DNA from: Candidatus Zymogenus saltonus
Lineage (GTDB): Bacteria; Desulfobacterota; Zymogenia; Zymogenales; Zymogenaceae
Direction: 5' to 3'
Assembly: GCA_016929395.1 (NCBI GenBank)
Contig: JAFGIX010000070.1
Coordinates: 1-64,000 of the forward strand
Length of the DNA stretch: 64,000 nt
The translations under genes and the position numbers were made by a program. This document shows positions 1 to 64,000 of this stretch, piece after piece. A model generated the notes under the pieces. It searched no databases. It had not been told where the DNA came from and saw nothing but the letters and a program-made list of their open reading frames with translations. The stretch's first letter is position 1. Each line of letters begins with the position of its first letter.

Positions 1-2
1 AA

Positions 3-686
3 AATAATAAAAAGGAAACATATTCAGATTACGAGAGGCCTGTTCGAGTCTTATATTTCGAGGATAACGAAGCCCTGGCTTATCTGATTCAAAAGAAGCT
101 CGCCGTCAAGGGCCTTATTGTCGATATTGCCCGGGACGGAAAGGGGGGTCTCGTTATGTATAGAAAAGGCTCATACGATGTTATCGTTGTAGATTACCAG
201 ATGCCGATCCATAACGGCCTGGAAGTTGTCAACATCCTCTTGTCAGAGGGAGAGCTCCCTCCGACGATAATGGTTACGGGGGAGGGAAACGAGAAACTGG
301 CGGTAGAGGCGATGAAATCCGGCGTCGGCGATTACATCGTAAAGGATTTGGAGGGGCGATACATCGCGCTCTTGCCCTCCGTGATCGATCGGGTCTTGAG
401 ACAGCGGCAGCTCATAGACGAGAAGAGGAGAATCGAGGAGGAAAAGGAGAAACTCATCGAAGAGCTCAAGGAGGCCTTGGAAAAGGTCAAAACGTTAAAG
501 GGGCTGCTCCCTATCTGTTCCCACTGCAAAAAGATCAGGGACGATAAGGGATATTGGGAAAAGATAGAGGTCTATATAAAAAATCACACGGAAGTGGATT
601 TTACTCACGGCATCTGTCCGGAATGTATGGAGAAAAAATTTCCGCAATATTTGAATAATTCAAAGAACGACAAAGATGGCAAATAG
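3..686 (+). CDS. Response regulator receiver protein with Cys-rich C-terminal tail (5' end cut by window)
   Basis: The reading frame is open from base 3 with no plausible start codon before the ATG at 156, and the receiver fold begins before that ATG (VRVLYFEDNEALAYLI), so the true start lies left of the window. A REC domain fills the first ~130 visible residues, with the acidic pocket in FEDN and the phospho-acceptor Asp in VVDYQMP. A coiled coil of Glu/Lys follows, then a short tail with LLPICSHCKKIRDDKGYW and a second pair CPEC, together a C-x2-C...C-x2-C pattern that could bind metal. There is no HTH or enzymatic output. The same tail ends the GAF-PAS protein at 49114-50253. It sits 44 bases before another REC gene. 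Probably a signalling adaptor; its partner is unknown. Confidence 0.85.
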   Translation, partial: NNKKETYSDYERPVRVLYFEDNEALAYLIQKKLAVKGLIVDIARDGKGGLVMYRKGSYDVIVVDYQMPIHNGLEVVNILLSEGELPPTIMVTGEGNEKLAVEAMKSGVGDYIVKDLEGRYIALLPSVIDRVLRQRQLIDEKRRIEEEKEKLIEELKEALEKVKTLKGLLPICSHCKKIRDDKGYWEKIEVYIKNHTEVDFTHGICPECMEKKFPQYLNNSKNDKDGK

Positions 687-730
687 ACTTGAAATCCGTT
701 CAATGAGATTTCGGATATGGGGAGAGTAAT

Positions 731-1918
731 ATGTCGGAAGATAAGCTGATCAAAGTCCTTTATATGGAAGATGATACAGGCCTTGCGAATCTCATCAGGG
801 GAAGGCTCAAGAGAAGCGGGTACGAGGTCGATATCGCGGGGGATGGAGATGTGGGACTGGCCATGTTTGAGGAGAACCCCTACGATCTTGTGCTTATAGA
901 TCAAAATATGCCGGGGAAAAACGGCCTGGAGGTAATTCGCATTTTGAGCTCAAAAAACGAGATCATCCCGATGATCATGATAACCGGTGAGGGCGATGAA
1001 AATGTGGCCGTAAAGGCGATGAAGCTGGGCGTAAACGACTACATAGTCAAGGATATTCAGGGTCACTATATCGAGCTTCTGTCCGTGGTTATCGAAAACG
1101 TCCTTGACAGGTACCGGCTTATTGCCGGCAAGACAAATGCCGAAGACAACGTAAAGCGATTGGAGAAGGAGAAGGAGGCGATTTTAAACAGCATTTTGGA
1201 GCAGGTTATTTATTTGGATACGGATTTCAAGGTTATCTGGGCAAACAGGGCCGCGGGGGAGTTGACGGGGATGTCTACAAAGGATTTTGTCGGGAACAAA
1301 TGCCACGACATTTTGAATTTGAGCAAGAAAACTTGTGAAAATTGCCCGGTATCCGAAATACTGAATTTCAAGAAGGGCAAAAAGGTGGAGATCATCTCCT
1401 CCGACGGCAGGATATGGTCGGTCAACTGCAGCCCGGTTCTTGATGACGAGGAGGAAGTGGAGGGAATAGTCGAGGTAAGGCACGATATAACCGCAGAGAA
1501 GATCGCCGAAAAGTCGCTGTTGGATTCCAAGGAGATGTTCAGGATGCTGGCCGAGAACACCAAGGACTTCATATATCGTTATCAGCTCTCCCCCATAAAG
1601 GGATTCGAGTATGTAAGTCCCTCGGTCGTCGATGTTACTGGTTACAATCAGGATGAATTCTATTCCGACTCGGAAATGCTCATCAAGATTGTCGATCCGG
1701 GTGAGAGGGATCTAATGGAGAGAAATATCAAAAAGCCCGACCAGTACAACAAGCTCTTTACAATTCACTGGGTGAAAAAAGACGGGGAAAGGATACTGAT
1801 TGAACAGCGCATCGCGCCCATCTTCAATGAAGAGGGAAATATGATGGCAATCGTGGGAATAGCCAGAGATATCTCCGACAGGGATAATGGTAACGGTTTG
1901 ACCGCTAAAAAGAAGTAG
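731..1918 (+). CDS. REC-PAS-PAS signalling protein without output domain
   Basis: 395 residues. REC occupies about residues 5-125 (phospho-acceptor Asp in LIDQNMPGKNG; Lys in VNDYIVKD), then a short coiled coil, PAS at ~150-260 and a second PAS at ~270-388. The first PAS contains the Cys-rich stretch KKTCENCPVSEI. No histidine-kinase, GGDEF or DNA-binding domain follows, so it must act through another protein. GGGGAGAG lies before the ATG at 731. Its REC closely resembles those of the upstream gene and of the hybrid kinase at 15542-17479, so these are paralogues in one family. Domain calls are firm; the signal and partner are unknown. Confidence 0.88.
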   Translation: MSEDKLIKVLYMEDDTGLANLIRGRLKRSGYEVDIAGDGDVGLAMFEENPYDLVLIDQNMPGKNGLEVIRILSSKNEIIPMIMITGEGDENVAVKAMKLGVNDYIVKDIQGHYIELLSVVIENVLDRYRLIAGKTNAEDNVKRLEKEKEAILNSILEQVIYLDTDFKVIWANRAAGELTGMSTKDFVGNKCHDILNLSKKTCENCPVSEILNFKKGKKVEIISSDGRIWSVNCSPVLDDEEEVEGIVEVRHDITAEKIAEKSLLDSKEMFRMLAENTKDFIYRYQLSPIKGFEYVSPSVVDVTGYNQDEFYSDSEMLIKIVDPGERDLMERNIKKPDQYNKLFTIHWVKKDGERILIEQRIAPIFNEEGNMMAIVGIARDISDRDNGNGLTAKKK

Positions 1919-2076
1919 GAGAGTTAAAAGACAGTTTGTTTGGAGTCTTTTCGGCGCTGCTTTCTATTTCAGTTTTGGTTTTCCCGCCGCCGCCCTTTTC
2001 GATGATACTGTGGGCCGGCACCCTTTGGTAATTGAGAAAATTTACAGGTGCTGCCGGCCTGTCGAAAAGGTGTGTT

Positions 2077-2100
2077 CCGGCGGCTTTTTCGGGCCGCCGG
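2077..2100. repeat. Strong GC hairpin, 8-bp stem
   Basis: CCGGCGGC and GCCGCCGG form a perfect inverted repeat around an 8-base loop. Neither strand has a T run after the stem, so it is not a standard intrinsic terminator. It lies downstream of the REC-PAS-PAS gene and may protect its 3' end. Confidence 0.4.
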
Positions 2101-2220
2101 GCCGATGTGGGGGTATAGGAGAAAACGGTTTCCCCATTTTTAAGTTGCGTCATCGACTCGGAGTTTATTAAATAGGAATATTCCCCGCTTAATAGAAAGT
2201 ATTTTGTATCTATAAATACT

Positions 2221-2296
2221 ATTTTATAATATTTTGTAATATTTTGTAATATTTTATCATTTTTTTCTTTACATACTGTTGGAAAAAATGTATTAT
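2221..2296 (+). promoter_or_regulatory. Sigma-70 promoter with 10-bp phased A/T repeats upstream
   Basis: TTTACA at 2268-2273 and TATTAT at 2291-2296 are 17 bases apart. Immediately upstream, 2221-2260 is four consecutive 10-base units of the form ATTTTRTAAT. One unit per helical turn is the spacing expected of intrinsically curved DNA or an UP element. Transcription would begin near 2303 and run into the candidate RNA. Confidence 0.55.
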
Positions 2297-2302
2297 ATAG
2301 AC

Positions 2303-2361
2303 AATCCAGGAAACTGGAGGTGGAAGGTTTTTTCCTTCGCGGCCCTAACGGGCCGTTTTTT
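2303..2361 (+). ncRNA. Candidate ~60-nt structured small RNA
   Basis: The transcript from the promoter at 2268-2296 would be about 59 bases and consist almost wholly of three hairpins. These are TCCAG-GAAA-CTGGA (2305-2318, GNRA tetraloop), GAAGG-TTTTTT-CCTTC (2323-2338) and the terminator CGGCCC-TAAC-GGGCCG (2340-2355) with six T. No convincing ORF starts and ends inside it. It converges on the DUF3800 gene, whose stop codon touches the T run. I do not recognise the RNA family; a short leader or a spurious transcript is the alternative. Confidence 0.4.
2340..2361 (+). terminator. Intrinsic terminator
   Basis: CGGCCC-TAAC-GGGCCG is a perfect 6-bp stem with a tetraloop, followed by TTTTTT at 2356-2361. 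It terminates plus-strand transcription just before the convergent DUF3800 gene. Confidence 0.75.
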
Positions 2362-3142
2362 ATGGTAGCCATTTTCTACCCCACCCCTCTATCTGATTAT
2401 TTGGACTTCTGTCGTATTTCTTGCGCTCAAGTATTTCCGCTATCTTCCCTCCAAAATTATCCGGCAAATCCTGACCGTTGTGTCTCGCAATTGAAGCTCT
2501 AAGGCTTGGATGAGCAATTATGTCTGCAAGTTGGAGACCGGCAATATTGTTAGATTTAGACTTTACCTTCAATTGTTTACTGGTTAATGTTTCTTTAAAA
2601 ACAACCGGATCTATATAATCAGTTCCTTTATTATAAATGTACTCAAATGCGCTTTTAAGTCTTCGATCTTCTCTGCCTCCCCTCGATTCTGCAAGTACAT
2701 CCCCTGAAGAATTATTTCTTTTCAGCCATAAAACAAATCTTTCCATGAGGATGGTTAAACAGTAGTGATATGGATCATGGCGCCATATTTCATATCGAGT
2801 TTTGAATTCTAATTTGTCAATTGTTACGGTAATTACAACGTAATCTAATTCACTCAATAGAGACAATAAATCTTCATTGAACTTTTTTTCTATTTCTGAA
2901 TCTCTAAGTGCCTGAAAGTGATGCCTTCTATTTACTAATTCTTTTCTATGGAGAATAATCGGATTGTCAGGATGTGATTCAAAGAATTCCTTCTTAATCG
3001 CTTCCAGCCGTGGGAAAACGGTGGTGGATACATAATCCAACGACATTATCAATCCCGTTAAACTTAAAAATCGATGGTTGGGGTCCTTTGAAGCCCCCAA
3101 ATCTGAATTGCCTACTTCATCAATGTACAATCGGTATTTCAT
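2360..3142 (-). CDS. DUF3800 family protein
   Basis: 260 residues. The N-terminal LYIDEVGN followed by a segment on finding the substrate or ligand (RFLSLTGLIM) matches the DUF3800 pattern, whose hallmark is YIDESG near the N-terminus. A later Asp-rich element, IAGLQLADIIAHP, matches the family's conserved C-terminal QLADLVA block. The family is usually thought to have an RNase H-like fold and is common in mobile and defence-rich regions (family knowledge). The gene is clearly more AT-rich than its neighbours, suggesting transfer. It has no operon partner: the glutamate synthase gene upstream is 212 bases away, and the candidate small RNA converges on its 3' end. Biochemical role unknown. Confidence 0.8.
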   Translation of the reverse strand: MKYRLYIDEVGNSDLGASKDPNHRFLSLTGLIMSLDYVSTTVFPRLEAIKKEFFESHPDNPIILHRKELVNRRHHFQALRDSEIEKKFNEDLLSLLSELDYVVITVTIDKLEFKTRYEIWRHDPYHYCLTILMERFVLWLKRNNSSGDVLAESRGGREDRRLKSAFEYIYNKGTDYIDPVVFKETLTSKQLKVKSKSNNIAGLQLADIIAHPSLRASIARHNGQDLPDNFGGKIAEILERKKYDRSPNNQIEGWGRKWLP

Positions 3143-3354
3143 TTCTGTAGTGTTTACATCATAAAAATATGTCTATAAATAATAGGTAACTATATAAGCA
3201 TATTAAATAGATTAAAAGTTATTCCCCCAATAATCGTATTACATTTTAAACTTACAAAAACAGGGGGTCTCTGACTTTATAAATAAGATCTACCTCTCTA
3301 TTATGAGGAGAGGAACAAACGGGAAAAAACCACAACAAGCCCCCCAACCCCCCG

Positions 3355-4134
3355 TCAATAGGCGTACATATTTCCGTAGGGCCTCAGCGATTTCGGGAAG
3401 TATTTCTTGAAAGGCTTTGACATTATCTCCTTGTGATCCAAATTGAAGTCGCCGGCGAAGTCTTTAAGATAATAGTGGAGCTCATCCCGCTCCTGGTCCG
3501 TGGGGTCGGAGACGCCCAGCTCCTTTCCAAGACGGTGCTCTTCCACCTCGCCCCGGACGAAGATCGTCCCCCCGTGCATCCCGGTCCCTATGAATAGCCC
3601 CGCTATGGGGCGCTCCGGGTGTTTTGAAAACATGCCCAGGAGGATCAACCTCCCCCCGGCCATGTATTCACCGAAGAAGTCCCCGGCCTTTCCGCCGACG
3701 ATGATGACGGGGATCTCGTCCAGGTATTCCTTCATGTGGATGCCGACACGGTAGCCGCAGTCCTCCTTGATGTGGATCTTCCCCCCCCTCATGCCGTATC
3801 CGCAGACGTCCCCTACCATGCCGTTGATGGCTATCTTGCCGCCGCTCATGGTGTTTCCCACCCCGTCCTGGGCGTTGTTGTGTACCTTTATGATTGGGCC
3901 GTTCATGAAGGCCCCCAGGTCTTGGCCGGGGGTTCCGTGAATATCTATCTTGGCCTCCGCAATCACGCCGTCGGCCAGGTAACGCTGGCCGTTGATGTTT
4001 GTAAGCTCGAATAGGGCGCTCCCCCCCTTTATCTCTTCCCTGATCAGCTTGTTGAGGTCCTTGTAATAGATTCCCTTGGAATCTATACTGACAAGGCCGT
4101 TTTTCCTCTCTATCCTTGAAGAAATCTCGTTCAT
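3355..4134 (-). CDS. Glutamate synthase GXGXG-domain subunit (split GOGAT, GltB3-type)
   Basis: 259 residues made mostly of repeated Gly-rich beta-helix turns (DGVGNTMSGGKIAINGMVGD, CGYGMRGGKIHI, FFGEYMAGGRLILLGM). This is the GXGXG fold that forms the C-terminal structural domain of the large subunit of ordinary glutamate synthase. Here it is a separate polypeptide, as in archaeal-type split GOGAT. It is the last gene of a run with the amidotransferase (40 bases upstream), FAD oxidoreductase and ferredoxin. It should bridge the amidotransferase and synthase parts of the complex. About 15 residues of charged N-terminus precede the fold. Related GXGXG subunits occur in formylmethanofuran dehydrogenase, but the neighbours settle the call. 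Confidence 0.88.
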   Translation of the reverse strand: MNEISSRIERKNGLVSIDSKGIYYKDLNKLIREEIKGGSALFELTNINGQRYLADGVIAEAKIDIHGTPGQDLGAFMNGPIIKVHNNAQDGVGNTMSGGKIAINGMVGDVCGYGMRGGKIHIKEDCGYRVGIHMKEYLDEIPVIIVGGKAGDFFGEYMAGGRLILLGMFSKHPERPIAGLFIGTGMHGGTIFVRGEVEEHRLGKELGVSDPTDQERDELHYYLKDFAGDFNLDHKEIMSKPFKKYFPKSLRPYGNMYAY

Positions 4135-4174
4135 AAAACAAAGGCTCCTATGGGGGAAAATGATTTAATGCTCC

Positions 4175-5341
4175 CTAATTTATCCGGGCAGCGTCCCTTT
4201 CGATATCGTTTTTTGCTATATTCTTCTTTTCCCTCGCTTTGTCCAGGAGGGCGATGACCGGCTCCCCCGCGATGGGCGCCCAAACCCGGTCGGGATCGGG
4301 GCATATCTCCCGAATTGCGCTCTCTTCGGACGCCATGTAGGTAAAGTCCCCCTTTTCCGCCGCCACGAGGGGGCGAAGCTTTACTCGGTCATTTAGACCC
4401 ACCAGGCCCTCGTTGTTTGCGAAGAGGATGGCGAATGGGCCGTTCAGGAGGGCGGGGCCGTAGATCATTCTTATGGCCCTCAACGCCTCCGCCTCGCCTT
4501 CATCGATGAGCTCCAGCTCCTGCCAGAAGGGGGAGGCGAGGGCGAGGCACGCCACCTCATAGGAGAGCCCGTGCTTCCTTATAAGGAGGTCCAGGAGATA
4601 GGCTACCACTTCGGTGTCTGTTAAGAGGGTGCACTTGTAGCCGAACATCTCCAGGTATCTCTTGTTTATGCCGTAGGAAGAAATCTCGCCGTTGTGGACG
4701 ATCGACCAGTCGAGTATCGTAAAGGGATGGGCGCCCCCCCACCAGCCGGGGGTGTTCGTGGGGAAGCGGTTGTGGGCGGTCCAGATGTGCCCCTTGTAGT
4801 CCTCCAGCATGAAAAACTCGCTTATGTCCTCCGGGAAGCCGACCCCCTTGAACGCCCCCATGTTCTTGCCGCTGGAGAAGACGAAGGCCCCTTCGATGGT
4901 GTCGTTGATGTGCATGACCCTCTTTACCATGAGGTCGTCCTCGGTTACGCTCCCTGAATCGATATCGCCCTTCTCCTCGTCCGTGACGTTAGGAAGGGTG
5001 AAGTATCTCATCAAGATCGGAGGGGATTGTATCTTCTCGGTTATCCGGGTCCGAATCTCCTCCCGATGGGAGACGACCAGACTCTCTTTTAGGAAATTTT
5101 CCGCCTCGGCCTTCGACCTCTTGTGATCGTACATGATGTGGAGGGCGTATAGCTCCTTGTATTCGGGGTAGATACCGTAGGCGGCAAATCCCCCTCCGAG
5201 GCCGTTTCCCCTGTCGTGCTGGTTGGCGATCGACCTGGTGACCACTGAGCCGGAGATTCTCTCCCCCTTCCGGTTGATAATCCCCGACAACCCGCAGCCG
5301 GAAATATCTTTTATATAGTTGTGATTTCTGTTCAGATTCAT
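4175..5341 (-). CDS. Glutamate synthase class II amidotransferase subunit (split GOGAT, GltB1-type)
   Basis: 388 residues. It hydrolyses glutamine to glutamate and supplies ammonia to the synthase subunit. Class II (Ntn) features are visible: CGLSGIINRKGER with the presumed nucleophile at Cys16, HNRFPTNTPGWWGGAHPF, WSIVHNGEISSYG and LLTDTEVVAYLLD. Class II enzymes need the Cys at the mature N-terminus, so the first 15 residues are probably a propeptide. The start codon directly follows the stop of the FAD oxidoreductase gene, with GAGGAG overlapping that stop, so the two are translationally coupled. In most bacteria this domain is fused inside GltB; its separation is the archaeal-type arrangement. 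Confidence 0.9.
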   Translation of the reverse strand: MNLNRNHNYIKDISGCGLSGIINRKGERISGSVVTRSIANQHDRGNGLGGGFAAYGIYPEYKELYALHIMYDHKRSKAEAENFLKESLVVSHREEIRTRITEKIQSPPILMRYFTLPNVTDEEKGDIDSGSVTEDDLMVKRVMHINDTIEGAFVFSSGKNMGAFKGVGFPEDISEFFMLEDYKGHIWTAHNRFPTNTPGWWGGAHPFTILDWSIVHNGEISSYGINKRYLEMFGYKCTLLTDTEVVAYLLDLLIRKHGLSYEVACLALASPFWQELELIDEGEAEALRAIRMIYGPALLNGPFAILFANNEGLVGLNDRVKLRPLVAAEKGDFTYMASEESAIREICPDPDRVWAPIAGEPVIALLDKAREKKNIAKNDIERDAARIN

Positions 5342-6619
5342 CTATCTCCTCTCAAGCCTTTTCACCCTCAAATCCCTGTCCATGTGGACGTGGCCGAACT
5401 CTCCGGAGAGCATCGTCTCCTCCAGCCCCGCGATGCTGACGCCGTCCCTGATTAAACTCGCGAATATCCCCGCCCGCTCGACCTCTCCCACGAGGACGGC
5501 GCCGAAGAGCCTCCCCTCCTTCGTGACCAGCTTTCGGTAGATATTATTCTCTTTGTCGAGGCGAACGAGGACGTCGTATCCTCCATTCTCCGGCGGGTCG
5601 ACAAGGCCTATGCTGATCGTGTCGAGGCCGTAAAAGCCGATGGCGTTCATGGAAAGCCCCCCCTCGTAGGGTTCGTCGGTTCCGGCCATGTTTCTGCCCG
5701 CCTGCTTCCCCTGACCGTAGGCGTTGGGGAGGATCGGGGTGACGCGCCTCTCCCGATAAATTATGTCGTAAGCCTCGGAGGCGTCCCCGGCGGCGTAGAT
5801 GTCCTTGATGTTGGTCATCAGCCTTTCATCGACGAGGATCCCTCTCCCCACATCGATTCCGGCTCCCCCGGCAAGCTCGACCCTCGGCCTTACGCCGATG
5901 GCGAGGATCAGGGCGTCCGCCTCGACCGACTTTCCCGACCTCAGGACGATCTCCATTATCTTCCCGCCGTCGGAAACGACCTTTTGGGCAGTGTCTTCCG
6001 TGATTATCTCTATTCCGGCCTCCACCAGGCCCTTTGCGACGAGGTCTCCCGCCGTCTTGTCGAAGGCGAGGGAGAGGATTCTGTCCATGAGCTCCAGGAC
6101 GGTGACCTTGACCCCGATGTTGTTCAGGGCCTCGGCCGCCTTGAGGCCGATGAGGCCCCCGCCCACGACGACCGCCCTTTTGATCTTATCCCTCTTCTTG
6201 CCGATCTCCCTCGCGTCCTTATACGTGGTGAAGGAAAATACCATGTCGAGACCCTCCGCCCCGTCGATGGGGGGGAGTATGGGCGAGCCGCCCGTGGCGA
6301 TCAGGAGGCGGTCGAATGGGATGTCCTTACCGCCCTTTGTCTTTATCGTCCCGGCCTTGGTATCTATCGAGGTCGCCTCGCAGTCGGTCATAAGCGTAAC
6401 GCCGAGGTTGCTGTAGAAGGAGTCGTCCCTCAAGGGCATGGTGGTATCGTCAAGCTTTCCGTAGAGCCAGTAGCTGATCCCCGGCCTGGAGTAGGGGGGG
6501 TAGGCCTCCATAGTTACGAGAGTTATCTCCCCCTCCTTATCGACCTCTCGGATGCCCTCTATCGCGCCCAGGCCGGCCACGCCGCCGCCGATGATTACGT
6601 ATTTTGTTTCTTTGCTCAT
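5342..6619 (-). CDS. FAD/NAD(P)H-dependent oxidoreductase, likely electron-input subunit of split GOGAT
   Basis: 425 residues with an N-terminal FAD-binding GxGxxG (IIGGGVAGLGAIEGI), a second dinucleotide fold (VVVGGGLIGLKAAEAL) and the FAD-contact motif IYAAGDASEAYD. This layout is that of the pyridine nucleotide-disulfide reductase group closest to rubredoxin or nitrite reductase NADH modules. No redox-active Cys pair is seen. It overlaps the ferredoxin gene by ATGA and abuts the amidotransferase gene, so it probably oxidises NAD(P)H and passes electrons via the four-cluster ferredoxin to the synthase. The role in GOGAT is inferred from position; the fold is clear. Confidence 0.85.
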   Translation of the reverse strand: MSKETKYVIIGGGVAGLGAIEGIREVDKEGEITLVTMEAYPPYSRPGISYWLYGKLDDTTMPLRDDSFYSNLGVTLMTDCEATSIDTKAGTIKTKGGKDIPFDRLLIATGGSPILPPIDGAEGLDMVFSFTTYKDAREIGKKRDKIKRAVVVGGGLIGLKAAEALNNIGVKVTVLELMDRILSLAFDKTAGDLVAKGLVEAGIEIITEDTAQKVVSDGGKIMEIVLRSGKSVEADALILAIGVRPRVELAGGAGIDVGRGILVDERLMTNIKDIYAAGDASEAYDIIYRERRVTPILPNAYGQGKQAGRNMAGTDEPYEGGLSMNAIGFYGLDTISIGLVDPPENGGYDVLVRLDKENNIYRKLVTKEGRLFGAVLVGEVERAGIFASLIRDGVSIAGLEETMLSGEFGHVHMDRDLRVKRLERR

Positions 6620-7065
6620 CCCACCTCCTCCTCCACAACGATAAGGGCCCTGTTAGGGCAGGCCTCCACGCAGGCCGGTATCTCCCTGTCGCCGCAGAGG
6701 TCGCACTTGACCGATTTCCTGTCCTCTTTGTCCATCCCCACCGACCCGTAGGGGCAGGCCATGACGCACGACCAGCAGCCGACGCACTTCTCGATATCGA
6801 CCGTCACCCTTCCGTCCTCCCCCTTTCTCATGGCGCCTGTTATGCAGGCGGCGACGCACCTGGGGTCGTCGCAGTGCCGGCAGGTGATGGAGAGGGAGAC
6901 AGGCCCCACCTCCTCGACGTGGGAGCGGGGAAGCTCCCTCTTCTCCTCGAACTTGTACGCCTTTACGATGTCCTTGGTCTTGGAGTGCTCCACCACGCAG
7001 GCTATCTCGCAGAGCCTGCACCCTATGCAGACGTCTTCGTTTGCCACCACATATCTTATCTTCAA
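6616..7065 (-). CDS. Polyferredoxin (multi-[4Fe-4S] electron-transfer subunit)
   Basis: 149 residues with 16 or so Cys in ferredoxin pattern: CIGCRLCEIAC at residues 13-23, CRHCDDPRCVAAC, CVGCWSCVMAC and CDLCGDREIPACVEAC. Spacing resembles the HycB/CooF/DmsB family of four-cluster electron carriers. It is the first gene of the run ferredoxin, FAD oxidoreductase, amidotransferase and GXGXG subunit, and overlaps the next by 4 bases. Inferred role: wire between the FAD protein and the Fe-S/FMN synthase encoded upstream at 7430-8953. A separate 365-base leader precedes it. Confidence 0.88.
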   Translation of the reverse strand: MKIRYVVANEDVCIGCRLCEIACVVEHSKTKDIVKAYKFEEKRELPRSHVEEVGPVSLSITCRHCDDPRCVAACITGAMRKGEDGRVTVDIEKCVGCWSCVMACPYGSVGMDKEDRKSVKCDLCGDREIPACVEACPNRALIVVEEEVG

Positions 7066-7159
7066 AATGGTGTACCTCTACCCTTGATTTCAGTGTTGGG
7101 GGCTCCCTCGTTCGGGTGTCCCTCTATCGATTTATTGATATATATATTTAATGCATTTA

Positions 7160-7291
7160 ATAACGGTGCCGAAAGGTTGGGTAGAGATTGTTGTCTCCCC
7201 TGAAAAACCTATGCCCTTCGGCATAACGTAAAAACTATCTTGACTTAATATTTTAGCCCCAGCCACCTTGCCCTGACTCGATTTTGGGCAA
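7160..7291 (-). promoter_or_regulatory. Possible structured leader of the ferredoxin-GOGAT run
   Basis: The 365-base gap between the synthase gene and the ferredoxin gene holds several inverted repeats. TTGCCC (7268-7273) pairs with GGGCAA (7286-7291). TATGCC-CTTC-GGCATA forms a tight local hairpin at 7210-7225. Part of that hairpin can instead pair with TGCCGAAAGG at 7167-7176, enclosing an inner GAGA/TCTC stem. The two pairings exclude each other, as in an attenuator or riboswitch. No known riboswitch consensus was recognised. Confidence 0.3.
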
Positions 7292-7429
7292 TGGAAAAAC
7301 TCCTTTCAATTTGAGGAAGAAGAAAAATCGCCTTGCTTACCGCAGATGCTTTTAAGATTTATTGCCTCCTCTTTTTACTGTCCACTTCAATATCATTCCC
7401 ATCGAAATAAGGAGGTAACTGACAATCGT

Positions 7430-8953
7430 CTAAGTTCCGGCGTGTTTTATGCCGAGGATGTCGAGCTCGATCTGGGACAGCCCCACGCCCCTCAGCCTTT
7501 CGCGGTTTCCCCTGAGGCTCTCGATGGCGTTGATTCCCATCCCCCCCAGCATCTCCTGGATCTCGTGGCCCCATGCCCTGACGAGGTTCGTAAGCCTCTC
7601 GGCCGCTATCTCCGGGTTCAGCCTTTTTGCGAGATAGGGGTCGTTTGTGGTGATTCCCCAGGGGCACTTTCCTGTGTAGCACCGCTGGCACATGCCGCAA
7701 CCCATGGCGATCAGGGCCGCCGTCCCGATGTATACGGCGTCGGCCCCAAGGGCTATCGCCTTTACGACGTCGGCGCTGCACCTGATGCCTCCGGCGGCGA
7801 GGATCGACGCCTGGTTTCTTATTCCCTCCTCCCTCAGCCTCGTATCGACGGCGGCAAGTGCCAGCTCCATCGGTATCCCCACGTTGTCCCTTATCATGGT
7901 GGGGGCGGCGCCCGTTCCGCCTCGAAGGCCGTCAATGGCAACGATGTCGGCGCCCGCCCTTACCATCCCGGAGGCTATGGCGGCCGAGTTGTGGACAGCG
8001 GCGATCTTTACCGAGACCGGTTTCGTGTAGTCGGAGGCCTCCTTGAGGGCGTATATCAATTGCCTCAGGTCTTCGATCGAATATATGTCGTGGTGGGGGG
8101 CCGGAGAGAGGGCGTCGGTGCCGGTCGGTATCATTCTGGTCAGGCTTATCTGCTCCCCGACCTTTTCGCCGGGGAGGTGCCCCCCGATGCCCGGCTTTGC
8201 CCCCTGGCCTATCTTTATCTCGATTCCGGAGCCGGCGTTCAGGTACTCCGCATGGACTCCGAAGCGTCCGGAGGCCACCTGGACGATGGTCCACGGGCCG
8301 TACTCGTAGAGGTTTCTGTGGAGGCCCCCCTCTCCGGTGTTGTAGATGATGCCGGTCTCCTTTGCCGCCATTGCCATCGCCAGATGGGCGTTGTAGTTCA
8401 GGGCGCCGTAGCTCATGGCGGAAAAGACTATCGGGTACTCGATCTTTATCTGGGGCTCTAATTTGTCCAGAAGGCGGAGCTTCCCCCCCTCTTTTACGAC
8501 GTTTAGACTGTCCGGCTTTCTCCCAAGATAGGTGGTGAGCTCCATCGGCTCCCTGAGGGGATCGATGGAGGGATTGGTCACCTGGCTTGCATCGAGGAGG
8601 ATTTTGTCCCAGTAGATCGGGTAGGGCTTGTCGTTTCCCATGCCGGTAAGGAGGACGCCGCCGGTGGACGCCTGCTTATAGACGTTCTTTATGTAATAGG
8701 GCGTCCAGCTGGCGTTCGTCTTGAAGTCCCCCGGATTCTCCTTTATGGTAATGGCGCCGGTGGGGCAAAGCGCCTCGCACCTGTGGCACGCCACGCATAA
8801 GGAATTGTCCTCGGTCATCTTGTCGGTCTCGGGGTCGTAGATGTGCGCCCCGTAGGAGCACTGTCTCTCGCAGACTCTGCAGGAGATGCACTTATCCTCG
8901 TCCCTCTCAATTATAAATTCGGTGAAAGTGTCATATGGGGCTTTGTACAGCAA
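7430..8953 (-). CDS. Glutamate synthase FMN/Fe-S synthase subunit (split archaeal-type GOGAT, GltB2-type)
   Basis: 507 residues. An N-terminal 2x[4Fe-4S] ferredoxin domain has C22-x2-C-x2-C-x3-C32 and C53-x2-C-x2-C-x3-C63. A (beta/alpha)8 FMN synthase domain follows, with SAMSYGALNYNAH, GEGGLHRN, KIGQGAKPGIGGHLPG, IDGLRGGTGAAP and a Cys motif CGMCQRCYTGKC at 419-430 that should hold the Fe-S cluster next to FMN. It aminates 2-oxoglutarate with ammonia from the amidotransferase subunit. The start is TTG at 8953 with GGAGGA six bases before it. Glutamine synthetase lies 227 bases upstream on the same strand, so GS and GOGAT are neighbours. Confidence 0.92.
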   Translation of the reverse strand: MLYKAPYDTFTEFIIERDEDKCISCRVCERQCSYGAHIYDPETDKMTEDNSLCVACHRCEALCPTGAITIKENPGDFKTNASWTPYYIKNVYKQASTGGVLLTGMGNDKPYPIYWDKILLDASQVTNPSIDPLREPMELTTYLGRKPDSLNVVKEGGKLRLLDKLEPQIKIEYPIVFSAMSYGALNYNAHLAMAMAAKETGIIYNTGEGGLHRNLYEYGPWTIVQVASGRFGVHAEYLNAGSGIEIKIGQGAKPGIGGHLPGEKVGEQISLTRMIPTGTDALSPAPHHDIYSIEDLRQLIYALKEASDYTKPVSVKIAAVHNSAAIASGMVRAGADIVAIDGLRGGTGAAPTMIRDNVGIPMELALAAVDTRLREEGIRNQASILAAGGIRCSADVVKAIALGADAVYIGTAALIAMGCGMCQRCYTGKCPWGITTNDPYLAKRLNPEIAAERLTNLVRAWGHEIQEMLGGMGINAIESLRGNRERLRGVGLSQIELDILGIKHAGT

Positions 8954-9180
8954 GCTCTTCCTCCGAAACGGTTGATTTCACAATAAAGGCTCGGAGCCGT
9001 TCTCTCTAACCTTTCATATTATATCTGTCACCCTCCATTTTAACGGAGCTGGACAATATCTAATTCCCTAATCTCCGGCACTCCAACGCCGGTCGACCAA
9101 CGCCAGGTGTATCCCTGACTCCGAACAGCGATCCTCAAACAGACGCCCGTTCCGATTCTTAAAACCTATCAATGACCCTG

Positions 9181-10509
9181 CTAAAGGATGGGCAGGTAGT
9201 TATCGATTTCGTACCTGCTTACGTGAGTTCTGTACCTGTCCCACTCGATCTTCTTGTTTTCGATAAACTTGTTGAAGATGTGATCGCCGAGGGCCTCTTT
9301 TACCAGCTCGCTGTTCTCCAGCTCGCCTATCGCCTCGAAGAGGTTCCCCGGGAGCTCCGTTATGTTCTTCTCGCGCCTCATTTCGGGGCTGAATTCGTAG
9401 ACATCCTCTTCGATGGGCGCGGGAAGATCGTATCCCTCCTGAATCCCCTTCAGCCCAGCCGTCAGCATAACCGTAAAGGCTAGATAGGGATTGCAGGCGG
9501 GATCGGGGGACCTGAACTCCATTCTGGTCGCCTTCTCCTTGCCCGGTTTGTACATGGGCACCCTTATCATGGTGGACCTGTTTCTTCTGGCCCAGCTGAC
9601 GTAGACCGGGGCCTCGTAGCCCGGAACCAGTCTCTTGTAGGAGTTGACCCATTGGTTGCACACGGCGGTCATCTCTCTTGCGTGTCTCAATATTCCGGCG
9701 ATGTATCCCTTGGCCTCCTTTGAGAGGCTAAGCGCGTCGTTTGGATCGTAAAAGGCGTTCCTGTCTCCCTTGAAGAGGGACTGGTGGGTGTGCATTCCAC
9801 TCCCGTTTATTCCGTATATGGGCTTGGGCATGAAGGTTGCGTAAATACCGTTCTTTCTCGCAATCTCCTTTACCGTTACCCTCAAGGTCATAAATTTATC
9901 CGCCATTTTTAAGCCCTCGTCGAACCTGAGGTCAATCTCGTGCTGGCTGTGGGCGACTTCGTGGTGGCTGTATTCAACATCTATGCCGATATCCTGCAGG
10001 GCGAAGATCGTCTCCCTCCTGAAGGGGCCTGCCAGATCGAGGGGAGTGGCGTCGAAGTATCCACCCTCGTCCAGTACCTTGGCTTCCTTGTTGTTTGCGA
10101 AATAGAAGTATTCGGGCTCGGGACCGACGTAATAAGTGTAGCCAAGATCCTTGGCCTTCTGTAAAACCTTTTTCAGGGCATATCTCGGATCACCCGCGTA
10201 GTTTGAGCCGTCCGGCTCCAGTATATCGCAGAACATCCTGGCTACCGGTTTCTCCTTGTCTCGCCAGGGGAGGAACTGAAAGGTCGTGGGATCTGGCTTG
10301 GCGATCATGTCGCTCTCCTCGATCCTGGCAAATCCCTCGATGGAGGAGCCGTCAAATCCCATCCCCTCAGACAGCGCCTCATCCAGCTCCCCGGGCGTTA
10401 TCGCGAAGCTCTTCAATATCCCGAGAATATCCGTGAACCAGAACTGGATAAAGCTTACGTTTCGCTCCTTGACAATCTTTAATACATCCCCTTTTGTCTT
10501 ACAAATCAT
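9181..10509 (-). CDS. glnA: Glutamine synthetase type I (GSI-alpha-like)
   Basis: 442 residues. ATP-dependent synthesis of glutamine from glutamate and ammonia in the cytoplasm. Family landmarks: FTDILGILKSF at the N-terminus, MGFDGSSIEGF, YYVGPEPEYFYF (metal-binding Glu), NGSGMHTHQSLF, VPGYEAPVYVSWARRNRSTMIRVP and EFRSPDPACNPYLAF. Length is typical of the shorter GSI-alpha class. The region where GSI-beta carries the adenylylated Tyr reads VYEFSPEMRREKN, not the NLYDLP form, so adenylylation control is unlikely. AAGGAG lies seven bases before the ATG. Only 227 bases separate it from the GOGAT synthase gene downstream; control by the NrpR-like protein at 13027 is an attractive inference, but I see no GGCAA/TTGCC repeat in front of it. 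Confidence 0.95.
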   Translation of the reverse strand: MICKTKGDVLKIVKERNVSFIQFWFTDILGILKSFAITPGELDEALSEGMGFDGSSIEGFARIEESDMIAKPDPTTFQFLPWRDKEKPVARMFCDILEPDGSNYAGDPRYALKKVLQKAKDLGYTYYVGPEPEYFYFANNKEAKVLDEGGYFDATPLDLAGPFRRETIFALQDIGIDVEYSHHEVAHSQHEIDLRFDEGLKMADKFMTLRVTVKEIARKNGIYATFMPKPIYGINGSGMHTHQSLFKGDRNAFYDPNDALSLSKEAKGYIAGILRHAREMTAVCNQWVNSYKRLVPGYEAPVYVSWARRNRSTMIRVPMYKPGKEKATRMEFRSPDPACNPYLAFTVMLTAGLKGIQEGYDLPAPIEEDVYEFSPEMRREKNITELPGNLFEAIGELENSELVKEALGDHIFNKFIENKKIEWDRYRTHVSRYEIDNYLPIL

Positions 10510-10985
10510 TGAAAACTCCTTTTTAGAATTTCTTTGTCAAATTACAGGCACACATTTCAGTATACACCTATTTCTAATACTTTTCATCAACAAAAACTTC
10601 CCGTCAGAGATGGAATTTATCTTGAATTTTTAAATACGGCAGTAGTGCGTTAAATCCGTGGTGGTCATAAAATGTTTATAGTATAAATATAGTCATTTAT
10701 AGGGTGTTTTCAGGCCTAAGAAACAGGCTGGAGAGCGTGGATTATAAGAAAAATTTCTCTTTACATCCCGTTAAGATTGATGTAAATTCTCAACCATAAG
10801 GGGATTGGGGTTAAATTCTCGGTTAATATGCTGTGCCGGCATTACCGAAGGCTCCACTCTCCTTTTTTTAATCAAAACCGACTGTTATTTTTTACCACCT
10901 GTCAAATCAACAATAACGTTAAGCTCCAACAAAGTCTCAGCGGACGATTCACCGATCAAATTCGGTACAGACGCCTCTGCCTTGA
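10510..10985 (-). other. Intergenic region containing the glnA promoter area
   Basis: 476 bases without a credible gene. Reading the minus strand towards glnA, a -10-like TATACT lies about 45 bases before the start codon; no good -35 is obvious. No sigma-54 consensus (TGGCAC-N5-TTGC) was found. The rest is AT-rich and shows no strong hairpin. Confidence 0.4.
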
Positions 10986-12581
10986 CTATTTGCCGTCGAT
11001 GATCTTGAGGGCCTCGTCCCTGTAGGCGTCCATCAAATAGGGAATGCCGGTGACCTTTGCGCATTCAGGTGTCAGCGACATGAGGTTATCCTTGCTGATA
11101 AGGTTGAGCTTCCATTTTCTGGCCCCTGCCATCAGCTGCTGTAGGCCTATCCGTATCTTTTCCGATACGCTGTAAATGCCGATTGCTCCCAGCGGCATCT
11201 TGTCCACTTCTTTGCCGTATTTATCCTTGACCTCTTCGTAGCAGACGAAGATCTCCTCCTTGGTCGAGCCGTACCTTGCGACGTTCTTTGGAATAGGCAT
11301 GTCATCGGTCTTATGATTCTGCAGCCAGATCTCGGTGTTCTTCCCCACTATCCCGGGGATCATCAGCGCCCGGCCCATGCAGACGGCCTTGACGTAGGGG
11401 GCTCCCAAGGCGATGCACTTGAATACGTGATCTTCGGTGGAAAGTCCGCCGGCGAAGGCGAGGTCGGGAACCGAGCCGCCGTTTTTGGAGAGCCTGTCGG
11501 AGAGCTCGACCGCCATCGAGTGGAGGTAGATTGATGGGACACCCCACTCGTTCATCATCCCCCAGGGGCTCATGCCGGTTCCTCCCGGGGCCCCGTCGAT
11601 GGTCAAGAGGTCTATCTTTGCGTCCGAAGACCACTTGATGGCCATTGCAAGCTCTCTCATCGGGTAGGCGCCGGTCTTTAGCGTGACGCGCTTCGCTCCC
11701 AAGCCTCTCAGCCTCTCCACCTCCTTCATGAAGGCATCCTGGTCGATAAATCCGAGACGGGAATGACGCTCAAACTGCTTTATAGCGCCGTCTTTGAATC
11801 CGGCCGCTATCGCCGGGTCTTCCGGATCGGGGGTTATGATGTACCCTCTCTTCTTAAGCTCGGTTGCCCTCTCGATGGAGTCGACCTTGATCTCGCCTCC
11901 GATGCACTTGGCCCCCTGTCCCCACTTCAGCTCGATAGTCTCGACGCCCAGCTTCTCGATGACGTACTCGGCAACGCCGAACTTGGTGTCCTCAACGTTC
12001 ATCTGCACCAGAATGTCGCCGTAACCACTATGGTAGCGCCTGTACTGCTCCACACGCTCGCGCATGTTGGGCGCGTCTGCGACCTTGCCGTTTTTGTCGA
12101 GTTTCAACTCCGGATCAATTCCGCAGACGTTCTCGCCGCACACAAGGGTGATTCCGCTGATCGCTGCCCCTACCGCGAAGTGTTCCCAGTACCTCCTGGC
12201 GATGTCCGTGCTTCCCAGGGCTCCCGTGAATATGGGGACCTTCATCTTTACCTTGTTTGCGGTCCCGAATTCCGTTTCCGTGTCGACCGCCGGGAATATG
12301 GCGTGTTCGGGATCTCCCTGGACTCCCTCGGCTCCGAAGGCGTATCCCATGATGTTAAGGTGGGAGTAATCGATCGGGTAATCCTTGTCCGCACCGGCCG
12401 TTACGCTCCCGAACGGGCCGGGATAAAGAAGCTCACGGCCGCGGAAGGTCGCGTTGAAAAGGTCGCAATTTCCCACGCAGTTGTCAACGCACCTGCTGCA
12501 GATTCCGGATTGGGGCGACACGTCCCTGGATCGGTTTGCCGTTTGCAATGCGTCATTCGCATTAGGCCGTTTTAGATTCAT
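10986..12581 (-). CDS. FMN-binding glutamate synthase family protein (second GltB2-like)
   Basis: 531 residues. After an N-terminal Cys motif CSRCVDNCVGNC (residues ~28-39) comes the FMN synthase barrel: FTGALGSTDIARR, ELKWGQGAKCIGGEIKV, LTIDGAPGGTGMSPWG and FAGGLSTEDHVFKCIALGA. It differs from the 7430-8953 subunit in lacking the N-terminal 2x[4Fe-4S] domain and the C-terminal CGMCQRC motif, so it is not a simple duplicate. The product may be a ferredoxin-type glutamate synthase or an amination enzyme for another oxo-acid. GGAGG precedes the ATG. It is divergent from the NrpR-like gene, and a GGCAA-N4-TTGCC repeat lies 24-37 bases before its start, which suggests repression. Confidence 0.82.
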   Translation of the reverse strand: MNLKRPNANDALQTANRSRDVSPQSGICSRCVDNCVGNCDLFNATFRGRELLYPGPFGSVTAGADKDYPIDYSHLNIMGYAFGAEGVQGDPEHAIFPAVDTETEFGTANKVKMKVPIFTGALGSTDIARRYWEHFAVGAAISGITLVCGENVCGIDPELKLDKNGKVADAPNMRERVEQYRRYHSGYGDILVQMNVEDTKFGVAEYVIEKLGVETIELKWGQGAKCIGGEIKVDSIERATELKKRGYIITPDPEDPAIAAGFKDGAIKQFERHSRLGFIDQDAFMKEVERLRGLGAKRVTLKTGAYPMRELAMAIKWSSDAKIDLLTIDGAPGGTGMSPWGMMNEWGVPSIYLHSMAVELSDRLSKNGGSVPDLAFAGGLSTEDHVFKCIALGAPYVKAVCMGRALMIPGIVGKNTEIWLQNHKTDDMPIPKNVARYGSTKEEIFVCYEEVKDKYGKEVDKMPLGAIGIYSVSEKIRIGLQQLMAGARKWKLNLISKDNLMSLTPECAKVTGIPYLMDAYRDEALKIIDGK

Positions 12582-12604
12582 ATAATAAACCTCCTTTCAT
12601 TTTC

Positions 12605-12618
12605 GGCAAAACATTGCC
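12605..12618. promoter_or_regulatory. Candidate NrpR-like operator 1 (GGCAA-N4-TTGCC)
   Basis: GGCAAAACATTGCC is a 5+5 inverted repeat with a 4-base centre, 24 bases before the start codon of the FMN synthase-like gene. Bound protein would overlap the transcription start or ribosome site. The 14-bp size equals the published archaeal NrpR operator GGAA-N6-TTCC, and the outer bases match partly. Confidence 0.5.
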
Positions 12619-12723
12619 ACTTTTTACAATAAAGAAATCATCCAAAGAAAAAACATTTCTTAAACATTAATTTTTAATCGCCGACAGCCTTGTTTTGATT
12701 AGATCCGAAAAACAGCATTGTGA

Positions 12724-12737
12724 GGCAAACTTTTGCC
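12724..12737. promoter_or_regulatory. Candidate NrpR-like operator 2 (GGCAA-N4-TTGCC)
   Basis: GGCAAACTTTTGCC has the same arms and spacing as the site at 12605 and lies in the same divergent intergenic region. Two identical-geometry sites in 135 bases are unlikely by chance. Confidence 0.5.
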
Positions 12738-12973
12738 AATATATTCTTTGAAGCCTCATTTTGTCAAGAAAAAAGTTGGATTTCACGCAAATTCCCAACT
12801 TTTTTAGGGAGATTTGGAGGGGACTGACGAAATGGACGGCAAATATAGAAAAAATGCTTTCTTAATTGTGATTTCATAAAGGGTTTTTCGCAGACCGGGC
12901 CAAAAGAATCTATTGGTGGTAGATATTTTTTTGACTGGAGAGTCTAGACAAAGATGGCGATAAAAGGAGAATA

Positions 12974-12993
12974 AATCGGCAATATTGCCGATT
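12974..12993. promoter_or_regulatory. Perfect 20-bp palindrome before the NrpR-like gene
   Basis: AATCGGCAATATTGCCGATT is a perfect palindrome containing GGCAA and TTGCC arms with a 2-base centre. It lies just upstream of a TTGACA/TATATT promoter and 34-53 bases before the regulator's start codon, which is a fitting place for autoregulation. Confidence 0.55.
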
Positions 12994-12999
12994 ATTTCC

Positions 13000-13028
13000 T
13001 TGACATGTATAGAAGAGGAGGATATATT
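13000..13028 (+). promoter_or_regulatory. Sigma-70-like promoter overlapping the regulator's translation start
   Basis: TTGACA (13000-13005) and TATATT (13023-13028) are 17 bases apart. They overlap the AGGAGG at 13016-13021. If used, transcription would start about at the ATG at 13036 and make an almost leaderless mRNA. A second, weaker start farther upstream (TTGACT near 12930) would keep the ribosome site. Confidence 0.35.
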
Positions 13029-14046
13029 GGCCGTCATGAGTGAAAAGGCGGAAAAAAAGAGGCTGTCGATCCTAAAAATACTTCACGAATCGGAAAACCC
13101 GATGAGCAGCCCCAGAATAACCCGGGAGCTCAACGCCCGGGGATTTGACGTGAGCGAGCGGACCGTGAGGCTATACCTCCTTGAGATGGATTCTGCGGGA
13201 CTGACGGAGAGCTTCGGTAAAAGAGGGAGGCGGATAACCGAAAAGGGATTGACGGAGCTTTCGCAGGCCCGGGTTTTCGAAAAGATAGGCTTTCTGGCGG
13301 CCAAGATCGACCGAATGACGTATAAGATGGACTTCAAGCTTTCCAGGCGGACGGGGACCGTCGTGATGAACACGAGCCTCATAGAAAGGGATCAGATCGA
13401 AAGGGCCGTTCCGTTGATAAAAAGCGTGTTTGCATCCGGACTCGGCATGGGAGAGCTAGTGACCGTCTTCGAGCCGGGGCAAAAGATGGGCGAGCTGGAG
13501 ATCAAGGAGGATTATGTTGGAATAGGGACGGTGTGTTCGGTGACCCTGAACGGCGTTTTGCTCGATTTTGGGATTCCAACCAATTCGAGATTCGGCGGGC
13601 TCTTGGAATTGGAGGAGGGGGAGCCTATAAGGTTTGTCGAGCTGATAAATTACGACGGGACCACCCTCGATCCCCTGGAGGTTTTCATAAAGAGCGGCAT
13701 GGCGGATCTTAAGGGGGCCGCGGAGTCCGGGAGCGGGAGGATAGGAGCAAGCTTCAGGGAGGTGCCCGCAGAGAGCCGAAACAGGGTCCTGGAAATCTCG
13801 GAAGAGCTGAAAGGTGTGGGGCTCAATGGATTCTTAAAAGTTGGATGGCCCGGGCAGGCGCTCCTCGAAATCCCCGTGAGCGACGGCCGGTGCGGCGTAA
13901 TCATAATAGGCGGTCTCAATCCGGTGGCCATCCTCGAGGAACACGGGGTCGAGGTAAAACACGCCGGCGCCCTGTCGGGACTGTGTGATTACCGAGATTT
14001 TTTCCACTATAGTGAGTTGGACGAACGTATTGGGAGGCTTTGCTGA
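13027..14046 (+). CDS. NrpR-like nitrogen regulator (winged helix plus NrpR/DUF128 domain)
   Basis: About 340 residues. The N-terminal ~75 form a winged helix (ILKILHESENPMSSPRITRE, VSERTVRLYLLEMDSAGLTE). The rest is one NrpR-type ligand domain, ending in IIGGLNPVAILEEHGVEV and ALSGLCDYRDFFHY, patterns I associate with the NrpR/DUF128 family. In methanogens NrpR represses nitrogen assimilation genes and is released by 2-oxoglutarate (family knowledge). Here it is divergent from a glutamate synthase-like gene inside a GS-GOGAT island. TTG at 13027 is five bases after AGGAGG; ATG at 13036 is in frame but 14 bases away. The ORF could extend to 12985, into the palindrome, which I consider unlikely. 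Confidence 0.82.
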   Translation: MAVMSEKAEKKRLSILKILHESENPMSSPRITRELNARGFDVSERTVRLYLLEMDSAGLTESFGKRGRRITEKGLTELSQARVFEKIGFLAAKIDRMTYKMDFKLSRRTGTVVMNTSLIERDQIERAVPLIKSVFASGLGMGELVTVFEPGQKMGELEIKEDYVGIGTVCSVTLNGVLLDFGIPTNSRFGGLLELEEGEPIRFVELINYDGTTLDPLEVFIKSGMADLKGAAESGSGRIGASFREVPAESRNRVLEISEELKGVGLNGFLKVGWPGQALLEIPVSDGRCGVIIIGGLNPVAILEEHGVEVKHAGALSGLCDYRDFFHYSELDERIGRLC

Positions 14047-14198
14047 ATCCTTGTTGAGACGGCAATAAAACTCTGATTCGATAGCACATGTTTTAAAGAC
14101 CTCTCTAAAGGGTGACGGTTTTTTGATAAAGCCAAGACTTATGGCAGCAGCGGATGTTTTGAATTCGATATATAAATCTTTGAGTGGCATTAAAACAT

Positions 14199-14229
14199 AA
14201 AAAAAGGGGGCACCGAAAAAAGGTGCCCC
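14199..14229 (-). terminator. Intrinsic terminator of the V4R-like gene
   Basis: GGGGCACC (14207-14214) and GGTGCCCC (14222-14229) form a perfect 8-bp stem around a 7-base loop. On the minus strand the stem is followed by a run of T. It ends the gene at 14284-14877 and separates it from the convergent NrpR-like gene. Confidence 0.88.
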
Positions 14230-14283
14230 AATGAAAAAGTGAAAGGTAGGCAATTTGGGAAGGAAGAACAGTAAATCAAATTC

Positions 14284-14877
14284 CTATTTTTTTTCCAACA
14301 CAAAAAAACAGGAGTCATGCCCCATGGCCTTGCACCTCTTCTCTCTAACATTGTAGACGTTTTCGCCGTAGGCCCAGTTAGCCAGGTACTGAATCACCCC
14401 CTCGTAGGAGGAGCAGATGGGCCGATCGAGCCTGTACCCTTCGCAGATAACACATTCCGGGACGTCAAAGGCCGGCCTTCCGTTTTCATCCATAGCGGGC
14501 CCACCTTTTCCCGTACCTTCCCTGTATATCTCCATTCCCTTTATAAACTTCATGTCTGGGGATAGGCCATTATTGGAAATGGGATCGAGCACCCGGGCGA
14601 TTTCGACGGTGTTTTTGAATCCAAGATAGCCGATCCTTCTCCAGATTCCGAGTGCGCCGGTTAGACCTAAAACGTTGGTAACCTCGGTGAACATCCTTGC
14701 CTGGTCTTTTACTGTAATACAGGGCTCCCAGTCGTTATTTGGGGGAGCATTAAAGAGATGGTCTACTCCCGCCTTCTTTAGAATCACCCTTGCGCCGTTT
14801 CCGCCCAATATATCATTTAGGCTTTCTATTATTGCCCTAATCGACATATTTGTGGCCATCTTTTCTTGATCCGACAT
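14284..14877 (-). CDS. V4R-like small-molecule-binding protein
   Basis: 197 residues, no membrane segment. The fold is guessed from the C-terminal pattern NVREKRCKAMGHDSCFFVLE, typical of V4R (4-vinyl reductase, hydrocarbon-binding) domains, and from an internal CVICEGYRLDRPICSSYEGV. The Cys residues could bind metal. Two other proteins in this window (47467-48099 and 48236-48895) share the C-terminal C-x7/8-C feature. GGAGG precedes the ATG. It stands alone, upstream of a hybrid kinase gene on the same strand, and is followed by a strong terminator, so it is probably monocistronic. A sensor or ligand carrier is likely; the ligand is unknown. Confidence 0.6.
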   Translation of the reverse strand: MSDQEKMATNMSIRAIIESLNDILGGNGARVILKKAGVDHLFNAPPNNDWEPCITVKDQARMFTEVTNVLGLTGALGIWRRIGYLGFKNTVEIARVLDPISNNGLSPDMKFIKGMEIYREGTGKGGPAMDENGRPAFDVPECVICEGYRLDRPICSSYEGVIQYLANWAYGENVYNVREKRCKAMGHDSCFFVLEKK

Positions 14878-14988
14878 AAGATCAACCTCCTTTTCTTTCT
14901 ATTTTTCGTTTCGGCTCTATGTTTGCCGCCGTAAGACAGAACGCTCTTTTTTTGAAGAAACCGAGTCTATTGAAAGATCGCACGTTAT

Positions 14989-15016
14989 TGTATATGTAAA
15001 ATGATTATTCTGTAAA
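14989..15016 (-). promoter_or_regulatory. Sigma-70 promoter of the V4R-like gene
   Basis: On the minus strand TTTACA (15016-15011) and TATACA (14994-14989) are separated by 16 bases, about 110 bases before the start codon. Confidence 0.5.
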
Positions 15017-15541
15017 AAGTGTGTAATTTTATGACTTTTTATTCAATAAGGCCTTAGGGCCGTTTTAGCCTGTTTGGTTTTCGGCATCGGGGTGGAATAC
15101 TGTAAAGGTATGTGAGGCCGGGGCCGGGCGCCTGCGTCATGGCTCAAAATATGGGCTTTGTTGGAAAATTGCGCTCACGCTCAAGATATTGACATATTGG
15201 TTGATATGCGTGGAGTTTAAGGCCGGGCTTAAAATTCCCCTTCAGCGGTCTTGATCGGCGGAGGTTTGTAACTTCCTTTTGCCGGAAGGGGAGCCGTTTA
15301 GTGGGCGGCTTGAATTACGCAAAGCCATAAAATAACGGGTGCAATCACAACGGGGCACCGGGACAGGGAAAGATGATGTGACTTTTATGGTATGTGATTT
15401 TTTAATAAAGTGATGCTGTCAAGACCTCGAGGCGTGGGCTTCAAAGCTGTTCAAGGAAAGGGGGCCACTGTTTTGACCGATCTTTTCTAAACTTTTTTAG
15501 CGTCTTTTGACCGTTACGTATATCGGCTTGCTTTTTTTAAG
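15017..15541. other. Intergenic region without a gene
   Basis: About 525 bases between the V4R-like promoter and the end of the hybrid kinase gene. It is GC-richer than usual spacers and contains AGCCG...CGGCT at about 15291-15311 and the string ACGCAAAGCC at 15317-15326, discussed under rejected items. No ORF with a ribosome site was found. It may be decayed coding DNA. Confidence 0.4.
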
Positions 15542-17479
15542 CTAATCCAGAACCTCCCTTATTTCCCTCAGGAGCTTATTGGCCATGAAGGGCTTTTTCA
15601 CAAGGCCGGCCGCCCCAAGGTTGATAACGTCCCGGTACTGATTTACCTCGGAGTATCCGCTGGACAGGATAACCTTGATATCGGGATCGATTTCAAGCAG
15701 TTTTTTCAATACCTCTTCACCCCCAATGTCGGGCATAATGAAGTCGAGGATGACGAGATCTGTCGGTTTCTCTTTCTCCCTGAAGGCCTTGAGTCCCGCT
15801 TCACCCGAATCGTAGGCATACACCGTATAGCCCGCCTCGGTTAGGATATTCTTTAAGATCAGGAGAACCGCTTCCTCGCTTTCGATTATCATGATTGACT
15901 CCGTGCCACCCATGGCCTTTATATCAATCTTTTCTGTATCTTCCTTCTTTTCCGATTCAGCGGGGAAGTATAAAGTAATCTCCGTCCCTCTGTCCGTTTC
16001 GCTGTCAATGTTTATATAGCCTCCATGGTTTTTGACTATGCCGTAAACCACGGAGAGTCCGAGACCGATTCGCGACTTTTCGTCCTTGGTCGTAAAGTAG
16101 GGATCGAATACCCTGTTTAGGGTATCTCTATTCATTCCGATGCCGGTATCCTTCATCTTCAAACATACATATTCCCCGGTCTTGATACTATAGAGCCCCA
16201 TTTCGATTTCCTTTTCAACCTCTATAAGATATGTCTGAATTGTGAGTGTTCCCCCGTCGGTCATTGCTTCCAAGGCGTTCATCGAAAGGTTCATAACCAC
16301 CTGGGTCAGTTGTGAGATATCGCCCTCGATGTTCTTTAAATCACTCTCGATCTCCAGATTGATTGATATGGACTTTTCAAGTGCCTCAGAAGTGATTATA
16401 TTGTATACACTGTCTACCACTTTATTTATATTTACGGGAACAACCTCGAATTTCCCCTCTCTGGATCTGGAGTACGTAAGCAGTTGTGCCGTAAGCTCCG
16501 ATGCCCTGATGGCGGATTTTTGGATTGCCAAAAGCCCCTCGTAAACCGGGCCCATGTCGATGAACTTGTTCTTCAAAAACGAGGCATACCCCAAAATTGT
16601 GGCCGTGATGTTGTTGAAATCGTGGGCTACGCCGGCCGCCAGGGCGCCCACCGCCTTCATCTTCTGGCCCTCTATAAGATGCTCCTCCATCCTTTTTTGC
16701 TCGGTGATATCCTGCAGAATACCTATCATTCGGATCAATTTACCCGAGCCGTCGTAATGGGATTCCGCCTTGAAGTGGACAAACTTCAAAATACCCTCTC
16801 TCGTGATAATTCTGCATTCTATATATTCCGGCCTGTTTCCATTAATGACCGTCTTCATCAGGTTTTCGCATATCTTCTTGTCGTCAGGATGAACCAATTC
16901 CCTCATTTTCTCTATTGACGGAGGTTCGCTGATGTCCACTCCCAGAATTTTGTACATCTCGAAGGACCATACGGTATTGTCGTTCACGATATCCCATTCC
17001 CAGCTCCCCAATTTTGCGACTTCCTGCGCCTCTGACAGCAATTTTGAAATCCTCAACAGCTCTTCCTCGGCCCGCTTCTTCTCAATTGCGAGTCTGTGGC
17101 TTTCTAAAATCCGCTCTACTTTTATTGGAATCAGATCAATGTAACTGCCCTCGATATCCTTGACCAAGTAATCCCCCGCTCCCAGCTTCATGGCCTCCAC
17201 AGCGAGGTTCTCGTCGCCCGCCCCCGTTATCATCATTGTCGGAGGCATATCGCCTTCGGATGACAGTTTCTTCATCACCTCGAGACCGTTGAAAATCGGC
17301 ATTTCGTAATCGAGGGCGATCAGGTCATAAGAGCCGGCCTCATACATGGCCAGCCCCTCTTCGCCGTTTAGGGCGATGTCCACTTCGTAGCCTTCTCTTT
17401 TGAGGCTGTCTTTAACGAGGTGCGCGAGGCCGTTATCATCTTCAACGTATAGGATCTTGATTGGTTCTGACCGTAACAT
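15542..17479 (-). CDS. Hybrid histidine kinase REC-PAS-HisKA-HATPase-REC
   Basis: About 645 residues from the ATG at 17479 (GAGGGA seven bases upstream); an upstream ATG at 17521 lacks a ribosome site. Domains in order: N-terminal REC (ILYVEDDNG, phospho-acceptor in ALDYEMP, VKDIEGSYI), PAS (~residues 165-265), HisKA with VAHDFNNITATILGY, HATPase_c (N-box NLSMNALEAM, G1 MKDTGIGMN, G2 GLGLSVVYGIVKNHGG) and C-terminal REC (VILDFIMPDIGGEEV, Lys in VKKPFMANKL). It is a cytoplasmic kinase with receivers at both ends and no membrane segment. The N-terminal REC is a close paralogue of those at 3-686 and 731-1918. The last REC may pass phosphate on to a missing HPt protein. Confidence 0.93.
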   Translation of the reverse strand: MLRSEPIKILYVEDDNGLAHLVKDSLKREGYEVDIALNGEEGLAMYEAGSYDLIALDYEMPIFNGLEVMKKLSSEGDMPPTMMITGAGDENLAVEAMKLGAGDYLVKDIEGSYIDLIPIKVERILESHRLAIEKKRAEEELLRISKLLSEAQEVAKLGSWEWDIVNDNTVWSFEMYKILGVDISEPPSIEKMRELVHPDDKKICENLMKTVINGNRPEYIECRIITREGILKFVHFKAESHYDGSGKLIRMIGILQDITEQKRMEEHLIEGQKMKAVGALAAGVAHDFNNITATILGYASFLKNKFIDMGPVYEGLLAIQKSAIRASELTAQLLTYSRSREGKFEVVPVNINKVVDSVYNIITSEALEKSISINLEIESDLKNIEGDISQLTQVVMNLSMNALEAMTDGGTLTIQTYLIEVEKEIEMGLYSIKTGEYVCLKMKDTGIGMNRDTLNRVFDPYFTTKDEKSRIGLGLSVVYGIVKNHGGYINIDSETDRGTEITLYFPAESEKKEDTEKIDIKAMGGTESIMIIESEEAVLLILKNILTEAGYTVYAYDSGEAGLKAFREKEKPTDLVILDFIMPDIGGEEVLKKLLEIDPDIKVILSSGYSEVNQYRDVINLGAAGLVKKPFMANKLLREIREVLD

Positions 17480-17962
17480 GACAATTCCCTCTTGGTATTG
17501 CGCCTTAAGCGGATATGGCATGAACTCGCATTTTTAGGATAACACACTTAGGCCTTTTTAACAAGATTGTGACGAAAAATGAAATGAGTCTGCCTGCTTT
17601 ATCTATTTCCGATTTAAAGATTATCTCCTTATCGCGGCCTTTCACCGGAAAGTCAAATGGACCGATTCGTAACCTGTACGGTCCGCCCAACCTTCGGTCC
17701 AGATTTATCGTCCGGCCCAAGACAATCCGGGACAAAGAAACCGGACCGAACAATAAAATGTCCTTGTCAATAATGCAGTTAGGTGATAGATTAGTAATCC
17801 GTATTTTGATATCTGTTTTTCCCATTTTCTTAAAAGAGCAGATCTGAAAATTCTGTGTCAAAAAAATAGTGGTTCATTGTATGGACAATATGTTTTTTGT
17901 GTGAATTTTTTATGATTTTTAGACCTCTTTTTATTAAATCTTGCGACAATTTTCGCTGAATA
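17480..17962. other. Divergent intergenic region
   Basis: 483 bases between two divergent genes, with no credible small gene. The part at 17850-17960 is AT-rich and probably contains the promoter of the GMC oxidoreductase gene, but no clear -35/-10 pair stands out. Confidence 0.35.
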
Positions 17963-19264
17963 ATGAACGGAACAGAAATAGAATACGATGTGATAGTTGT
18001 GGGATCGGGCCCGGGCGGCTCCACGGTGGCCCGGGAGATGAGCCTTTCCGGGAAGAGGGTGCTCCTCCTTGAGAGGGGGGGTAACGTCAAACGGGTCGGA
18101 AACACCGTTTCGGCCGTCTTGATGAGCAAGAGCCTCGGCCTTACCTTGAGCCGCGAGGGGAACTGGGTCGTCAGCGGGGCGACCTACGGGGGGACTTCCA
18201 ATCTCGCCGCCGGCTGTGCCGTTCCCCCGCCGGAGATGGTCTTTGCCCCCCACGGTATAGATCTGACCGATGAGGTTGCCTGTGCCAAAAAGGAGATGTG
18301 GATAAACAGGCTCCCCGACGAGCTGGTGGGGGAAACAAACCTGAGGCTCCTCGAGGCCGCCAACGACCTCGGGAACGATTGGGATAAGATGGAAAGCTTC
18401 ATCGATCCCGAAAAATGCGTGCCCGAATGCTCCGACTGCATGTTCGGGTGCGGCAGGGGCGCAAAGTGGACGGCCAGGGTATACGGCGACGAGGCGCAGA
18501 GGAACGGGGCGGACCTCAAGCTCCGCACGAGGATAGACCGGGTATTGACGGAAAACGGCCGGGCCGTGGGCGTCGAGGGGAGGCGGCTGGGAAAAAGGGT
18601 GAGATATTTCGGGAAGGTTATCGTCCTCTCCGCCGCTTTGGGAAACGTACCGATTTTAAAGAGGGCCGGGATAGATGACGCCGGCAGGGGATTTGCCTGC
18701 GACTTCCTCAAGTTCGCGGCCGGGATCGGCAGGGGTATTGATTCAACGAAGGCAAATCCTATGACCGTGGGGACTCTGGAACATTACGAGTCGGACGGGC
18801 TGGTTATTATCCCCGTCTTCTACGGCTGGAGCACCTTTGCCGCGCATCTCCTTCTATCGAACCCGAGGCGTCTCCCGAAGCTCTTCAACCACCGGAGATA
18901 TACGGGGGTCATGGTCAAGATAAAAGACGATGTAGCGGGGGAGATCTACCCGGACGGCACATATTCCAAGCCGGTTACCGGCAAGGATCGAAAAAAGCTG
19001 GACAAGGGAGTAGAGATCGCAAAGAGGGTCTTGAAGAAGGTCGGGTGCAGGGAGGACTCTTTCTTCGTCTCGGAGCCGATGGGCGCCCATCCGTCGGCCT
19101 CCTGCAGGATCGGGGAGGTGGTGGACTCAAACCTCGAGACAAGGATAAAAAACCTCTACTGCTGCGACTCCAGCGTGTTTCCGGAGGCTCTGGGCCTCCC
19201 AGTCGTGTGGACTGTGGTCTCTCTGGGCAAAAGGCTCGCAAAACGCTTGAACTCCGTGATATAA
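17963..19264 (+). CDS. GMC-family FAD oxidoreductase
   Basis: 433 residues. N-terminal FAD-binding VVGSGPGGSTVAREMS and LLERGG; the C-terminal GMC pattern ends in YCCDSSVFPEALGLPVVWT with the conserved PLG-type loop before the NAD/FAD closing strand. Between lies a Cys cluster CVPECSDCMFGCGRGAKWTA (four Cys), seen in the subgroup of GMC-like dehydrogenases of anaerobes and possibly holding an Fe-S cluster. It oxidises an alcohol or a similar CH-OH substrate; which one is not evident. No export signal. There is no strong ribosome site before the ATG, but no better start. A PLP enzyme gene follows after 68 bases on the same strand. Confidence 0.8.
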   Translation: MNGTEIEYDVIVVGSGPGGSTVAREMSLSGKRVLLLERGGNVKRVGNTVSAVLMSKSLGLTLSREGNWVVSGATYGGTSNLAAGCAVPPPEMVFAPHGIDLTDEVACAKKEMWINRLPDELVGETNLRLLEAANDLGNDWDKMESFIDPEKCVPECSDCMFGCGRGAKWTARVYGDEAQRNGADLKLRTRIDRVLTENGRAVGVEGRRLGKRVRYFGKVIVLSAALGNVPILKRAGIDDAGRGFACDFLKFAAGIGRGIDSTKANPMTVGTLEHYESDGLVIIPVFYGWSTFAAHLLLSNPRRLPKLFNHRRYTGVMVKIKDDVAGEIYPDGTYSKPVTGKDRKKLDKGVEIAKRVLKKVGCREDSFFVSEPMGAHPSASCRIGEVVDSNLETRIKNLYCCDSSVFPEALGLPVVWTVVSLGKRLAKRLNSVI

Positions 19265-19332
19265 AATAAGGCTGTGTGGAAAAAAAGGTTACCGAAATCT
19301 ACCGTAATTCAAAATGAGTGGAATGATTAAAG

Positions 19333-20424
19333 ATGAAAGCTAACGTGATCGGAAACGAGAGGCCGTGGATTTTTTCCGAGTATCCCGAACTGAAAGGTAA
19401 AATTTCTTTTAAGTCGTACGGCGACTATCCCAGCGGCGTGGAGCACTTGAAAAGCCTAAGCAAAGTGATCGGCTCCGAGGTCTACATCAAGAGGGACGAC
19501 AGGGCGTCTTCCATATACGGGGGAAACAAGTGCCGGATGATGGAATTTATCATCCCGGACGCCCTGGACAGGAAGAGAAAATCGCTCGTCACCTGGGGGG
19601 CGATAGGCTCAAATCAGGTGCTTTCCTCGGTGATATTCGGAAACCAAGCCGGCTTTGACGACATCACCGCAATACACAACGTCCAGCCCTACCATCCGTA
19701 CGTCAAAAGGAACTTATTGATCTCCACTTCCTTAGGAGTCAAACAGCTCCTGGGGGGAAACGACTTGTTGCTGATTCTTAAGCTCTTCTATACGTACATC
19801 AAGAAGAAGATCACGGGGAAGAGGCCGTACCTGATCCCGCTGGTAGGCTCGGCGCCGATCTCGGTTCTCTCCTATTTCGATGCGGCCCTGGAGCTCAGGC
19901 GGCAGATAGACGGGGGGATATGTCCGAGGCCGGATTATATATTCGTCACCGTGGGAACCGGGGGCACCGCCGCGGGACTGATCCTCGGCTCGATGGTTTT
20001 CGGCGGCATAGGCGAGGTGGTGGGGGTCAGGACAGTTGAAAACTCCTTTGTAAGCGAGAGGATAATCGCCTGGGAGATAAACAGGACGCTGAAGTTTTTA
20101 AAAAGGCTGGGGGTCGATCTCAAAATCGGGAAGGTGAAGGCGGAGGAAATCAATATACTCCACGATTACCTGGGCGAGGGCTACGCCGAGTCCACGCCGG
20201 AGGGAAGCGAGGCCATAAAACTGTTGAAGGAGCTCGAGGATATCGACCTCGACGTGACCTACACGGGAAAGACGATGGCGGCTATGCTGGACATGGCGAG
20301 GGAGAAAAAGGAGAAGCGCTTCCTCTTCTGGCACACGTTGAACACTGTTGACATCACCCGCTACACGGATAAGCTCCCGGACGTGTCCGAGGCGCCGGAG
20401 CCCTTTCATAAGCACCTTCGATGA
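19333..20424 (+). CDS. PLP-dependent enzyme of the D-cysteine desulfhydrase / ACC deaminase family
   Basis: 363 residues, fold type II PLP enzyme. VYIKRDDRASSIYGGNKCRMME contains the PLP-binding Lys in GGNKCR; the phosphate-binding Gly-rich loop is VTVGTGGTAAGLILGS; WGAIGSNQVLSS is the Ser/Asn loop. The family deaminates or desulfhydrates D-Cys, 1-aminocyclopropane-1-carboxylate and related amino acids. A long basic insert ~residues 140-165 (KLFYTYIKKKITGKRP) makes it slightly longer than the usual ~330-residue enzymes. It follows the GMC gene closely and may be co-transcribed. Substrate not deducible. Confidence 0.8.
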   Translation: MKANVIGNERPWIFSEYPELKGKISFKSYGDYPSGVEHLKSLSKVIGSEVYIKRDDRASSIYGGNKCRMMEFIIPDALDRKRKSLVTWGAIGSNQVLSSVIFGNQAGFDDITAIHNVQPYHPYVKRNLLISTSLGVKQLLGGNDLLLILKLFYTYIKKKITGKRPYLIPLVGSAPISVLSYFDAALELRRQIDGGICPRPDYIFVTVGTGGTAAGLILGSMVFGGIGEVVGVRTVENSFVSERIIAWEINRTLKFLKRLGVDLKIGKVKAEEINILHDYLGEGYAESTPEGSEAIKLLKELEDIDLDVTYTGKTMAAMLDMAREKKEKRFLFWHTLNTVDITRYTDKLPDVSEAPEPFHKHLR

Positions 20425-20619
20425 GGGGGAATCTCGGCTGGGACCAAAGGCCGTTCTCCGGTCGACTTCGGGGGATGCCGATGTCGCGTTCGCAGATACT
20501 TGGACCGCCGTTTCTCGATCCGGGACGGCTGTTTTTTAAGGATTATTCGGGGGCTGTTTGTTTTAAGGGTCTTCGCCGATCAAGCCTCTTAAGCCCTGTA
20601 TTGAATGCGCCGAAAACCC

Positions 20620-21018
20620 TCACTCGAAGTAGTCCCTCAGATCGGGGGGGACCTTGTCTTTGTCCACCTCGAACAGCTCGACCAGGATGTCGTCCGGGGC
20701 GGGGACCATGATATACCTCCAGAGTCCGAAGTCCGCGACGCCCTTTCTCAGCACAACCCCGGCGGAGCGAAGCCTTTCCACTATCCCCTCGATGTCGTCG
20801 GTCTGTATCCCGAAGTGGTGGATGCTCGCCCTCCCGGGAACCTTCGGTGGCTGATCGTAGAAGTGGATCCTTCCCCTTCCCACCCTCATGAATACGTTCC
20901 TCGCCCCGGCAAGCTCCATGTCGAGGGCGACCCTCCCTCCGAAGAAATCCTCGTAGAAGCGGATGCTCTTATCGAGGTCCGACGCGAATATGTGGACGTG
21001 GTGTAAATGGGTTTCCAT
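20620..21018 (-). CDS. VOC (glyoxalase/dioxygenase superfamily) protein
   Basis: About 132 residues from the ATG at 21018, which has GAGGTGAG a few bases upstream; the ORF extends 24 codons farther but has no ribosome site there. One betaalphabetabetabeta module pair: LHHVHIFASDLDKSIRFYED (metal His), IHHFGIQTDDIEGIVERL (metal His) and DILVELFEVD (metal Glu). Candidate roles are lyase, epimerase or extradiol dioxygenase-like metal enzyme; methylmalonyl-CoA epimerase is possible but the protein is not diagnostic. It is convergent with the PLP enzyme gene. Confidence 0.8.
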   Translation of the reverse strand: METHLHHVHIFASDLDKSIRFYEDFFGGRVALDMELAGARNVFMRVGRGRIHFYDQPPKVPGRASIHHFGIQTDDIEGIVERLRSAGVVLRKGVADFGLWRYIMVPAPDDILVELFEVDKDKVPPDLRDYFE

Positions 21019-21425
21019 TTTTCTCACCTCAAGGATTTTTATCAATCTACATATACAATATACAATATTACAAAACGGCCGTCGGGTCAAATCAAACCCT
21101 TTGACTTTTGGGCCTCAAAGGGATATTTTAGCAACGACGGGTCTTGCGGCGGTGGAGTGGAGGGACCTTGGAAAGGGGGAAGCGGCGTTCCCACGGACGC
21201 GTCCCTCGAAAGACTCGGCCTGAAGCCGTAATTGTGTTTATTGAGCTGTTTCCGATTCCCTTGCATATCGTCTCCGGTCTCGTCAACCGTTTTCCTCCTA
21301 TTACAAAAAGCGACTTGACACCGAAGACGCCCGAATATAGAATATTAATGGTGGTCTTAAAAAAAGTGTGAAATAATTTCAGAGGGCTTATCGATAAAAA
21401 GTTTTACCTAATTTGGAGGTGTAAT
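21019..21425 (+). other. Intergenic region with promoter for the D-aminoacylase-like gene
   Basis: 407 bases. TTGACA (21315-21320) and TAGAAT (21338-21343), 17 bases apart, form a good sigma-70 promoter about 75 bases before the ATG at 21426. The left part shows no feature I can support. Confidence 0.6.
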
Positions 21426-23177
21426 ATGAAAGATATATTCACGAATCTTCTAAAGGGGCTGGTTGGAAGGCGCGGCTTTCTGAAGCTGATCGGAAAGACG
21501 GCGCTTTCCGCCTCGGCGCTCTCCCTCTTCGGTCCGAAGAGGCCGGAGGCACAGGCTAGGGTCTTCCCCTCCGGGAGCTCTGAGGTGCTGCTTAAAAATG
21601 GGCTTATCGTCGACGGGACGGGAAAGAAGGGCTTTTTAGGAAACCTCCTGATCAGGGGTAACAAGATAGCCGACGTGACGGGAGAGGATGTCAAGACAAG
21701 CGGGGCGGTTATCGACTGCACCGGGAAGGTGATCTCGCCCGGGATCATCGACGCCCACTCACACATGGACTGGTACCTGCCGATAGAGGGGCATCCCGAG
21801 GTGAAGACTACTTTCACCGGCCAGGGGGTGACCACGTTCGTTGCCGGAAACTGCGGTTACGGGATAGCAGGTTTCAGGAAGGACTCCACAACCATGGACA
21901 AGGTTCGATTCATCGACAAGGGGCTCTTTAAGCTCGAATGGAACACGATGGAGGAGTACTTCTCCCACCTTAAAAAGATGGGTTTGACTCACAACCTTGT
22001 GAACCTGGCGGGCCACGGCACCACGAGGGCGTCGATGAGGGGATTCGATGCGAGCCCCCTGAACAAAGGCGAGATGACGGAGATCTTAAGCCACCTCGAG
22101 TTGGCGATGGATCAGGGGGCCTACGGAGTCTCCTTCGGTCTCCAGTACGAGCCGGGAATATTCGCCACATTGGACGAGATCGGGGAGATCGCAAAGCTGA
22201 TAAAGAAGAAGGACAAGATTCTCACCGTCCACATGAAGGCGTACTCCTCCCTCTCGGGGACGTATCCGCTTAAGCTCTTCGGCACGCCTCACAACCTCTT
22301 GGGGATCGAAGACATGATCAATGTGGCCAGGGAGACCGGCGTCAGGATGGAGCTATCCCACCTGATCTTCGTGGGGGAGAAGACGTGGAAGACGGTCGAC
22401 GAGGCGCTGACGATGATCGACGGCGCCGTATCGGAAGGCCTCGACGTCAAGTTCGACACCTACTCCTACCACTGCGGGACGTCCATCATAAACGTCTTTT
22501 TCCCGGAGTGGTTCCTGGCGAAGGTCCCCGGAGCCTACGAGGACAGGAAATTGATGAAAAAGCTCAAGAGGCAGATATTCCTCATGGAGTCGCTTCTGGG
22601 CTTCGGGTACAAGGATATCCAGATAACCGACGCCAAGTGCGAGGAGCTGGAAGAGTATAACGGGATGTTCCTCTATGACATAGCCAAGAAAAGAAACAAG
22701 CCCCAGTTTGAAAACTTCATAGACTTCGCCAGGAAGAGCGGCGGCATTGCCCGGGTCTTGAACCACAGGTACACTAACCTCGAGATCGTGGAGGAGCTTA
22801 TGAGGCACCCGGCCTCCCTGTTCATGACGGACGCCCTGCCGGCCCTCGATGGGGTGCAGAACCCCGGCTGCAGCGGCTGCTTCCCGAGGTTTTTCCAGAT
22901 AGCGAGGGACAACAAAGTCATCTCCCTGGAGGAGGCGATATACAAGATGTCCGGCGCCTCGATGGAGAGGTTCAATATCAAGGACAGGGGGATATTGAAG
23001 GCAGGGCTTGCGGCCGACGTTCTCGTCTTCGACGAGAAGGGGATTGTGGACAACAACACCCTCACCGAGACCGACAGGGCGCCCTCCGGGATAGAGGCGG
23101 TGTTCATAAACGGCGTGCAGGTCCTGAAGGACGGCGCCGTCGACGGCTCGATCAACGCGGGAGTCGTCGTCTCGTAG
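21426..23177 (+). CDS. Tat-exported D-aminoacylase / N-acyl-D-amino-acid deacylase-like amidohydrolase
   Basis: 583 residues. The N-terminus GRRGFLKLIGKTALSASALS is a twin-arginine signal with a hydrophobic stretch, so a folded, metal-loaded enzyme should reach the periplasm. The amidohydrolase barrel shows GIIDAHSHMDWYL (metal His pair), FVAGNCGYGIAGF, a hydrophobic HMKAY strand and ELSHLIFVGEKTW; the Lys or Cys ligand block resembles the D-aminoacylase group of the superfamily. Substrates are N-acyl-D-amino acids or D-hydantoin-like compounds; cell-wall D-amino acids are a plausible source. A sigma-70 promoter lies upstream and a strong terminator follows. Confidence 0.82.
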   Translation: MKDIFTNLLKGLVGRRGFLKLIGKTALSASALSLFGPKRPEAQARVFPSGSSEVLLKNGLIVDGTGKKGFLGNLLIRGNKIADVTGEDVKTSGAVIDCTGKVISPGIIDAHSHMDWYLPIEGHPEVKTTFTGQGVTTFVAGNCGYGIAGFRKDSTTMDKVRFIDKGLFKLEWNTMEEYFSHLKKMGLTHNLVNLAGHGTTRASMRGFDASPLNKGEMTEILSHLELAMDQGAYGVSFGLQYEPGIFATLDEIGEIAKLIKKKDKILTVHMKAYSSLSGTYPLKLFGTPHNLLGIEDMINVARETGVRMELSHLIFVGEKTWKTVDEALTMIDGAVSEGLDVKFDTYSYHCGTSIINVFFPEWFLAKVPGAYEDRKLMKKLKRQIFLMESLLGFGYKDIQITDAKCEELEEYNGMFLYDIAKKRNKPQFENFIDFARKSGGIARVLNHRYTNLEIVEELMRHPASLFMTDALPALDGVQNPGCSGCFPRFFQIARDNKVISLEEAIYKMSGASMERFNIKDRGILKAGLAADVLVFDEKGIVDNNTLTETDRAPSGIEAVFINGVQVLKDGAVDGSINAGVVVS

Positions 23178-23259
23178 GGGGGGAAGCGGGCCTTTGATTT
23201 AACCAAATATGGAAATCTATGAACATCGGGGACTGAATGATTATTTGCCCTGAGAACGA

Positions 23260-23289
23260 GGGGGGTCTTTTTAAGGCCCCCTTTTTTTA
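23260..23289 (+). terminator. Intrinsic terminator of the D-aminoacylase-like gene
   Basis: GGGGGTC (23261-23267) pairs with GGCCCCC (23275-23281) with one G-U pair, then seven T. Confidence 0.85.
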
Positions 23290-23362
23290 TTGGAGATTTA
23301 TCTCGTTTATTTAGACCGAACGCAAGGCTATCCCCATTTTTTGAACAACAAGTATAAACGTT

Positions 23363-23391
23363 TTGCATTTGCATCGATAGTTCGCTATTAT
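23363..23391 (+). promoter_or_regulatory. Probable sigma-70 promoter of the GH5 gene
   Basis: TTGCAT (23363-23368) and TATTAT (23386-23391), spaced by 17 bases, about 60 bases before the start codon at 23449. Confidence 0.45.
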
Positions 23392-23448
23392 TATGGAGGG
23401 TATTGTTAAAGGGAAAAGAGGAGATAAGATATTTTTTGGGGGTTACAG

Positions 23449-25437
23449 ATGTCACCGAAGGAGCAATTATCACGGCTTAATATCGACGGGGAGTGGTTTG
23501 TCGACGAGAAGGGTAGAAAGGCCATCCTTAAGGGGGTGAACCTCGGTGGGGACTCTAAGGTGCCCTATCCCTACGGCGGGACGGAACTCCCCACGGACTT
23601 CTCCGACCACAGGGAGGTGTCATTCATCGGAAGGCCGTTTCCCTTAGAAAAGGCCCACGAGCACCTGTCGCGCCTGAGGGCCTGGGGCTTCAACGTCCTT
23701 CGCCTCCTGACGACCTGGGAGGCGGTGGAGCACGCCGGCCCCGGCAAATACGACGAGGAATATCTCGACTACTACGCCGAGGTGTGCAGGCTCGCCGGGG
23801 AACACGGCCTTTACGTCTTCGTCGATTTTCACCAGGACGTCTGGAGCCGGATGACCGGCGGCGACGGGGCGCCCTGCTGGCTCTTCGAGAAGGTGGGGAT
23901 CGACTACACGAAGATACCGCAGGCCGACGCCGCGGTGGTCATGCAGAACCTCTACGACTACGGCGACCCCCGGCCCCGCCAGGGCGAAAACTACCCGCAG
24001 ATGTGCTGGGCCTCCAACTACGATTACCCGAGCAACGGAATCATGTGGACCCTCTTCTTTGGCGGCAAAGACTTCGCCCCGGACCTCAAAATCGACGGCG
24101 TCAACGTCCAGGACTACATGCAGGGTTGTTACCTCAACTGCCTGAAGGAGGTCGGAAAGAGGGTCAAGGATCTCCCGAACGTCCTCGGCTTCGATACCTT
24201 AAACGAGCCGCACTACGGCTGGATCGAGAGCTATCTCGACGACTCAATCGAGGCGGAGGGTGGGGAGAAGAAGCAGGTTCTCGGCTTGGTCTGGAAGCCG
24301 ATCGAGGCCCTCTACTGCGCAAGCGGAAATTCGGTTAAGCTCCCAAAGATGAAAATATCGATCTTGAGGGCCGGAATCGCCGTGGAGAAGGTGGTGACCG
24401 CAAACCCGAACGGCGTCTCGATCTGGCTTGAGGGGAGAAAAGACCCGTTTGCGGCCGCCGGGGCCTGGGGGGTGAAGAGGGACGGGGGATACGAGATTCT
24501 TAGAAACGATTTCTTCAGGGTAGTCAACGGGAGGGAGGTAGATTTCGACCGGGACTACCTTTTCCCCTTCTTCCACCGCGTCGCCGAAGCGGTGAGGGAG
24601 ATCAATCCCGAGTGGCTGATCTTCGCCGAGAAACCTGAGGAGAGGGAGAGGTACGAGCGGGAGTTCGTTGGCGATGTCCCGGAGAGAATGGTCAACGCCT
24701 CTCACTGGTACGACATCGTGACGCTTGCAACCAAGCTCTCCTTATATCCGGTCAAGTTCGACCACAGGCGCAATAAACTGCTCTTCGGCGGGAAGAGGAT
24801 CCAGAGGATGTACGAGGAGCAGCTGGGGATACTTAAGGATGCGTCGGGGAGGGTCAGGGGGAAATGTCCGACCCTCGTCGGCGAGTTCGGCCTCCCCTAC
24901 GACCTCAACGGAGCAAGGGCCTACAAAAGGTGGGCGAGGGGGAGCCGCTCCCCGAAGATATGGAGGAGCCACGTCATGGCGCTTGACCTGATGTACAACG
25001 CCATGGACGCGCTATTTTTGAACTCGACCCAGTGGAACTACACCGCCACAAACAGCAACGACCTCAAGATAGGCGACCGGTGGAACCAGGAGGACCTGAG
25101 CATATTCAGCGAAGACCAGAGGGACGATCCCTCCGATATAAACAGCGGCGGGAGGGCGCTTGAAGGTTTTGTCCGCCCTTTCCCCCCATTCACCCAGGGG
25201 ACGCCGATTGAGTCGAGATTCGACAGAAGAAAGGGCGTGTACATTTTGAGGTACACGGCAGACACGAAGATAAAGGCCCCCACCGTGGTATTCGTTCCCC
25301 GCCTCCAGTTCCCAAAGGGATGCAGCATCGATGTGGAAGGTCCTAAGGGGTGCGAGGTGACCGAGGACAAAGAAGCCCAGCTCTTCACAATCACCGCCGG
25401 CGGCGACGGCGAGACGACGGTGACGATCAGGAGATAG
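23449..25437 (+). CDS. Glycoside hydrolase family 5, glucosylceramidase/endoglycoceramidase-like
   Basis: 662 residues. The GH5 barrel starts LKGVNLGGDSKVPYP and holds RLLTTWEAVEH, VFVDFHQDVWSRM and the acid/base Glu253 in FDTLNEPHYGW. The nucleophile is likely Glu479 in TLVGEFGLPYDL. A separate C-terminal beta domain spans ~580-662. The DFHQD motif followed by a long insert before NEPH is typical of endoglycoceramidase-like GH5 members, including eukaryotic glucosylceramidase homologues (family knowledge). No signal peptide is visible, so it should act in the cytosol on an imported glycoside or glycolipid. It is flanked by a terminator and by REP-like repeats, so it is probably monocistronic. 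Exact substrate is uncertain. Confidence 0.82.
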   Translation: MSPKEQLSRLNIDGEWFVDEKGRKAILKGVNLGGDSKVPYPYGGTELPTDFSDHREVSFIGRPFPLEKAHEHLSRLRAWGFNVLRLLTTWEAVEHAGPGKYDEEYLDYYAEVCRLAGEHGLYVFVDFHQDVWSRMTGGDGAPCWLFEKVGIDYTKIPQADAAVVMQNLYDYGDPRPRQGENYPQMCWASNYDYPSNGIMWTLFFGGKDFAPDLKIDGVNVQDYMQGCYLNCLKEVGKRVKDLPNVLGFDTLNEPHYGWIESYLDDSIEAEGGEKKQVLGLVWKPIEALYCASGNSVKLPKMKISILRAGIAVEKVVTANPNGVSIWLEGRKDPFAAAGAWGVKRDGGYEILRNDFFRVVNGREVDFDRDYLFPFFHRVAEAVREINPEWLIFAEKPEERERYEREFVGDVPERMVNASHWYDIVTLATKLSLYPVKFDHRRNKLLFGGKRIQRMYEEQLGILKDASGRVRGKCPTLVGEFGLPYDLNGARAYKRWARGSRSPKIWRSHVMALDLMYNAMDALFLNSTQWNYTATNSNDLKIGDRWNQEDLSIFSEDQRDDPSDINSGGRALEGFVRPFPPFTQGTPIESRFDRRKGVYILRYTADTKIKAPTVVFVPRLQFPKGCSIDVEGPKGCEVTEDKEAQLFTITAGGDGETTVTIRR

Positions 25438-25443
25438 GCTGTT

Positions 25444-25545
25444 TGTCATTGCGAGCCCGCCGGTGGCAAAACATATCATTGCGTACCCGGTAGGTACTAA
25501 AAAACCTGTCATTGCGAGCCCGCCGGTGGCGGGCGTGGCAATCGG
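25444..25545. repeat. REP-like repeat cluster (CATTGCGAG type)
   Basis: Two identical 24-base units at 25444-25467 and 25507-25530 begin TGTCATTGCGAGCCCGCC, with a degenerate third copy between them near 25475. The right unit extends into a hairpin, CCCGCC-GGT-GGCGGG, enclosed by ATTGC...GCAAT. Such CATTGCGAG units are dispersed palindromic repeats in many deltaproteobacteria. Confidence 0.75.
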
Positions 25546-25568
25546 GTTGAATCTTTAGAGGGGGGTTA

Positions 25569-26951
25569 ATGATGTGTGATTACGAAGCAGAATATTCGGC
25601 TATAATATTTGCTGAGGATAAAATAGCAGAATACAAATGTCCCCATCGCTCCTTGAAGAAGGTGGATAAGGATGGAAAGAGCTACTGTATCTTTCACAGT
25701 AAAATAGAGGATAAGGATGTTGAGAAATTCTATAAAGAGTTTAAGGAGTTATATAATAAGGGGGAACACAACTTCACCGGTTTTGTTTTTCCGAAGGATT
25801 TTAGTTTTAAGAGATTGAGGGATGAGACGGAAGGGCTGGGATTCTCCAATGCGATTTTTACAGAAGCATTATTTATTTGTGACGCATATTTTGCAGGAGC
25901 TACATTCTCCAGCGATAATATGACCTCATTCTATGGAGCGAAATTTGTAGGCGATGGTAATGCAAACTTTATGGATACGGACTTCTCCGGCAAGGGCCTG
26001 ACCAACTTCCGCAATGTGCAATTCTCAAATAAAGGCTCGGTTAACTTCGCTTTAACGCAATTCAACAGTGAAGGTGGAACAAATTTCAATGGGATTCAAT
26101 TCTACAACAAGAGAGGGACTTATTTTATCCAGACACTATTCTCAAGTAAGGGAGGAATATATTTCAAAAAGGCAGATTTTTCAAGTGAGGGGGAAGTGAT
26201 TTTTAAAGGCAAACTATTTTCAGAAGAAACAGAAGTAGATTTTCGTGATGTCACATTTGAAACACCGGGAAACGTAACCTTTGATGGAGTTAATCTAAGT
26301 AAGTGCCGTTTAATCGGTACAGACCTCGAACACATCAATATTAAAGAAGTCTTTTGGAAGAATAAGAAGAAGGATAGTTGTTGGCGATGGGGGAGGATGA
26401 AGGTTTACGAAGAAACCCTTCAAACTGCAATATTTAAATGTGGGGGAGAGAGAAACCACTACGAAGTATACCAGCTTTACAACCAGCTCCTCTTGAACTA
26501 CGAGAGGACATACAGGCACCACGAGGCGGGGGACTTCTACGCCGGGCAGATGGACATGCGGAGGCGGGGAAACCTCGACAGGAAGATTTTCTCCCTGATC
26601 ATCCTAACACTTTACAAGGGTGTCTCCGAATACGGCGAGAGGCCGGTCAGGGTTTTAGGTTGGCTATTGTTCACACTTCTCGCTTTCGGGTTAATCTATG
26701 CTTGGATTGGAATCGAAGGCCCGCCGATATTTGAATCATTTCATTATCTAAATGAATACGTAAAAGGCTTAATAGTGAGTCTGGACATTATGACCATCGG
26801 AAAGGTTAAAGAAATATTTAGAACAGCTTATACTCTAAATAGTAAGGATGGTTTATGTGCTAGCTTAGCCAAGCTTGGACATGTAATTTCAAGTGCATCT
26901 CTGCTGACACTCTTCCTCCTCTCCGTCAGGCGCAGGTTCAGGAAGGTTTAG
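25569..26951 (+). CDS. Pentapeptide-like repeat protein with C-terminal membrane domain
   Basis: 460 residues. An N-terminal segment with two Cys (YKCPHRSL, SYCIFHSK) is followed by residues ~70-250 of ~10-11-residue units of the form F-S-x-x-G-x-x-N-F-x-x-x-x-F, a right-handed beta-helix like pentapeptide repeats. A soluble helical domain (QLYNQLLLNYERTYRHHEAG, YAGQMDMRRR) comes next, then two membrane helices around VLGWLLFTLLAFGLIYAWIG and SASLLTLFLLSV. The loop between them, LIVSLDIMTIGKVKEI, resembles a reduced pore loop of two-helix ion channels. GC is low in the repeat part, high at ~26460-26680 and low again. Start ATG 25569 follows GGGGGG. Function unknown. Confidence 0.72.
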   Translation: MMCDYEAEYSAIIFAEDKIAEYKCPHRSLKKVDKDGKSYCIFHSKIEDKDVEKFYKEFKELYNKGEHNFTGFVFPKDFSFKRLRDETEGLGFSNAIFTEALFICDAYFAGATFSSDNMTSFYGAKFVGDGNANFMDTDFSGKGLTNFRNVQFSNKGSVNFALTQFNSEGGTNFNGIQFYNKRGTYFIQTLFSSKGGIYFKKADFSSEGEVIFKGKLFSEETEVDFRDVTFETPGNVTFDGVNLSKCRLIGTDLEHINIKEVFWKNKKKDSCWRWGRMKVYEETLQTAIFKCGGERNHYEVYQLYNQLLLNYERTYRHHEAGDFYAGQMDMRRRGNLDRKIFSLIILTLYKGVSEYGERPVRVLGWLLFTLLAFGLIYAWIGIEGPPIFESFHYLNEYVKGLIVSLDIMTIGKVKEIFRTAYTLNSKDGLCASLAKLGHVISSASLLTLFLLSVRRRFRKV

Positions 26952-27068
26952 CGTCGGGGGAGGAATTTAACCCTGTTTCACCCAGAGCGGTCGAGATAAA
27001 TTGAACGTGTAAATCCAATATTAATGACAATACCAATAGTAATATTAATGCTTTCAAGGAGGTAATCC

Positions 27069-27776
27069 ATGAATCCATTTGACTTGAGTATATTCGTTGG
27101 CCGCCTGGCCCAGGACCCCAGCTATACCGAAGCAACAAATCAGGCCATCGCCCTTCTTAGAGACCCCAACCACTTCCAGTGGTATCTCATCCCCATCTTC
27201 GTCTCCATCTTCATTTTCTATTTCAGCGAGGTGGAGAGGAAAAACTGGAACGTGGTCATGGCCGGGCTGTTTTTCTACGGCCTGGAGTGGTTCTTCGAGA
27301 TACTGAACTCGCTGTTCCTCTACGTTCACGGCACCTCCGCTTTGTGGACCACGCCAGGCGTCAACTCCGCGGGCGTCGTCAACAGCGCCTACATCCTTCT
27401 GGTGGGGCTTAACATCGAGATCAGCCTGATGTTTCTCTTTCTCGGAATCGTCTGCGCAAAGCTCCTGCCCGTGGACAAAAAGAAGAAACTCTTCGGCATA
27501 AACAACCGGATCTTCTACGCCGTTTTCTTTGCGATCCTCTGCGTGATCGTCGAGATCATCCTCAACTTCTGGGACGCCCTCATCTGGGAATACGGGTGGT
27601 GGAACCGGTACAACCCGATCCTGATAATCCTCCTCGCCTATTCTCCCCTGATATTCTTCTCGTACAAGGTCTATGACATGAGAACGCTTAAGAAAAAGGC
27701 CATCGCCACGGGGGCGATGTACGCGGTCGACATTGTCTTGCTTGTCGTGTTCATCGGCATCCTCGGATGGATTTAA
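27069..27776 (+). CDS. Integral membrane protein of unknown function
   Basis: 235 residues with about seven hydrophobic segments, including WYLIPIFVSIFIFYFS, VVMAGLFFYGLEWFFEIL, ISLMFLFLGIVCAKLL, FFAILCVIVEIIL, ILIILLAYSPLIFFS and YAVDIVLLVVFIGILGW. Aromatic residues cluster at helix ends. AGGAGG lies seven bases before the ATG. It stands between the pentapeptide-like protein and an enoyl-CoA hydratase on the same strand, but spacing does not prove an operon. I do not recognise the family. Confidence 0.7.
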   Translation: MNPFDLSIFVGRLAQDPSYTEATNQAIALLRDPNHFQWYLIPIFVSIFIFYFSEVERKNWNVVMAGLFFYGLEWFFEILNSLFLYVHGTSALWTTPGVNSAGVVNSAYILLVGLNIEISLMFLFLGIVCAKLLPVDKKKKLFGINNRIFYAVFFAILCVIVEIILNFWDALIWEYGWWNRYNPILIILLAYSPLIFFSYKVYDMRTLKKKAIATGAMYAVDIVLLVVFIGILGWI

Positions 27777-27935
27777 GATTGTCGAAGCTTGAAGATTGGG
27801 CATAAAGTCAGCCCCTCCCCCTGGGGCCGAAAGAATTCGTTGACTTTAGGCGGGAGTTCAAGATATATATTGGCTGTGGAGAGGCGGATCAAAATATCGA
27901 TTGTTATGGATGCGATTGTTATGGAGGATTGGAAA

Positions 27936-28757
27936 ATGGCAGATTACGGAGTTCGGCTCGAATACAGCGGCGAAAACGACAGGATAGCGATTGTCACCAT
28001 CGACCGGCCGGAGAAAAAGAACGTCTTTGACGAGGCGATGTTCAACTCCTTAGAGGAGGCGGCGGAAAGACTTGAGGGTCGGCTTCCCAGGGTCGTGGTT
28101 CTGACGGGAAGGGGGGAGGGGGCCTTTTCTGCAGGCTTCGACGTAAACCCGGACAATCCCCAGGTGAGCGGCCTGATAGATGCGGTTACCAAAAACGACA
28201 TAGGTCCCTGCGAGACCCTCATGCTGCGAATCAAGGAAGTCGTAAACAGGCTTGTCTTTCTCCCGATTCCTATAATCTGCGCGATAAACGGCATCGCCTA
28301 CGGGGGCGGGGCGGAGCTCGCCGTCCGTTGCGACATGAGGGTCATGGACCCAAAGGCCGTGATCTGCTTTTCGGAGGTCAAGCTGGGGCTTATGCCGGAC
28401 TGGGGGGGAGGGCCGGCCCTGACCAGGCTAGTGGGGCCTGCGGTGGCGGCCGACCTGATCCTTACGGCGCGAAGGGTTAAGGCAGAGGAGGCGCTGAGGC
28501 TTGGGATCGCAAACAGGATAAGCGAGGGAGGGAGCGCCCTCAAGGAGGCTGTCGACATCGCGGAGACTATATCGAAAAACGGCCCGAGGGCGGTGAGGAG
28601 CGCCCTTTCTGTTATTCGTGAAGCTCCTGGCATGTCGCTTAACGATGCCCTCGATCTTGAGACAAAGACGGCGGCGGAGCTCACCGCAGGGGGGGAGTGC
28701 GTTCACGGCATCACGGCCTTTCTCGCCAAGAAGGAGCCGGAGTTCCCGGACGAGTAG
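27936..28757 (+). CDS. Enoyl-CoA hydratase/isomerase family protein
   Basis: 273 residues from ATG 27936, preceded by GGAGG eight bases upstream; the ORF extends to 27789 without a ribosome site. Crotonase-fold landmarks: IVTIDRPEKKNVFDEAMF, VVVLTGRGEGAFSAGFDVN, PIICAINGIAYGGGAELAVRCDM and FSEVKLGLMPDWGGGPALTRLVG. The catalytic Glu pair and oxyanion Gly are in the expected places (GGGAEL, LGLMPDWGG). It hydrates, isomerises or dehydrates an acyl-CoA; not enough to name the substrate. Together with the acyl-CoA dehydrogenase paralogues at 61 kb it points to fatty or aromatic acid metabolism. Confidence 0.88.
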   Translation: MADYGVRLEYSGENDRIAIVTIDRPEKKNVFDEAMFNSLEEAAERLEGRLPRVVVLTGRGEGAFSAGFDVNPDNPQVSGLIDAVTKNDIGPCETLMLRIKEVVNRLVFLPIPIICAINGIAYGGGAELAVRCDMRVMDPKAVICFSEVKLGLMPDWGGGPALTRLVGPAVAADLILTARRVKAEEALRLGIANRISEGGSALKEAVDIAETISKNGPRAVRSALSVIREAPGMSLNDALDLETKTAAELTAGGECVHGITAFLAKKEPEFPDE

Positions 28758-28894
28758 GGGAAATTTGATCCTTGTATCACTATTTTTATCCATAAAAATT
28801 TTGGATAAATTAATCAAATCATTGACGTTTCCGGTTCTGCTTACCTAAAACAAAAATGGGCGTAATAATGATATTGGGATTGCGCAGTATCTTC

Positions 28895-28922
28895 TTGACA
28901 TGATAATCCAAAATTATATAAT
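28895..28922 (+). promoter_or_regulatory. Strong sigma-70 promoter of the six-PAS kinase
   Basis: TTGACA (28895-28900) and TATAAT (28917-28922) are both perfect consensus, 16 bases apart, about 100 bases upstream of the start codon at 29024. Confidence 0.75.
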
Positions 28923-29023
28923 TAAAGTTTAAACTATTTTCATTCCTGTAGATCAAGCGAAGGCTGTATTCTGCTATAGCCAAGCCGTAAATTACGCTTT
29001 TTTACCGAGATGACATTGGAATA

Positions 29024-32000
29024 ATGAAGGGGAAGAACATATCTAAGGATGAGCTCCTTAAAGAAGTGGCGGAGTTGCGCCGACAGTCTTCAGAACTGAA
29101 AAAAATCGAAACCGAAAACAAAAAGGTTTTGGAGGCGCTTCGTGAGAGCGAAGAGCGCTACAGGCACCTGTGTGACGCCTCTATGGAGGGAGTCGCCATT
29201 CATGAGGGGGGGATCATTATTGATGCAAATAGGGCCTTTGCCGAGATGTTCGGGTATGAGAGGGGCGAGGTTATCGGGATAAACGCCCTCGATCTTTCCG
29301 ATCAGAGTTTCCGGGACCGAATATCAAAAGGGACGAGATCCAAAAGGGAGGAACCTTGTGAAGCGGTGGGGATTAGAAAGGACGGATCGACTTTCATTGG
29401 AGAGCTTCACGCAAAGGAGATCATTTATAAGGGGAAGGACGTTGGATTAATTACCATAAGGGACATAACGGAGAGGAAGCTTGCGGTTAAGGCTTTGAGG
29501 GAGAGCGAGGAGAAGTATCGCAGTGTCGTGGATAACGCAAGGGAGGGAATATCAATCACTCAGGATTGGTTATTCAAATATGCGAATAAAGAGCACAACA
29601 AGATATTAGGTTGTGAAATTCATGAGCTCATTTCAAAGCCTTTTATCGATTTCATTCACGAAGATGACAGAGATATGATTCTTGAGCGATATAAGATGGT
29701 CCTTAGGGGTGAGAATATCCCGGGAAAAACTATTATCAGGATCAAAACTAAAAGCGGACAGTTGAAGTGGGTGGAGCTAAAGGCGATGATGATTAAGTGG
29801 GGGAGAGAGAGCGTTGCGCTCACTTTCATGGAGGACATCACCGAGGCCAGAAACGCAGAGCTTGCATTGAGGGAGAGCGAGGAGCTGAAAAGGAGTCTGC
29901 TCGATGCGTCGGCGGTGGGACTTGCTTTTTCCGAGGACAGGAAGGTTATCTGGGCAAACGAGACGATGGTAAAAATGTTCGGCTTCACCGATGAGAAGGA
30001 ATATGTAGGAAAAAGCACCCTTTCCCTCTACGTCGATGAAGAGGAGTACAACAGGGTGGGAAAGCTGATCTACGAAGGGCTGAAATCGGGAGAGGTGATC
30101 GAGACGGATTCACAGTTCAGGAGAAAGAACGGAGCCATCTTCTACGGAAACGTCAGGGTAAGCGTTTTAGATCCCTCAAATCCTATGAAGGGGATAATCG
30201 TAAGTATTTTGGATATAACGGAAAGGAAGCGCGCCGAGGAAACCTTGAGGGAGAGCGAAGAGAAGTACAGGTCCATCCTCAGCAATATTGAGGATGGTTA
30301 TTATGAGGTGAACCTTAGTGGCGATGTAACTTTCTTTAACAATTCGGCGAATAAAATAATTAAATACTCGGAAGAAGAGCTGATGAGGATGAACTTCCGC
30401 GATTTCATGGACGAGAAGAACGCCAAGAAGGTTTTTAGGACATTCTACAAGGTTTTCAAGACGAGAAGGCCGACAAAGGCCTTTGACTGGGAGCTTATCA
30501 GGAAGGACGGCACGAAAATCTACGTGGAGGTTTCAGTATCGATGAAGACCGACAAGGATGGGAATCCAACGGGATTCAGCGGTCTCATAAGGGACATCAC
30601 GGAGAGGAAAAATACCGAGGAGTCATTGAGGAAGAGCGAGGAGAAATACAGGACCATCCTAGGAAGTATAGAGGATGGCTATTATGAGGTGGACCTCAAG
30701 GGGAATATGACCTTTTTCAACGATTCTACCCTGAAGATTATTGGATACTCGAGAGAAGAGCTGATGGGTATGAACAACCGCGAGTTAATGGACGAGGAGA
30801 ACGCCAAGAAGATATATAAGACATTCAGCAGGGTTTTCAAGACGGGAAGACCTATAAAGACCCTTGACTGGGAGTATATCAGGAAGGACGGCACGAAAAT
30901 CTACATCGAAGTATCCGTCTCGCTGAGGACCGATCAGGATGGGAATCCCATGGGATTCAGGGGTCTGTTTAGAGATATAACGATAAGGAAGAGGGCAGAG
31001 AAGGCGCTTCGTGAGAGCGAGGCGAAGTACAGAGACCTCATCGAAAACGCCGTTGACCTGATCTTCACGATTGATATGAAGGGCAACATCCTTAAGGTCA
31101 ACGAGGCGTTTTTAAAGGAGACCGGCTGCAGAACCGAAGAGGCCATAGGAACCAGTTTTACAGATCACCTGATTCCCCTGGACGAAACGATAAGTATGGA
31201 AGCATACAAAGAGATCAAGTTCGGCGAGACCCGCAACTTCGAGCTGAGGGCCAAAAAGAAGGACGGAAGCATCGACTGGTACTCGTTTGTCACAAGGCCG
31301 CTTTATGATACGAACAGCAAGGTTTCTTCAGTACACTGTATCGCGAGAAACGTAACGGAGAGGAAAAGGCTCGAGGAGGAGCTTATGGACGCCCAAAAGA
31401 TGAAGGCCGTGGGCACCCTTGCCGGGGGGATAGCCCACGACTTCAATAACATCATGGCGACAATCTTGGGATACGCATCGTTTCTTCGCGGAAAGACGGA
31501 AAAGGGGGACAGTTTTTACAAGGGGCTTTCCGCCATTGAAAAATCGGCGATCAGGGCGTCGGAGCTAACGGCACATCTTCTGGCGTATTCCCGAAAGGGG
31601 AAGATCGAGATAAAGCCGATCAACATTAACACCGTAGTCAAGAACGTCCATGAGATTATCTCCGGAACCTTTCAGAAATCGATAACGATTGACCTAAATA
31701 TCTCCCCGAAACTTGATAGCATTGAGGGAGACATTTCGCAGATGAATCAGGTTGTGTTGAACCTCGCATTAAACGCCAGGGAAGCCATGCCCGAAGGCGG
31801 AACCATCAAGATCGAGACCTACATGGAAGATATAGACAGTCCTATCAGAAGAGTTAAATATACCATTGAGCCTGGGAGATATGTCTGTTTGAGGATCACG
31901 GATGACGGGATAGGGATGGACAAATATACCCTGTCGAGGGTATTCGAGCCCTATTTTACCACCAAGCGAGAAAAGACCAGCACGGGGCTTGGGATGAGCG

Positions 32001-32521
32001 TGGTCTACGGAATCGTAAAGGGGCACAACGGCTACTTCGATATCGTTACGGAGCAGGGGAAGGGAACAGAAATCACGGTCTATATCCCCGCCTCCAAAAA
32101 AGAGGTGGAATCCAATAATGTGGAAGTTGTAAAGAGTGTCGGCGGTACGGAGACGATTATGGTGATAGATGACGAGAAGGAGGTGCTTTCAATGGTGGAG
32201 AGCGCCCTTGCCGATGCGGGATACAAGGTGTTGATTCACAGCTCGGGGGAAGAGGCGTTAAATGCATACAGAAAAAAGCCGAAGGAAATAGGTCTCGTTA
32301 TCCTTGATGTTATCATGCCGGAGATAAGCTGCGAGGAGGTGCTGAAAGGACTTCTTGCCGTCGATGAGAACGTCAAGGTGCTCCTCGCCAGCGGTTACAG
32401 CAACGAGGAGCGGCACAACGATCTAATAGAGTTGGGCGCATCCGATTTCATCGGAAAGCCGTTTATGATAGATGAACTTTTAGGTAAGGTCAGGAATACT
32501 CTAAATGGGGCGACCGAGTAG
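29024..32521 (+). CDS. Large hybrid histidine kinase with six PAS domains and C-terminal REC
   Basis: 1165 residues. A short coiled coil is followed by six PAS domains (~residues 45-150, 160-280, 283-400, 405-525, 530-650, 655-775), HisKA with GGIAHDFNNIMATILGYASF, HATPase_c (N-box NLALNAREAM, ITDDGIGMD, GLGMSVVYGIVKGHNG) and a C-terminal REC (LVILDVIMPEISCEEV, Lys in IGKPFMIDEL). PAS4 and PAS5 are near duplicates at protein level (both with RKDGTKIY and EVSVS). No membrane segment or signal peptide, so it senses inside the cell. The kinase core resembles that of 15542-17479. Strong sigma-70 promoter upstream. Confidence 0.94.
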   Translation: MKGKNISKDELLKEVAELRRQSSELKKIETENKKVLEALRESEERYRHLCDASMEGVAIHEGGIIIDANRAFAEMFGYERGEVIGINALDLSDQSFRDRISKGTRSKREEPCEAVGIRKDGSTFIGELHAKEIIYKGKDVGLITIRDITERKLAVKALRESEEKYRSVVDNAREGISITQDWLFKYANKEHNKILGCEIHELISKPFIDFIHEDDRDMILERYKMVLRGENIPGKTIIRIKTKSGQLKWVELKAMMIKWGRESVALTFMEDITEARNAELALRESEELKRSLLDASAVGLAFSEDRKVIWANETMVKMFGFTDEKEYVGKSTLSLYVDEEEYNRVGKLIYEGLKSGEVIETDSQFRRKNGAIFYGNVRVSVLDPSNPMKGIIVSILDITERKRAEETLRESEEKYRSILSNIEDGYYEVNLSGDVTFFNNSANKIIKYSEEELMRMNFRDFMDEKNAKKVFRTFYKVFKTRRPTKAFDWELIRKDGTKIYVEVSVSMKTDKDGNPTGFSGLIRDITERKNTEESLRKSEEKYRTILGSIEDGYYEVDLKGNMTFFNDSTLKIIGYSREELMGMNNRELMDEENAKKIYKTFSRVFKTGRPIKTLDWEYIRKDGTKIYIEVSVSLRTDQDGNPMGFRGLFRDITIRKRAEKALRESEAKYRDLIENAVDLIFTIDMKGNILKVNEAFLKETGCRTEEAIGTSFTDHLIPLDETISMEAYKEIKFGETRNFELRAKKKDGSIDWYSFVTRPLYDTNSKVSSVHCIARNVTERKRLEEELMDAQKMKAVGTLAGGIAHDFNNIMATILGYASFLRGKTEKGDSFYKGLSAIEKSAIRASELTAHLLAYSRKGKIEIKPININTVVKNVHEIISGTFQKSITIDLNISPKLDSIEGDISQMNQVVLNLALNAREAMPEGGTIKIETYMEDIDSPIRRVKYTIEPGRYVCLRITDDGIGMDKYTLSRVFEPYFTTKREKTSTGLGMSVVYGIVKGHNGYFDIVTEQGKGTEITVYIPASKKEVESNNVEVVKSVGGTETIMVIDDEKEVLSMVESALADAGYKVLIHSSGEEALNAYRKKPKEIGLVILDVIMPEISCEEVLKGLLAVDENVKVLLASGYSNEERHNDLIELGASDFIGKPFMIDELLGKVRNTLNGATE

Positions 32522-32646
32522 ATAGCCCCCCCACCTTCCACACCCCCCCGGAAAGTTGTTGAAAATGGGAGGAGTGACCTGTATGCCGGAATCGCTCACA
32601 CCATAAACGAGGCTGTTTTTATCCACACCAGAAACGATGCGGTTTT

Positions 32647-33450
32647 TCATCCTCCCTTTAACCCGGCCTTCAGAGACGAGACGAAATTACCCACCTCCTC
32701 ATACAAGAGGTCTCCCTTATTCCCGTACTCCTCGATTATATTTACGAGGGCGCTCCCCACCACCACGCCGTCCGAGACCTCGCCCAGTTTAGCTGCCGTC
32801 TGGGGGTTGGATACCCCGAAACCGACGACGACCGGTAGCTCTGTCTTTCCCTTAAGCCCGACTATCTGATCCCTAACGTCCGCCGGAAGCTCGTCCCGAA
32901 CCCCGGTAACCCCGGTCACCGAGACGTAGTAGAGAAAGCCGGATGCGTCGGCGATTATCCTACCCAGCCTTTCGCCGTCCGTCACCGGCGAGATGAGGTT
33001 GATGAAATCTATCTTCTTGGGGTACGTAAACCTCCTGATTTCCCTCGACTCTTCGTAGGGGAGATCGACCGTTATCAATCCGTCTATTCCGACCTCCGCC
33101 GCCCTCTCGGCGAACCTCTTGGGGCCGAAGTTCAGGATGGGATTGTAGTAGCCGAACAATACGATGGGGACGTTAAGGCTCGGCCCCACTTCGTCGATGA
33201 GGTTCAATATCCCCTCCAGTGTTGTCCCCACGTCGAGGGCCCTGCCCGAGGCCCGCTGGATAGTGGGGCCGTCCGCCATCGGATCGGAGAAGGGTACGCC
33301 GATCTCTATTATATCGGCCCCCGCCTCTTCTATGGTGAAGAGGAGTCTTGCCGTCTTTTCGAGGTCGGGGTCGCCGGCGGTTAGGTACATCACGAGCCCC
33401 TTCTCGTTTTTCGCCCCGAGTCTTTCAAACGTATCTTTAATCTTACTCAT
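32647..33450 (-). CDS. trpA: Tryptophan synthase alpha chain
   Basis: 267 residues, the last gene of the trp operon. It cleaves indole-3-glycerol phosphate to indole, which passes to TrpB. Motifs: [33 protein letters not shown] (catalytic Glu and Asp), [25 protein letters not shown] and [12 protein letters not shown]. Its start overlaps the trpB stop by eight bases, so translation is coupled. Length fits the family. Confidence 0.96.
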
Positions 33451-34639
33451 TTAGAGTCACCCCCAAAACCTTCGCTACCGTGTTGATGTCCTTGTCGCCC
33501 CGGCCGGAGAGGTTCACTACGATGATCTCGTCGGCCCCCATCTTCGGGGCGTTTTCGATCACCCAGGAAACGGCGTGGGCGCTCTCCAGCGCCGGCATGA
33601 TTCCCTCGAGCTTCGTCAATCTTTGAAAGGCGTTTAGCGCCCCTTTGTCGTCGGCGCTCTCGTACCTCACCCGCCCCAGATCGTTGAGCAGGCTGTGCTC
33701 CGGCCCCACACCCGGGTAGTCCAGCCCCGCCGAGAGCGAGTGGGTGTGGAGGATCTGGCCGTGCTCGTCCTGCAGTACGTACGACTTGGAGCCGTGGAGG
33801 ACGCCGACCCTCCCCCTCGATATCGAGGCGGCGTGCCTCTCCGTATCTATCCCGTCCCCCGCCGCCTCCACGCCTATCATCTTAACCTCCTCGTCCTTCA
33901 GGAAGGGGTAGAAGAGTCCCATTGCGTTGGAGCCGCCCCCCACACACGCCACGAGGTAATCGGGGAGCCTTCCCGTACAATCCCTGATCTGCCTTTTGGT
34001 CTCTATCCCTATCACCGACTGGAAGTCCCTGACCATCATGGGGTAGGGGTGGGGGCCCGCCACGGAGCCTATCACGTAGAAGGTGTTTCTCACGTTGGTG
34101 GCCCAGTCCCTGAGCGCCTCGTTCATGGCGTCCTTCAGGGTGGCGGAGCCGGAGTTAACCGGCGTCACCTTCGCCCCCAGGAGCTTCATCCGAAACACGT
34201 TGAGGGACTGCCTCTCGATGTCCTCGGTCCCCATGAATACCTCGCACTCGAGGCCGAACAGCGCCGCAGCGGTGGCTGTCGCCACGCCGTGCTGCCCGGC
34301 TCCCGTCTCGGCGATCATTCTCTTTTTACCCATCCTCCGGCCAAGAATCACCTGGCCCAGGGTGTTGTTTATCTTGTGGGCGCCGGTGTGGCAGAGGTCT
34401 TCCCGTTTGAGCCAGACCTTCGCCCCGCCGAGGTGGTCGGTCAACCGCTTGGCGAAGTAGAGGGGCGTGGGGCGCCCCGCGTAGCTCTTAAGATACAAAT
34501 CGAGCTCGGAGAGGAGGGCGAGGTCCTTCCTGTTTTTCTCGTATGCCTCCTCGAGCTCCAGTATTGCCGGCATCAGCGTCTCGGACACGTACCTGCCGCC
34601 GTACATGCCGAAGTGTCCCTTGCTGTCAGGATACTGCAT
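33443..34639 (-). CDS. trpB: Tryptophan synthase beta chain
   Basis: 398 residues from the ATG at 34639, nine bases after AAGGAG; an in-frame TTG at 34645 is too near that site. PLP enzyme joining indole to serine. Motifs: [29 protein letters not shown] (PLP Lys), [27 protein letters not shown] (phosphate loop) and [10 protein letters not shown]. It overlaps the end of trpF by 14 bases. Confidence 0.97.
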
Positions 34640-35330
34640 CTTCAATATCTCCTTTTAACTGTGCTTTCTTCAACGACGCTCCGTTTAATGAAGCCTCGTT
34701 TAATGAAGCAATTTGCGCGTTCGTTATGAAACGATCGAGCTTTTGGTGGTCTTTTACACCGGGCTCTTTTTCGACCCCGGAAGCCGCGTCAACGCCGTAC
34801 GGGGCGTACTCCCCGACCACGCGGCCCACGTTTTCCGCGTTCAGTCCCCCGGCGATGATGATTCTGTAGTCCGGGATATATTTTTTGACGAGGCCCCAGT
34901 CGAAGCTTATGCCCGTTCCGCCGTGGGCACCCGGACGGTAGGTGTCCAGCAGGAATGTTGTCCCCTTCTTGTATGAAGAGATAAGCTCGAGGCTGCCGGC
35001 GTCCTTCACGCGGATCGCCCTGATGACCCTAAATGGGAGGTCGTCCGGAAATTCGTCCGGCCCGTTTGGCCCCTCCGGATATATCTGAACGGCGTTTAAG
35101 CAGCACATCTCGGCCGTCCTGGCGATCAGCTCGACCGGTTCGTCCACAAAGACCCCTACGGTCGATATGAACGGTGGGAGTCCTCTGACTATCTCTTCTG
35201 CCGCCTCCGGCGTCACGAAGCGGGGGCTCTTCGGGTAGAATATGAAGCCGAGGGCGTCCGCCCCAAGGCGCGCCGCGGCAAGGGCGTCCCGATCGTTTGT
35301 AATCCCGCATATCTTGATACGAATTCCCAT
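34626..35330 (-). CDS. trpF: Phosphoribosylanthranilate isomerase with pentapeptide-like tail
   Basis: 234 residues from the ATG at 35330. Isomerase motifs: [49 protein letters not shown] and [19 protein letters not shown]; the catalytic Cys is in KICG and Asp in LLDTY. After the standard domain, ending near [10 protein letters not shown], come about 30 extra residues of five-residue pattern ([21 protein letters not shown]). The DNA under it is a 13-base direct repeat (34682-34694 and 34697-34709). Its 3' end overlaps trpB. The tail is probably a recent slippage product. Confidence 0.93.
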
Positions 35331-35449
35331 AATTTTAATAAATGCCTTAAAAAAATCAAACTGTTCTTGAATTGCCTGTGGTGCGGATTCATTTATACTC
35401 CCTCTCGTCCCCACAAAAATTCGACTCCCCCCTTCCCCGACTGGCCAAC

Positions 35450-36259
35450 TCAGCCGAGGCCCAGAAGCTCCCTCATCTTCCCGCCTACATTTTTCGCCCG
35501 CATGAGGCTCTCCCCCACGAGGAAGGAGCGGATGCCGGAGCGCATCAGGAAAAAAATATCGTCAAAGCCGTTGATCCCGCTGGCGCTTACCACCGTCTTC
35601 TCCTCGGGGATCATCTTCGAGAGATTTATCGACGTGTTGAGGTCGGTGGTAAAGGTCTTGAGGTCCCTGTTGTTGATGCCGATAAGCTCCGCCCCCTCCG
35701 TCAGGGCTGTCTCGACCTCATCGGCGTCGTGCACCTCAACGAGGCAGTCGAGGCCCAGCTCGTTTGCAGTCTCCTTTAGTTCCCTTAAAAGGGCCGGATC
35801 GAGGGCAGCGACTATGAGGAGTAGGGCGTCCGCACCGAGCGCCCTCGTCTCGTATACCTGGAAGGGATCGATGATAAAATCCTTGCGGAGAACCGGTATT
35901 TTCGTTCTCTCCTTGGCGTCAATGATAAACCGATCGCTTCCGCCGAAGAACTCCGGTTCCGTAAGGACGGATACCGCGGCCGCGCCGTTCTCCTCGAATA
36001 CGGCGGCGAGCCCGCCCGGGTCGAGGTCGTTTCTGATAATCCCCGCCGACGGGCTTCCCCCCTTCACCTCGGCGATGATATTTATCTCCCGTCCGGAGTT
36101 GAGGGCCCGTATGAATCCCCTGGGTTTCTCCATGTCGGAGATTCGGCCCTTGAACTCCTTAAGCTTCACGTCCCCTTTCAAGGTCTCTACGTATTCCCGC
36201 CGCCCGGAGACTATCCTCTCGAGGATGTTTCTGTCTCCCGTTTGTTTCGTTTTATCCAT
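35450..36259 (-). CDS. trpC: Indole-3-glycerol phosphate synthase
   Basis: 269 residues from the ATG at 36259, which overlaps the trpD stop by eight bases; upstream in-frame codons lie inside trpD. It closes carboxyphenylaminodeoxyribulose phosphate to indoleglycerol phosphate. Motifs: NIIAEVKGGSPSAG (catalytic Lys/Glu block), AVSVLTEPEFFGGS, VLRKDFIIDPFQVYE, DALLLIVAAL and IGINNRDLKTF. A 119-base gap to trpF is the only break in the operon. Confidence 0.96.
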   Translation of the reverse strand: MDKTKQTGDRNILERIVSGRREYVETLKGDVKLKEFKGRISDMEKPRGFIRALNSGREINIIAEVKGGSPSAGIIRNDLDPGGLAAVFEENGAAAVSVLTEPEFFGGSDRFIIDAKERTKIPVLRKDFIIDPFQVYETRALGADALLLIVAALDPALLRELKETANELGLDCLVEVHDADEVETALTEGAELIGINNRDLKTFTTDLNTSINLSKMIPEEKTVVSASGINGFDDIFFLMRSGIRSFLVGESLMRAKNVGGKMRELLGLG

Positions 36260-37286
36260 TCTTTTGACCGTGAGCCTTTGTAAATTCCACAAGCCTCTCG
36301 AGCGTCTTCTTTGCGAGGCCGCCGTCTATTGTGTCGGCCGCCATCTCGATTCCGGCCTCGAAGTCCGGGGCGAGTCCAGCCACAATCAGGGCCGCGGCGC
36401 TGTTGAATACGACAACGTCCCGCTTGGGGCCGTCGGCACCCTGGAAGATATTCCTGATGATCATGGCGTTTTCGGCGCTGTCGCCTCCCCTGAGGTATTC
36501 AAGCCTTGTGGTTTTGAGGCCGAACTTCTCCGGCTCTACCGTGAAATTCTCTATCCCGCCGTCCTTCAGGTACGATACGGCCGACGGCCCGGCGGTGGTG
36601 AGCTCGTCGGTGCCGGAGCCGTTTACCACCATCGCCCGCGCCGACCCCAATGCATTGAGGACCTTCGCGATCACCTCAACGAGATTAGGATCATAAACGC
36701 CCAGAAGCTGGGCGCTTGCCCCCGCGGGGTTGGTGAGAGGCCCCAGGATGTTGAAGATCGTCCTTATGCCGAGCTCCTTTCTCGGGCCTATGGCGTGCTT
36801 CATGGCGCCGTGGAGCTTCGGGGCGAAGAGGAACCCGATTCCCACCTCCTCGATGCACTTCTCGACCTCTTTGGGCTCGAGATCGATGTTCACCCCCAGC
36901 GCCTCCAGGACGTCGGCGCTTCCGCACCTGCTCGATACCGACCTGTTGCCGTGCTTTGCGACCACGGCCCCGGCGCCCGCCGCCACCAGCGCCGCCGCGG
37001 TCGAGATGTTGAACGTGTTCTTGCCGTCACCCCCCGTCCCGCAGGTGTCGATTACGACCTTCCCGTTTGCGACCTTTGGATTGATCTTCACGGCCTTTTC
37101 GCGCATGATCGCAGCCGCGCCGGCAATCTCGTCGACCGTCTCGCCCTTGATCCTCAATCCGGTTATGAAGCCGCCGATCTGGGCGGGGGTGGCCTCGCCG
37201 CCCATGATCTCGCTCATAGCCCCCTCCATCTCGCTCCGGGTAAGGTCCTCACCCGATGCTATCTTGTTTAAGGTTGACTTGATCAT
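36252..37286 (-). CDS. trpD: Anthranilate phosphoribosyltransferase
   Basis: 344 residues. It transfers phosphoribose from PRPP to anthranilate. Motifs: [63 protein letters not shown] and [13 protein letters not shown]. The start lies 38 bases inside the end of trpG, a long overlap typical of tight coupling. Full length. Confidence 0.97.
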
Positions 37287-37866
37287 GACTTTCTCCTCTT
37301 TTTGCTATTTCAAGAAAGTTCGCCAAAAGCTCCTTCCCGTAATCGGACATGACCGACTCGGGATGGAACTGGATCCCGTACACGGGATGCTCTTTGTGTT
37401 TTATCCCCATTATCTCGTCCCTTTCGGTCCTCGCCGTCACCTCGAGGCAGTCCGGCACGGAGTCGGGATCGATAACGAGGGAGTGGTAGCGGACGGCCCT
37501 GAAGGGATTCGGGATCTCGACGAAGAGCTCGTCGTCGCTGTGGAATATCATGGAGGTCTTGCCGTGCATAATCCTTTGGGCCCGGACAATCTTCCCGCCG
37601 AAGGCGGCGCCGATAGCCTGATGGCCGAGACACACCCCCAGAATCGGCCTGACGCCGGCAAACCGCCTTATCAGGTCGATCGTGACGCCCGCCGAGTCGG
37701 GGGCTCCCGGCCCCGGAGATATGACGATGAAATCGGGATCGATCTTGACCGCCTCGTCTACCGTGATCGCGTCGTTCCTGTAGACCTCCATCTCCCGGCC
37801 CATCTCACCCAGGTACTGGACCAGGTTGTACGTAAAGGAATCGTAGTTATCTATCACGAGGATCAT
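37249..37866 (-). CDS. trpG: Anthranilate synthase glutamine amidotransferase component
   Basis: 205 residues, class I amidotransferase. Motifs: [43 protein letters not shown] with the nucleophile Cys, and [14 protein letters not shown] with the His/Glu pair. It feeds ammonia to TrpE. The gene follows trpE after 18 bases and overlaps trpD. It may also serve folate synthesis (PabA role), as is common for single copies. Confidence 0.95.
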
Positions 37867-37884
37867 CTCTTTTTCCCCCTGTCG

Positions 37885-39375
37885 CTATCTTAGCTTCATG
37901 TTCTTTCTGGCCATCTCCACCGCCTTCAGCATCCCCTTGGCCTTGTGTTGGGTCTCTTTGTATTCCATCTTCGGGTCGGAGTCGTAGACTATCCCCGCCC
38001 CGGCCTGCAGGTAGATCTTTCCGTTCATAACCAGCATCGTCCTTATCGTTATGCACATGTCCATGTTCCCGGAGAAGCTGAAGTACCCCACGGCCCCCCC
38101 GTAGGTGCCCCTCCTCACCGGCTCGATCTCCTCGATGATCTCCATCGCCCTGACCTTGGGCGCCCCCGTCAGCGTGCCGGCGGGAAAGGCGGCCCTCAGG
38201 ACATCGAACGAGTTATGCCCGTTTTTAAGCCTTCCCTCCACATCGGAGACGATGTGCATGACGTGGGAGTATTTCTCTATTCGCATGAGGTTTGCGACGT
38301 TGACGCTCCCGAACTGAGCTATCCGCCCGAGGTCGTTCCTGCCGAGGTCAACGAGCATGACGTGCTCCGCCAGCTCCTTAGGGTCGGAAAGCAGGTCTTC
38401 CATCAGCCTCTCGTCCTCGTCCGCACTCTTTCCCCTGGGACGGGTGCCCGCGATCGGCCTGACCTCGACCCTCTCCCCCTCCTTCCTCACCAGGACCTCC
38501 GGGGATGACCCCACGAGCGTCAACTCTTCAAACTGGAGATAGAACATGTAAGGGGAGGGATTGATTATCCTCAACGCCCTGTAGAGTTCGAACGGCTCCA
38601 CGTCGATCTCCATCTCGAAGCGCTGGGAGAGGACGACCTGAATGATGTCGCCGTTGATTATGTATTCCCTGCATTTGTCCACGGCTTCGGTGAAGTCCCT
38701 CTCGTTGAAGTTCGAGTCAACGAAGAGGGGCACGCCGTCGTCGGACTTGAGCTTCGTAAGATTAAGTGGCTGACCCAGCTTGTGGATCATGCGGTTTATC
38801 GTGGACGTCGCCTCGACGTATGAGTCCTCGGGGGGCGACGAGCTGTCCAGGAAGACATTCGCCACGAGCTTCATGGTGTTTCTCGCGTTGTCGAATACCA
38901 CCACATTGCAGGGGATTATGAAGTATGAATCGTAGGTCTTGAGGTCATCCGGCTTTGAATTCGGGATATTCTCCATGAACCTCACCATGTCGTAGCTCAG
39001 GTATCCCACGGCCCCGCCGTAGAACCTGGGGAGGCCGGGCACATCCACCACCGGGCGGTAGCGGTCCATGATCTCTTTCAGCTTCGACAGCGGGTCATCC
39101 TCCTTCGTTGTGTAGAGGAGCTCGCCGTTCTTCAAAACCTCTATCATATTTCCCTTTGAGCGAAATATCATCGCCGGGCCGATCCCGAGGAAGCTGTACC
39201 TCCCCCACTTCTCCCCTCCCTCCACGCTCTCCAGCAAAAACGACGGGGATGCGCCGTTGAGCTTCTTGAAGGCGGAGACAGGCGTCTCCAGGTCAGCCAG
39301 TATCTCCTGATAAACGGGGATCAGGTTTCCCTCCATCGACAGTCTCTCGAATTCCTGAAAGGTCGGTGTGATCAT
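37885..39375 (-). CDS. trpE: Anthranilate synthase component I
   Basis: About 496 residues from the ATG at 39375, with AAGGA eight bases upstream. An in-frame start at 39435 would lie inside a terminator hairpin and is rejected. Motifs: LLESVEGGEKWGRYSFLG (tryptophan-binding feedback region), FVDSNFNERDFTEAV, SPEVLVRKEGERVEVRPIAG, AEHVMLVDLGRNDLGRIA and AFPAGTLTGAPKVRAM. First committed enzyme of the pathway and first gene of trpEGDCFBA, with the attenuator-like leader in front. Confidence 0.96.
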   Translation of the reverse strand: MITPTFQEFERLSMEGNLIPVYQEILADLETPVSAFKKLNGASPSFLLESVEGGEKWGRYSFLGIGPAMIFRSKGNMIEVLKNGELLYTTKEDDPLSKLKEIMDRYRPVVDVPGLPRFYGGAVGYLSYDMVRFMENIPNSKPDDLKTYDSYFIIPCNVVVFDNARNTMKLVANVFLDSSSPPEDSYVEATSTINRMIHKLGQPLNLTKLKSDDGVPLFVDSNFNERDFTEAVDKCREYIINGDIIQVVLSQRFEMEIDVEPFELYRALRIINPSPYMFYLQFEELTLVGSSPEVLVRKEGERVEVRPIAGTRPRGKSADEDERLMEDLLSDPKELAEHVMLVDLGRNDLGRIAQFGSVNVANLMRIEKYSHVMHIVSDVEGRLKNGHNSFDVLRAAFPAGTLTGAPKVRAMEIIEEIEPVRRGTYGGAVGYFSFSGNMDMCITIRTMLVMNGKIYLQAGAGIVYDSDPKMEYKETQHKAKGMLKAVEMARKNMKLR

Positions 39376-39404
39376 ATCCGGGTTCCTTTGGGTCACTTTT
39401 GAAA

Positions 39405-39440
39405 ATAAAAAAAGTTGTGGACGGTTCATATCCACAACTT
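39405..39440 (-). terminator. trp leader terminator 3 (nearest trpE)
   Basis: On the minus strand AGTTGTGGA pairs with TCCACAACT (39439-39431 and 39421-39413) around nine loop bases, followed by a run of T at 39413-39407. It ends 30 bases before the trpE start codon, so trpE is expressed only if it is bypassed. Confidence 0.85.
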
Positions 39441-39462
39441 TTGGGCCATAACTTTCAGGCGC

Positions 39463-39497
39463 AAAAAAGCCGTGGAGAATGAGTTTCGTCCACGGCC
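39463..39497 (-). terminator. trp leader terminator 2
   Basis: GCCGTGGA (39496-39489) pairs with TCCACGGC (39476-39469) over 12 loop bases, followed by six T on the minus strand. The inner GTGGA/TCCAC half-stem is shared with terminator 3, so arms of the two hairpins could also pair with one another. Confidence 0.8.
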
Positions 39498-39513
39498 TGA
39501 AAAATCAGCTATT

Positions 39514-39648
39514 TAAAAAAACAGGTTTAGGCCGGCGAACCCCTCCATATGTGGCTCTGCCACGCCCAAGAATAAACCGAAATATTCTTTTTGGAAGTCT
39601 TGTTAAAAATCTTGTTAAAAGATTTGCTGATCAACCTGAGTACCTGTT
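39514..39648 (-). ncRNA. Structured trp leader RNA domain with its own T run
   Basis: The RNA from the promoter at 39669-39696 starts near 39662. AACAGGT (39648-39642) pairs with ACCTGTT (39526-39520) to close a domain with three hairpins in order: AAATCTT/AAGATTT (39625-39607), AAGAATA/TATTCTT (39589-39568) and GTGGC/GCCAC (39563-39551). A GG-TTCG-CC mini-hairpin may follow. The closing stem runs straight into seven T (39521-39515), so the domain ends in a terminator-like element. No Trp codon pair or SD-led leader peptide is seen, and it does not match the T-box consensus. Ligand or partner unknown. Confidence 0.55.
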
Positions 39649-39668
39649 AAATTTACATTTGAGGGGAA

Positions 39669-39696
39669 ATTATACCGGTTTCTTCTTTCTTGTCAA
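39669..39696 (-). promoter_or_regulatory. Sigma-70 promoter of the trp operon
   Basis: On the minus strand perfect TTGACA (39696-39691) and TATAAT (39674-39669) are 16 bases apart. The start site would be about 39662, giving a leader of ~290 bases before trpE. Confidence 0.85.
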
Positions 39697-39803
39697 GTGT
39701 TTTTTTGAGTTTAAGGCTATTTTCCCCATAAAAAGGCGAAGAAATCGGGAGGAGGCGGTTTTACATCAATGAGCATATTAATAAAACTGCGTCAAGAAGG
39801 ATT

Positions 39804-40751
39804 TTATTTGGTCCTCTCGTGTCTCGTCCCGTGTCTCCCCGCTCCCTTCCAGCGGGGATTCGTCCATGCCCACTGGTCCGGGTATCTTCGGATCTGTTTC
39901 TCTATCACCTCGTTCATGATGAGGGATATGTTGTAAATGTCCTTCTCTTTGTCTCCGGTCAGCTCCGGCTCGATCGGCGGGAATATCTCTATATCGAATT
40001 TCGAGTCCTCTACCACGTGGATAAAGGCGGGGACTATGGGCGCCCCGGAGCGGAGAACCAGGATGGCGGGGCCTGGGGCCGTCAATGCGTCCCTTCCAAA
40101 GAAGGGGACGATTATCCCATCGCGCTTTTTCCTCTCGTCGGCGACGATGATTACTATCTCGTTGTTTTTCAGGGCCCTCAAGATATCCTTTGTGGCGCTA
40201 AACCCCTTGTCGGCGTCTATTCTTTCGATCCCGCATATCTCTTGATAGCGTTTGTACACGCCCTTTAACGTTTCGTTGCTCGGATCCTTCAGGACCACAT
40301 TAAAGGGGATCCCGGTCATTGTGAGCCTTACGATCATGAGGACAAAGTTCGACAAGTGGGCGCTTAAGAGAATGGCGCCTTTTCCCTTCTTTAAGGCCGA
40401 TTCCAGGTGTTCTATGCCCGAGATGGGACAGTTTTCAATGATCTTTTGGTGATTTCTCGGATTCAAGTAGTAAATGAGATCGGGAAATGTCTTGGAAAGA
40501 TTCCAAAACACGCTTTTTATGAACTTCCGCCTCTCCCTTCTCGTAAGGTCGCTCCCGAAGACGATGTCGATATTCGGAATTACTATTTTCCTGATGTCCG
40601 GAATGAGATAAACAACCGGGTATAGCGGGCAATAGATCATGTACATGATCGTGTTGGTGATCTTGAGCGGTATCTTCGGGATAATGAATTCCGCTATCCC
40701 TATGAAAAACCCGCCGATATCGTAGCGTAATTTTTTCAGAAAGCTCTTCAT
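39804..40751 (-). CDS. LpxL-type lysophospholipid/lipid A acyltransferase family protein
   Basis: 315 residues with an N-terminal hydrophobic region (FFIGIAEFIIPKIPLKITNTIM). The family core is present: GKGAILLSAHLSNFVL around the catalytic His, VIIVADERKKRDGIIVPFFGRDALT and GPAILVLRSGAPIVPAF. Family members transfer acyl chains to lipid A precursors at the inner membrane. The usual catalytic His-x4-Glu (or Asp) pair reads HLSNFV here, with Val at the acid position. It is on the same strand as the paralogue at 41334-42239, about 580 bases away. Whether it is active, or has another substrate, is open. Confidence 0.8.
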   Translation of the reverse strand: MKSFLKKLRYDIGGFFIGIAEFIIPKIPLKITNTIMYMIYCPLYPVVYLIPDIRKIVIPNIDIVFGSDLTRRERRKFIKSVFWNLSKTFPDLIYYLNPRNHQKIIENCPISGIEHLESALKKGKGAILLSAHLSNFVLMIVRLTMTGIPFNVVLKDPSNETLKGVYKRYQEICGIERIDADKGFSATKDILRALKNNEIVIIVADERKKRDGIIVPFFGRDALTAPGPAILVLRSGAPIVPAFIHVVEDSKFDIEIFPPIEPELTGDKEKDIYNISLIMNEVIEKQIRRYPDQWAWTNPRWKGAGRHGTRHERTK

Positions 40752-41333
40752 GGATTCACCAATTTAAACTCTAAATTTTATACGCTTACGTCCAGAAAGT
40801 CAACTTATTAAGTCAGTGGGATTTGAAAAATGTTGAATCCGTTAGGGCAAATCTACATCTAAAGGGGCATGAAAGAGCTGATGATACTGATAGGTTTTTT
40901 GCTGATATGGTTTCTCCTCCAGGGGGTTATACTACCCAGGTTCGGTGTCAAGACCTGACTGAGGCCCGACGGATGTGCCGAGGATCGGCACAAAGAGGAT
41001 AAGCCGGAGAAGTAGGGCGGGTTTATTGTCTGGACTCGTTTAATAGATCCCCTTCGATTTGCCCCTCCAATTGAGATGTGATGCAAATAGAATGATTCTT
41101 AAAAAATCTCCTGTTTGGGAGTGATATAGGATTATGTGGGGATTTTAATAAGTGACGAAGGGTCTCGGATGGAGCCGTCAAAAAGCCGAATATTTCCCGC
41201 CTCGCCCGATATGACCGAAAGGGAGTCTTAACGTTTTGCCGCAGGTTCAAGAGAGGGGTGACGACCTTTATTTGGCTTGGGATTATGGTTCGGTTTACCC
41301 CGGCTTGAGCCGGACGGGTTGCTCATGTCCCGC
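40752..41333. other. Intergenic region between acyltransferase paralogues
   Basis: 582 bases. A TGTGCCG/CGGCACA inverted repeat lies at about 40974-40992 without a T run. Short ORFs here lack ribosome sites. No gene supported. Confidence 0.4.
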
Positions 41334-42239
41334 CTACATCTTCCACCTGGGATTCAACCATATCCACTGGTCGGGGTACTTCCTTATGTAGTCCTCGATC
41401 GACTTGTTGACCTTTGCCGTTATCTGGTAGATATCCTCTTTTTCGTCCCCGGTTGGCTCGTATTCTATTCTGGGGAGGATATCGATAACGCAGCCATCCT
41501 CATGGTTGATGTATATCGGGATTATTGGGGCTCCTGTTGTCAAGGAGAGGACGGCCGGACCTTTTGCGGTCAGGGCCGGCTTTCCGAAGAACGGCACGGA
41601 GATGCCGTCCCTCTTTTTTCTCTCGTCGGCGATGAGGTAGACGAGCATGTTGTCCTTCAGTGAGCTCAAAATGTCATCCCTCGCCCTTTCCCGATCGTCC
41701 ACGTCAATATATTTTACGCCGCTGATGCTCCACCACTCGCTGTATTTTTCTTTCAAGAACTTGTTCCTCGGGGCCTTTGTCGGGACGATAAAGGGCATGT
41801 CCGACTGGGCGAGCCTCACGGTCAGCAGCATGAAGTCCACCATGTGTGAGCCAAGGCCGATGACGCCCCTACCCTCTTTCAGTGCCTCTTCTAAATGCTC
41901 CCTTCCCGAGATGGTAATATCCCGCTTGAGCTTATCGTGATTTTTCGGGTGGCCGTAATAGAGAATTTCCCCCGGCATCCTGAAGAGGGATTTTAAAAAA
42001 CTTCGGCAGAGGCGCCTTGTCTCGGATTTTGTCAGCTGATCCCCGAAGGCGATGCGGAGATTTCCGAAAAGCTGCCTGCGAAGGGATGGAATGCGATACA
42101 AAAAGGGGTAAAGAATTAAAAAGAGAGAATCCGAGATAAAGCGGGTTAAAAAGAGGGGGGTTCTTGTGAAGAAGAACTGAACAAAGGAGATCACTATCTC
42201 GCCCAGGGCACTTCTTAGTCTTTTAAATGGTACTTTCAT
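41334..42239 (-). CDS. LpxL-type acyltransferase family protein, paralogue
   Basis: 301 residues, similar in length and layout to the protein at 39804-40751: a hydrophobic N-terminus, GRGVIGLGSHMVDFML, LVYLIADERKKRDGISVPFFGKPA and TGAPIIPIYINHEDG. The His-x4-acid motif reads HMVDFM, with Met at the usual Glu/Asp position. The two proteins share the unusual IADERKKRDG block, so they come from a duplication within this lineage. Likely membrane-associated and involved in envelope lipid. Confidence 0.8.
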   Translation of the reverse strand: MKVPFKRLRSALGEIVISFVQFFFTRTPLFLTRFISDSLFLILYPFLYRIPSLRRQLFGNLRIAFGDQLTKSETRRLCRSFLKSLFRMPGEILYYGHPKNHDKLKRDITISGREHLEEALKEGRGVIGLGSHMVDFMLLTVRLAQSDMPFIVPTKAPRNKFLKEKYSEWWSISGVKYIDVDDRERARDDILSSLKDNMLVYLIADERKKRDGISVPFFGKPALTAKGPAVLSLTTGAPIIPIYINHEDGCVIDILPRIEYEPTGDEKEDIYQITAKVNKSIEDYIRKYPDQWIWLNPRWKM

Positions 42240-42447
42240 AGATATAGTAAAATTTTAATAAATAGTTTTTGTAGCCCGAATATAATATTTTTGGGCTTAT
42301 AAGTCAATAAAAATGTACTTATGATGAAGCCGGTCGGTCGGTTTTTGTTAAAAATCTAAAATATGGTTTTGGATTTGACGGCTTAATGAGAACGACATTT
42401 TTACAGATACCTAAAATGTACCTAACGACTTTTTTACCGTCATTTTC

Positions 42448-42476
42448 TTGACATATTATGTTACTTAAAATATCAT
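42448..42476 (+). promoter_or_regulatory. Sigma-70 promoter of the amidohydrolase-like gene
   Basis: TTGACA (42448-42453) and TATCAT (42471-42476) are separated by 17 bases; start site near 42483, giving a ~29-base leader. Confidence 0.65.
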
Positions 42477-42511
42477 ATGAAAAATAATCTTTAGTGCAGT
42501 GGTATGCAGGA

Positions 42512-43375
42512 ATGATTATCGATTTTTGCGTTACCCCTCCGGCAAAGGAGGTCCTCTCCGGTTTTAGGGATGTGCCTAAGCATCTTGAAGGCTATTTTCG
42601 CCTTTACGGCGGAAATATCGAAGATTTAGAACAGCTTGCCAAACTGACCATCGACGATTTTTTCTCCCTTTTGGATCACGCCGGGATAGATATCGCCGTA
42701 ATTTTCGGCGAGGATATGGAGACGACATACAACAGGAAGATACCTAACGAGATAGTCCTCGATCTTGTGCAAAAATATCCTGACAGGCTCAGGGGTTTTG
42801 CGGGGGCCGATCCCCATAAAGGGAAGAAAGCGGTAAGGGAGATCGTGAAGATGGTCGGGGAGGGCCTTTCCGGTGTTATGGTCGCCCCCTGGGAGCACAA
42901 CCTCTTTTCGGACGACAAAAGGTACTTTCCCATCTACGAGAAATGTATCGAGCTTGATATACCGATCTGGATACACACATCACTGAATTTTTCCCACCTC
43001 ATCCCCATGGAATACGGAAGGCCGCTGATCTTGGATCGGGTTGCCGTGAGGTACCCGGAGTTGAAGATCGTGGCCGGCCATTCCGGGTGGCCCTGGGTTA
43101 CCGAGATGGTGGCCGTGCTGTGGCGTCACCCGAATGTATACGCGGATATCTCCGGAGTCAGGCCCAAATATATGGGCATGATAGAGACCGGCTGGGCGCC
43201 CCTTGTCCACTACGGCAATAATATCCTCAAGGATAAGATCCTCTTTGCCACGGCATGGCCGCTTGTTATGTTCCACGAAGCGGTCAACGACGTAAGGGGG
43301 CTTCATCTAAAGCCTGAAGTTGAAAAGAAGTGGTTTGGCGAAAATGCCAAGAAACTCCTTAAATTGGAGGATTGA
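42512..43375 (+). CDS. Amidohydrolase-2-fold protein with altered metal ligands
   Basis: 287 residues from the ATG at 42512; an in-frame ATG at 42494 is less well placed. The barrel resembles the ACMSD/amidohydrolase-2 group: DIPIWIHTSLNFSH and LKIVAGHSGWPWV (metal His), then a terminal strand KILFATAWPLVMFHEA. The usual N-terminal HxH reads IIDFCVTPP, and the last-strand Asp (usually GSDYP) reads FATAWP. The metal centre is therefore probably reduced or lost, so activity as a decarboxylase or hydrolase is doubtful. A sigma-70 promoter precedes it and an APC transporter follows on the same strand. Confidence 0.72.
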   Translation: MIIDFCVTPPAKEVLSGFRDVPKHLEGYFRLYGGNIEDLEQLAKLTIDDFFSLLDHAGIDIAVIFGEDMETTYNRKIPNEIVLDLVQKYPDRLRGFAGADPHKGKKAVREIVKMVGEGLSGVMVAPWEHNLFSDDKRYFPIYEKCIELDIPIWIHTSLNFSHLIPMEYGRPLILDRVAVRYPELKIVAGHSGWPWVTEMVAVLWRHPNVYADISGVRPKYMGMIETGWAPLVHYGNNILKDKILFATAWPLVMFHEAVNDVRGLHLKPEVEKKWFGENAKKLLKLED

Positions 43376-43554
43376 GAAAGAGAGGTTGAAGCGGTATGGA
43401 CGATTGACAACAAAACCTTTTACATTTCCTTTTGATCACTTAAATTCATGCTCTCCTGTTACACTCCCAAAACAGACGTCATAGTCTTTCCCGCTTTGTT
43501 ATATATTGTGTTTCTTATATTATCTATTACCATTTTTTTATTGGAGGGTGAGTC

Positions 43555-44943
43555 ATGACTCAAGAAAAGGGGAAGCTCGTTAGGGGCCTTACTCTGATAA
43601 CCGTTTTTACCCTTATAACGGGGGCCATGGTCGGGATGGCCTGGGCCACCATTATCGACAAGCTGTTTGATTACGCCGGGCCTGCCGTGATCCTCTCCGG
43701 TATTATCGCGGCGTTCTTCTCGGTCCTCATAGGGCTCTGTTACGCGGAGCTCTGCGCCGCAATGCCCTACGCCGGGGGCGAATATCACTACACGAAGAGG
43801 GCGATGGGGGGGTTCGCAAGCTTTGTCACCGGGTGGTTTCTGATTATCGCCTATTCCTCCATGATGCCGTTCGAGGTGATAATATTTTCCAAGGTCGCAA
43901 GCTCGCTGATGCCGGAGTCCTGGGTGGAAAGCGGTTACAACCTTTGGGGGTATACCTTGCCTCCGGTCGCCATGATAATCACCGGAATAATCGTGGCCCT
44001 CTTCTTCGGGGCGGTCAACTACACGGGGATTCGCATATCCGCCATCGCCCAGCTTATCTTTACGGTACTCCTTTTCTTGGGGATTGCGGTCTACGTGGTC
44101 GGGAGTGTCCCTTATGTAAATCTGAATATGTTTTCCGATACCTTCTTCGACAAGGGAGCCGGCGGGATGCTGATGATGGTGCCCATAGCCATGCTGGCGT
44201 TCATGGGATTTGACATAGTCCCCCAAGCGGCCGAGGAGATCAAGTCCCCGATCAGAAAGGTCGTCTTTCTTATACCTCTGTCCGTGCTTTTTGTTCTCAT
44301 ATTCTACACCGGTGTTTTCTTTATTTCCTCCAGCGTGGTGCCGTATACCGACGTAGTGGCGTACGGGGCCGCAAAGGTCGAAGTCCCGATCCTGCCGATT
44401 GCCGAGATGACCCTGGGCCCGACCCTCTCCAAGGTAATCATCGTGGCCGGTCTCATGGGGCTTATCACGACGCTGAACGCCTTCATGATCGGCTCGTCGA
44501 GGCTGATGATGGGGATGGCAAATGACGGCGTCCTGCCGAGGGTCCTCGGAAAAGTCCACCCCAAGTTCGGGACTCCCCATGTGGGAATAGTGGTACTGAC
44601 GATTTTTGGTATTTTAGGGTCGTTCTTCCCGTTTTTACTGGCGCTCATGAAGGTAGGCTCTTCAGCGATACTTGTGGCCTTCATAATGGTCTGTCTCTCC
44701 CTGATTATATTAAGGGTAAAGGAGCCGAAAATGGAGAGGCCCTACAAGGTCCCGATGTACCTGTTTGTGGCGGTACTGGCGCTTATCGGATCGATCGCCG
44801 CCGAGCTCATCTCCATCTACGTCCTGATCGAAGACAAGGAGCTGGTTGGAAGTGTGCTCTTCTTCGGGCTTGCGGCCGTTGGCCTCATTTATTATTTCGC
44901 AGTTGCCAGAAAGAGGGATTTGGATGTGACGGTGAAGAAATAA
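43555..44943 (+). CDS. APC-family amino acid/polyamine permease
   Basis: 462 residues with about 12 membrane helices. The first reads TLITVFTLITGAMVGMAWAT, a variant of the GxGI binding region of the APC fold; others include AMPYAGGEYHYTKRAMGG, GLITTLNAFMIGSSRLMMGM and the C-terminal LFFGLAAVGLIYYFAVARK. Inner-membrane uptake of an amino acid or amine with protons or sodium. GGAGG lies before the ATG. Promoter unclear. Substrate cannot be told from the sequence. Confidence 0.87.
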   Translation: MTQEKGKLVRGLTLITVFTLITGAMVGMAWATIIDKLFDYAGPAVILSGIIAAFFSVLIGLCYAELCAAMPYAGGEYHYTKRAMGGFASFVTGWFLIIAYSSMMPFEVIIFSKVASSLMPESWVESGYNLWGYTLPPVAMIITGIIVALFFGAVNYTGIRISAIAQLIFTVLLFLGIAVYVVGSVPYVNLNMFSDTFFDKGAGGMLMMVPIAMLAFMGFDIVPQAAEEIKSPIRKVVFLIPLSVLFVLIFYTGVFFISSSVVPYTDVVAYGAAKVEVPILPIAEMTLGPTLSKVIIVAGLMGLITTLNAFMIGSSRLMMGMANDGVLPRVLGKVHPKFGTPHVGIVVLTIFGILGSFFPFLLALMKVGSSAILVAFIMVCLSLIILRVKEPKMERPYKVPMYLFVAVLALIGSIAAELISIYVLIEDKELVGSVLFFGLAAVGLIYYFAVARKRDLDVTVKK

Positions 44944-45534
44944 GAGTGGTGCAACCGCAGCTTAAAGTCAAAATTATCCGAGGTCGATTATGATGTAAGT
45001 CGAGTGTGCCGTAAATACTATACGTATGGGAATCGTTATAATTCCGCCGAAATTGTCGTTCTTCGTCCAAATTCGCTCGCCCGGGGAGTCTGATTGTAAG
45101 AAATTGTTTTTTCCCGTTGAATAAAAAAAGCGGTTGAAGACGGTTTAGAGTGATGTTGATACTAAAAATTCCTTGAGAAACATTCCGTTTATGGGCTCGC
45201 CGGCCGGAGGGATTTATTAAAAGATTCCCCTTTGTATTGTCGGCAATTAATCATTGGAATTTACGTTGACCGCCAAAAGGAGTATATTCCCCGTGAAATA
45301 GGACGGCAGGATGTTTTACTGATCGAAGTTTTTTCCCTGACCACCCTCCGGGGATACAATAGTATATCGCAAAACAGAATATCGATTGATATATCCAAAG
45401 GATTAAAGTCCCTGACATATTGAAGGGGCATTTTTATGGTCTATACGATAAGACCAATTGTATATTATAAAGGATAAATAAAATATTTTGGCGTGAACTG
45501 ATGTTGTGAGTTTACGTTGTAAGGAGGACTGTTA
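44944..45534 (+). other. Intergenic region upstream of the ligase gene
   Basis: 591 bases, AT-rich on the right. It contains the promoter/operator described separately at 45412-45455; the left 450 bases hold no supported feature. Confidence 0.4.
45412..45455 (+). promoter_or_regulatory. Promoter with overlapping inverted repeat before the ligase gene
   Basis: CTGACA (45412-45417) and TATGGT (45435-45440), 17 bases apart. GGTCT (45438-45442) and AGACC (45451-45455), around an 8-base centre, overlap the -10 and the start site: a possible repressor site. Confidence 0.35.
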
Positions 45535-46881
45535 ATGGCTGAAAGGAGATATTGGAACGAGGAGATGGAGACGATGGCCCCGAAGAAGCTGAAGAAGCTC
45601 GAGGAGGGGTTGTTGAAGAAGGAGCTTGAATATATTTATGGGAGGTCCCCCTTTTACCGGGCGATGTGGGACGAGGCGGGTGTTATGCCCAAGGATTTCA
45701 AATCGATGGAGGACCTCATAAAATTCCCCTTTGTTACAAAGGACGACCTCAGAAAGACCCAGGAGGAGGTGGGCGGTCTCGGCGGTCACCAGTGCTGCGC
45801 AAAGGAGGAGCTTGTGAGGATACAGGGCACCAGCGGCACCACGGGCAAGTCCCTTTATATAGGCCTTACTTACAACGACGCGGAGGTCTGGAAGGAGCTG
45901 TTTGCCCGGCACGCCTACACGGGGGGGATAAGGCCCGGGGATTCATTCGTTAACCCCGCTAACTTCGCCTTGTTTGTGGGGGGACTCTCGGAGTCGGTAT
46001 CGGCCGAGGCGATGGGTTTTTGCGTAATTCCGGCGCCCGTGGTAACCACGGGGATAGATAAGCTCTTCGAGATTATACTGGAGTTCCGTCCCACGGTCCT
46101 CTTCGCCTCGCCGTCCGCCACGATATTTCTCACCGACTACGTGAGGGACAACCTGAAGATGGAGCCGATAGACCTCGGGTTCAAGAAGGGATTCCTGGCG
46201 GGGGAGGCGATGAACGACGAGGACAGGGCCTTCATAGAGGAGACGTGGGGAATAGTGGTCAGGAACTTCTACGGCCTGGCGGACGTGGCCGCGGACCTGG
46301 CCAGCGAATGCGATCGGGTCGACGGGATGCACCTCTGCTCGCCGGGGCTGGTTACGGCTGAGATCGTCGATCCGGTCACCTTGGAGCCCGTAAAACGTGA
46401 GGACGGCGTCGAGGGGGAGATCGTCTACACGACGATAAAGAGGGAGGCCACCCCCGTTATCCGCTACAGGTGCCGGGACCTCGTAAGGGCGTATTTTACG
46501 AAGTGCGCCTGCGGCAGGACGTCGATGCGCTTTTACGTGATCGGAAGGACCGACGACATGCTGAAGGTCAAGGGGGTCAACGTCTTTCCGGCGGCGGTCA
46601 AGAACGTCATCTCGTCCTTCATGCCGAGGACCACCGGCGAGATGAGAATAGTCCTCTATAAGCCGGGCCCGGCGGTCGGGACCAACCTCGAGATAAAGGT
46701 GGAATACGGGGAAGAGGTAAAGACCGAAGAGCTTGAGGTCCTGGCCAATGAGATAAGGGAAGAGATCAGAAAGAAGCTGGTCTTTACGCCGGTGATCAAG
46801 ATGATTCCTCCCCAGACGCTGGAGCGATCCCAGTATAAAATAGATTACTTCGAGCGCCTTTATGAGAAGGAAAAAGAATAA
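45535..46881 (+). CDS. PaaK-type phenylacetate/aryl-CoA ligase (AMP-forming)
   Basis: 448 residues. AMP-binding features of the PaaK branch: RIQGTSGTTGKSLYIGLT (A3 loop), VLFASPSATIFLTDY, FYGLADVAADLASECD (A5; the usual Glu of YGxxE is Asp), GEIVYTTIKREATPVIRYRCRDLVR (A7/A8) and VIGRTDDMLKVKGVNVFPAAV. The C-terminal PaaK lid domain is complete. It activates an aromatic or similar carboxylic acid to its CoA thioester in the cytosol. AAGGAGG precedes the ATG. It is followed by two V4R-like genes, which may sense aromatic ligands. Confidence 0.88.
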   Translation: MAERRYWNEEMETMAPKKLKKLEEGLLKKELEYIYGRSPFYRAMWDEAGVMPKDFKSMEDLIKFPFVTKDDLRKTQEEVGGLGGHQCCAKEELVRIQGTSGTTGKSLYIGLTYNDAEVWKELFARHAYTGGIRPGDSFVNPANFALFVGGLSESVSAEAMGFCVIPAPVVTTGIDKLFEIILEFRPTVLFASPSATIFLTDYVRDNLKMEPIDLGFKKGFLAGEAMNDEDRAFIEETWGIVVRNFYGLADVAADLASECDRVDGMHLCSPGLVTAEIVDPVTLEPVKREDGVEGEIVYTTIKREATPVIRYRCRDLVRAYFTKCACGRTSMRFYVIGRTDDMLKVKGVNVFPAAVKNVISSFMPRTTGEMRIVLYKPGPAVGTNLEIKVEYGEEVKTEELEVLANEIREEIRKKLVFTPVIKMIPPQTLERSQYKIDYFERLYEKEKE

Positions 46882-47466
46882 AGAAATTTGCGGGACAGTC
46901 CAAAAATGAATTTCGATGACCCCGAGTTTTCCGAAAAGCTTCATGGGGCTATGGTAGGGTAGGTTGTGGAGACTTAACGGCAGTTGGAATCGAGTCGGTT
47001 TCTTATTAAAAAATTCCAAGTGGAATTTATATTAGGATGGACATCGGGATGGATATTAGGTATATTCTGTATTGTAATTTGGAATATTTTATTGTATGTA
47101 TATCATTCGCAACGATTCCAGAAATCAATCGAGCTTTAGGAAAGAAAAATATTGTAAGATTGGATATTATGCAAGAGCTATTTGCAGCGGAAAAAGGATT
47201 TTTCAGGCCCAAAAGGAGACTTTGTAAGTTATTGTAATTACATGATTTTTCCGGGAATGTCTTCGTCACCGATCAAGGAGGTTTTATAAGGACAAATTAT
47301 CTAAAAATATCAATTAAATACAGCCTCGATCATCTTAAAGCGGCATGCTATTTGAAGTGGTTAATATTGATAAAAAAATTGGAATTGTAAGCTCGGTAAA
47401 ATTCTTACTCTATATTGGATTAATGCTGATGATGAATGTATAAGGGGAAAAAAAAGGAGCCGAACG
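46882..47466 (+). other. Intergenic AT-rich region
   Basis: 585 bases of low GC content between the ligase and the V4R-like gene. It contains ORF fragments without ribosome sites; no hairpin with T run was found. Confidence 0.35.
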
Positions 47467-48099
47467 ATGACGAAAGCCAATTCTCTCACTCATTTAGCTT
47501 ATCGATCTGTGGTGGATGCTATAGAGGATATTTTGGGCAAAAACGGCAAGAATTCCGTTCTTCGTTTTGCGGGGCTTGGCTGGATGGTGGAAAATCCCGT
47601 GGAATACGATCCCGATGCCAGGGTTGCTTATGATGATGTAACGAGACTTTACACCGGAGTCCGGGAAGTCATCGGTAACGTTGGATACGATACTATTATG
47701 TATCGAGGCGGGATATTTACCGTCAAAAATATTTTAGTGAATTCCGAGCCCATGAGAAAACTTGTCGCAATGGATTTTGACCCCGTGGAGAAGATGAAAT
47801 TGGGGTATAAGGCGTACATAACAAACGCAGGATACGATCCCGAAAAGACCATGGAGCATTTCGCCCATAAAAACGAGATACTAATCCACAGACCGGACTG
47901 TACGGAATGTGAAGAGCTTTTAAAAGACTACAAAAAGCTGGAAAAATTTACCAAGCCTTCATGCTCCTTCGTAAAGGGTTTAATGCAGGGAATAGGTAAC
48001 TGCTTTAACGAAGTAACGGTGTCGACGGATGAGACCAAGTGCAGATTGGTGGGAGATAATGAGTGCCTCTTTAGTATTAAATACAAGATAGAAGGATAG
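47467..48099 (+). CDS. V4R-like small-molecule-binding protein
   Basis: 210 residues. The pattern SYSVIDAIED...GKNGKNSVLRFAGLGW at the N-terminus and TVSTDETKCRLVGDNECLFSIKYK at the C-terminus match the V4R domain; HRPDCTECEELL adds a Cys pair. AAGGAG lies six bases before the ATG. It has 137 bases to the next V4R-like gene on the same strand, so the two are likely co-expressed. It probably binds a hydrophobic or aromatic compound; ligand not deducible. Confidence 0.6.
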   Translation: MTKANSLTHLAYRSVVDAIEDILGKNGKNSVLRFAGLGWMVENPVEYDPDARVAYDDVTRLYTGVREVIGNVGYDTIMYRGGIFTVKNILVNSEPMRKLVAMDFDPVEKMKLGYKAYITNAGYDPEKTMEHFAHKNEILIHRPDCTECEELLKDYKKLEKFTKPSCSFVKGLMQGIGNCFNEVTVSTDETKCRLVGDNECLFSIKYKIEG

Positions 48100-48235
48100 T
48101 ATAAAGATATTTTTTAAGCTGTTCTTTCGACTATATAAAAAAGGATAAAGTCGGTCAGGCGAAATTGGTAAATATTTGAATAGAAAAGGAATTGTATTAG
48201 GGTATAAATTTATAACGTATGCCGAGGAATTAAAT

Positions 48236-48895
48236 ATGGCCGAAGACTTCATAATAGATAAAAATGCGTTCGTGACCGCCAAGGGGATGTTTGATGTAAT
48301 CGTTGGCGAAACGAAACATATTGAAGAGGGGGAAGATGTCGGGCTCGTAAAATCTCTTGGCTATAAAGCGATCTTTGCCACCAGAAACCTGATGTTTTCT
48401 CCCATGACCCTTTCCGTCTTCGAGATGATGGGACAAAACGGCGTGAAGAACCTGTTTTACAGGGGGGGCTACCATTCGGGGGAGATATTTGCCGAGGAGA
48501 CCGTGGGCAGCGGCATGGCGAAGTGGGATGAGAGCCTCTTCAGATATCACGAGACGATAACCATCGCCACCGGTTGGGGTTATCTGCATTACGAGGAGAT
48601 AAACCTCGATCTGGAAAACCCGAGAATAGTCTCCAAGATGAAAAACCATCCATGCGCAACCACCGTGCCGGAGATTATGAAATACGGCATTCAAAAAAAT
48701 CCGGGCCTTAAAATCAACTTCAACCAGACCTTCTGCGATTATCACACGGGATGGATCCTCGCCATATTGAGGATGATCATGGAGAAAAACGGCGCCGATA
48801 CGGGATTTCTCTCCCGATTAAGGGGAAAGGAGGAGTATTGCCAGGTGCAGGAGGGACACGATCACTGCAAGCATGTTATCGGCATTTTTGAGTAG
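48236..48895 (+). CDS. V4R-like protein, second of the pair
   Basis: 219 residues from the ATG at 48236, with GAGGA seven bases upstream; the ORF's upstream codon at 48176 has no ribosome site. LFYRGGYHSGEIFAEE in the middle and EEYCQVQEGHDHCKHVIGIFE at the end are V4R-type. The C-terminal Cys pair (C-x8-C) resembles those at 14284 and 47467. Not an obvious enzyme; ligand unknown. Confidence 0.6.
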   Translation: MAEDFIIDKNAFVTAKGMFDVIVGETKHIEEGEDVGLVKSLGYKAIFATRNLMFSPMTLSVFEMMGQNGVKNLFYRGGYHSGEIFAEETVGSGMAKWDESLFRYHETITIATGWGYLHYEEINLDLENPRIVSKMKNHPCATTVPEIMKYGIQKNPGLKINFNQTFCDYHTGWILAILRMIMEKNGADTGFLSRLRGKEEYCQVQEGHDHCKHVIGIFE

Positions 48896-49113
48896 ATACA
48901 TTATTTAGAAACTGACGGTCGAAATCCGTAATTAGTTTTCGCCCCGATCTCGATTGAATTTACTTTCAAAAGCAGTCTTCCGATTCTGTCCACATCTCCG
49001 ATGTGGAGATGCCCGTGACCCCTCATGTTGCGATCCTAAAATCCGCTTGTTGACATTGCCCGCTCGATCCAACGTTTTGAAAAACACGTTTTATAAATTG
49101 GAAAAAGGTTTAT

Positions 49114-50253
49114 ATGGCGAAAGAACAGAAATACGACGTCCTGACCTCAATAGAGATACCGGATAATACCGGAGAAAACTGGACGAAGATCCTCGATCTG
49201 ATCGCGAAGATCATCAATGTGCCGGTGGCCCTGATAATGAGGGTCCACGATAGGGACATCGGGGTATTCGCAAAGAGCAGTAATGTGGAGAACATCTACA
49301 AGGAGGGGGAAACGGCAGAGCTTAACACCGGTCTATACTGCGAGACGGTTATGGATACGCAAAGGGAGCTGCTTGTTCAGAATGCGTTGAAGGACCCCAA
49401 ATGGAGTCAAAATCCGGACATAGAGTTGGGGATGATCTCATATTTGGGGCTGCCCCTGTTTTGGCCCACGGGTCAGATATTCGGGACCATCTGCGTTCTC
49501 GACAAAAAGGAGAATCCCTACTCCGACCTCTACAGGGAGCTTCTGGGAAAATTCCGCGACGCCGTTCAGATAAACCTTGAAAATATCTACAACCAGGAAT
49601 TGCTGACAAAGGAAATATCCGAACGCAGGCTTATTGAGAAAGAACGCTTAAAAATCGAAGAGAAATTTCGAGATCTGTACGAAAATGCGCCGAATGCCTA
49701 CTTCTCGGTCGGGACTGATTCAATTATACACGGATGTAACAGACGCGCGGAAGAGCTGATCGGGTGCTCAAGGGAGGAGCTTATAGGACAGCCGGTATTC
49801 ATGCTCTATGCCGATTCTCCAGGAGGAAAGGCAAAGGCGGAACAGGTCTTTAAAAAGTTTATTGCCGGAGAAAAGGTGAACGATGTGGAACTCAAGATGC
49901 GAAGACATGATAATACAGAAGTCTGGGTCAGTCTTTCGGTGAATACAATTATAGATAAGGATGGGGGAATAGTTGAATCCCGCTCCATGGTTGTAGATGT
50001 AACCGATCGCAAGCGGATAGAGGAGGAGAGAGACAGACTCATTAATGAGCTGCAAAAGGCCCTCTCCGAGGTCAAGAAGCTCTCCGGGCTGCTGCCGATA
50101 TGCGCAAACTGCAAAAAGATAAGGGACGATGAAGGCTACTGGAGGCAAATAGAGCAATACATCGGCGAGCGCTCCGAGGCGGAGTTCACCCACGGCATCT
50201 GCCCCGACTGCGCCGTCACGCTTTATCCGGAGCGGGATAAAGAGAATAGTTGA
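49114..50253 (+). CDS. GAF-PAS signalling protein with LPICxxCKKIRDD tail
   Basis: 379 residues. GAF at ~17-165 (LIMRVHDRDIGVFAKSSN, SYLGLPLFWPTGQIFGTICV), coiled coil, PAS at ~190-310 (YENAPNAYFSVGTDSIIHGC, MVVDVTDRKRIEEE), second coiled coil and a terminal module LSGLLPICANCKKIRDDEGY with a second pair CPDC. No kinase, cyclase or DNA-binding domain. The tail matches that of the response regulator at 3-686 in sequence and Cys spacing. The output therefore lies in the tail or a partner protein. Confidence 0.85.
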   Translation: MAKEQKYDVLTSIEIPDNTGENWTKILDLIAKIINVPVALIMRVHDRDIGVFAKSSNVENIYKEGETAELNTGLYCETVMDTQRELLVQNALKDPKWSQNPDIELGMISYLGLPLFWPTGQIFGTICVLDKKENPYSDLYRELLGKFRDAVQINLENIYNQELLTKEISERRLIEKERLKIEEKFRDLYENAPNAYFSVGTDSIIHGCNRRAEELIGCSREELIGQPVFMLYADSPGGKAKAEQVFKKFIAGEKVNDVELKMRRHDNTEVWVSLSVNTIIDKDGGIVESRSMVVDVTDRKRIEEERDRLINELQKALSEVKKLSGLLPICANCKKIRDDEGYWRQIEQYIGERSEAEFTHGICPDCAVTLYPERDKENS

Positions 50254-50491
50254 TACACTATTTGAATTGGTGTGTATAGACTGTTTTGAAAAAGGAATAT
50301 AAATAAATATAGTGATATAGTGGTATATGATTTCATCCTACAATTTAAATAGAAGGGGACTGACGTTAAGCAGTGCAAATCAAGTGCTTTTTTACATTTT
50401 GAGGAATTTGAAATGTTTTTGCTCGGTTATCCGTGAATAAAAACCTTCGGTTGATAATACGGATAATTATTTGAAAAATGGCTTGAAAAAA

Positions 50492-50815
50492 TCACATTCT
50501 TGATAGGAGATAAAAAAGTAGCGCTATTATACCGGAAGAAAGAAAACCGTAAATGAAAATGATATTTTTCTCCCTTTTAGAAGTTTTATCAAATTTTACA
50601 AGTTGCGTATAATATTTTAAGATCTCATCCTTTATTTCTACCAATTCCTTTCCGGCCTTTTCATATTCCTTAAAATGAGCTCTCTCGGTTTCAACGGATT
50701 CTATATCCTTATTTAGTTTTGCTTCTGAAGCCTGCTTTTTTGCGTCTTCATATTTTTTTTGTAGTTGAGCGGCATCAGTTATTACTGTATATACATGTTT
50801 TTGGAGAAATTTCAT
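50492..50815 (-). CDS. Small coiled-coil protein with C-terminal membrane anchor
   Basis: 107 residues: a charged coiled coil (residues ~15-75) then IIFIYGFLSSGIIALLFYLL, a tail anchor. It overlaps the upstream gene at 50775 by 41 bases in another frame, without a good ribosome site, so a frameshift across both is possible. AT-rich. Unknown function. Confidence 0.5.
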   Translation of the reverse strand: MKFLQKHVYTVITDAAQLQKKYEDAKKQASEAKLNKDIESVETERAHFKEYEKAGKELVEIKDEILKYYTQLVKFDKTSKREKNIIFIYGFLSSGIIALLFYLLSRM

Positions 50816-51167
50816 TTAACATACTATCAATTTGGTCAATTAATCCTATTGCTATAATATCGTATGCATCGTAGCCAGCACGAAAAAGATGTGCCAATGC
50901 CTTATCTAAATTTGTTTTATAATATTCAACAATGCCTAATCCGCTTTCCTCGAAAATCTCTTCTTCGGAATATATACCATATTTAGCGGAATCTGCCCTC
51001 ATAAGGTGGTCAAAAGCAGAACGTAATTCAGAAATTGCAGTTATGGAGAGGTTTTGTTTAATATCGAACTTTTCTGCGGCAATAACTAATCCCTTTATTT
51101 CCTCTCTAAAAAATTGTACTATAAATTTATAATCACTTTCAAAATTGTTTAAATACGGCAATCCCAT
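50775..51167 (-). CDS. Small helical protein of unknown function
   Basis: 130 residues, predicted all-helical from the pattern of hydrophobic residues, with GAGG nine bases before the ATG. The DNA is AT-rich, like its neighbours. Its last residues (ISPKTCIYSNN) look like a frame terminated early; the reading frame of the next ORF continues the helical pattern. It may be the first half of a ~225-residue protein. Confidence 0.5.
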   Translation of the reverse strand: MGLPYLNNFESDYKFIVQFFREEIKGLVIAAEKFDIKQNLSITAISELRSAFDHLMRADSAKYGIYSEEEIFEESGLGIVEYYKTNLDKALAHLFRAGYDAYDIIAIGLIDQIDSMLNEISPKTCIYSNN

Positions 51168-51226
51168 ATACTTATACCTCTATATAAATTATAGGCATTA
51201 CTAATTATTAGGTTTTATATAATTTC

Positions 51227-51442
51227 TTATTTGAAACCCTTGGTTTTAGAAGACTTAATTTTACGGCGTTTTTCATCACGGTCTTCAAAGCCAATAATCA
51301 TGCCGGCACTAAGGCGAGGATTACCGCGTGGCTGAACACCTCGAGGCCAGCGGACTTCATCCTTAGACATTATGGTAGTGAAGTCATATTTTCTCAAATC
51401 CTTTTCTGATAAACCTGTAATCACCCCTGCTAAAGAACTCAT
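51227..51442 (-). CDS. Small basic protein of unknown function
   Basis: 71 residues with a Lys/Arg-rich C-terminus (EKRRKIKSSKTKGFK). AGGAG lies seven bases before the ATG. It belongs to the AT-rich set at 50.5-51.4 kb. No recognised family. Confidence 0.45.
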   Translation of the reverse strand: MSSLAGVITGLSEKDLRKYDFTTIMSKDEVRWPRGVQPRGNPRLSAGMIIGFEDRDEKRRKIKSSKTKGFK

Positions 51443-51589
51443 TCTTGTCTCCTAATACAATTTTAAGGTAAACTTATAAAACTATACATAATTGTAACGT
51501 CCTGTCAAGTAAAAAATTTAAAATATTACCAATAATAAACAAAAAATGCTGTTTTATAAGTTTTTCTATCTTTTAAATTTTTAAATCCC

Positions 51590-51811
51590 TCACTCCCTGA
51601 AAAACCCCCTGAGCTCCCAGAAATCGCCCTCGCGATTGCGGACCAAGATATAAACCCCGCCGTCCTCCGCCTTTACCTTGAAGTAATCGGCCGAAGGGTC
51701 GTACCAGCGGTCGGTCACCTCGACGATCCGGTGTTTCCTGTTGCCGATGTAAAACACGGTCGGCCGCTCGTCCGCCTTGTACCCGCTGTAGGTCTCAACC
51801 TTTATTTTCAC
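51590..51811 (-). CDS. Conserved small hypothetical protein
   Basis: 73 residues (KVETYSGYKADERPTVFYIG, VEVTDRWYDPSADYFKVKAE, YILVRNREGDFWELRGF). This looks like a short beta-rich domain of a kind I recognise as commonly encoded in deltaproteobacterial genomes, with no known function. GC is back to normal here, so it marks the right border of the AT-rich patch. Confidence 0.65.
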   Translation of the reverse strand: MKIKVETYSGYKADERPTVFYIGNRKHRIVEVTDRWYDPSADYFKVKAEDGGVYILVRNREGDFWELRGFFRE

Positions 51812-51988
51812 CCTTGACCCCCCAAATCACGGAGGCAAAAAGACCCCTCACATTAATTATAGACCCTGCGGCTGATTCGGTCAAGGCAGACAATAACGGA
51901 AAAACGTCGGAAACCCCGCTTAATAAAAATCGTGGATGTCGAGGGAAAAATCTGATACTATTGGTAAAAACCAGGCCGTGAGACGAAA

Positions 51989-52357
51989 ATGAAAATCCCC
52001 GAAGACATAAGGCTCCTCCTTATCGTTGTCGCCACGATAGGGGCAGTTACGGGCGTCGCCGTCCTGATGGTCGTCTTCGCCCCGGCGATAGGCAAAAACG
52101 CCGAGCTCTCGGTCAGGGTCATTTTGGCCATCCTCCTTGCCTTTGTCACGCTGAAGTTCTTCCTCTACATCATGGAGGCCGCGATCGTCGTAATCGGGGG
52201 AGACAGAGTTAAAAAGATCGAGAGGGGAAGGTCCGCCCTGAAATCGGCCCACCCGGCCGTCCGCGCGGTCGTAATCGTAACCTTACTCGTCGCAACCTTT
52301 ACTCTCTGGTATCTCTTGATCCGTCGCTTCGGGGTCTTTATCCTCCCCGATTTTTAA
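51989..52357 (+). CDS. Small membrane protein
   Basis: 122 residues with three hydrophobic helices (LLLIVVATIGAVTGVAVLMV, VILAILLAFVTLKFFLYIM, AVVIVTLLVATFTLWYLLI) and a cationic loop. No recognised family. It is followed after 23 bases by a promoter for the next gene. Confidence 0.6.
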   Translation: MKIPEDIRLLLIVVATIGAVTGVAVLMVVFAPAIGKNAELSVRVILAILLAFVTLKFFLYIMEAAIVVIGGDRVKKIERGRSALKSAHPAVRAVVIVTLLVATFTLWYLLIRRFGVFILPDF

Positions 52358-52379
52358 TCTAAAAAAGGCCATTTTTTTC

Positions 52380-52408
52380 TTGACATCAATTACCCCACAT
52401 GATATTTA
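52380..52408 (+). promoter_or_regulatory. Sigma-70 promoter
   Basis: TTGACA (52380-52385) and TATTTA (52403-52408) with 17-base spacing; start near 52415, about 160 bases before the ATG at 52578. Confidence 0.5.
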
Positions 52409-52577
52409 ATATGCAGAGAGCTTTGCAATACAAAGGACTCTGCGACTTGACCGGTTGATTCATGCTAAAGATGTCGAGGAAAAGGATGGTCGGGGTAGGA
52501 AGAAAATCAAGTCATTAATCAAAGTGGCAATTTTTGAGAGATATGGATACTTTGGAAAAAGAAGACTGGAGGACACA

Positions 52578-53231
52578 ATGAGCAGAGGGGGAAAAAAGGA
52601 TGCAGATAAAGGCACAAGGGACGATAAAGCGGCGGTCAATAACGTCGCCGAAAGCGTTGATATCGCTCTTGAGGAGATCAGGTACATCCGCGAGGTGATG
52701 GAGGGGACGAAGGATTTCTTCATATCGGGCTGGTCGGGAATCGCCTGGGGAGTCGCTATAATAATCGGAGTAATGCTTACCGAGCGGATAATCTCGCATC
52801 CCCCAGATCTCGGCGTTTCAAAGACACTCTGGGTCTTGTGGATAATCGTCTTTACGTTTGCCTCCGGCGTTGAGACCTTTTATTTCTTTAAGGGCGCCAA
52901 GGATACCGGGAGGATTATCATCTCCACCGTGACCGTAAGGATTTTCGCGACCGAGACGGTCATGAGCGTCCAGGGCCTGATTTTGACCCTCCTCCTGATA
53001 CACATTGGATTCCCTTCCTATATCCCCGGCGCATGGCTTCTCATCCTCGGAGCCATGATGTTTGTGGCCGGCCTCTTTTTCCCGGGAGGGATATGGGTAT
53101 TCGGGGGCCTCACCTTTGTGGCCTCCATTATCGCGTTTATCATGCCGGAGATGGGACTTGTCTGCCTCGGTTTCGGGGGGGCCGTCTCTCTCTTCTGGGG
53201 CTTGGCCTATCTGACAAAGAGAAGGAAATAG
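52578..53231 (+). CDS. Membrane protein of unknown function
   Basis: 217 residues from the ATG at 52578, five bases after CTGGAGG; the ORF extends to 52455 without a ribosome site. A charged N-terminal ~45 residues are followed by about six membrane helices (WGVAIIIGVMLT, LWVLWIIVFTFASGV, LILTLLLIHIGFPS, LLILGAMMFVAGLFF, WVFGGLTFVASIIAF, CLGFGGAVSLFWGL). The next gene is 33 bases on, so these are co-transcribed. Confidence 0.68.
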   Translation: MSRGGKKDADKGTRDDKAAVNNVAESVDIALEEIRYIREVMEGTKDFFISGWSGIAWGVAIIIGVMLTERIISHPPDLGVSKTLWVLWIIVFTFASGVETFYFFKGAKDTGRIIISTVTVRIFATETVMSVQGLILTLLLIHIGFPSYIPGAWLLILGAMMFVAGLFFPGGIWVFGGLTFVASIIAFIMPEMGLVCLGFGGAVSLFWGLAYLTKRRK

Positions 53232-53264
53232 GTCAATCGTTTTCTCGATGGTTGGGAGGCCGTT

Positions 53265-53897
53265 ATGGCGGATTTGGAAAAAATTGACGTAAGCAAAGAG
53301 ACCGCAAAGGCGTGTGTAAGAAGGTCTTGTGAAGGCTGCGAAATAGAGGGGAGGCTCCTCTGCGTCCACACGGAGCTTGACCTTATCGATTTCGCCGTCC
53401 TGTTTGTTACGTGGTTTATCCCCTTTATCGCCGGGATGGTGATCGGGGAATTTTGGACCGGGCTCTGGATATGGGCGGGGCTCGCCGTTGTCTTCTTCGG
53501 TTTTGTGGAGGCGTATCTCCTCTGCCGTCACTGCCCCCACTACGCGGAGGACGGCTTCACCCTCAAGTGTCACGCAAACTGGGGGCTTCCCAAGCTCCCG
53601 AAGATCAACCGAAAGCCGCTGAACAGGGCTGAAAAGGCTGCCTGGCTTATCTACGTGGCCGTCCTCTTTCTCTACCCGATTCCATTTTTCATCGTGGGGA
53701 GGCTTTGGCTCCTTCTTCTCCTCGTAATCTGGGGGGGATTCGTGTGGGTGTGGACGGTGCAGAGGACACAGTGCAGCCGCTGTTTCTGTTTGTCTTGTCC
53801 CGCAAACCGGGCGCCGGAGGATGTGAGGGTTGTCTTTTTCAAAAACTACCCGGAGTATGCGGAGGCGTGGGGGGTTGACGAGGGCAATCTGAAGTAG
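53265..53897 (+). CDS. Cys-rich membrane protein of unknown function
   Basis: 210 residues with three or four membrane helices (FAVLFVTWFIPFIAGMVIG, WIWAGLAVVFFGFVEAYLL, WLIYVAVLFLYPIPFF, LWLLLLLVIWGGFVWVW) and Cys clusters outside them: CVRRSCEGCEIEGRLLC at residues 12-28, CRHCPHY...KCHANWG and CSRCFCLSCPANRAPEDV at the C-terminus. The Cys could bind Fe-S or zinc. GGAGG precedes the ATG. Confidence 0.68.
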   Translation: MADLEKIDVSKETAKACVRRSCEGCEIEGRLLCVHTELDLIDFAVLFVTWFIPFIAGMVIGEFWTGLWIWAGLAVVFFGFVEAYLLCRHCPHYAEDGFTLKCHANWGLPKLPKINRKPLNRAEKAAWLIYVAVLFLYPIPFFIVGRLWLLLLLVIWGGFVWVWTVQRTQCSRCFCLSCPANRAPEDVRVVFFKNYPEYAEAWGVDEGNLK

Positions 53898-54122
53898 GGG
53901 TTTGGAGTCTTGAGGTTCAAAGAATGCAGAAGTTGATTGGCTTGATTCGAGACATTGACTGGGAACGGTTTTCAAGTGGTGAATCTGGCTGAATACTTAA
54001 TTAGAAAGGGGAAGAACTCTTTTCGAGAATGGGAGCGATTTTAATTGAAATTGAGATGGATTTGAAAGGAAATTATCGGGCGGCAAATAGATAGAGGCCG
54101 TCTCGGAACAAAGGAGTATTTG

Positions 54123-54398
54123 ATGGACCTGAAGCTATTTTTCACTGTATTTGGAACCATATTTTTGGCGGAGCTCGGAGACAAGACGCAGCTTGCGGTC
54201 ATGGCCCTGGCGGCGGAAAACCACAAGGGGCTCCTCTCGATATTCTTGGGATCGGTTTTAGCCCTTGCACTTACGTCTCTCATAGGGGTATTGCTGGGCG
54301 GTGTTATTGCCAAGTACGTGTCGGCAAGCATTATTCAGTATGTGGCGGGCGGCCTCTTTGTCGTTGTAGGGATATTGATAATCGTCGGCAAGTTTTAG
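54123..54398 (+). CDS. UPF0016 (GDT1/TMEM165-like) half-size membrane transporter
   Basis: 91 residues from ATG 54123. FLAELGDKTQLAVMALAAE contains the family's ExGD(K/R)(T/S) motif; two or three helices follow. Full-length relatives carry two copies and transport Mn2+ or Ca2+ (family knowledge). Here a single copy is present, so it should act as a homodimer. GGAG lies before the start. Confidence 0.85.
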   Translation: MDLKLFFTVFGTIFLAELGDKTQLAVMALAAENHKGLLSIFLGSVLALALTSLIGVLLGGVIAKYVSASIIQYVAGGLFVVVGILIIVGKF

Positions 54399-54505
54399 AC
54401 CTCCGCCTCAGGAATATTTTGCCGCTGATGGCACAAGAGAGCCGCTTATTATAGGTCGGGGTGTCTTTTATAAACACAACCGTTTGTCTTAAAAAGGAGA
54501 AAAAA

Positions 54506-54874
54506 ATGTGGGAGCTGCTGTTCTGGGTGTATCTTGTCAACGCCGTTTTCCTGATCAATCACGAGGTAGACTCCGCCTACTGGAAGGAGTGGAACCTCAT
54601 GAGAATCCCGGGGGGGATAACCTTCTTTCTGATACTTCACTTTCCCCTCTTTTTTCTGGCCATTTATGGGGCCGTCCTTTTAGACCGCGGGGCGGCCTCC
54701 GGGCTGATATTCTCGCTGGCCTTGGGCCTTGTGGGCGTATTCGCCTTTGCCATACACACCTATTTCATGGCAAAAGGTAGGGATGAATTTAAAACGCCGA
54801 TCTCCCTTTTCATCCTGGTCTCGACCCTGGTCATCTCTCTCTTTCAGCTTGGGATTACTATTTACCTGATATAG
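54506..54874 (+). CDS. Small membrane protein (DUF6713-like)
   Basis: 122 residues from ATG 54506, preceded by GGAG six bases upstream. Four helices; the N-terminal VNAVFLINHEVDSAYWKEW resembles the HEIDSAYWKEW pattern of DUF6713, from memory. It precedes a winged-helix regulator gene, which may control it. Confidence 0.6.
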   Translation: MWELLFWVYLVNAVFLINHEVDSAYWKEWNLMRIPGGITFFLILHFPLFFLAIYGAVLLDRGAASGLIFSLALGLVGVFAFAIHTYFMAKGRDEFKTPISLFILVSTLVISLFQLGITIYLI

Positions 54875-54986
54875 CTTAGAGAGTCGGTGGAATTTTGGGG
54901 ATCGGTGAATATTATGAGAAGCTCGACATTTAATTGCTCGATATTTAATTAATATTGGAAAGTCACAGACTATTTTGTGAATAGAT

Positions 54987-55310
54987 ATGACTCATGAAGA
55001 TAAAAAAGAGAAGGGGCCGTTGACCGATGCCTTAAACCGTGTGATACACGAGAGGGCGAGGCTCGGGATAATGACAAAGCTCATGGCGGAGGGGGAATCG
55101 GGCTTCACGGAGCTTAAGAAGTCCCTCTCGCTTTCCGACGGCAACCTCAACGCGCACCTGAAGGTTCTCTTGAAGAATGAGTATATTTTTATGAAAAAGG
55201 AGTTTGTGGCAAACAAACCGAGAACAACGTACAGTATTTCCGAGAAGGGGAGGCTTGCGTTCAAGGAGTACATTAATTCGTTGGAGGAGTTCTTGAAAAG
55301 CGTGTCATGA
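54987..55310 (+). CDS. Winged-helix transcriptional regulator (HTH_34-like)
   Basis: 107 residues. The helix-turn-helix LKKSLSLSDGNLNAHLKVL and the wing KKEFVANKPRTTYSISEKGR are typical of the HTH_34 family, related to ArsR/MarR. A short C-terminal helix probably dimerises. No ligand domain. It follows a small membrane protein gene by 112 bases and may regulate it. Confidence 0.82.
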   Translation: MTHEDKKEKGPLTDALNRVIHERARLGIMTKLMAEGESGFTELKKSLSLSDGNLNAHLKVLLKNEYIFMKKEFVANKPRTTYSISEKGRLAFKEYINSLEEFLKSVS

Positions 55311-55694
55311 GATGGTAGTATCAAAGACGTTTTAATGATTCCAGGGTCGGATTGGTGGTGAAATGTCAAAGGGTGGTTACTTGTCGTCATGGCGGGGTTG
55401 GGATAGCAACAGTTTGACGGCAGGAGGCTGTAATCCGAAATAAGATTGTGGATTGTAAAAAAGGCGTCGTCACAATAATAGTAGGAAAGGGTGAAAGGAA
55501 AGCTGATCCCGCGAGAACGGGAATCAAGATTGAAACAGCAAAGGTCATACTCGCCAAAGCGGGGATACAGATAAAAACGGTAAAAATGTCATTTCCTTAA
55601 GAAGAAGGAATCAATAAAAAAATACTGTCATTCCCGATAAATCGGGAATCCAGAAAAATATTGGAAAGAAAGCCCTTATCACAGGAGGAAAACA
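55311..55694 (+). repeat. Intergenic region with REP-like inverted repeats
   Basis: 384 bases. ATTCCCGATAAATCGGGAAT at 55630-55649 is a 20-bp palindrome with a 2-base centre, and is embedded in TGTCATTCCCG...AATCCAG, the layout of dispersed repeats in many bacteria. A second, looser one lies near 55507. No gene is supported; the LolA-like gene starts at 55695 with AGGAGG. Confidence 0.6.
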
Positions 55695-56465
55695 ATGAAA
55701 CGAATAACGGCGGTTTTCGCAGCGGTTTTGGCGATGGGACTCTTTAAGGCGGCCATCGCTGCCGAGCTTACGGCCGAGGAGATCGTAAAAAGGGCCGAGG
55801 ATATCATGAGAGGCCAGTCCAACATCGGAAAGCTTACCATGATCGTGACCAACCCGAACTTTGAGAGGACCATCACAATGGAGTACTGGGAGAAGGGCCA
55901 GGACCTCTCCCTCGTAAAGATCACCTCTCCCGCAAAAGAGGCGGGAACGGTCTTCCTTAAGGTCGAAAACAACATGTGGAACTACATTCACTCGGCGGAA
56001 ATGATCATAGATATACCCCCATCTATGATGATGAATTCGTGGATGGGCTCCGACTTTACGAACGACGACCTCGTTCGGGAGTCGTCCATCGTGGATGACT
56101 ACATGCCGTTCCTTTTGGAGAACAGCGTGTTGAGCGAGGGGGAGGCGTATACCCTCGAGCTTACGGCAAAGCCGGATGCGCCGGTGGTCTGGGGGAAGAT
56201 ATTGGTATATGTCAGGGTGAGCGACTACGCCCCGCTGAAGTACGAATATTACGACGAAAAGGGGAAGCTGATGAGGATCATGACCATGAGCAAGATAGTG
56301 AAGATGGGAAAACGGGCGTATCCCACCGTCTGGACTATGGAGCCGAAGAACAAAAAGAATCATAAGACGATCGTCATTGTAGACGAGATCAAGTTCGATG
56401 TGCCGATAAGCGACAAAATCTTCTCGTATTCGAACCTGAAAAGGGGTATAATCCCCTCACAATAG
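55695..56465 (+). CDS. Outer membrane lipoprotein-sorting (LolA-like) periplasmic protein
   Basis: 256 residues. A Sec signal peptide (KRITAVFAAVLAMGLFKAAIA, cut after AxA) is followed by a half-barrel beta domain resembling LolA/LppX-type lipid carriers (IVKRAEDIMRGQSNIGKLTM, TVFLKVENNMWNYIHSAEM, WMGSDFTNDDLVRESS, VDEIKFDVPISDKIFSYSNL). It is the first of five adjacent genes with two FtsX-type permeases, an ATPase and an outer-membrane barrel, so it probably carries a lipid or lipoprotein across the periplasm. AGGAGG precedes the ATG. Confidence 0.82.
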   Translation: MKRITAVFAAVLAMGLFKAAIAAELTAEEIVKRAEDIMRGQSNIGKLTMIVTNPNFERTITMEYWEKGQDLSLVKITSPAKEAGTVFLKVENNMWNYIHSAEMIIDIPPSMMMNSWMGSDFTNDDLVRESSIVDDYMPFLLENSVLSEGEAYTLELTAKPDAPVVWGKILVYVRVSDYAPLKYEYYDEKGKLMRIMTMSKIVKMGKRAYPTVWTMEPKNKKNHKTIVIVDEIKFDVPISDKIFSYSNLKRGIIPSQ

Positions 56466-56493
56466 GCTCCGGGAGATTTTTGTTTAAAAAAAA

Positions 56494-57750
56494 ATGACGG
56501 GATTAAGCCAAATGGAAGATGGAAGGTATCTTATCATCAAGCTGGCGTGGAGGAACATCTGGCGCAACAAGAGGCGGACGATAATCACGGTTTCCGCCGT
56601 GGTCTTTGCCGTTACGCTCTCGATCTTCAGCTGGTGTTTCGCCGTGGGCGAGCACGAGCAGATGATCGACAACACCCTTAAGATTCACACCGGCAACCTC
56701 CAGGTCCACGACCTGGGGTACTGGGATGACAAGACGATCTACAAGAGCTTCGCCCCCCCGGAGGAGCTGATAAGCTTCCTGGACAACGACAAGCGGATCG
56801 AGGCGTACGTCAGGCGTCTGAACGTGGACGCCCTTATCTCCAGCGGCGCCGATACGGACGGTGTCCTCCTGATCGGGGTGGAGCCGGAGAGGGAGCTGAA
56901 ATTCAGCTCCATCGAGAAGAAGAAATTTAGGGGAGAATATCTTAAGCCGGGCGACCTGGAGGGGATATTTCTTGGTGAGACTCTGGCCAAGAACCTGAAC
57001 GTGGACGTGGGCGACAAGATTGTCGTTATCTGTCAGGACTTCTACGGGGGAATCAGTGCGGAGGTATACAATCTTACCGGGACGTTCAGGAGCGGATCGC
57101 CGGAGATGGACAGGTCCATGGCCTTCATAAATCTCGCCGCCGTCCAGTACCTCCTGTCGATGGAGGGCAGGGTCTCTGAGGTCTCCTTATTTCTCTCCGA
57201 ATCGAGGGCCTTGAAGAAAGTGGCCAGGGATATAAAGGGGATCGTCGATCTCGAAGAATACGAGGTGATGACCTGGGACGAGCTCTTGCCGGAGCTCGTT
57301 CAGGTGATCGAGCTGGACAACGTCTTCGGGTACATCTTTTTCGGGATGATAATGCTGGTTGTCATATTCGGGATATTGAACACCATCTTGATGTCGGTGA
57401 TGGAGCGCTACCGGGAGTTCGGGGTAATGATGGCGCTGGGGACGAAACCGGCAAATTTAGTAAGGCTCATCCTCACCGAGTCCTTTTTCATCGCCGTCCT
57501 TGGAGTCATTGTGGGAAACATCCTTGGATTCGCGATAGCCTACTACTACACCGTCGTGCCTTTCGACCTGTCATCATACAGTGCAAGCCTCGAGACCTTC
57601 GGGATGGATCCATATATTTATACGAAGATCTATGTGTGGGTCTTTTTACTGACAGATATAATCATCGTTTTGTCCACGCTTCTGTCCGCCCTCTATCCTG
57701 CTATAAAGGCTTCCCGCCTTAAGCCGGTCAGGGCCTTGAGATATGTATAG
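56494..57750 (+). CDS. ABC transporter permease, FtsX/LolC-E type (1)
   Basis: 418 residues. N-terminal WRNIWRNKRRTIITVSAVVF (LolE-type first helix), a large periplasmic domain (~50-280), then three helices: FFGMIMLVVIFGILNTILMS, LILTESFFIAVLGVIVGNIL and the C-terminal TDIIIVLSTLLSALYPAIKA. The layout is that of LolC/LolE and MacB. It pairs with the next gene, 9 bases on, to form a heterodimer. No strong ribosome site is seen before ATG 56494, so an internal ATG at 56512 is possible. Confidence 0.88.
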   Translation: MTGLSQMEDGRYLIIKLAWRNIWRNKRRTIITVSAVVFAVTLSIFSWCFAVGEHEQMIDNTLKIHTGNLQVHDLGYWDDKTIYKSFAPPEELISFLDNDKRIEAYVRRLNVDALISSGADTDGVLLIGVEPERELKFSSIEKKKFRGEYLKPGDLEGIFLGETLAKNLNVDVGDKIVVICQDFYGGISAEVYNLTGTFRSGSPEMDRSMAFINLAAVQYLLSMEGRVSEVSLFLSESRALKKVARDIKGIVDLEEYEVMTWDELLPELVQVIELDNVFGYIFFGMIMLVVIFGILNTILMSVMERYREFGVMMALGTKPANLVRLILTESFFIAVLGVIVGNILGFAIAYYYTVVPFDLSSYSASLETFGMDPYIYTKIYVWVFLLTDIIIVLSTLLSALYPAIKASRLKPVRALRYV

Positions 57751-57759
57751 GGAAATATT

Positions 57760-58986
57760 ATGGGAATGACGATAAAACTGGCATGGAGAAATATCTGGAG
57801 GAACAGGCGCCGATCCGGCGTAATCTTGACCGCCATTGTGGTGGGGCTTCTGGGGATGGTCTTTATGATCGCCCTTATGGACGGGATGAGCGCGGACATG
57901 GTGGAGGTGGCCATAGAGAATGGCGTAGGTCACGTCCAGATACACAAGGATGGATTCCTCGACAACATGAGCGTCAAGTTGAACGTAAGAAATCCCGGCT
58001 ATGTGATCAAGAGGATTGAGGGCACGCCGAACCTGAAGGCATATGCGGAGAGGGTGAAGGTAAGGGGCCTCATCTCCTCCGCGGAGTCTTCCTCCGGTGT
58101 CCTTATCTGGGGGGTGGACCACGAGAGGGAGCCGAAGCTGAATTTCATTAAGAAGTATAAAGAGGAGGGGGAGTTCCTCACCGGGGAGAAGGGGGAGATT
58201 TACATCGGGAGGTCTCTGGCCGAAAAGCTCAAGGTGGGGCTGGACGACAAGATAGTCCTGAGGGGGCAGGGATTGGCGACGGAGATCGTCTCGGCGGCCT
58301 TCAGGGTCAAGGGGATATTCGTTTCCACGTCGCCGGAATACGATAAATACAACGTATACATCAACATGGCGGACTCCCAGGTACTCTTCGATATGAACGG
58401 CAGGGTTTCCGAGATTGCCCTGATGTCCGACAGCCTCGAAAACGTTGATCTCCTGGCGTTTAACGTCAACAAGGAGATCGGGGTGCATGGCCTCAGGGCG
58501 AGCACGTGGAAGGAGATAATCCCCCTGATCGTACAGATGGTGGAGATGTTTTCGGCCTTTAACTACATCGTCTTTATAATTGTGATAATTGCCATGGCGT
58601 TCGGGATCGTGAACACGATCCTCATGAGCGTCCTCGAGAGGACGCGGGAGATAGGAATAATCATGGCGATAGGAACCAAACCGATAAGGGTGTTCGGCAT
58701 GGTGATGTGGGAGGGCTTCTTTCTGGGGCTCATGGGACTCGTCTTCGGCTGGGTGGTGTCAATAATCATCTACGCCGTCCTCCTGAAAACGGGGATAGAT
58801 TTTTCAATCTGGTCCGAAAGCCTCAAGTATATGGGTGGAATAGGGACCACCGTATATCCGATAATCAAACCCTACAACGTCTTCTGGTCTTCCGCCTCGG
58901 TATTTATCGCGGCGGTTCTCTCGGCCCTTTACCCGGCGGTAAAGATAATGAGGCTTACGCCGGTCAAGGCGTTCAGATCGGTGTAG
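57760..58986 (+). CDS. ABC transporter permease, FtsX/LolC-E type (2)
   Basis: 408 residues, paralogous to the previous protein: same first helix (AWRNIWRNRRRSGVILTAIV), large periplasmic domain, and three C-terminal helices (IVFIIVIIAMAFGIVNTILM, MVMWEGFFLGLMGLVFGWVV, SASVFIAAVLSALYPAVKIM). Together they would form the membrane core of the exporter. It ends 71 bases before the ATPase gene. Confidence 0.88.
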   Translation: MGMTIKLAWRNIWRNRRRSGVILTAIVVGLLGMVFMIALMDGMSADMVEVAIENGVGHVQIHKDGFLDNMSVKLNVRNPGYVIKRIEGTPNLKAYAERVKVRGLISSAESSSGVLIWGVDHEREPKLNFIKKYKEEGEFLTGEKGEIYIGRSLAEKLKVGLDDKIVLRGQGLATEIVSAAFRVKGIFVSTSPEYDKYNVYINMADSQVLFDMNGRVSEIALMSDSLENVDLLAFNVNKEIGVHGLRASTWKEIIPLIVQMVEMFSAFNYIVFIIVIIAMAFGIVNTILMSVLERTREIGIIMAIGTKPIRVFGMVMWEGFFLGLMGLVFGWVVSIIIYAVLLKTGIDFSIWSESLKYMGGIGTTVYPIIKPYNVFWSSASVFIAAVLSALYPAVKIMRLTPVKAFRSV

Positions 58987-59057
58987 GGAGATAAATTTAA
59001 AGGAAAGGGAAAATAAGAGTTTAATCAAGAGCTGCTGTTTCAATCAAAGGTGTGATT

Positions 59058-59747
59058 ATGACCGATAAAATCATCGTAACCAGAAAGCTTGTAAAAACAT
59101 ACGAGGAGTCGGAGGTAAAGGTGAACGCCCTGAGGGGGGTGGATCTTACGGTTGACGGGGGGGAGTTTATGGCCATAGCCGGGCCCTCCGGATCGGGCAA
59201 GACGACCCTCTTAAACATCATAGGGGGGCTGGACGTTCCCACTGGGGGGAGCGTCGTGGTCGGCGGCAAAGACCTCTCCGGCCTATCCAAGTCGGAGCTT
59301 TCCGATATGAGGCTCAGAAACCTCGGCTTCATCTTCCAGTCCTACAACCTGATTCCGGTGCTCTCGGCCCTCGAAAACGTGGAGTACGTCATGCTCCTTC
59401 AGGGGGTGCCGAAAGAGGAGAGACAGAGGCGCGCGGTGGATATATTGGAGGATGTGGGGCTTGCGGACTATATCGACGCCCGTCCAAACGAGATGAGCGG
59501 GGGCCAGCAGCAGCGGGTGGCGGTGGCGAGGGCAATCGTCTCAAATCCCGAAGTGGTCCTGGCCGACGAGCCAACGGCCAACCTCGACTCCGAGACGGGA
59601 GAATCCCTCCTTACTATGATGGGCGAGATGAACGAGAGACGCGGCGTGACGTTTATCTTTTCGACCCACGACAAGATGGTCATGGATCACTCCAGGAGGC
59701 TCGTAAAGCTGAAGGACGGGAAGATCGTCGAGGATATAAAGAAATAA
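59058..59747 (+). CDS. ABC transporter ATPase, LolD/MacB type
   Basis: 229 residues from the ATG at 59058; GTG at 59052 is in frame and close. Walker A GPSGSGKTTLLNIIGG, Q loop FIFQSYNLIPVLSALENVEY, signature MSGGQQQRVAVARAI, Walker B VVLADEPTANLD and switch His in STHDKMV. Closest in pattern to LolD and MacB, which power extraction of lipoproteins or export of peptides. Its gene lies between the permeases and the barrel. Confidence 0.92.
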   Translation: MTDKIIVTRKLVKTYEESEVKVNALRGVDLTVDGGEFMAIAGPSGSGKTTLLNIIGGLDVPTGGSVVVGGKDLSGLSKSELSDMRLRNLGFIFQSYNLIPVLSALENVEYVMLLQGVPKEERQRRAVDILEDVGLADYIDARPNEMSGGQQQRVAVARAIVSNPEVVLADEPTANLDSETGESLLTMMGEMNERRGVTFIFSTHDKMVMDHSRRLVKLKDGKIVEDIKK

Positions 59748-59805
59748 TAGGGATAAAAGATTTGCTATGAAGGCGGAACTCGGGAACAAAAGGGAGGTCG
59801 CCGGG

Positions 59806-61035
59806 ATGGGAATGAAGTCGGTTTTAATCGCCGTCGTCCTTTTCATATTTATCTTCTTCTTTTCTGCCACTCCCTCCTTTTCCCAGTCGAGGGAGATAAT
59901 AAAGACCGACGACTTCGACGTGAAGGTCGGCGGGTATATGAAGAACCTGACCACCTACACCTACAGCAGCGAGATGAGGGGGGTCGACAGCCTCTCCAAG
60001 GTGAGGCTCAAGCTCGAGGCGTCCTGGAAGAGGAGGGTCAAGGCTACGCTCCACTACGAGATAGCCTTGATCTCCGGCGAGTCTTTAAAGGATGAGGCCA
60101 CCAGAGAGATGGCGTCCGGGGACCCGGACGAGCTGTTCGACCTCTACTGGGGACTCAATAGCGACAGGTACGTCGTAGCGGCCCACACCCTGGACCGCGC
60201 CTATCTCTCGTTTTTTGCGGACTATTTCTCAGTCATGGTCGGAAGACAGCGGATAGCGTGGGGGGTGGCAAAATTTATCAGCCCGACCGACCTCTTCAAT
60301 CCCTTCAACCCCGCCGACATCGACAAGGAGGAGAGGGTGGGGGTGGACGCCCTCCTCTGCGAGATTCCCCTGGGGGATTTCTCCGGGCTTTCCCTCGTCT
60401 TTGCGCCGACCAAGAATATGGACTATGCGTCCTACGCCCTTCGCATCTACACCAATTTTCTCGACTACGACTTCGGACTCATGGCCGGGAGGTTTAAAGA
60501 CAGGGAGGTGTACGGCTTAGATTTTGCGGGCCAGATCGGAGATGTGGGATTATACGGCGAGTTTGCTTATTACATGGAGGATGATATCGAGTCCTACCTG
60601 ATCGAAGACAGGTTTGCCCCCTTCGGTTTTTCCGTCCAGTGGACGAAAAAGGAATACATCAGGGCGGTCTTGGGGGTGGAGTACCTGTTCCCCAACACCC
60701 TCTCCGTGCTCCTTGAGTACTACTACAACGGGAAGGGAGAGGCGAACAGGGAGAACTACAACTTCACCGCCCTTGCCGAAGGAAAGGAGCTGAACCTGGG
60801 CGAGAACTACGTCTTCGGAAGCCTGGGCTACGAGTTTACGCCCATTCTTCGGGGGGACGTTGCCTGCTTCTACAACATCGACGACCAGAGCGCCCTTTTC
60901 TCCCCGTCCCTTGAATATTCGGCCACCGAAAACCTCTATCTCAAGATAGGGGCGCAGATAGGTGTGGGGGACATGGGGAGCGAATACAGGCTCAGGCCCG
61001 ATCTCTACTACTTCCAGGTGCGCTACTACTTCTAA
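59806..61035 (+). CDS. Outer-membrane beta-barrel protein (DUF1302-like)
   Basis: About 409 residues from the ATG at 59806, eight bases after GGAGG; the ORF starts 13 codons earlier. A signal peptide (IAVVLFIFIFFFSATPSFSQ) is followed by alternating beta-strands rich in Tyr and aromatic girdles (GVGRQRIAWGVAKFISPTDL, LLEYYYNGKGEANRENYNF, VFGSLGYEFT) and a C-terminal YYFQVRYYF ending in Phe, the classic barrel signal. DUF1302-like proteins accompany MMPL or Lol-like systems (family knowledge). It is likely the outer-membrane end of the export system. Confidence 0.78.
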   Translation: MGMKSVLIAVVLFIFIFFFSATPSFSQSREIIKTDDFDVKVGGYMKNLTTYTYSSEMRGVDSLSKVRLKLEASWKRRVKATLHYEIALISGESLKDEATREMASGDPDELFDLYWGLNSDRYVVAAHTLDRAYLSFFADYFSVMVGRQRIAWGVAKFISPTDLFNPFNPADIDKEERVGVDALLCEIPLGDFSGLSLVFAPTKNMDYASYALRIYTNFLDYDFGLMAGRFKDREVYGLDFAGQIGDVGLYGEFAYYMEDDIESYLIEDRFAPFGFSVQWTKKEYIRAVLGVEYLFPNTLSVLLEYYYNGKGEANRENYNFTALAEGKELNLGENYVFGSLGYEFTPILRGDVACFYNIDDQSALFSPSLEYSATENLYLKIGAQIGVGDMGSEYRLRPDLYYFQVRYYF

Positions 61036-61211
61036 CCCGCCCGAAAAATCGACCTCAAGATAAAATCTCGTTGATTTCACGGCCCCCGTTGTGGTATTTT
61101 TTCACCTGGGAGGTGGCGGGACACATTTCATTAATGTCGCCGAAAGTTCTGCAATATAAGAGCTGGATTAGTTTTTATGTATTATGTATTTAATCTGTAG
61201 GAGCGGATACC

Positions 61212-62120
61212 ATGACAGAGGGGATAAAAACCGTGGCAATTATCGGGGCCGGTTTTATGGGGAGCCAGATCGCCTCCAGGGCTTCGATCTACGGGTACGA
61301 CGTGGCGCTCTTTGACGTGAGCGCAGATCAGTTGAAGAAGGGGGAGGAGATGACAAGGTTCTTCACCGAGGGGTACATAGACGCCAAGGGGGGCGACCTG
61401 AAGGCGGTCCTCAACAGGACGAAGTTTTTCGATGACCTCGATAAGGCCCTTGAAAACGCCGACCTCGTTATCGAGGCGGTGTCCGAAAACGTGGAGGTAA
61501 AGAGGAAGGTCTTCTCCCAGATAGACGAGAAGGCCCCTACCTGTGCGATCATCGCGACAAACAGCTCCTCCCTACCCGTGTCGAAGATGGAGGGGGCCGT
61601 TGTGGACAAAAGGAAGGAGAGGGTTCTCAACATCCACTTCGCATCGCCGATTCCGCAGAGAAATTTCGTCGAGCTTATGAGGGGATCGGTGACGACCGAC
61701 GAGGTGATCGATCTGGCGGTCAAATGGTCTAAGAGCATCGACTGCATCCCCCTTTTAGCGGCGAAGGAGTCGATGGGCTTTGTGGTAAACAGGGTTTGGC
61801 ACTCCGCCAGGAGGGACGCCCTAAAGATGTGGGAGGACGGCATCGCCGACTACAAGGATATAGACCGGGGGTGGATAAAGCTTACCGGGATGCAGGCCGG
61901 GATCTTCGGGGCGATAGACTATATCGGGGTCGATGTGGTCTACGCGATTGAAAAGGCCTACTTCGAGGAGAAGGGCGAGGAGAGGTTCAGGCCCCCCGAG
62001 GGATTGAAGGCCATGGTCGATCGGGGAGATTTGGGGATGAAGACCGGAAAGGGCTTTTACGATTGGCCCGATCCGGAGTTTGTTAAGCCGGAATTTCTCG
62101 ATCCGAAAAAGTGCGGATGA
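61212..62120 (+). CDS. 3-hydroxyacyl-CoA dehydrogenase (first of tandem pair)
   Basis: 302 residues. NAD-binding AIIGAGFMGSQIASRA, ADLVIEAVSENVEVKRKVF, ATNSSSLPVSKM and the catalytic His in LNIHFASPIPQRNFVELM. The C-terminal helical domain (MGFVVNRVWHSARRDALKMW, LGMKTGKGFYDWPDPEFV) is complete. Oxidises (3S)-hydroxyacyl-CoA with NAD+. GGAG precedes the ATG. It is followed by a close paralogue on the same strand. Confidence 0.9.
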   Translation: MTEGIKTVAIIGAGFMGSQIASRASIYGYDVALFDVSADQLKKGEEMTRFFTEGYIDAKGGDLKAVLNRTKFFDDLDKALENADLVIEAVSENVEVKRKVFSQIDEKAPTCAIIATNSSSLPVSKMEGAVVDKRKERVLNIHFASPIPQRNFVELMRGSVTTDEVIDLAVKWSKSIDCIPLLAAKESMGFVVNRVWHSARRDALKMWEDGIADYKDIDRGWIKLTGMQAGIFGAIDYIGVDVVYAIEKAYFEEKGEERFRPPEGLKAMVDRGDLGMKTGKGFYDWPDPEFVKPEFLDPKKCG

Positions 62121-62219
62121 GTCCGATGTGCGTTTTCGGCCTGTTACTCTGCCGAAATTTTTTTAGATTTTTATTGATGTGCTTCAAATTCCCGTTGACG
62201 TTTATCAGGAGGTGAAAAG

Positions 62220-63119
62220 ATGGCCGGAGAGATCAAGACCGTGGCAATTATCGGGGCCGGTTTTATGGGGAGCCAAATTGCGTCCCGGGCGGCCGTGTAC
62301 GGCTACGATGTCAGACTGTTCGATATTAAAAAGGAGGTCATCGAGGCGGCGAGGGGCACAACCAAGTATCACAACGACGCCCACTTTGCGCAGCATGAGG
62401 GCGATTCATCGGAGGCGGACAAGAGAATAACCTTTCACGAGAAGCTCGAAGATGCGGTGAAAGACGCCGACCTCGTGATCGAGGCGGTGGCGGAGAGCGT
62501 CGAGGTCAAGAGGAAGGTCTTTTCGGAGATGGACGAGAAGACCCCGCCCTATGCCATCTTCGGGACTAACAGCTCTTCGCTGCCCGTATCGATGATCGAA
62601 GACGCGGTGGAAAGGTTGGACAAGGTCGCAAATATACACTTTGCCTCCCCGATTCCGGAGCGCTATTACGTCGAGATAATGAGGGGTACCAAGACCACAG
62701 AAGAGACCATAAATGCGGCCGAGGAGTGGGTCAGAAGCATAAAGTGCCTTCCACTTATTACCAAAAAGGAGTGCATGGGCTTTGTGGTAAACAGGGTGTG
62801 GAGGGCGATAAAGAAGGAGGCCCTCAAGATATGGGCCGAGGACGACGCGGATATCAGGGACGTGGACAGGGGGTGGATGATCTTTTCCGGGATGTCCGCG
62901 GGCCCATTCGGCGCCATGGATTTCGTCGGGCTCGACGTAGTATACGATATAGAGATGGCATATTACAACGATACAAAAGATCCCAAGGACAAGCCCCCGG
63001 ATGCCCTGAAGGAGATGATCGACAGGGGCGAGCTGGGCATGAAGAGCGGAAAGGGTTTCTACGACTGGTCGGATATCGAGTTCGCCAAACCCGGTTTTCT
63101 CGATCCGGTGAAGAAGTAG
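62220..63119 (+). CDS. 3-hydroxyacyl-CoA dehydrogenase (second of tandem pair)
   Basis: 299 residues, same layout: AIIGAGFMGSQIASRA, GTNSSSLPVSMI, NIHFASPIPERYYVEIMRG and MKSGKGFYDWSDIEF. About 40 bases around the dinucleotide motif are almost identical to the first gene, more than elsewhere, which suggests gene conversion or a recent duplication. AGGAGG precedes the ATG. The two may take different acyl-chain substrates. Confidence 0.9.
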   Translation: MAGEIKTVAIIGAGFMGSQIASRAAVYGYDVRLFDIKKEVIEAARGTTKYHNDAHFAQHEGDSSEADKRITFHEKLEDAVKDADLVIEAVAESVEVKRKVFSEMDEKTPPYAIFGTNSSSLPVSMIEDAVERLDKVANIHFASPIPERYYVEIMRGTKTTEETINAAEEWVRSIKCLPLITKKECMGFVVNRVWRAIKKEALKIWAEDDADIRDVDRGWMIFSGMSAGPFGAMDFVGLDVVYDIEMAYYNDTKDPKDKPPDALKEMIDRGELGMKSGKGFYDWSDIEFAKPGFLDPVKK

Positions 63120-63144
63120 GGATGTGGATGGTTGATTAATTAAG

Positions 63145-63178
63145 AGGCGGGGGGAGGTGACCGCCCCCTCCCATTTTT
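63145..63178 (+). terminator. Possible terminator after the dehydrogenase pair
   Basis: GGCGG...CCGCC with an 10-base loop (63145-63164) overlaps G/C runs, followed by CCCATTTTTG. The stem is imperfect and the T run short. Confidence 0.4.
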
Positions 63179-63181
63179 GTT

Positions 63182-63697
63182 ATGTTCCTAATCGATTTTA
63201 TAAATCCATATACCGTATTATTCCTCGTTGTCGTCTTTGTTTTGGCGTACCTCCTTAAAAAGTCGTTTGAGAGGGAGATACTGACGCCGGAGGGGGTGAC
63301 CGAAGAGCTCTATCCCCTGATCGGCGACGAGGTGAGATTTTCAAAGCACTTTAGGACTTTTCTCTCCGGCAAAAGAATCGAGGGGACGGGAAGGGCGACA
63401 GGCCCCCCTTTCCATGAGGAGGACGCGGTGACCCTGACGCTTAAGGGCGTGGAGGAGGGCGGGGACGCCACCGGGGGCGTTCTCTTTCCTTTCGAGATGA
63501 AGATCCTCTTTCTCAGGGTTGTCGCCCCCACCGAGGTCAAGAGGGACGACGTGGCGAGCTTCAAGGGCTTTCTGGTGGGGGCGGAGATTCGGGGAAGGAT
63601 CGTGAGACTCATTATTGACATTAGCGAGCTCACGTACGTGGGATCGTCACTGGATTTGGAATCGGATCTTGAAGACGGCGTCCCTCTGGACTTTTGA
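63182..63697 (+). CDS. Membrane-anchored protein of unknown function
   Basis: 171 residues: one N-terminal helix (PYTVLFLVVVFVLAYLLK) followed by a soluble beta-rich domain. No recognised motif. No strong ribosome site before ATG 63182, so the start is uncertain. Confidence 0.55.
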   Translation: MFLIDFINPYTVLFLVVVFVLAYLLKKSFEREILTPEGVTEELYPLIGDEVRFSKHFRTFLSGKRIEGTGRATGPPFHEEDAVTLTLKGVEEGGDATGGVLFPFEMKILFLRVVAPTEVKRDDVASFKGFLVGAEIRGRIVRLIIDISELTYVGSSLDLESDLEDGVPLDF

Positions 63698-63795
63698 CGG
63701 CCCTTCGCCCTTCGATATACCTTCGCCCACCCCGAGGCTTTCCCCCCCAATCCATCAACAAGATCGGCAATAATATCGAAATCGGCGTTTTTTTC

Positions 63796-63846
63796 TTGAC
63801 ATGGTTTCACTAATAGGGTAAAGTAGTTAACTAACTGGTTAGTTAA
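63796..63846 (+). promoter_or_regulatory. Promoter with 20-bp palindromic operator at the right edge
   Basis: TTGACA (63796-63801) and TAAAGT (63819-63824), 17 bases apart. TTAACTAACTGGTTAGTTAA at 63827-63846 is a perfect inverted repeat with a 2-base centre and covers the start site. The arms resemble TetR-family operators with GTTAGTT half-sites. The next ATG is at 63977. Confidence 0.6.
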
Positions 63847-63976
63847 ATTTCTGTTCAGGCATAAGTTGAACTTCAGGTGGATTGGATGCAAAATGAAGAG
63901 TCGAACAGGGGGCTTTTTGTTCTGCATTTTTTATGGCATTTTATTTAGATATAGTGTGTAAGATAGAGGTCAATAT

Positions 63977-64000
63977 ATGAAAGACAAAATTGGAAAAAGT
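63977..64000 (+). CDS. 5' end of a gene cut by the window edge, possibly a TetR-type regulator
   Basis: Only eight codons are visible (MKDKIGKS). A TetR identity is inferred solely from the palindromic operator and promoter ahead of it, since TetR-family regulators usually repress their own operon. Confidence 0.3.

Follow-up and report, generated by a model that had tools for sequence, protein, structure and literature searches.

A probable leader-peptide attenuator with two terminators in series before the trp operon of Candidatus Zymogenus saltonus

How does Candidatus Zymogenus saltonus control its tryptophan biosynthesis genes? The question is raised by a leader of ~290 nt that lies between a promoter and trpE, the first gene of the operon, on the minus strand of the 64,000-nt stretch of contig JAFGIX010000070.1 analysed here (the window). 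A preliminary description of this DNA had noted a near-perfect promoter, and all 12 consensus positions are indeed matched, with 16 nt between TTGACA and TATAAT (39696–39669). It had further taken the leader to be untranslated and devoid of a leader peptide with Trp codons, and had proposed either a new tryptophan-responsive riboregulator or an independently terminated small RNA. From sequence and comparison, we instead read the leader as a device for ribosome-mediated attenuation of trp operon transcription, in which two terminators stand one after the other, and put the probability of this reading at about 0.93. The features are collected in Table 1.

TTGACA/TATAAT-like promoters also precede the trpE leaders of G003 and G002, the two relatives from the same family whose trpE could be located; the search of G001, the sole genome of the same genus, gave no trpE match. 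The trpE gene begins at 39375, a conserved start position, and a 'GTG start' at 39435, inside terminator 3, is read as an artefact of the ORF caller. Elsewhere around the operon, trpF carries a repetitive-looking C-terminal extension that overlaps the trpB start (window 34626–34730, minus strand), and two similar lipid A/lysophospholipid acyltransferase-like ORFs lie in tandem upstream of the trp promoter (window 39804–40751 and 41334–42239, minus strand), the first assigned via NCBIfam and the second via sequence likeness only.

Table 1 Features of the trp leader and related loci. Positions refer to the window unless a locus is given; 'stop' marks the end of a peptide.
Feature	Position	Strand	Basis or remark
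Promoter	39669–39696	(-)	-35 TTGACA 39696–39691, 16-nt spacer, -10 TATAAT 39674–39669; 12/12 consensus match
Weak Shine-Dalgarno-like ACAGG, 8 nt upstream of leader start	39643–39647	(-)	Sequence; putative role
Leader peptide ORF, TTG start, (M)ISKSFNKIFNKTSKKNISVYSWAWQSHIWRGSPA-stop	39527–39634	(-)	35 codons; TAA stop ends at 39527
Control Trp codons 1 and 2, UGG GCG UGG	39560–39568	(-)	ORF reading; same TGGGCGTGGC in G003 trpE leader and own trpB2 leader
Third Trp codon, at edge of segment P	39545–39547	(-)	ORF reading
Segment P, antiterminator 5' strand, 3' end of leader ORF	39530–39549	(-)	P:A duplex and P:A matching test
Terminator 2 (arm A, arm B, U6 run)	39463–39498	(-)	A:B helix paired throughout (100%); double-sided changes at 4 pairs
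Segment A, 5' arm of terminator 2; partner B or P	39485–39498	(-)	
Segment B, 3' arm of terminator 2 and U run; partner A or C	39463–39476	(-)	
Terminator 3, arm C 39442–39431, arm D 39421–39410, U run	39403–39442	(-)	C:D helix 92.8% paired; double-sided changes in 7/8 pairs
Segment C, 5' arm of terminator 3; partner D or B	39431–39442	(-)	
trpE Shine-Dalgarno region AAAGGAACC	39381–39389	(-)	Sequence
trpEGDCFBA operon	32647–39375	(-)	trpE first gene; NCBIfam trpE, trpG, trpD, trpC, trpF, trpB, trpA
Second Trp leader-peptide attenuator, tandem terminators, before trpB2	L238 (own genome C10:61500–67500), about 3764–3570	(-)	

The leader is not devoid of coding potential: it holds a 35-codon frame reading UGG GCG UGG ... 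UGG (39634–39527), which is easy to overlook because of its TTG start. The three UGG codons begin at 39568, 39562 and 39547, and a shuffled leader yields a frame with three W residues and a cluster of the W-x-W type in 0.18% of cases. A W-x-W leader peptide with the same position and core is found in both family relatives (NWAWRIYIGDSSVR-stop and NWWVWRNTIRGGSSVQ-stop; C-terminal ends ...SNYFNWAWRIYIGDSSVR-stop in G003 and ...SSGNWWVWRNTIRGGSSVQ-stop in G002). Since the Trp-codon frame is shared with these relatives, the earlier negative on a leader peptide was wrong. Translation would begin at the TTG, and this start, together with the weak Shine-Dalgarno sequence, counts against the attenuation reading. 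A mini-ORF with one Trp codon that runs into terminator 3 (ATG GCC CAA AAG TTG TGG ATA TGA) was set aside; the relatives' Trp codons sit in the upstream ORF. Along the leader, the first two Trp codons (39568–39560) are followed by segment P (39549–39530) and the stop codon (39529–39527), an order in which a ribosome at the stop covers P; the third Trp codon lies at the edge of P, so a ribosome stalling there would cover P as well.

Downstream of this frame, the two stem-loops with T runs and shared inner arms that had been described before were recovered as terminators 2 and 3 (39498–39463 and 39442–39403), with GUGGA/UCCAC common to both. The 263-nt leader is predicted to fold more stably than its own shuffles (z -3.9). 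Across 19 tandem loci, 96.4% of cells in the A:B and C:D helices pair and 11 of the 16 pairs show double-sided changes, a level of covariation reached by 0/500 shuffles, and pairing falls to about 40% if the partner is slid by one column. Covariation in homologous leaders, whose absence would have told against the proposal of the preliminary description, is present in both terminator stems.

Segment A has a second potential partner in segment P. The P:A duplex is predicted at about -18 to -21 kcal/mol in the own locus, G003 and G002, and the stretch from P to A alone folds to the P:A helix in G003, G002 and the own trpB2 leader. Matched P and A segments give a mean duplex energy of -20.5 kcal/mol vs -15.8 kcal/mol for mismatched ones (z -10.5), with z -9.0 after removal of near-duplicates and z -0.9 for a reversed-A control, in a permutation that ignores phylogeny. 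A hairpin between the Trp-codon region and P, a candidate pause or protector element, is predicted in the own locus and G003 and is absent from the best fold of G002. Together, sequence and comparison bear out the leader frame, both terminators and the predicted A:B, C:D and P:A pairings.

With these elements, a ribosome would translate the leader peptide behind RNA polymerase. When charged tRNA-Trp is ample, it would reach the stop codon and cover P, so that A pairs with B as terminator 2, and a polymerase reading through terminator 2 would then meet C:D, which is terminator 3. When Trp is short, the ribosome would stall at UGG GCG UGG and leave P free to pair with A, which would block terminator 2 and free B; while D is still to be transcribed, B could pair with C, so that terminator 3 would be disarmed and transcription would enter trpE. 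Both the stalling and the kinetic order are steps that we infer. Staged folding of the own sequence, assuming that the footprint of a stalled ribosome extends roughly 12 nt ahead of its A site and leaves the RNA free from about 39549, predicted P:A with the polymerase just past A. At equilibrium, A:B beat P:A once B was made and before C; with C made, the best fold combined P:A with B:C; and with D made (full length), the two terminators won even with P free. A ribosome placed at the stop codon left A:B as the sole pairing available, and without any ribosome the Trp-codon region held P and A:B formed. Because the terminators win at equilibrium, the leader would terminate by default, and antitermination must depend on kinetics, with P:A forming first, an order that is the usual assumption for attenuators (general scheme, PMC1183508).

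The same arrangement is met a second time in this genome. The pattern GCCGYG-loop-CRCGGC-N-TTTT occurs three times, at terminator 2 and as a tandem pair on contig 10, and the gene after this pair is trpB2, encoding a TrpB-like PLP enzyme (NCBIfam NF009057/PRK12391). A leader peptide ending in ...MKGWAWRSYIGGLLRPPL-stop precedes the tandem terminators of trpB2, and TGGGCGTGGCNNAGCYACATA, common to the core DNA of the trpB2 and trpE leaders, has zero-mismatch matches in the genome at only these two places. The trpB2 gene of G003 likewise has its own W-rich leader (...RWMWVWPGYIGALVRP-stop) and two terminators. That two Trp loci of a single genome carry what appears to be the same device strongly supports the attenuator reading.

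A conserved block, GGTGATCGCCC(T/C)ATGGGGCG, lies downstream of the trpB2 terminators, at L238:3509–3529 (minus strand) and in the G003 trpB2 leader (L240, L272), once in each of the two genomes. It combines a near-perfect Shine-Dalgarno sequence with a micro-ORF containing one Trp codon (MGRVWC-stop, MGRRWK-stop) and is perhaps a second, translational Trp sensor.

The leader peptide also recurs beyond the family. A DNA search of the relatives with the whole leader made only terminator 2 of G003 stand out. At the level of layout, trpE was located in 297 of the 395 genomes of the phylum, and a W-rich closed ORF (W.{0,2}W cluster) directly precedes a terminator in 66 of 210 trpE upstream regions vs 3.6 in shuffles; a WWW run is found in 35 of the 210, vs 0.0. 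For ten other residues, the same test did not exceed 30 regions (Ile) or 4 runs of three. Leader peptides in the phylum commonly take the form ...NNWWWWNLKGR..RR-stop. A second terminator follows in the leader at 27/55 cleaned loci, including two doubtful ones (L231 and L237), and about half of the W-leaders have one terminator only by the rule applied. Loci with the tandem layout include Smithella and Syntrophaceae (L033, L035, L067), names from which we take the phylum to be deltaproteobacteria-like (Desulfobacterota).

Several loci vary this layout. At L029, L064, L098, L123 and L210, a Trp leader peptide is accompanied by one detected terminator only, and forms with one and with two terminators thus coexist. 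At L201, L207, L211, L218 and L228, the first hairpin is of the GGGGCCCC type, with a stem unlike that of the second hairpin (GCCGTGGCCC type); pairing between the 3' arm of the first and the 5' arm of the second is nevertheless kept. In genus g41 (L247, L250, L251, L258, L266), trpB2 lies directly upstream of trpE and itself bears a W-rich attenuator; the device thus seems to precede whichever gene comes first.

Whether the two terminators are linked depends on B and C. An exchange of partners between terminators 2 and 3 had been anticipated, and B and C of the own locus can indeed form 12 contiguous pairs (UCCACGGCUUUU with AAAAGUUGUGGA). Comparison gives the B:C pairing moderate support: matched duplexes reach -17.8 vs -15.2 for mismatched ones (z -4.3), with z -2.8 for the reversed control, indicating a noticeable composition effect, in a permutation that ignores phylogeny, and 86.8% of cells in the B:C columns pair, a value matched by 37/500 shuffles, the corresponding figure for the covariation score being 4/500. 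Coupling of terminator 3 via B:C is plausible. In that case the leader would be a relay attenuator, in which successive helices that exclude one another (P:A, A:B, B:C, C:D) would let one stalled ribosome disarm both serial terminators, with the layout recurring across the phylum before trpE and trpB2. We see the odds on this fuller proposal as even.

A tentative, though real, possibility is that attenuation governs terminator 2 only, terminator 3 being an uncoupled fail-safe whose shared arms reflect a duplication of terminator 2. The weak covariation of B:C and the single terminator of other leaders fit such an arrangement, as does the nearly invariant GCCGTG/CACGGC core, through which B:C complementarity could stem from duplication. 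However, a terminator 3 blind to the ribosome would also halt transcription under starvation, so one would expect some means of disarming it. C and D of the own locus, moreover, have been altered together, yet G-U pairs keep B:C at 12 contiguous pairs, and the three GCCGYG-type terminators of the genome all lie in its two Trp leaders, which argues against a mere house style.

The terminated leader might, in addition, be set free as a small RNA with a further role in trans, by analogy with Sinorhizobium meliloti, whose trp leader peptide (peTrpL) and leader RNA are reported to act in this way (PMC7298713). That system resembles ours in being leader-peptide trp attenuation outside enterics; it differs in that trans action is reported there and would be conjectural here. 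With its perfect promoter and two strong terminators, the locus would yield abundant RNA of about 190–260 nt, but such a role, which we think unlikely, would supplement attenuation and not substitute for it.

Far less probable is that the multi-hairpin domain previously described at 39648–39514 forms a riboswitch of a new kind that binds tryptophan. A multi-branched fold with a 7-bp closing stem (39648–39642 with 39526–39520) and a T7 run is indeed predicted there. The fold is, however, barely above shuffles (z only -1.76), 3.4% of shuffles with the T7 tail fixed yield a comparable closing stem, the stem and T run are not found in G003 or G002, no Rfam family matches, and a reading frame with conserved Trp codons occupies the region. 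As domain and T run are absent from the relatives, neither a riboswitch nor an independently terminated small RNA built on them is supported; what remains of the proposed riboregulator is an RNA control element related to Trp.

Known families and regulators do not account for the leader either. An Rfam scan of the window returned no family at gathering score and a relaxed scan only chance-level matches; neither T-box nor 6S models matched, and the T-box result agrees with the preliminary description. The Trp_leader model RF00513 failed to match here with E values up to 10 allowed and gave nothing genome-wide above its cut-off (gathering 41 bits), and the trpB motif (RF04312) reached 19.7 bits at the locus (E 3.1), below its cut-off of 59 bits. 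A divergent T-box reading tRNA-Trp, suggested by a UGGC motif in the conserved core that complements the end of tRNA-Trp, can practically be dismissed, since no T-box model matched here although E values up to 10 were admitted and the motif is accounted for by UGG triplets in frame with the conserved ORF, which reach WWWW in other members. Neither TRAP (MtrB, PF02081) nor TrpR (PF01371) was found in the 99.6%-complete genome, in searches whose controls detected Bacillus subtilis TRAP and E. coli TrpR; the preliminary description had likewise seen no TRAP sites in the leader.

Ribosome-mediated attenuation is known from the trp operon of E. coli. Our leader shares with E. coli trpL (RF00513) a leader peptide with Trp codons, an antiterminator that a stalled ribosome would free, and an intrinsic terminator before trpE; in the own locus, the Trp-codon region is also predicted to pair with P in a hairpin when no ribosome is present. 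Unlike trpL, it has two serial terminators with shared arms, a longer leader peptide (35 codons) and about 31 nt between P and A, and is not matched by RF00513. More than one attenuation step in a leader is also seen in the tandem attenuators of Salmonella mgtCBR (PMC3641672), but there two ORFs sense two signals, whereas here one ORF and one signal would act on two terminators. The rimP-leader (Naville and Gautheret, PMC2965389) likewise combines tandem terminators with a potential antiterminator, but is not a leader-peptide system for an amino acid. The trpB motif, reported from Firmicutes and Fusobacteria, comprises a hairpin with a possible antiterminator shoulder followed by a terminator, sometimes before trpB (PMC11109978), but our locus falls well below its threshold, as noted above. 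Neither a trp leader peptide from this group nor an attenuator with tandem terminators came up in the literature search, which covered the older attenuation literature incompletely, so this absence is weak evidence and any claim to novelty is tentative. The mechanism is thus a known one, and serial terminators with interchangeable arms, recurring across the phylum, seem to be new.

These results carry a caution for annotation, in that a leader ORF can easily pass for a structured non-coding RNA if its start codon is a rare one. They indicate that leader-peptide attenuation of trp genes, to which the Rfam Trp_leader model is blind and of which the searched literature describes no case here, is common in this deltaproteobacteria-like phylum. 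They also suggest what serial terminators may bring to the cell: two chances to stop should tighten repression, while one sensing event would still release both.
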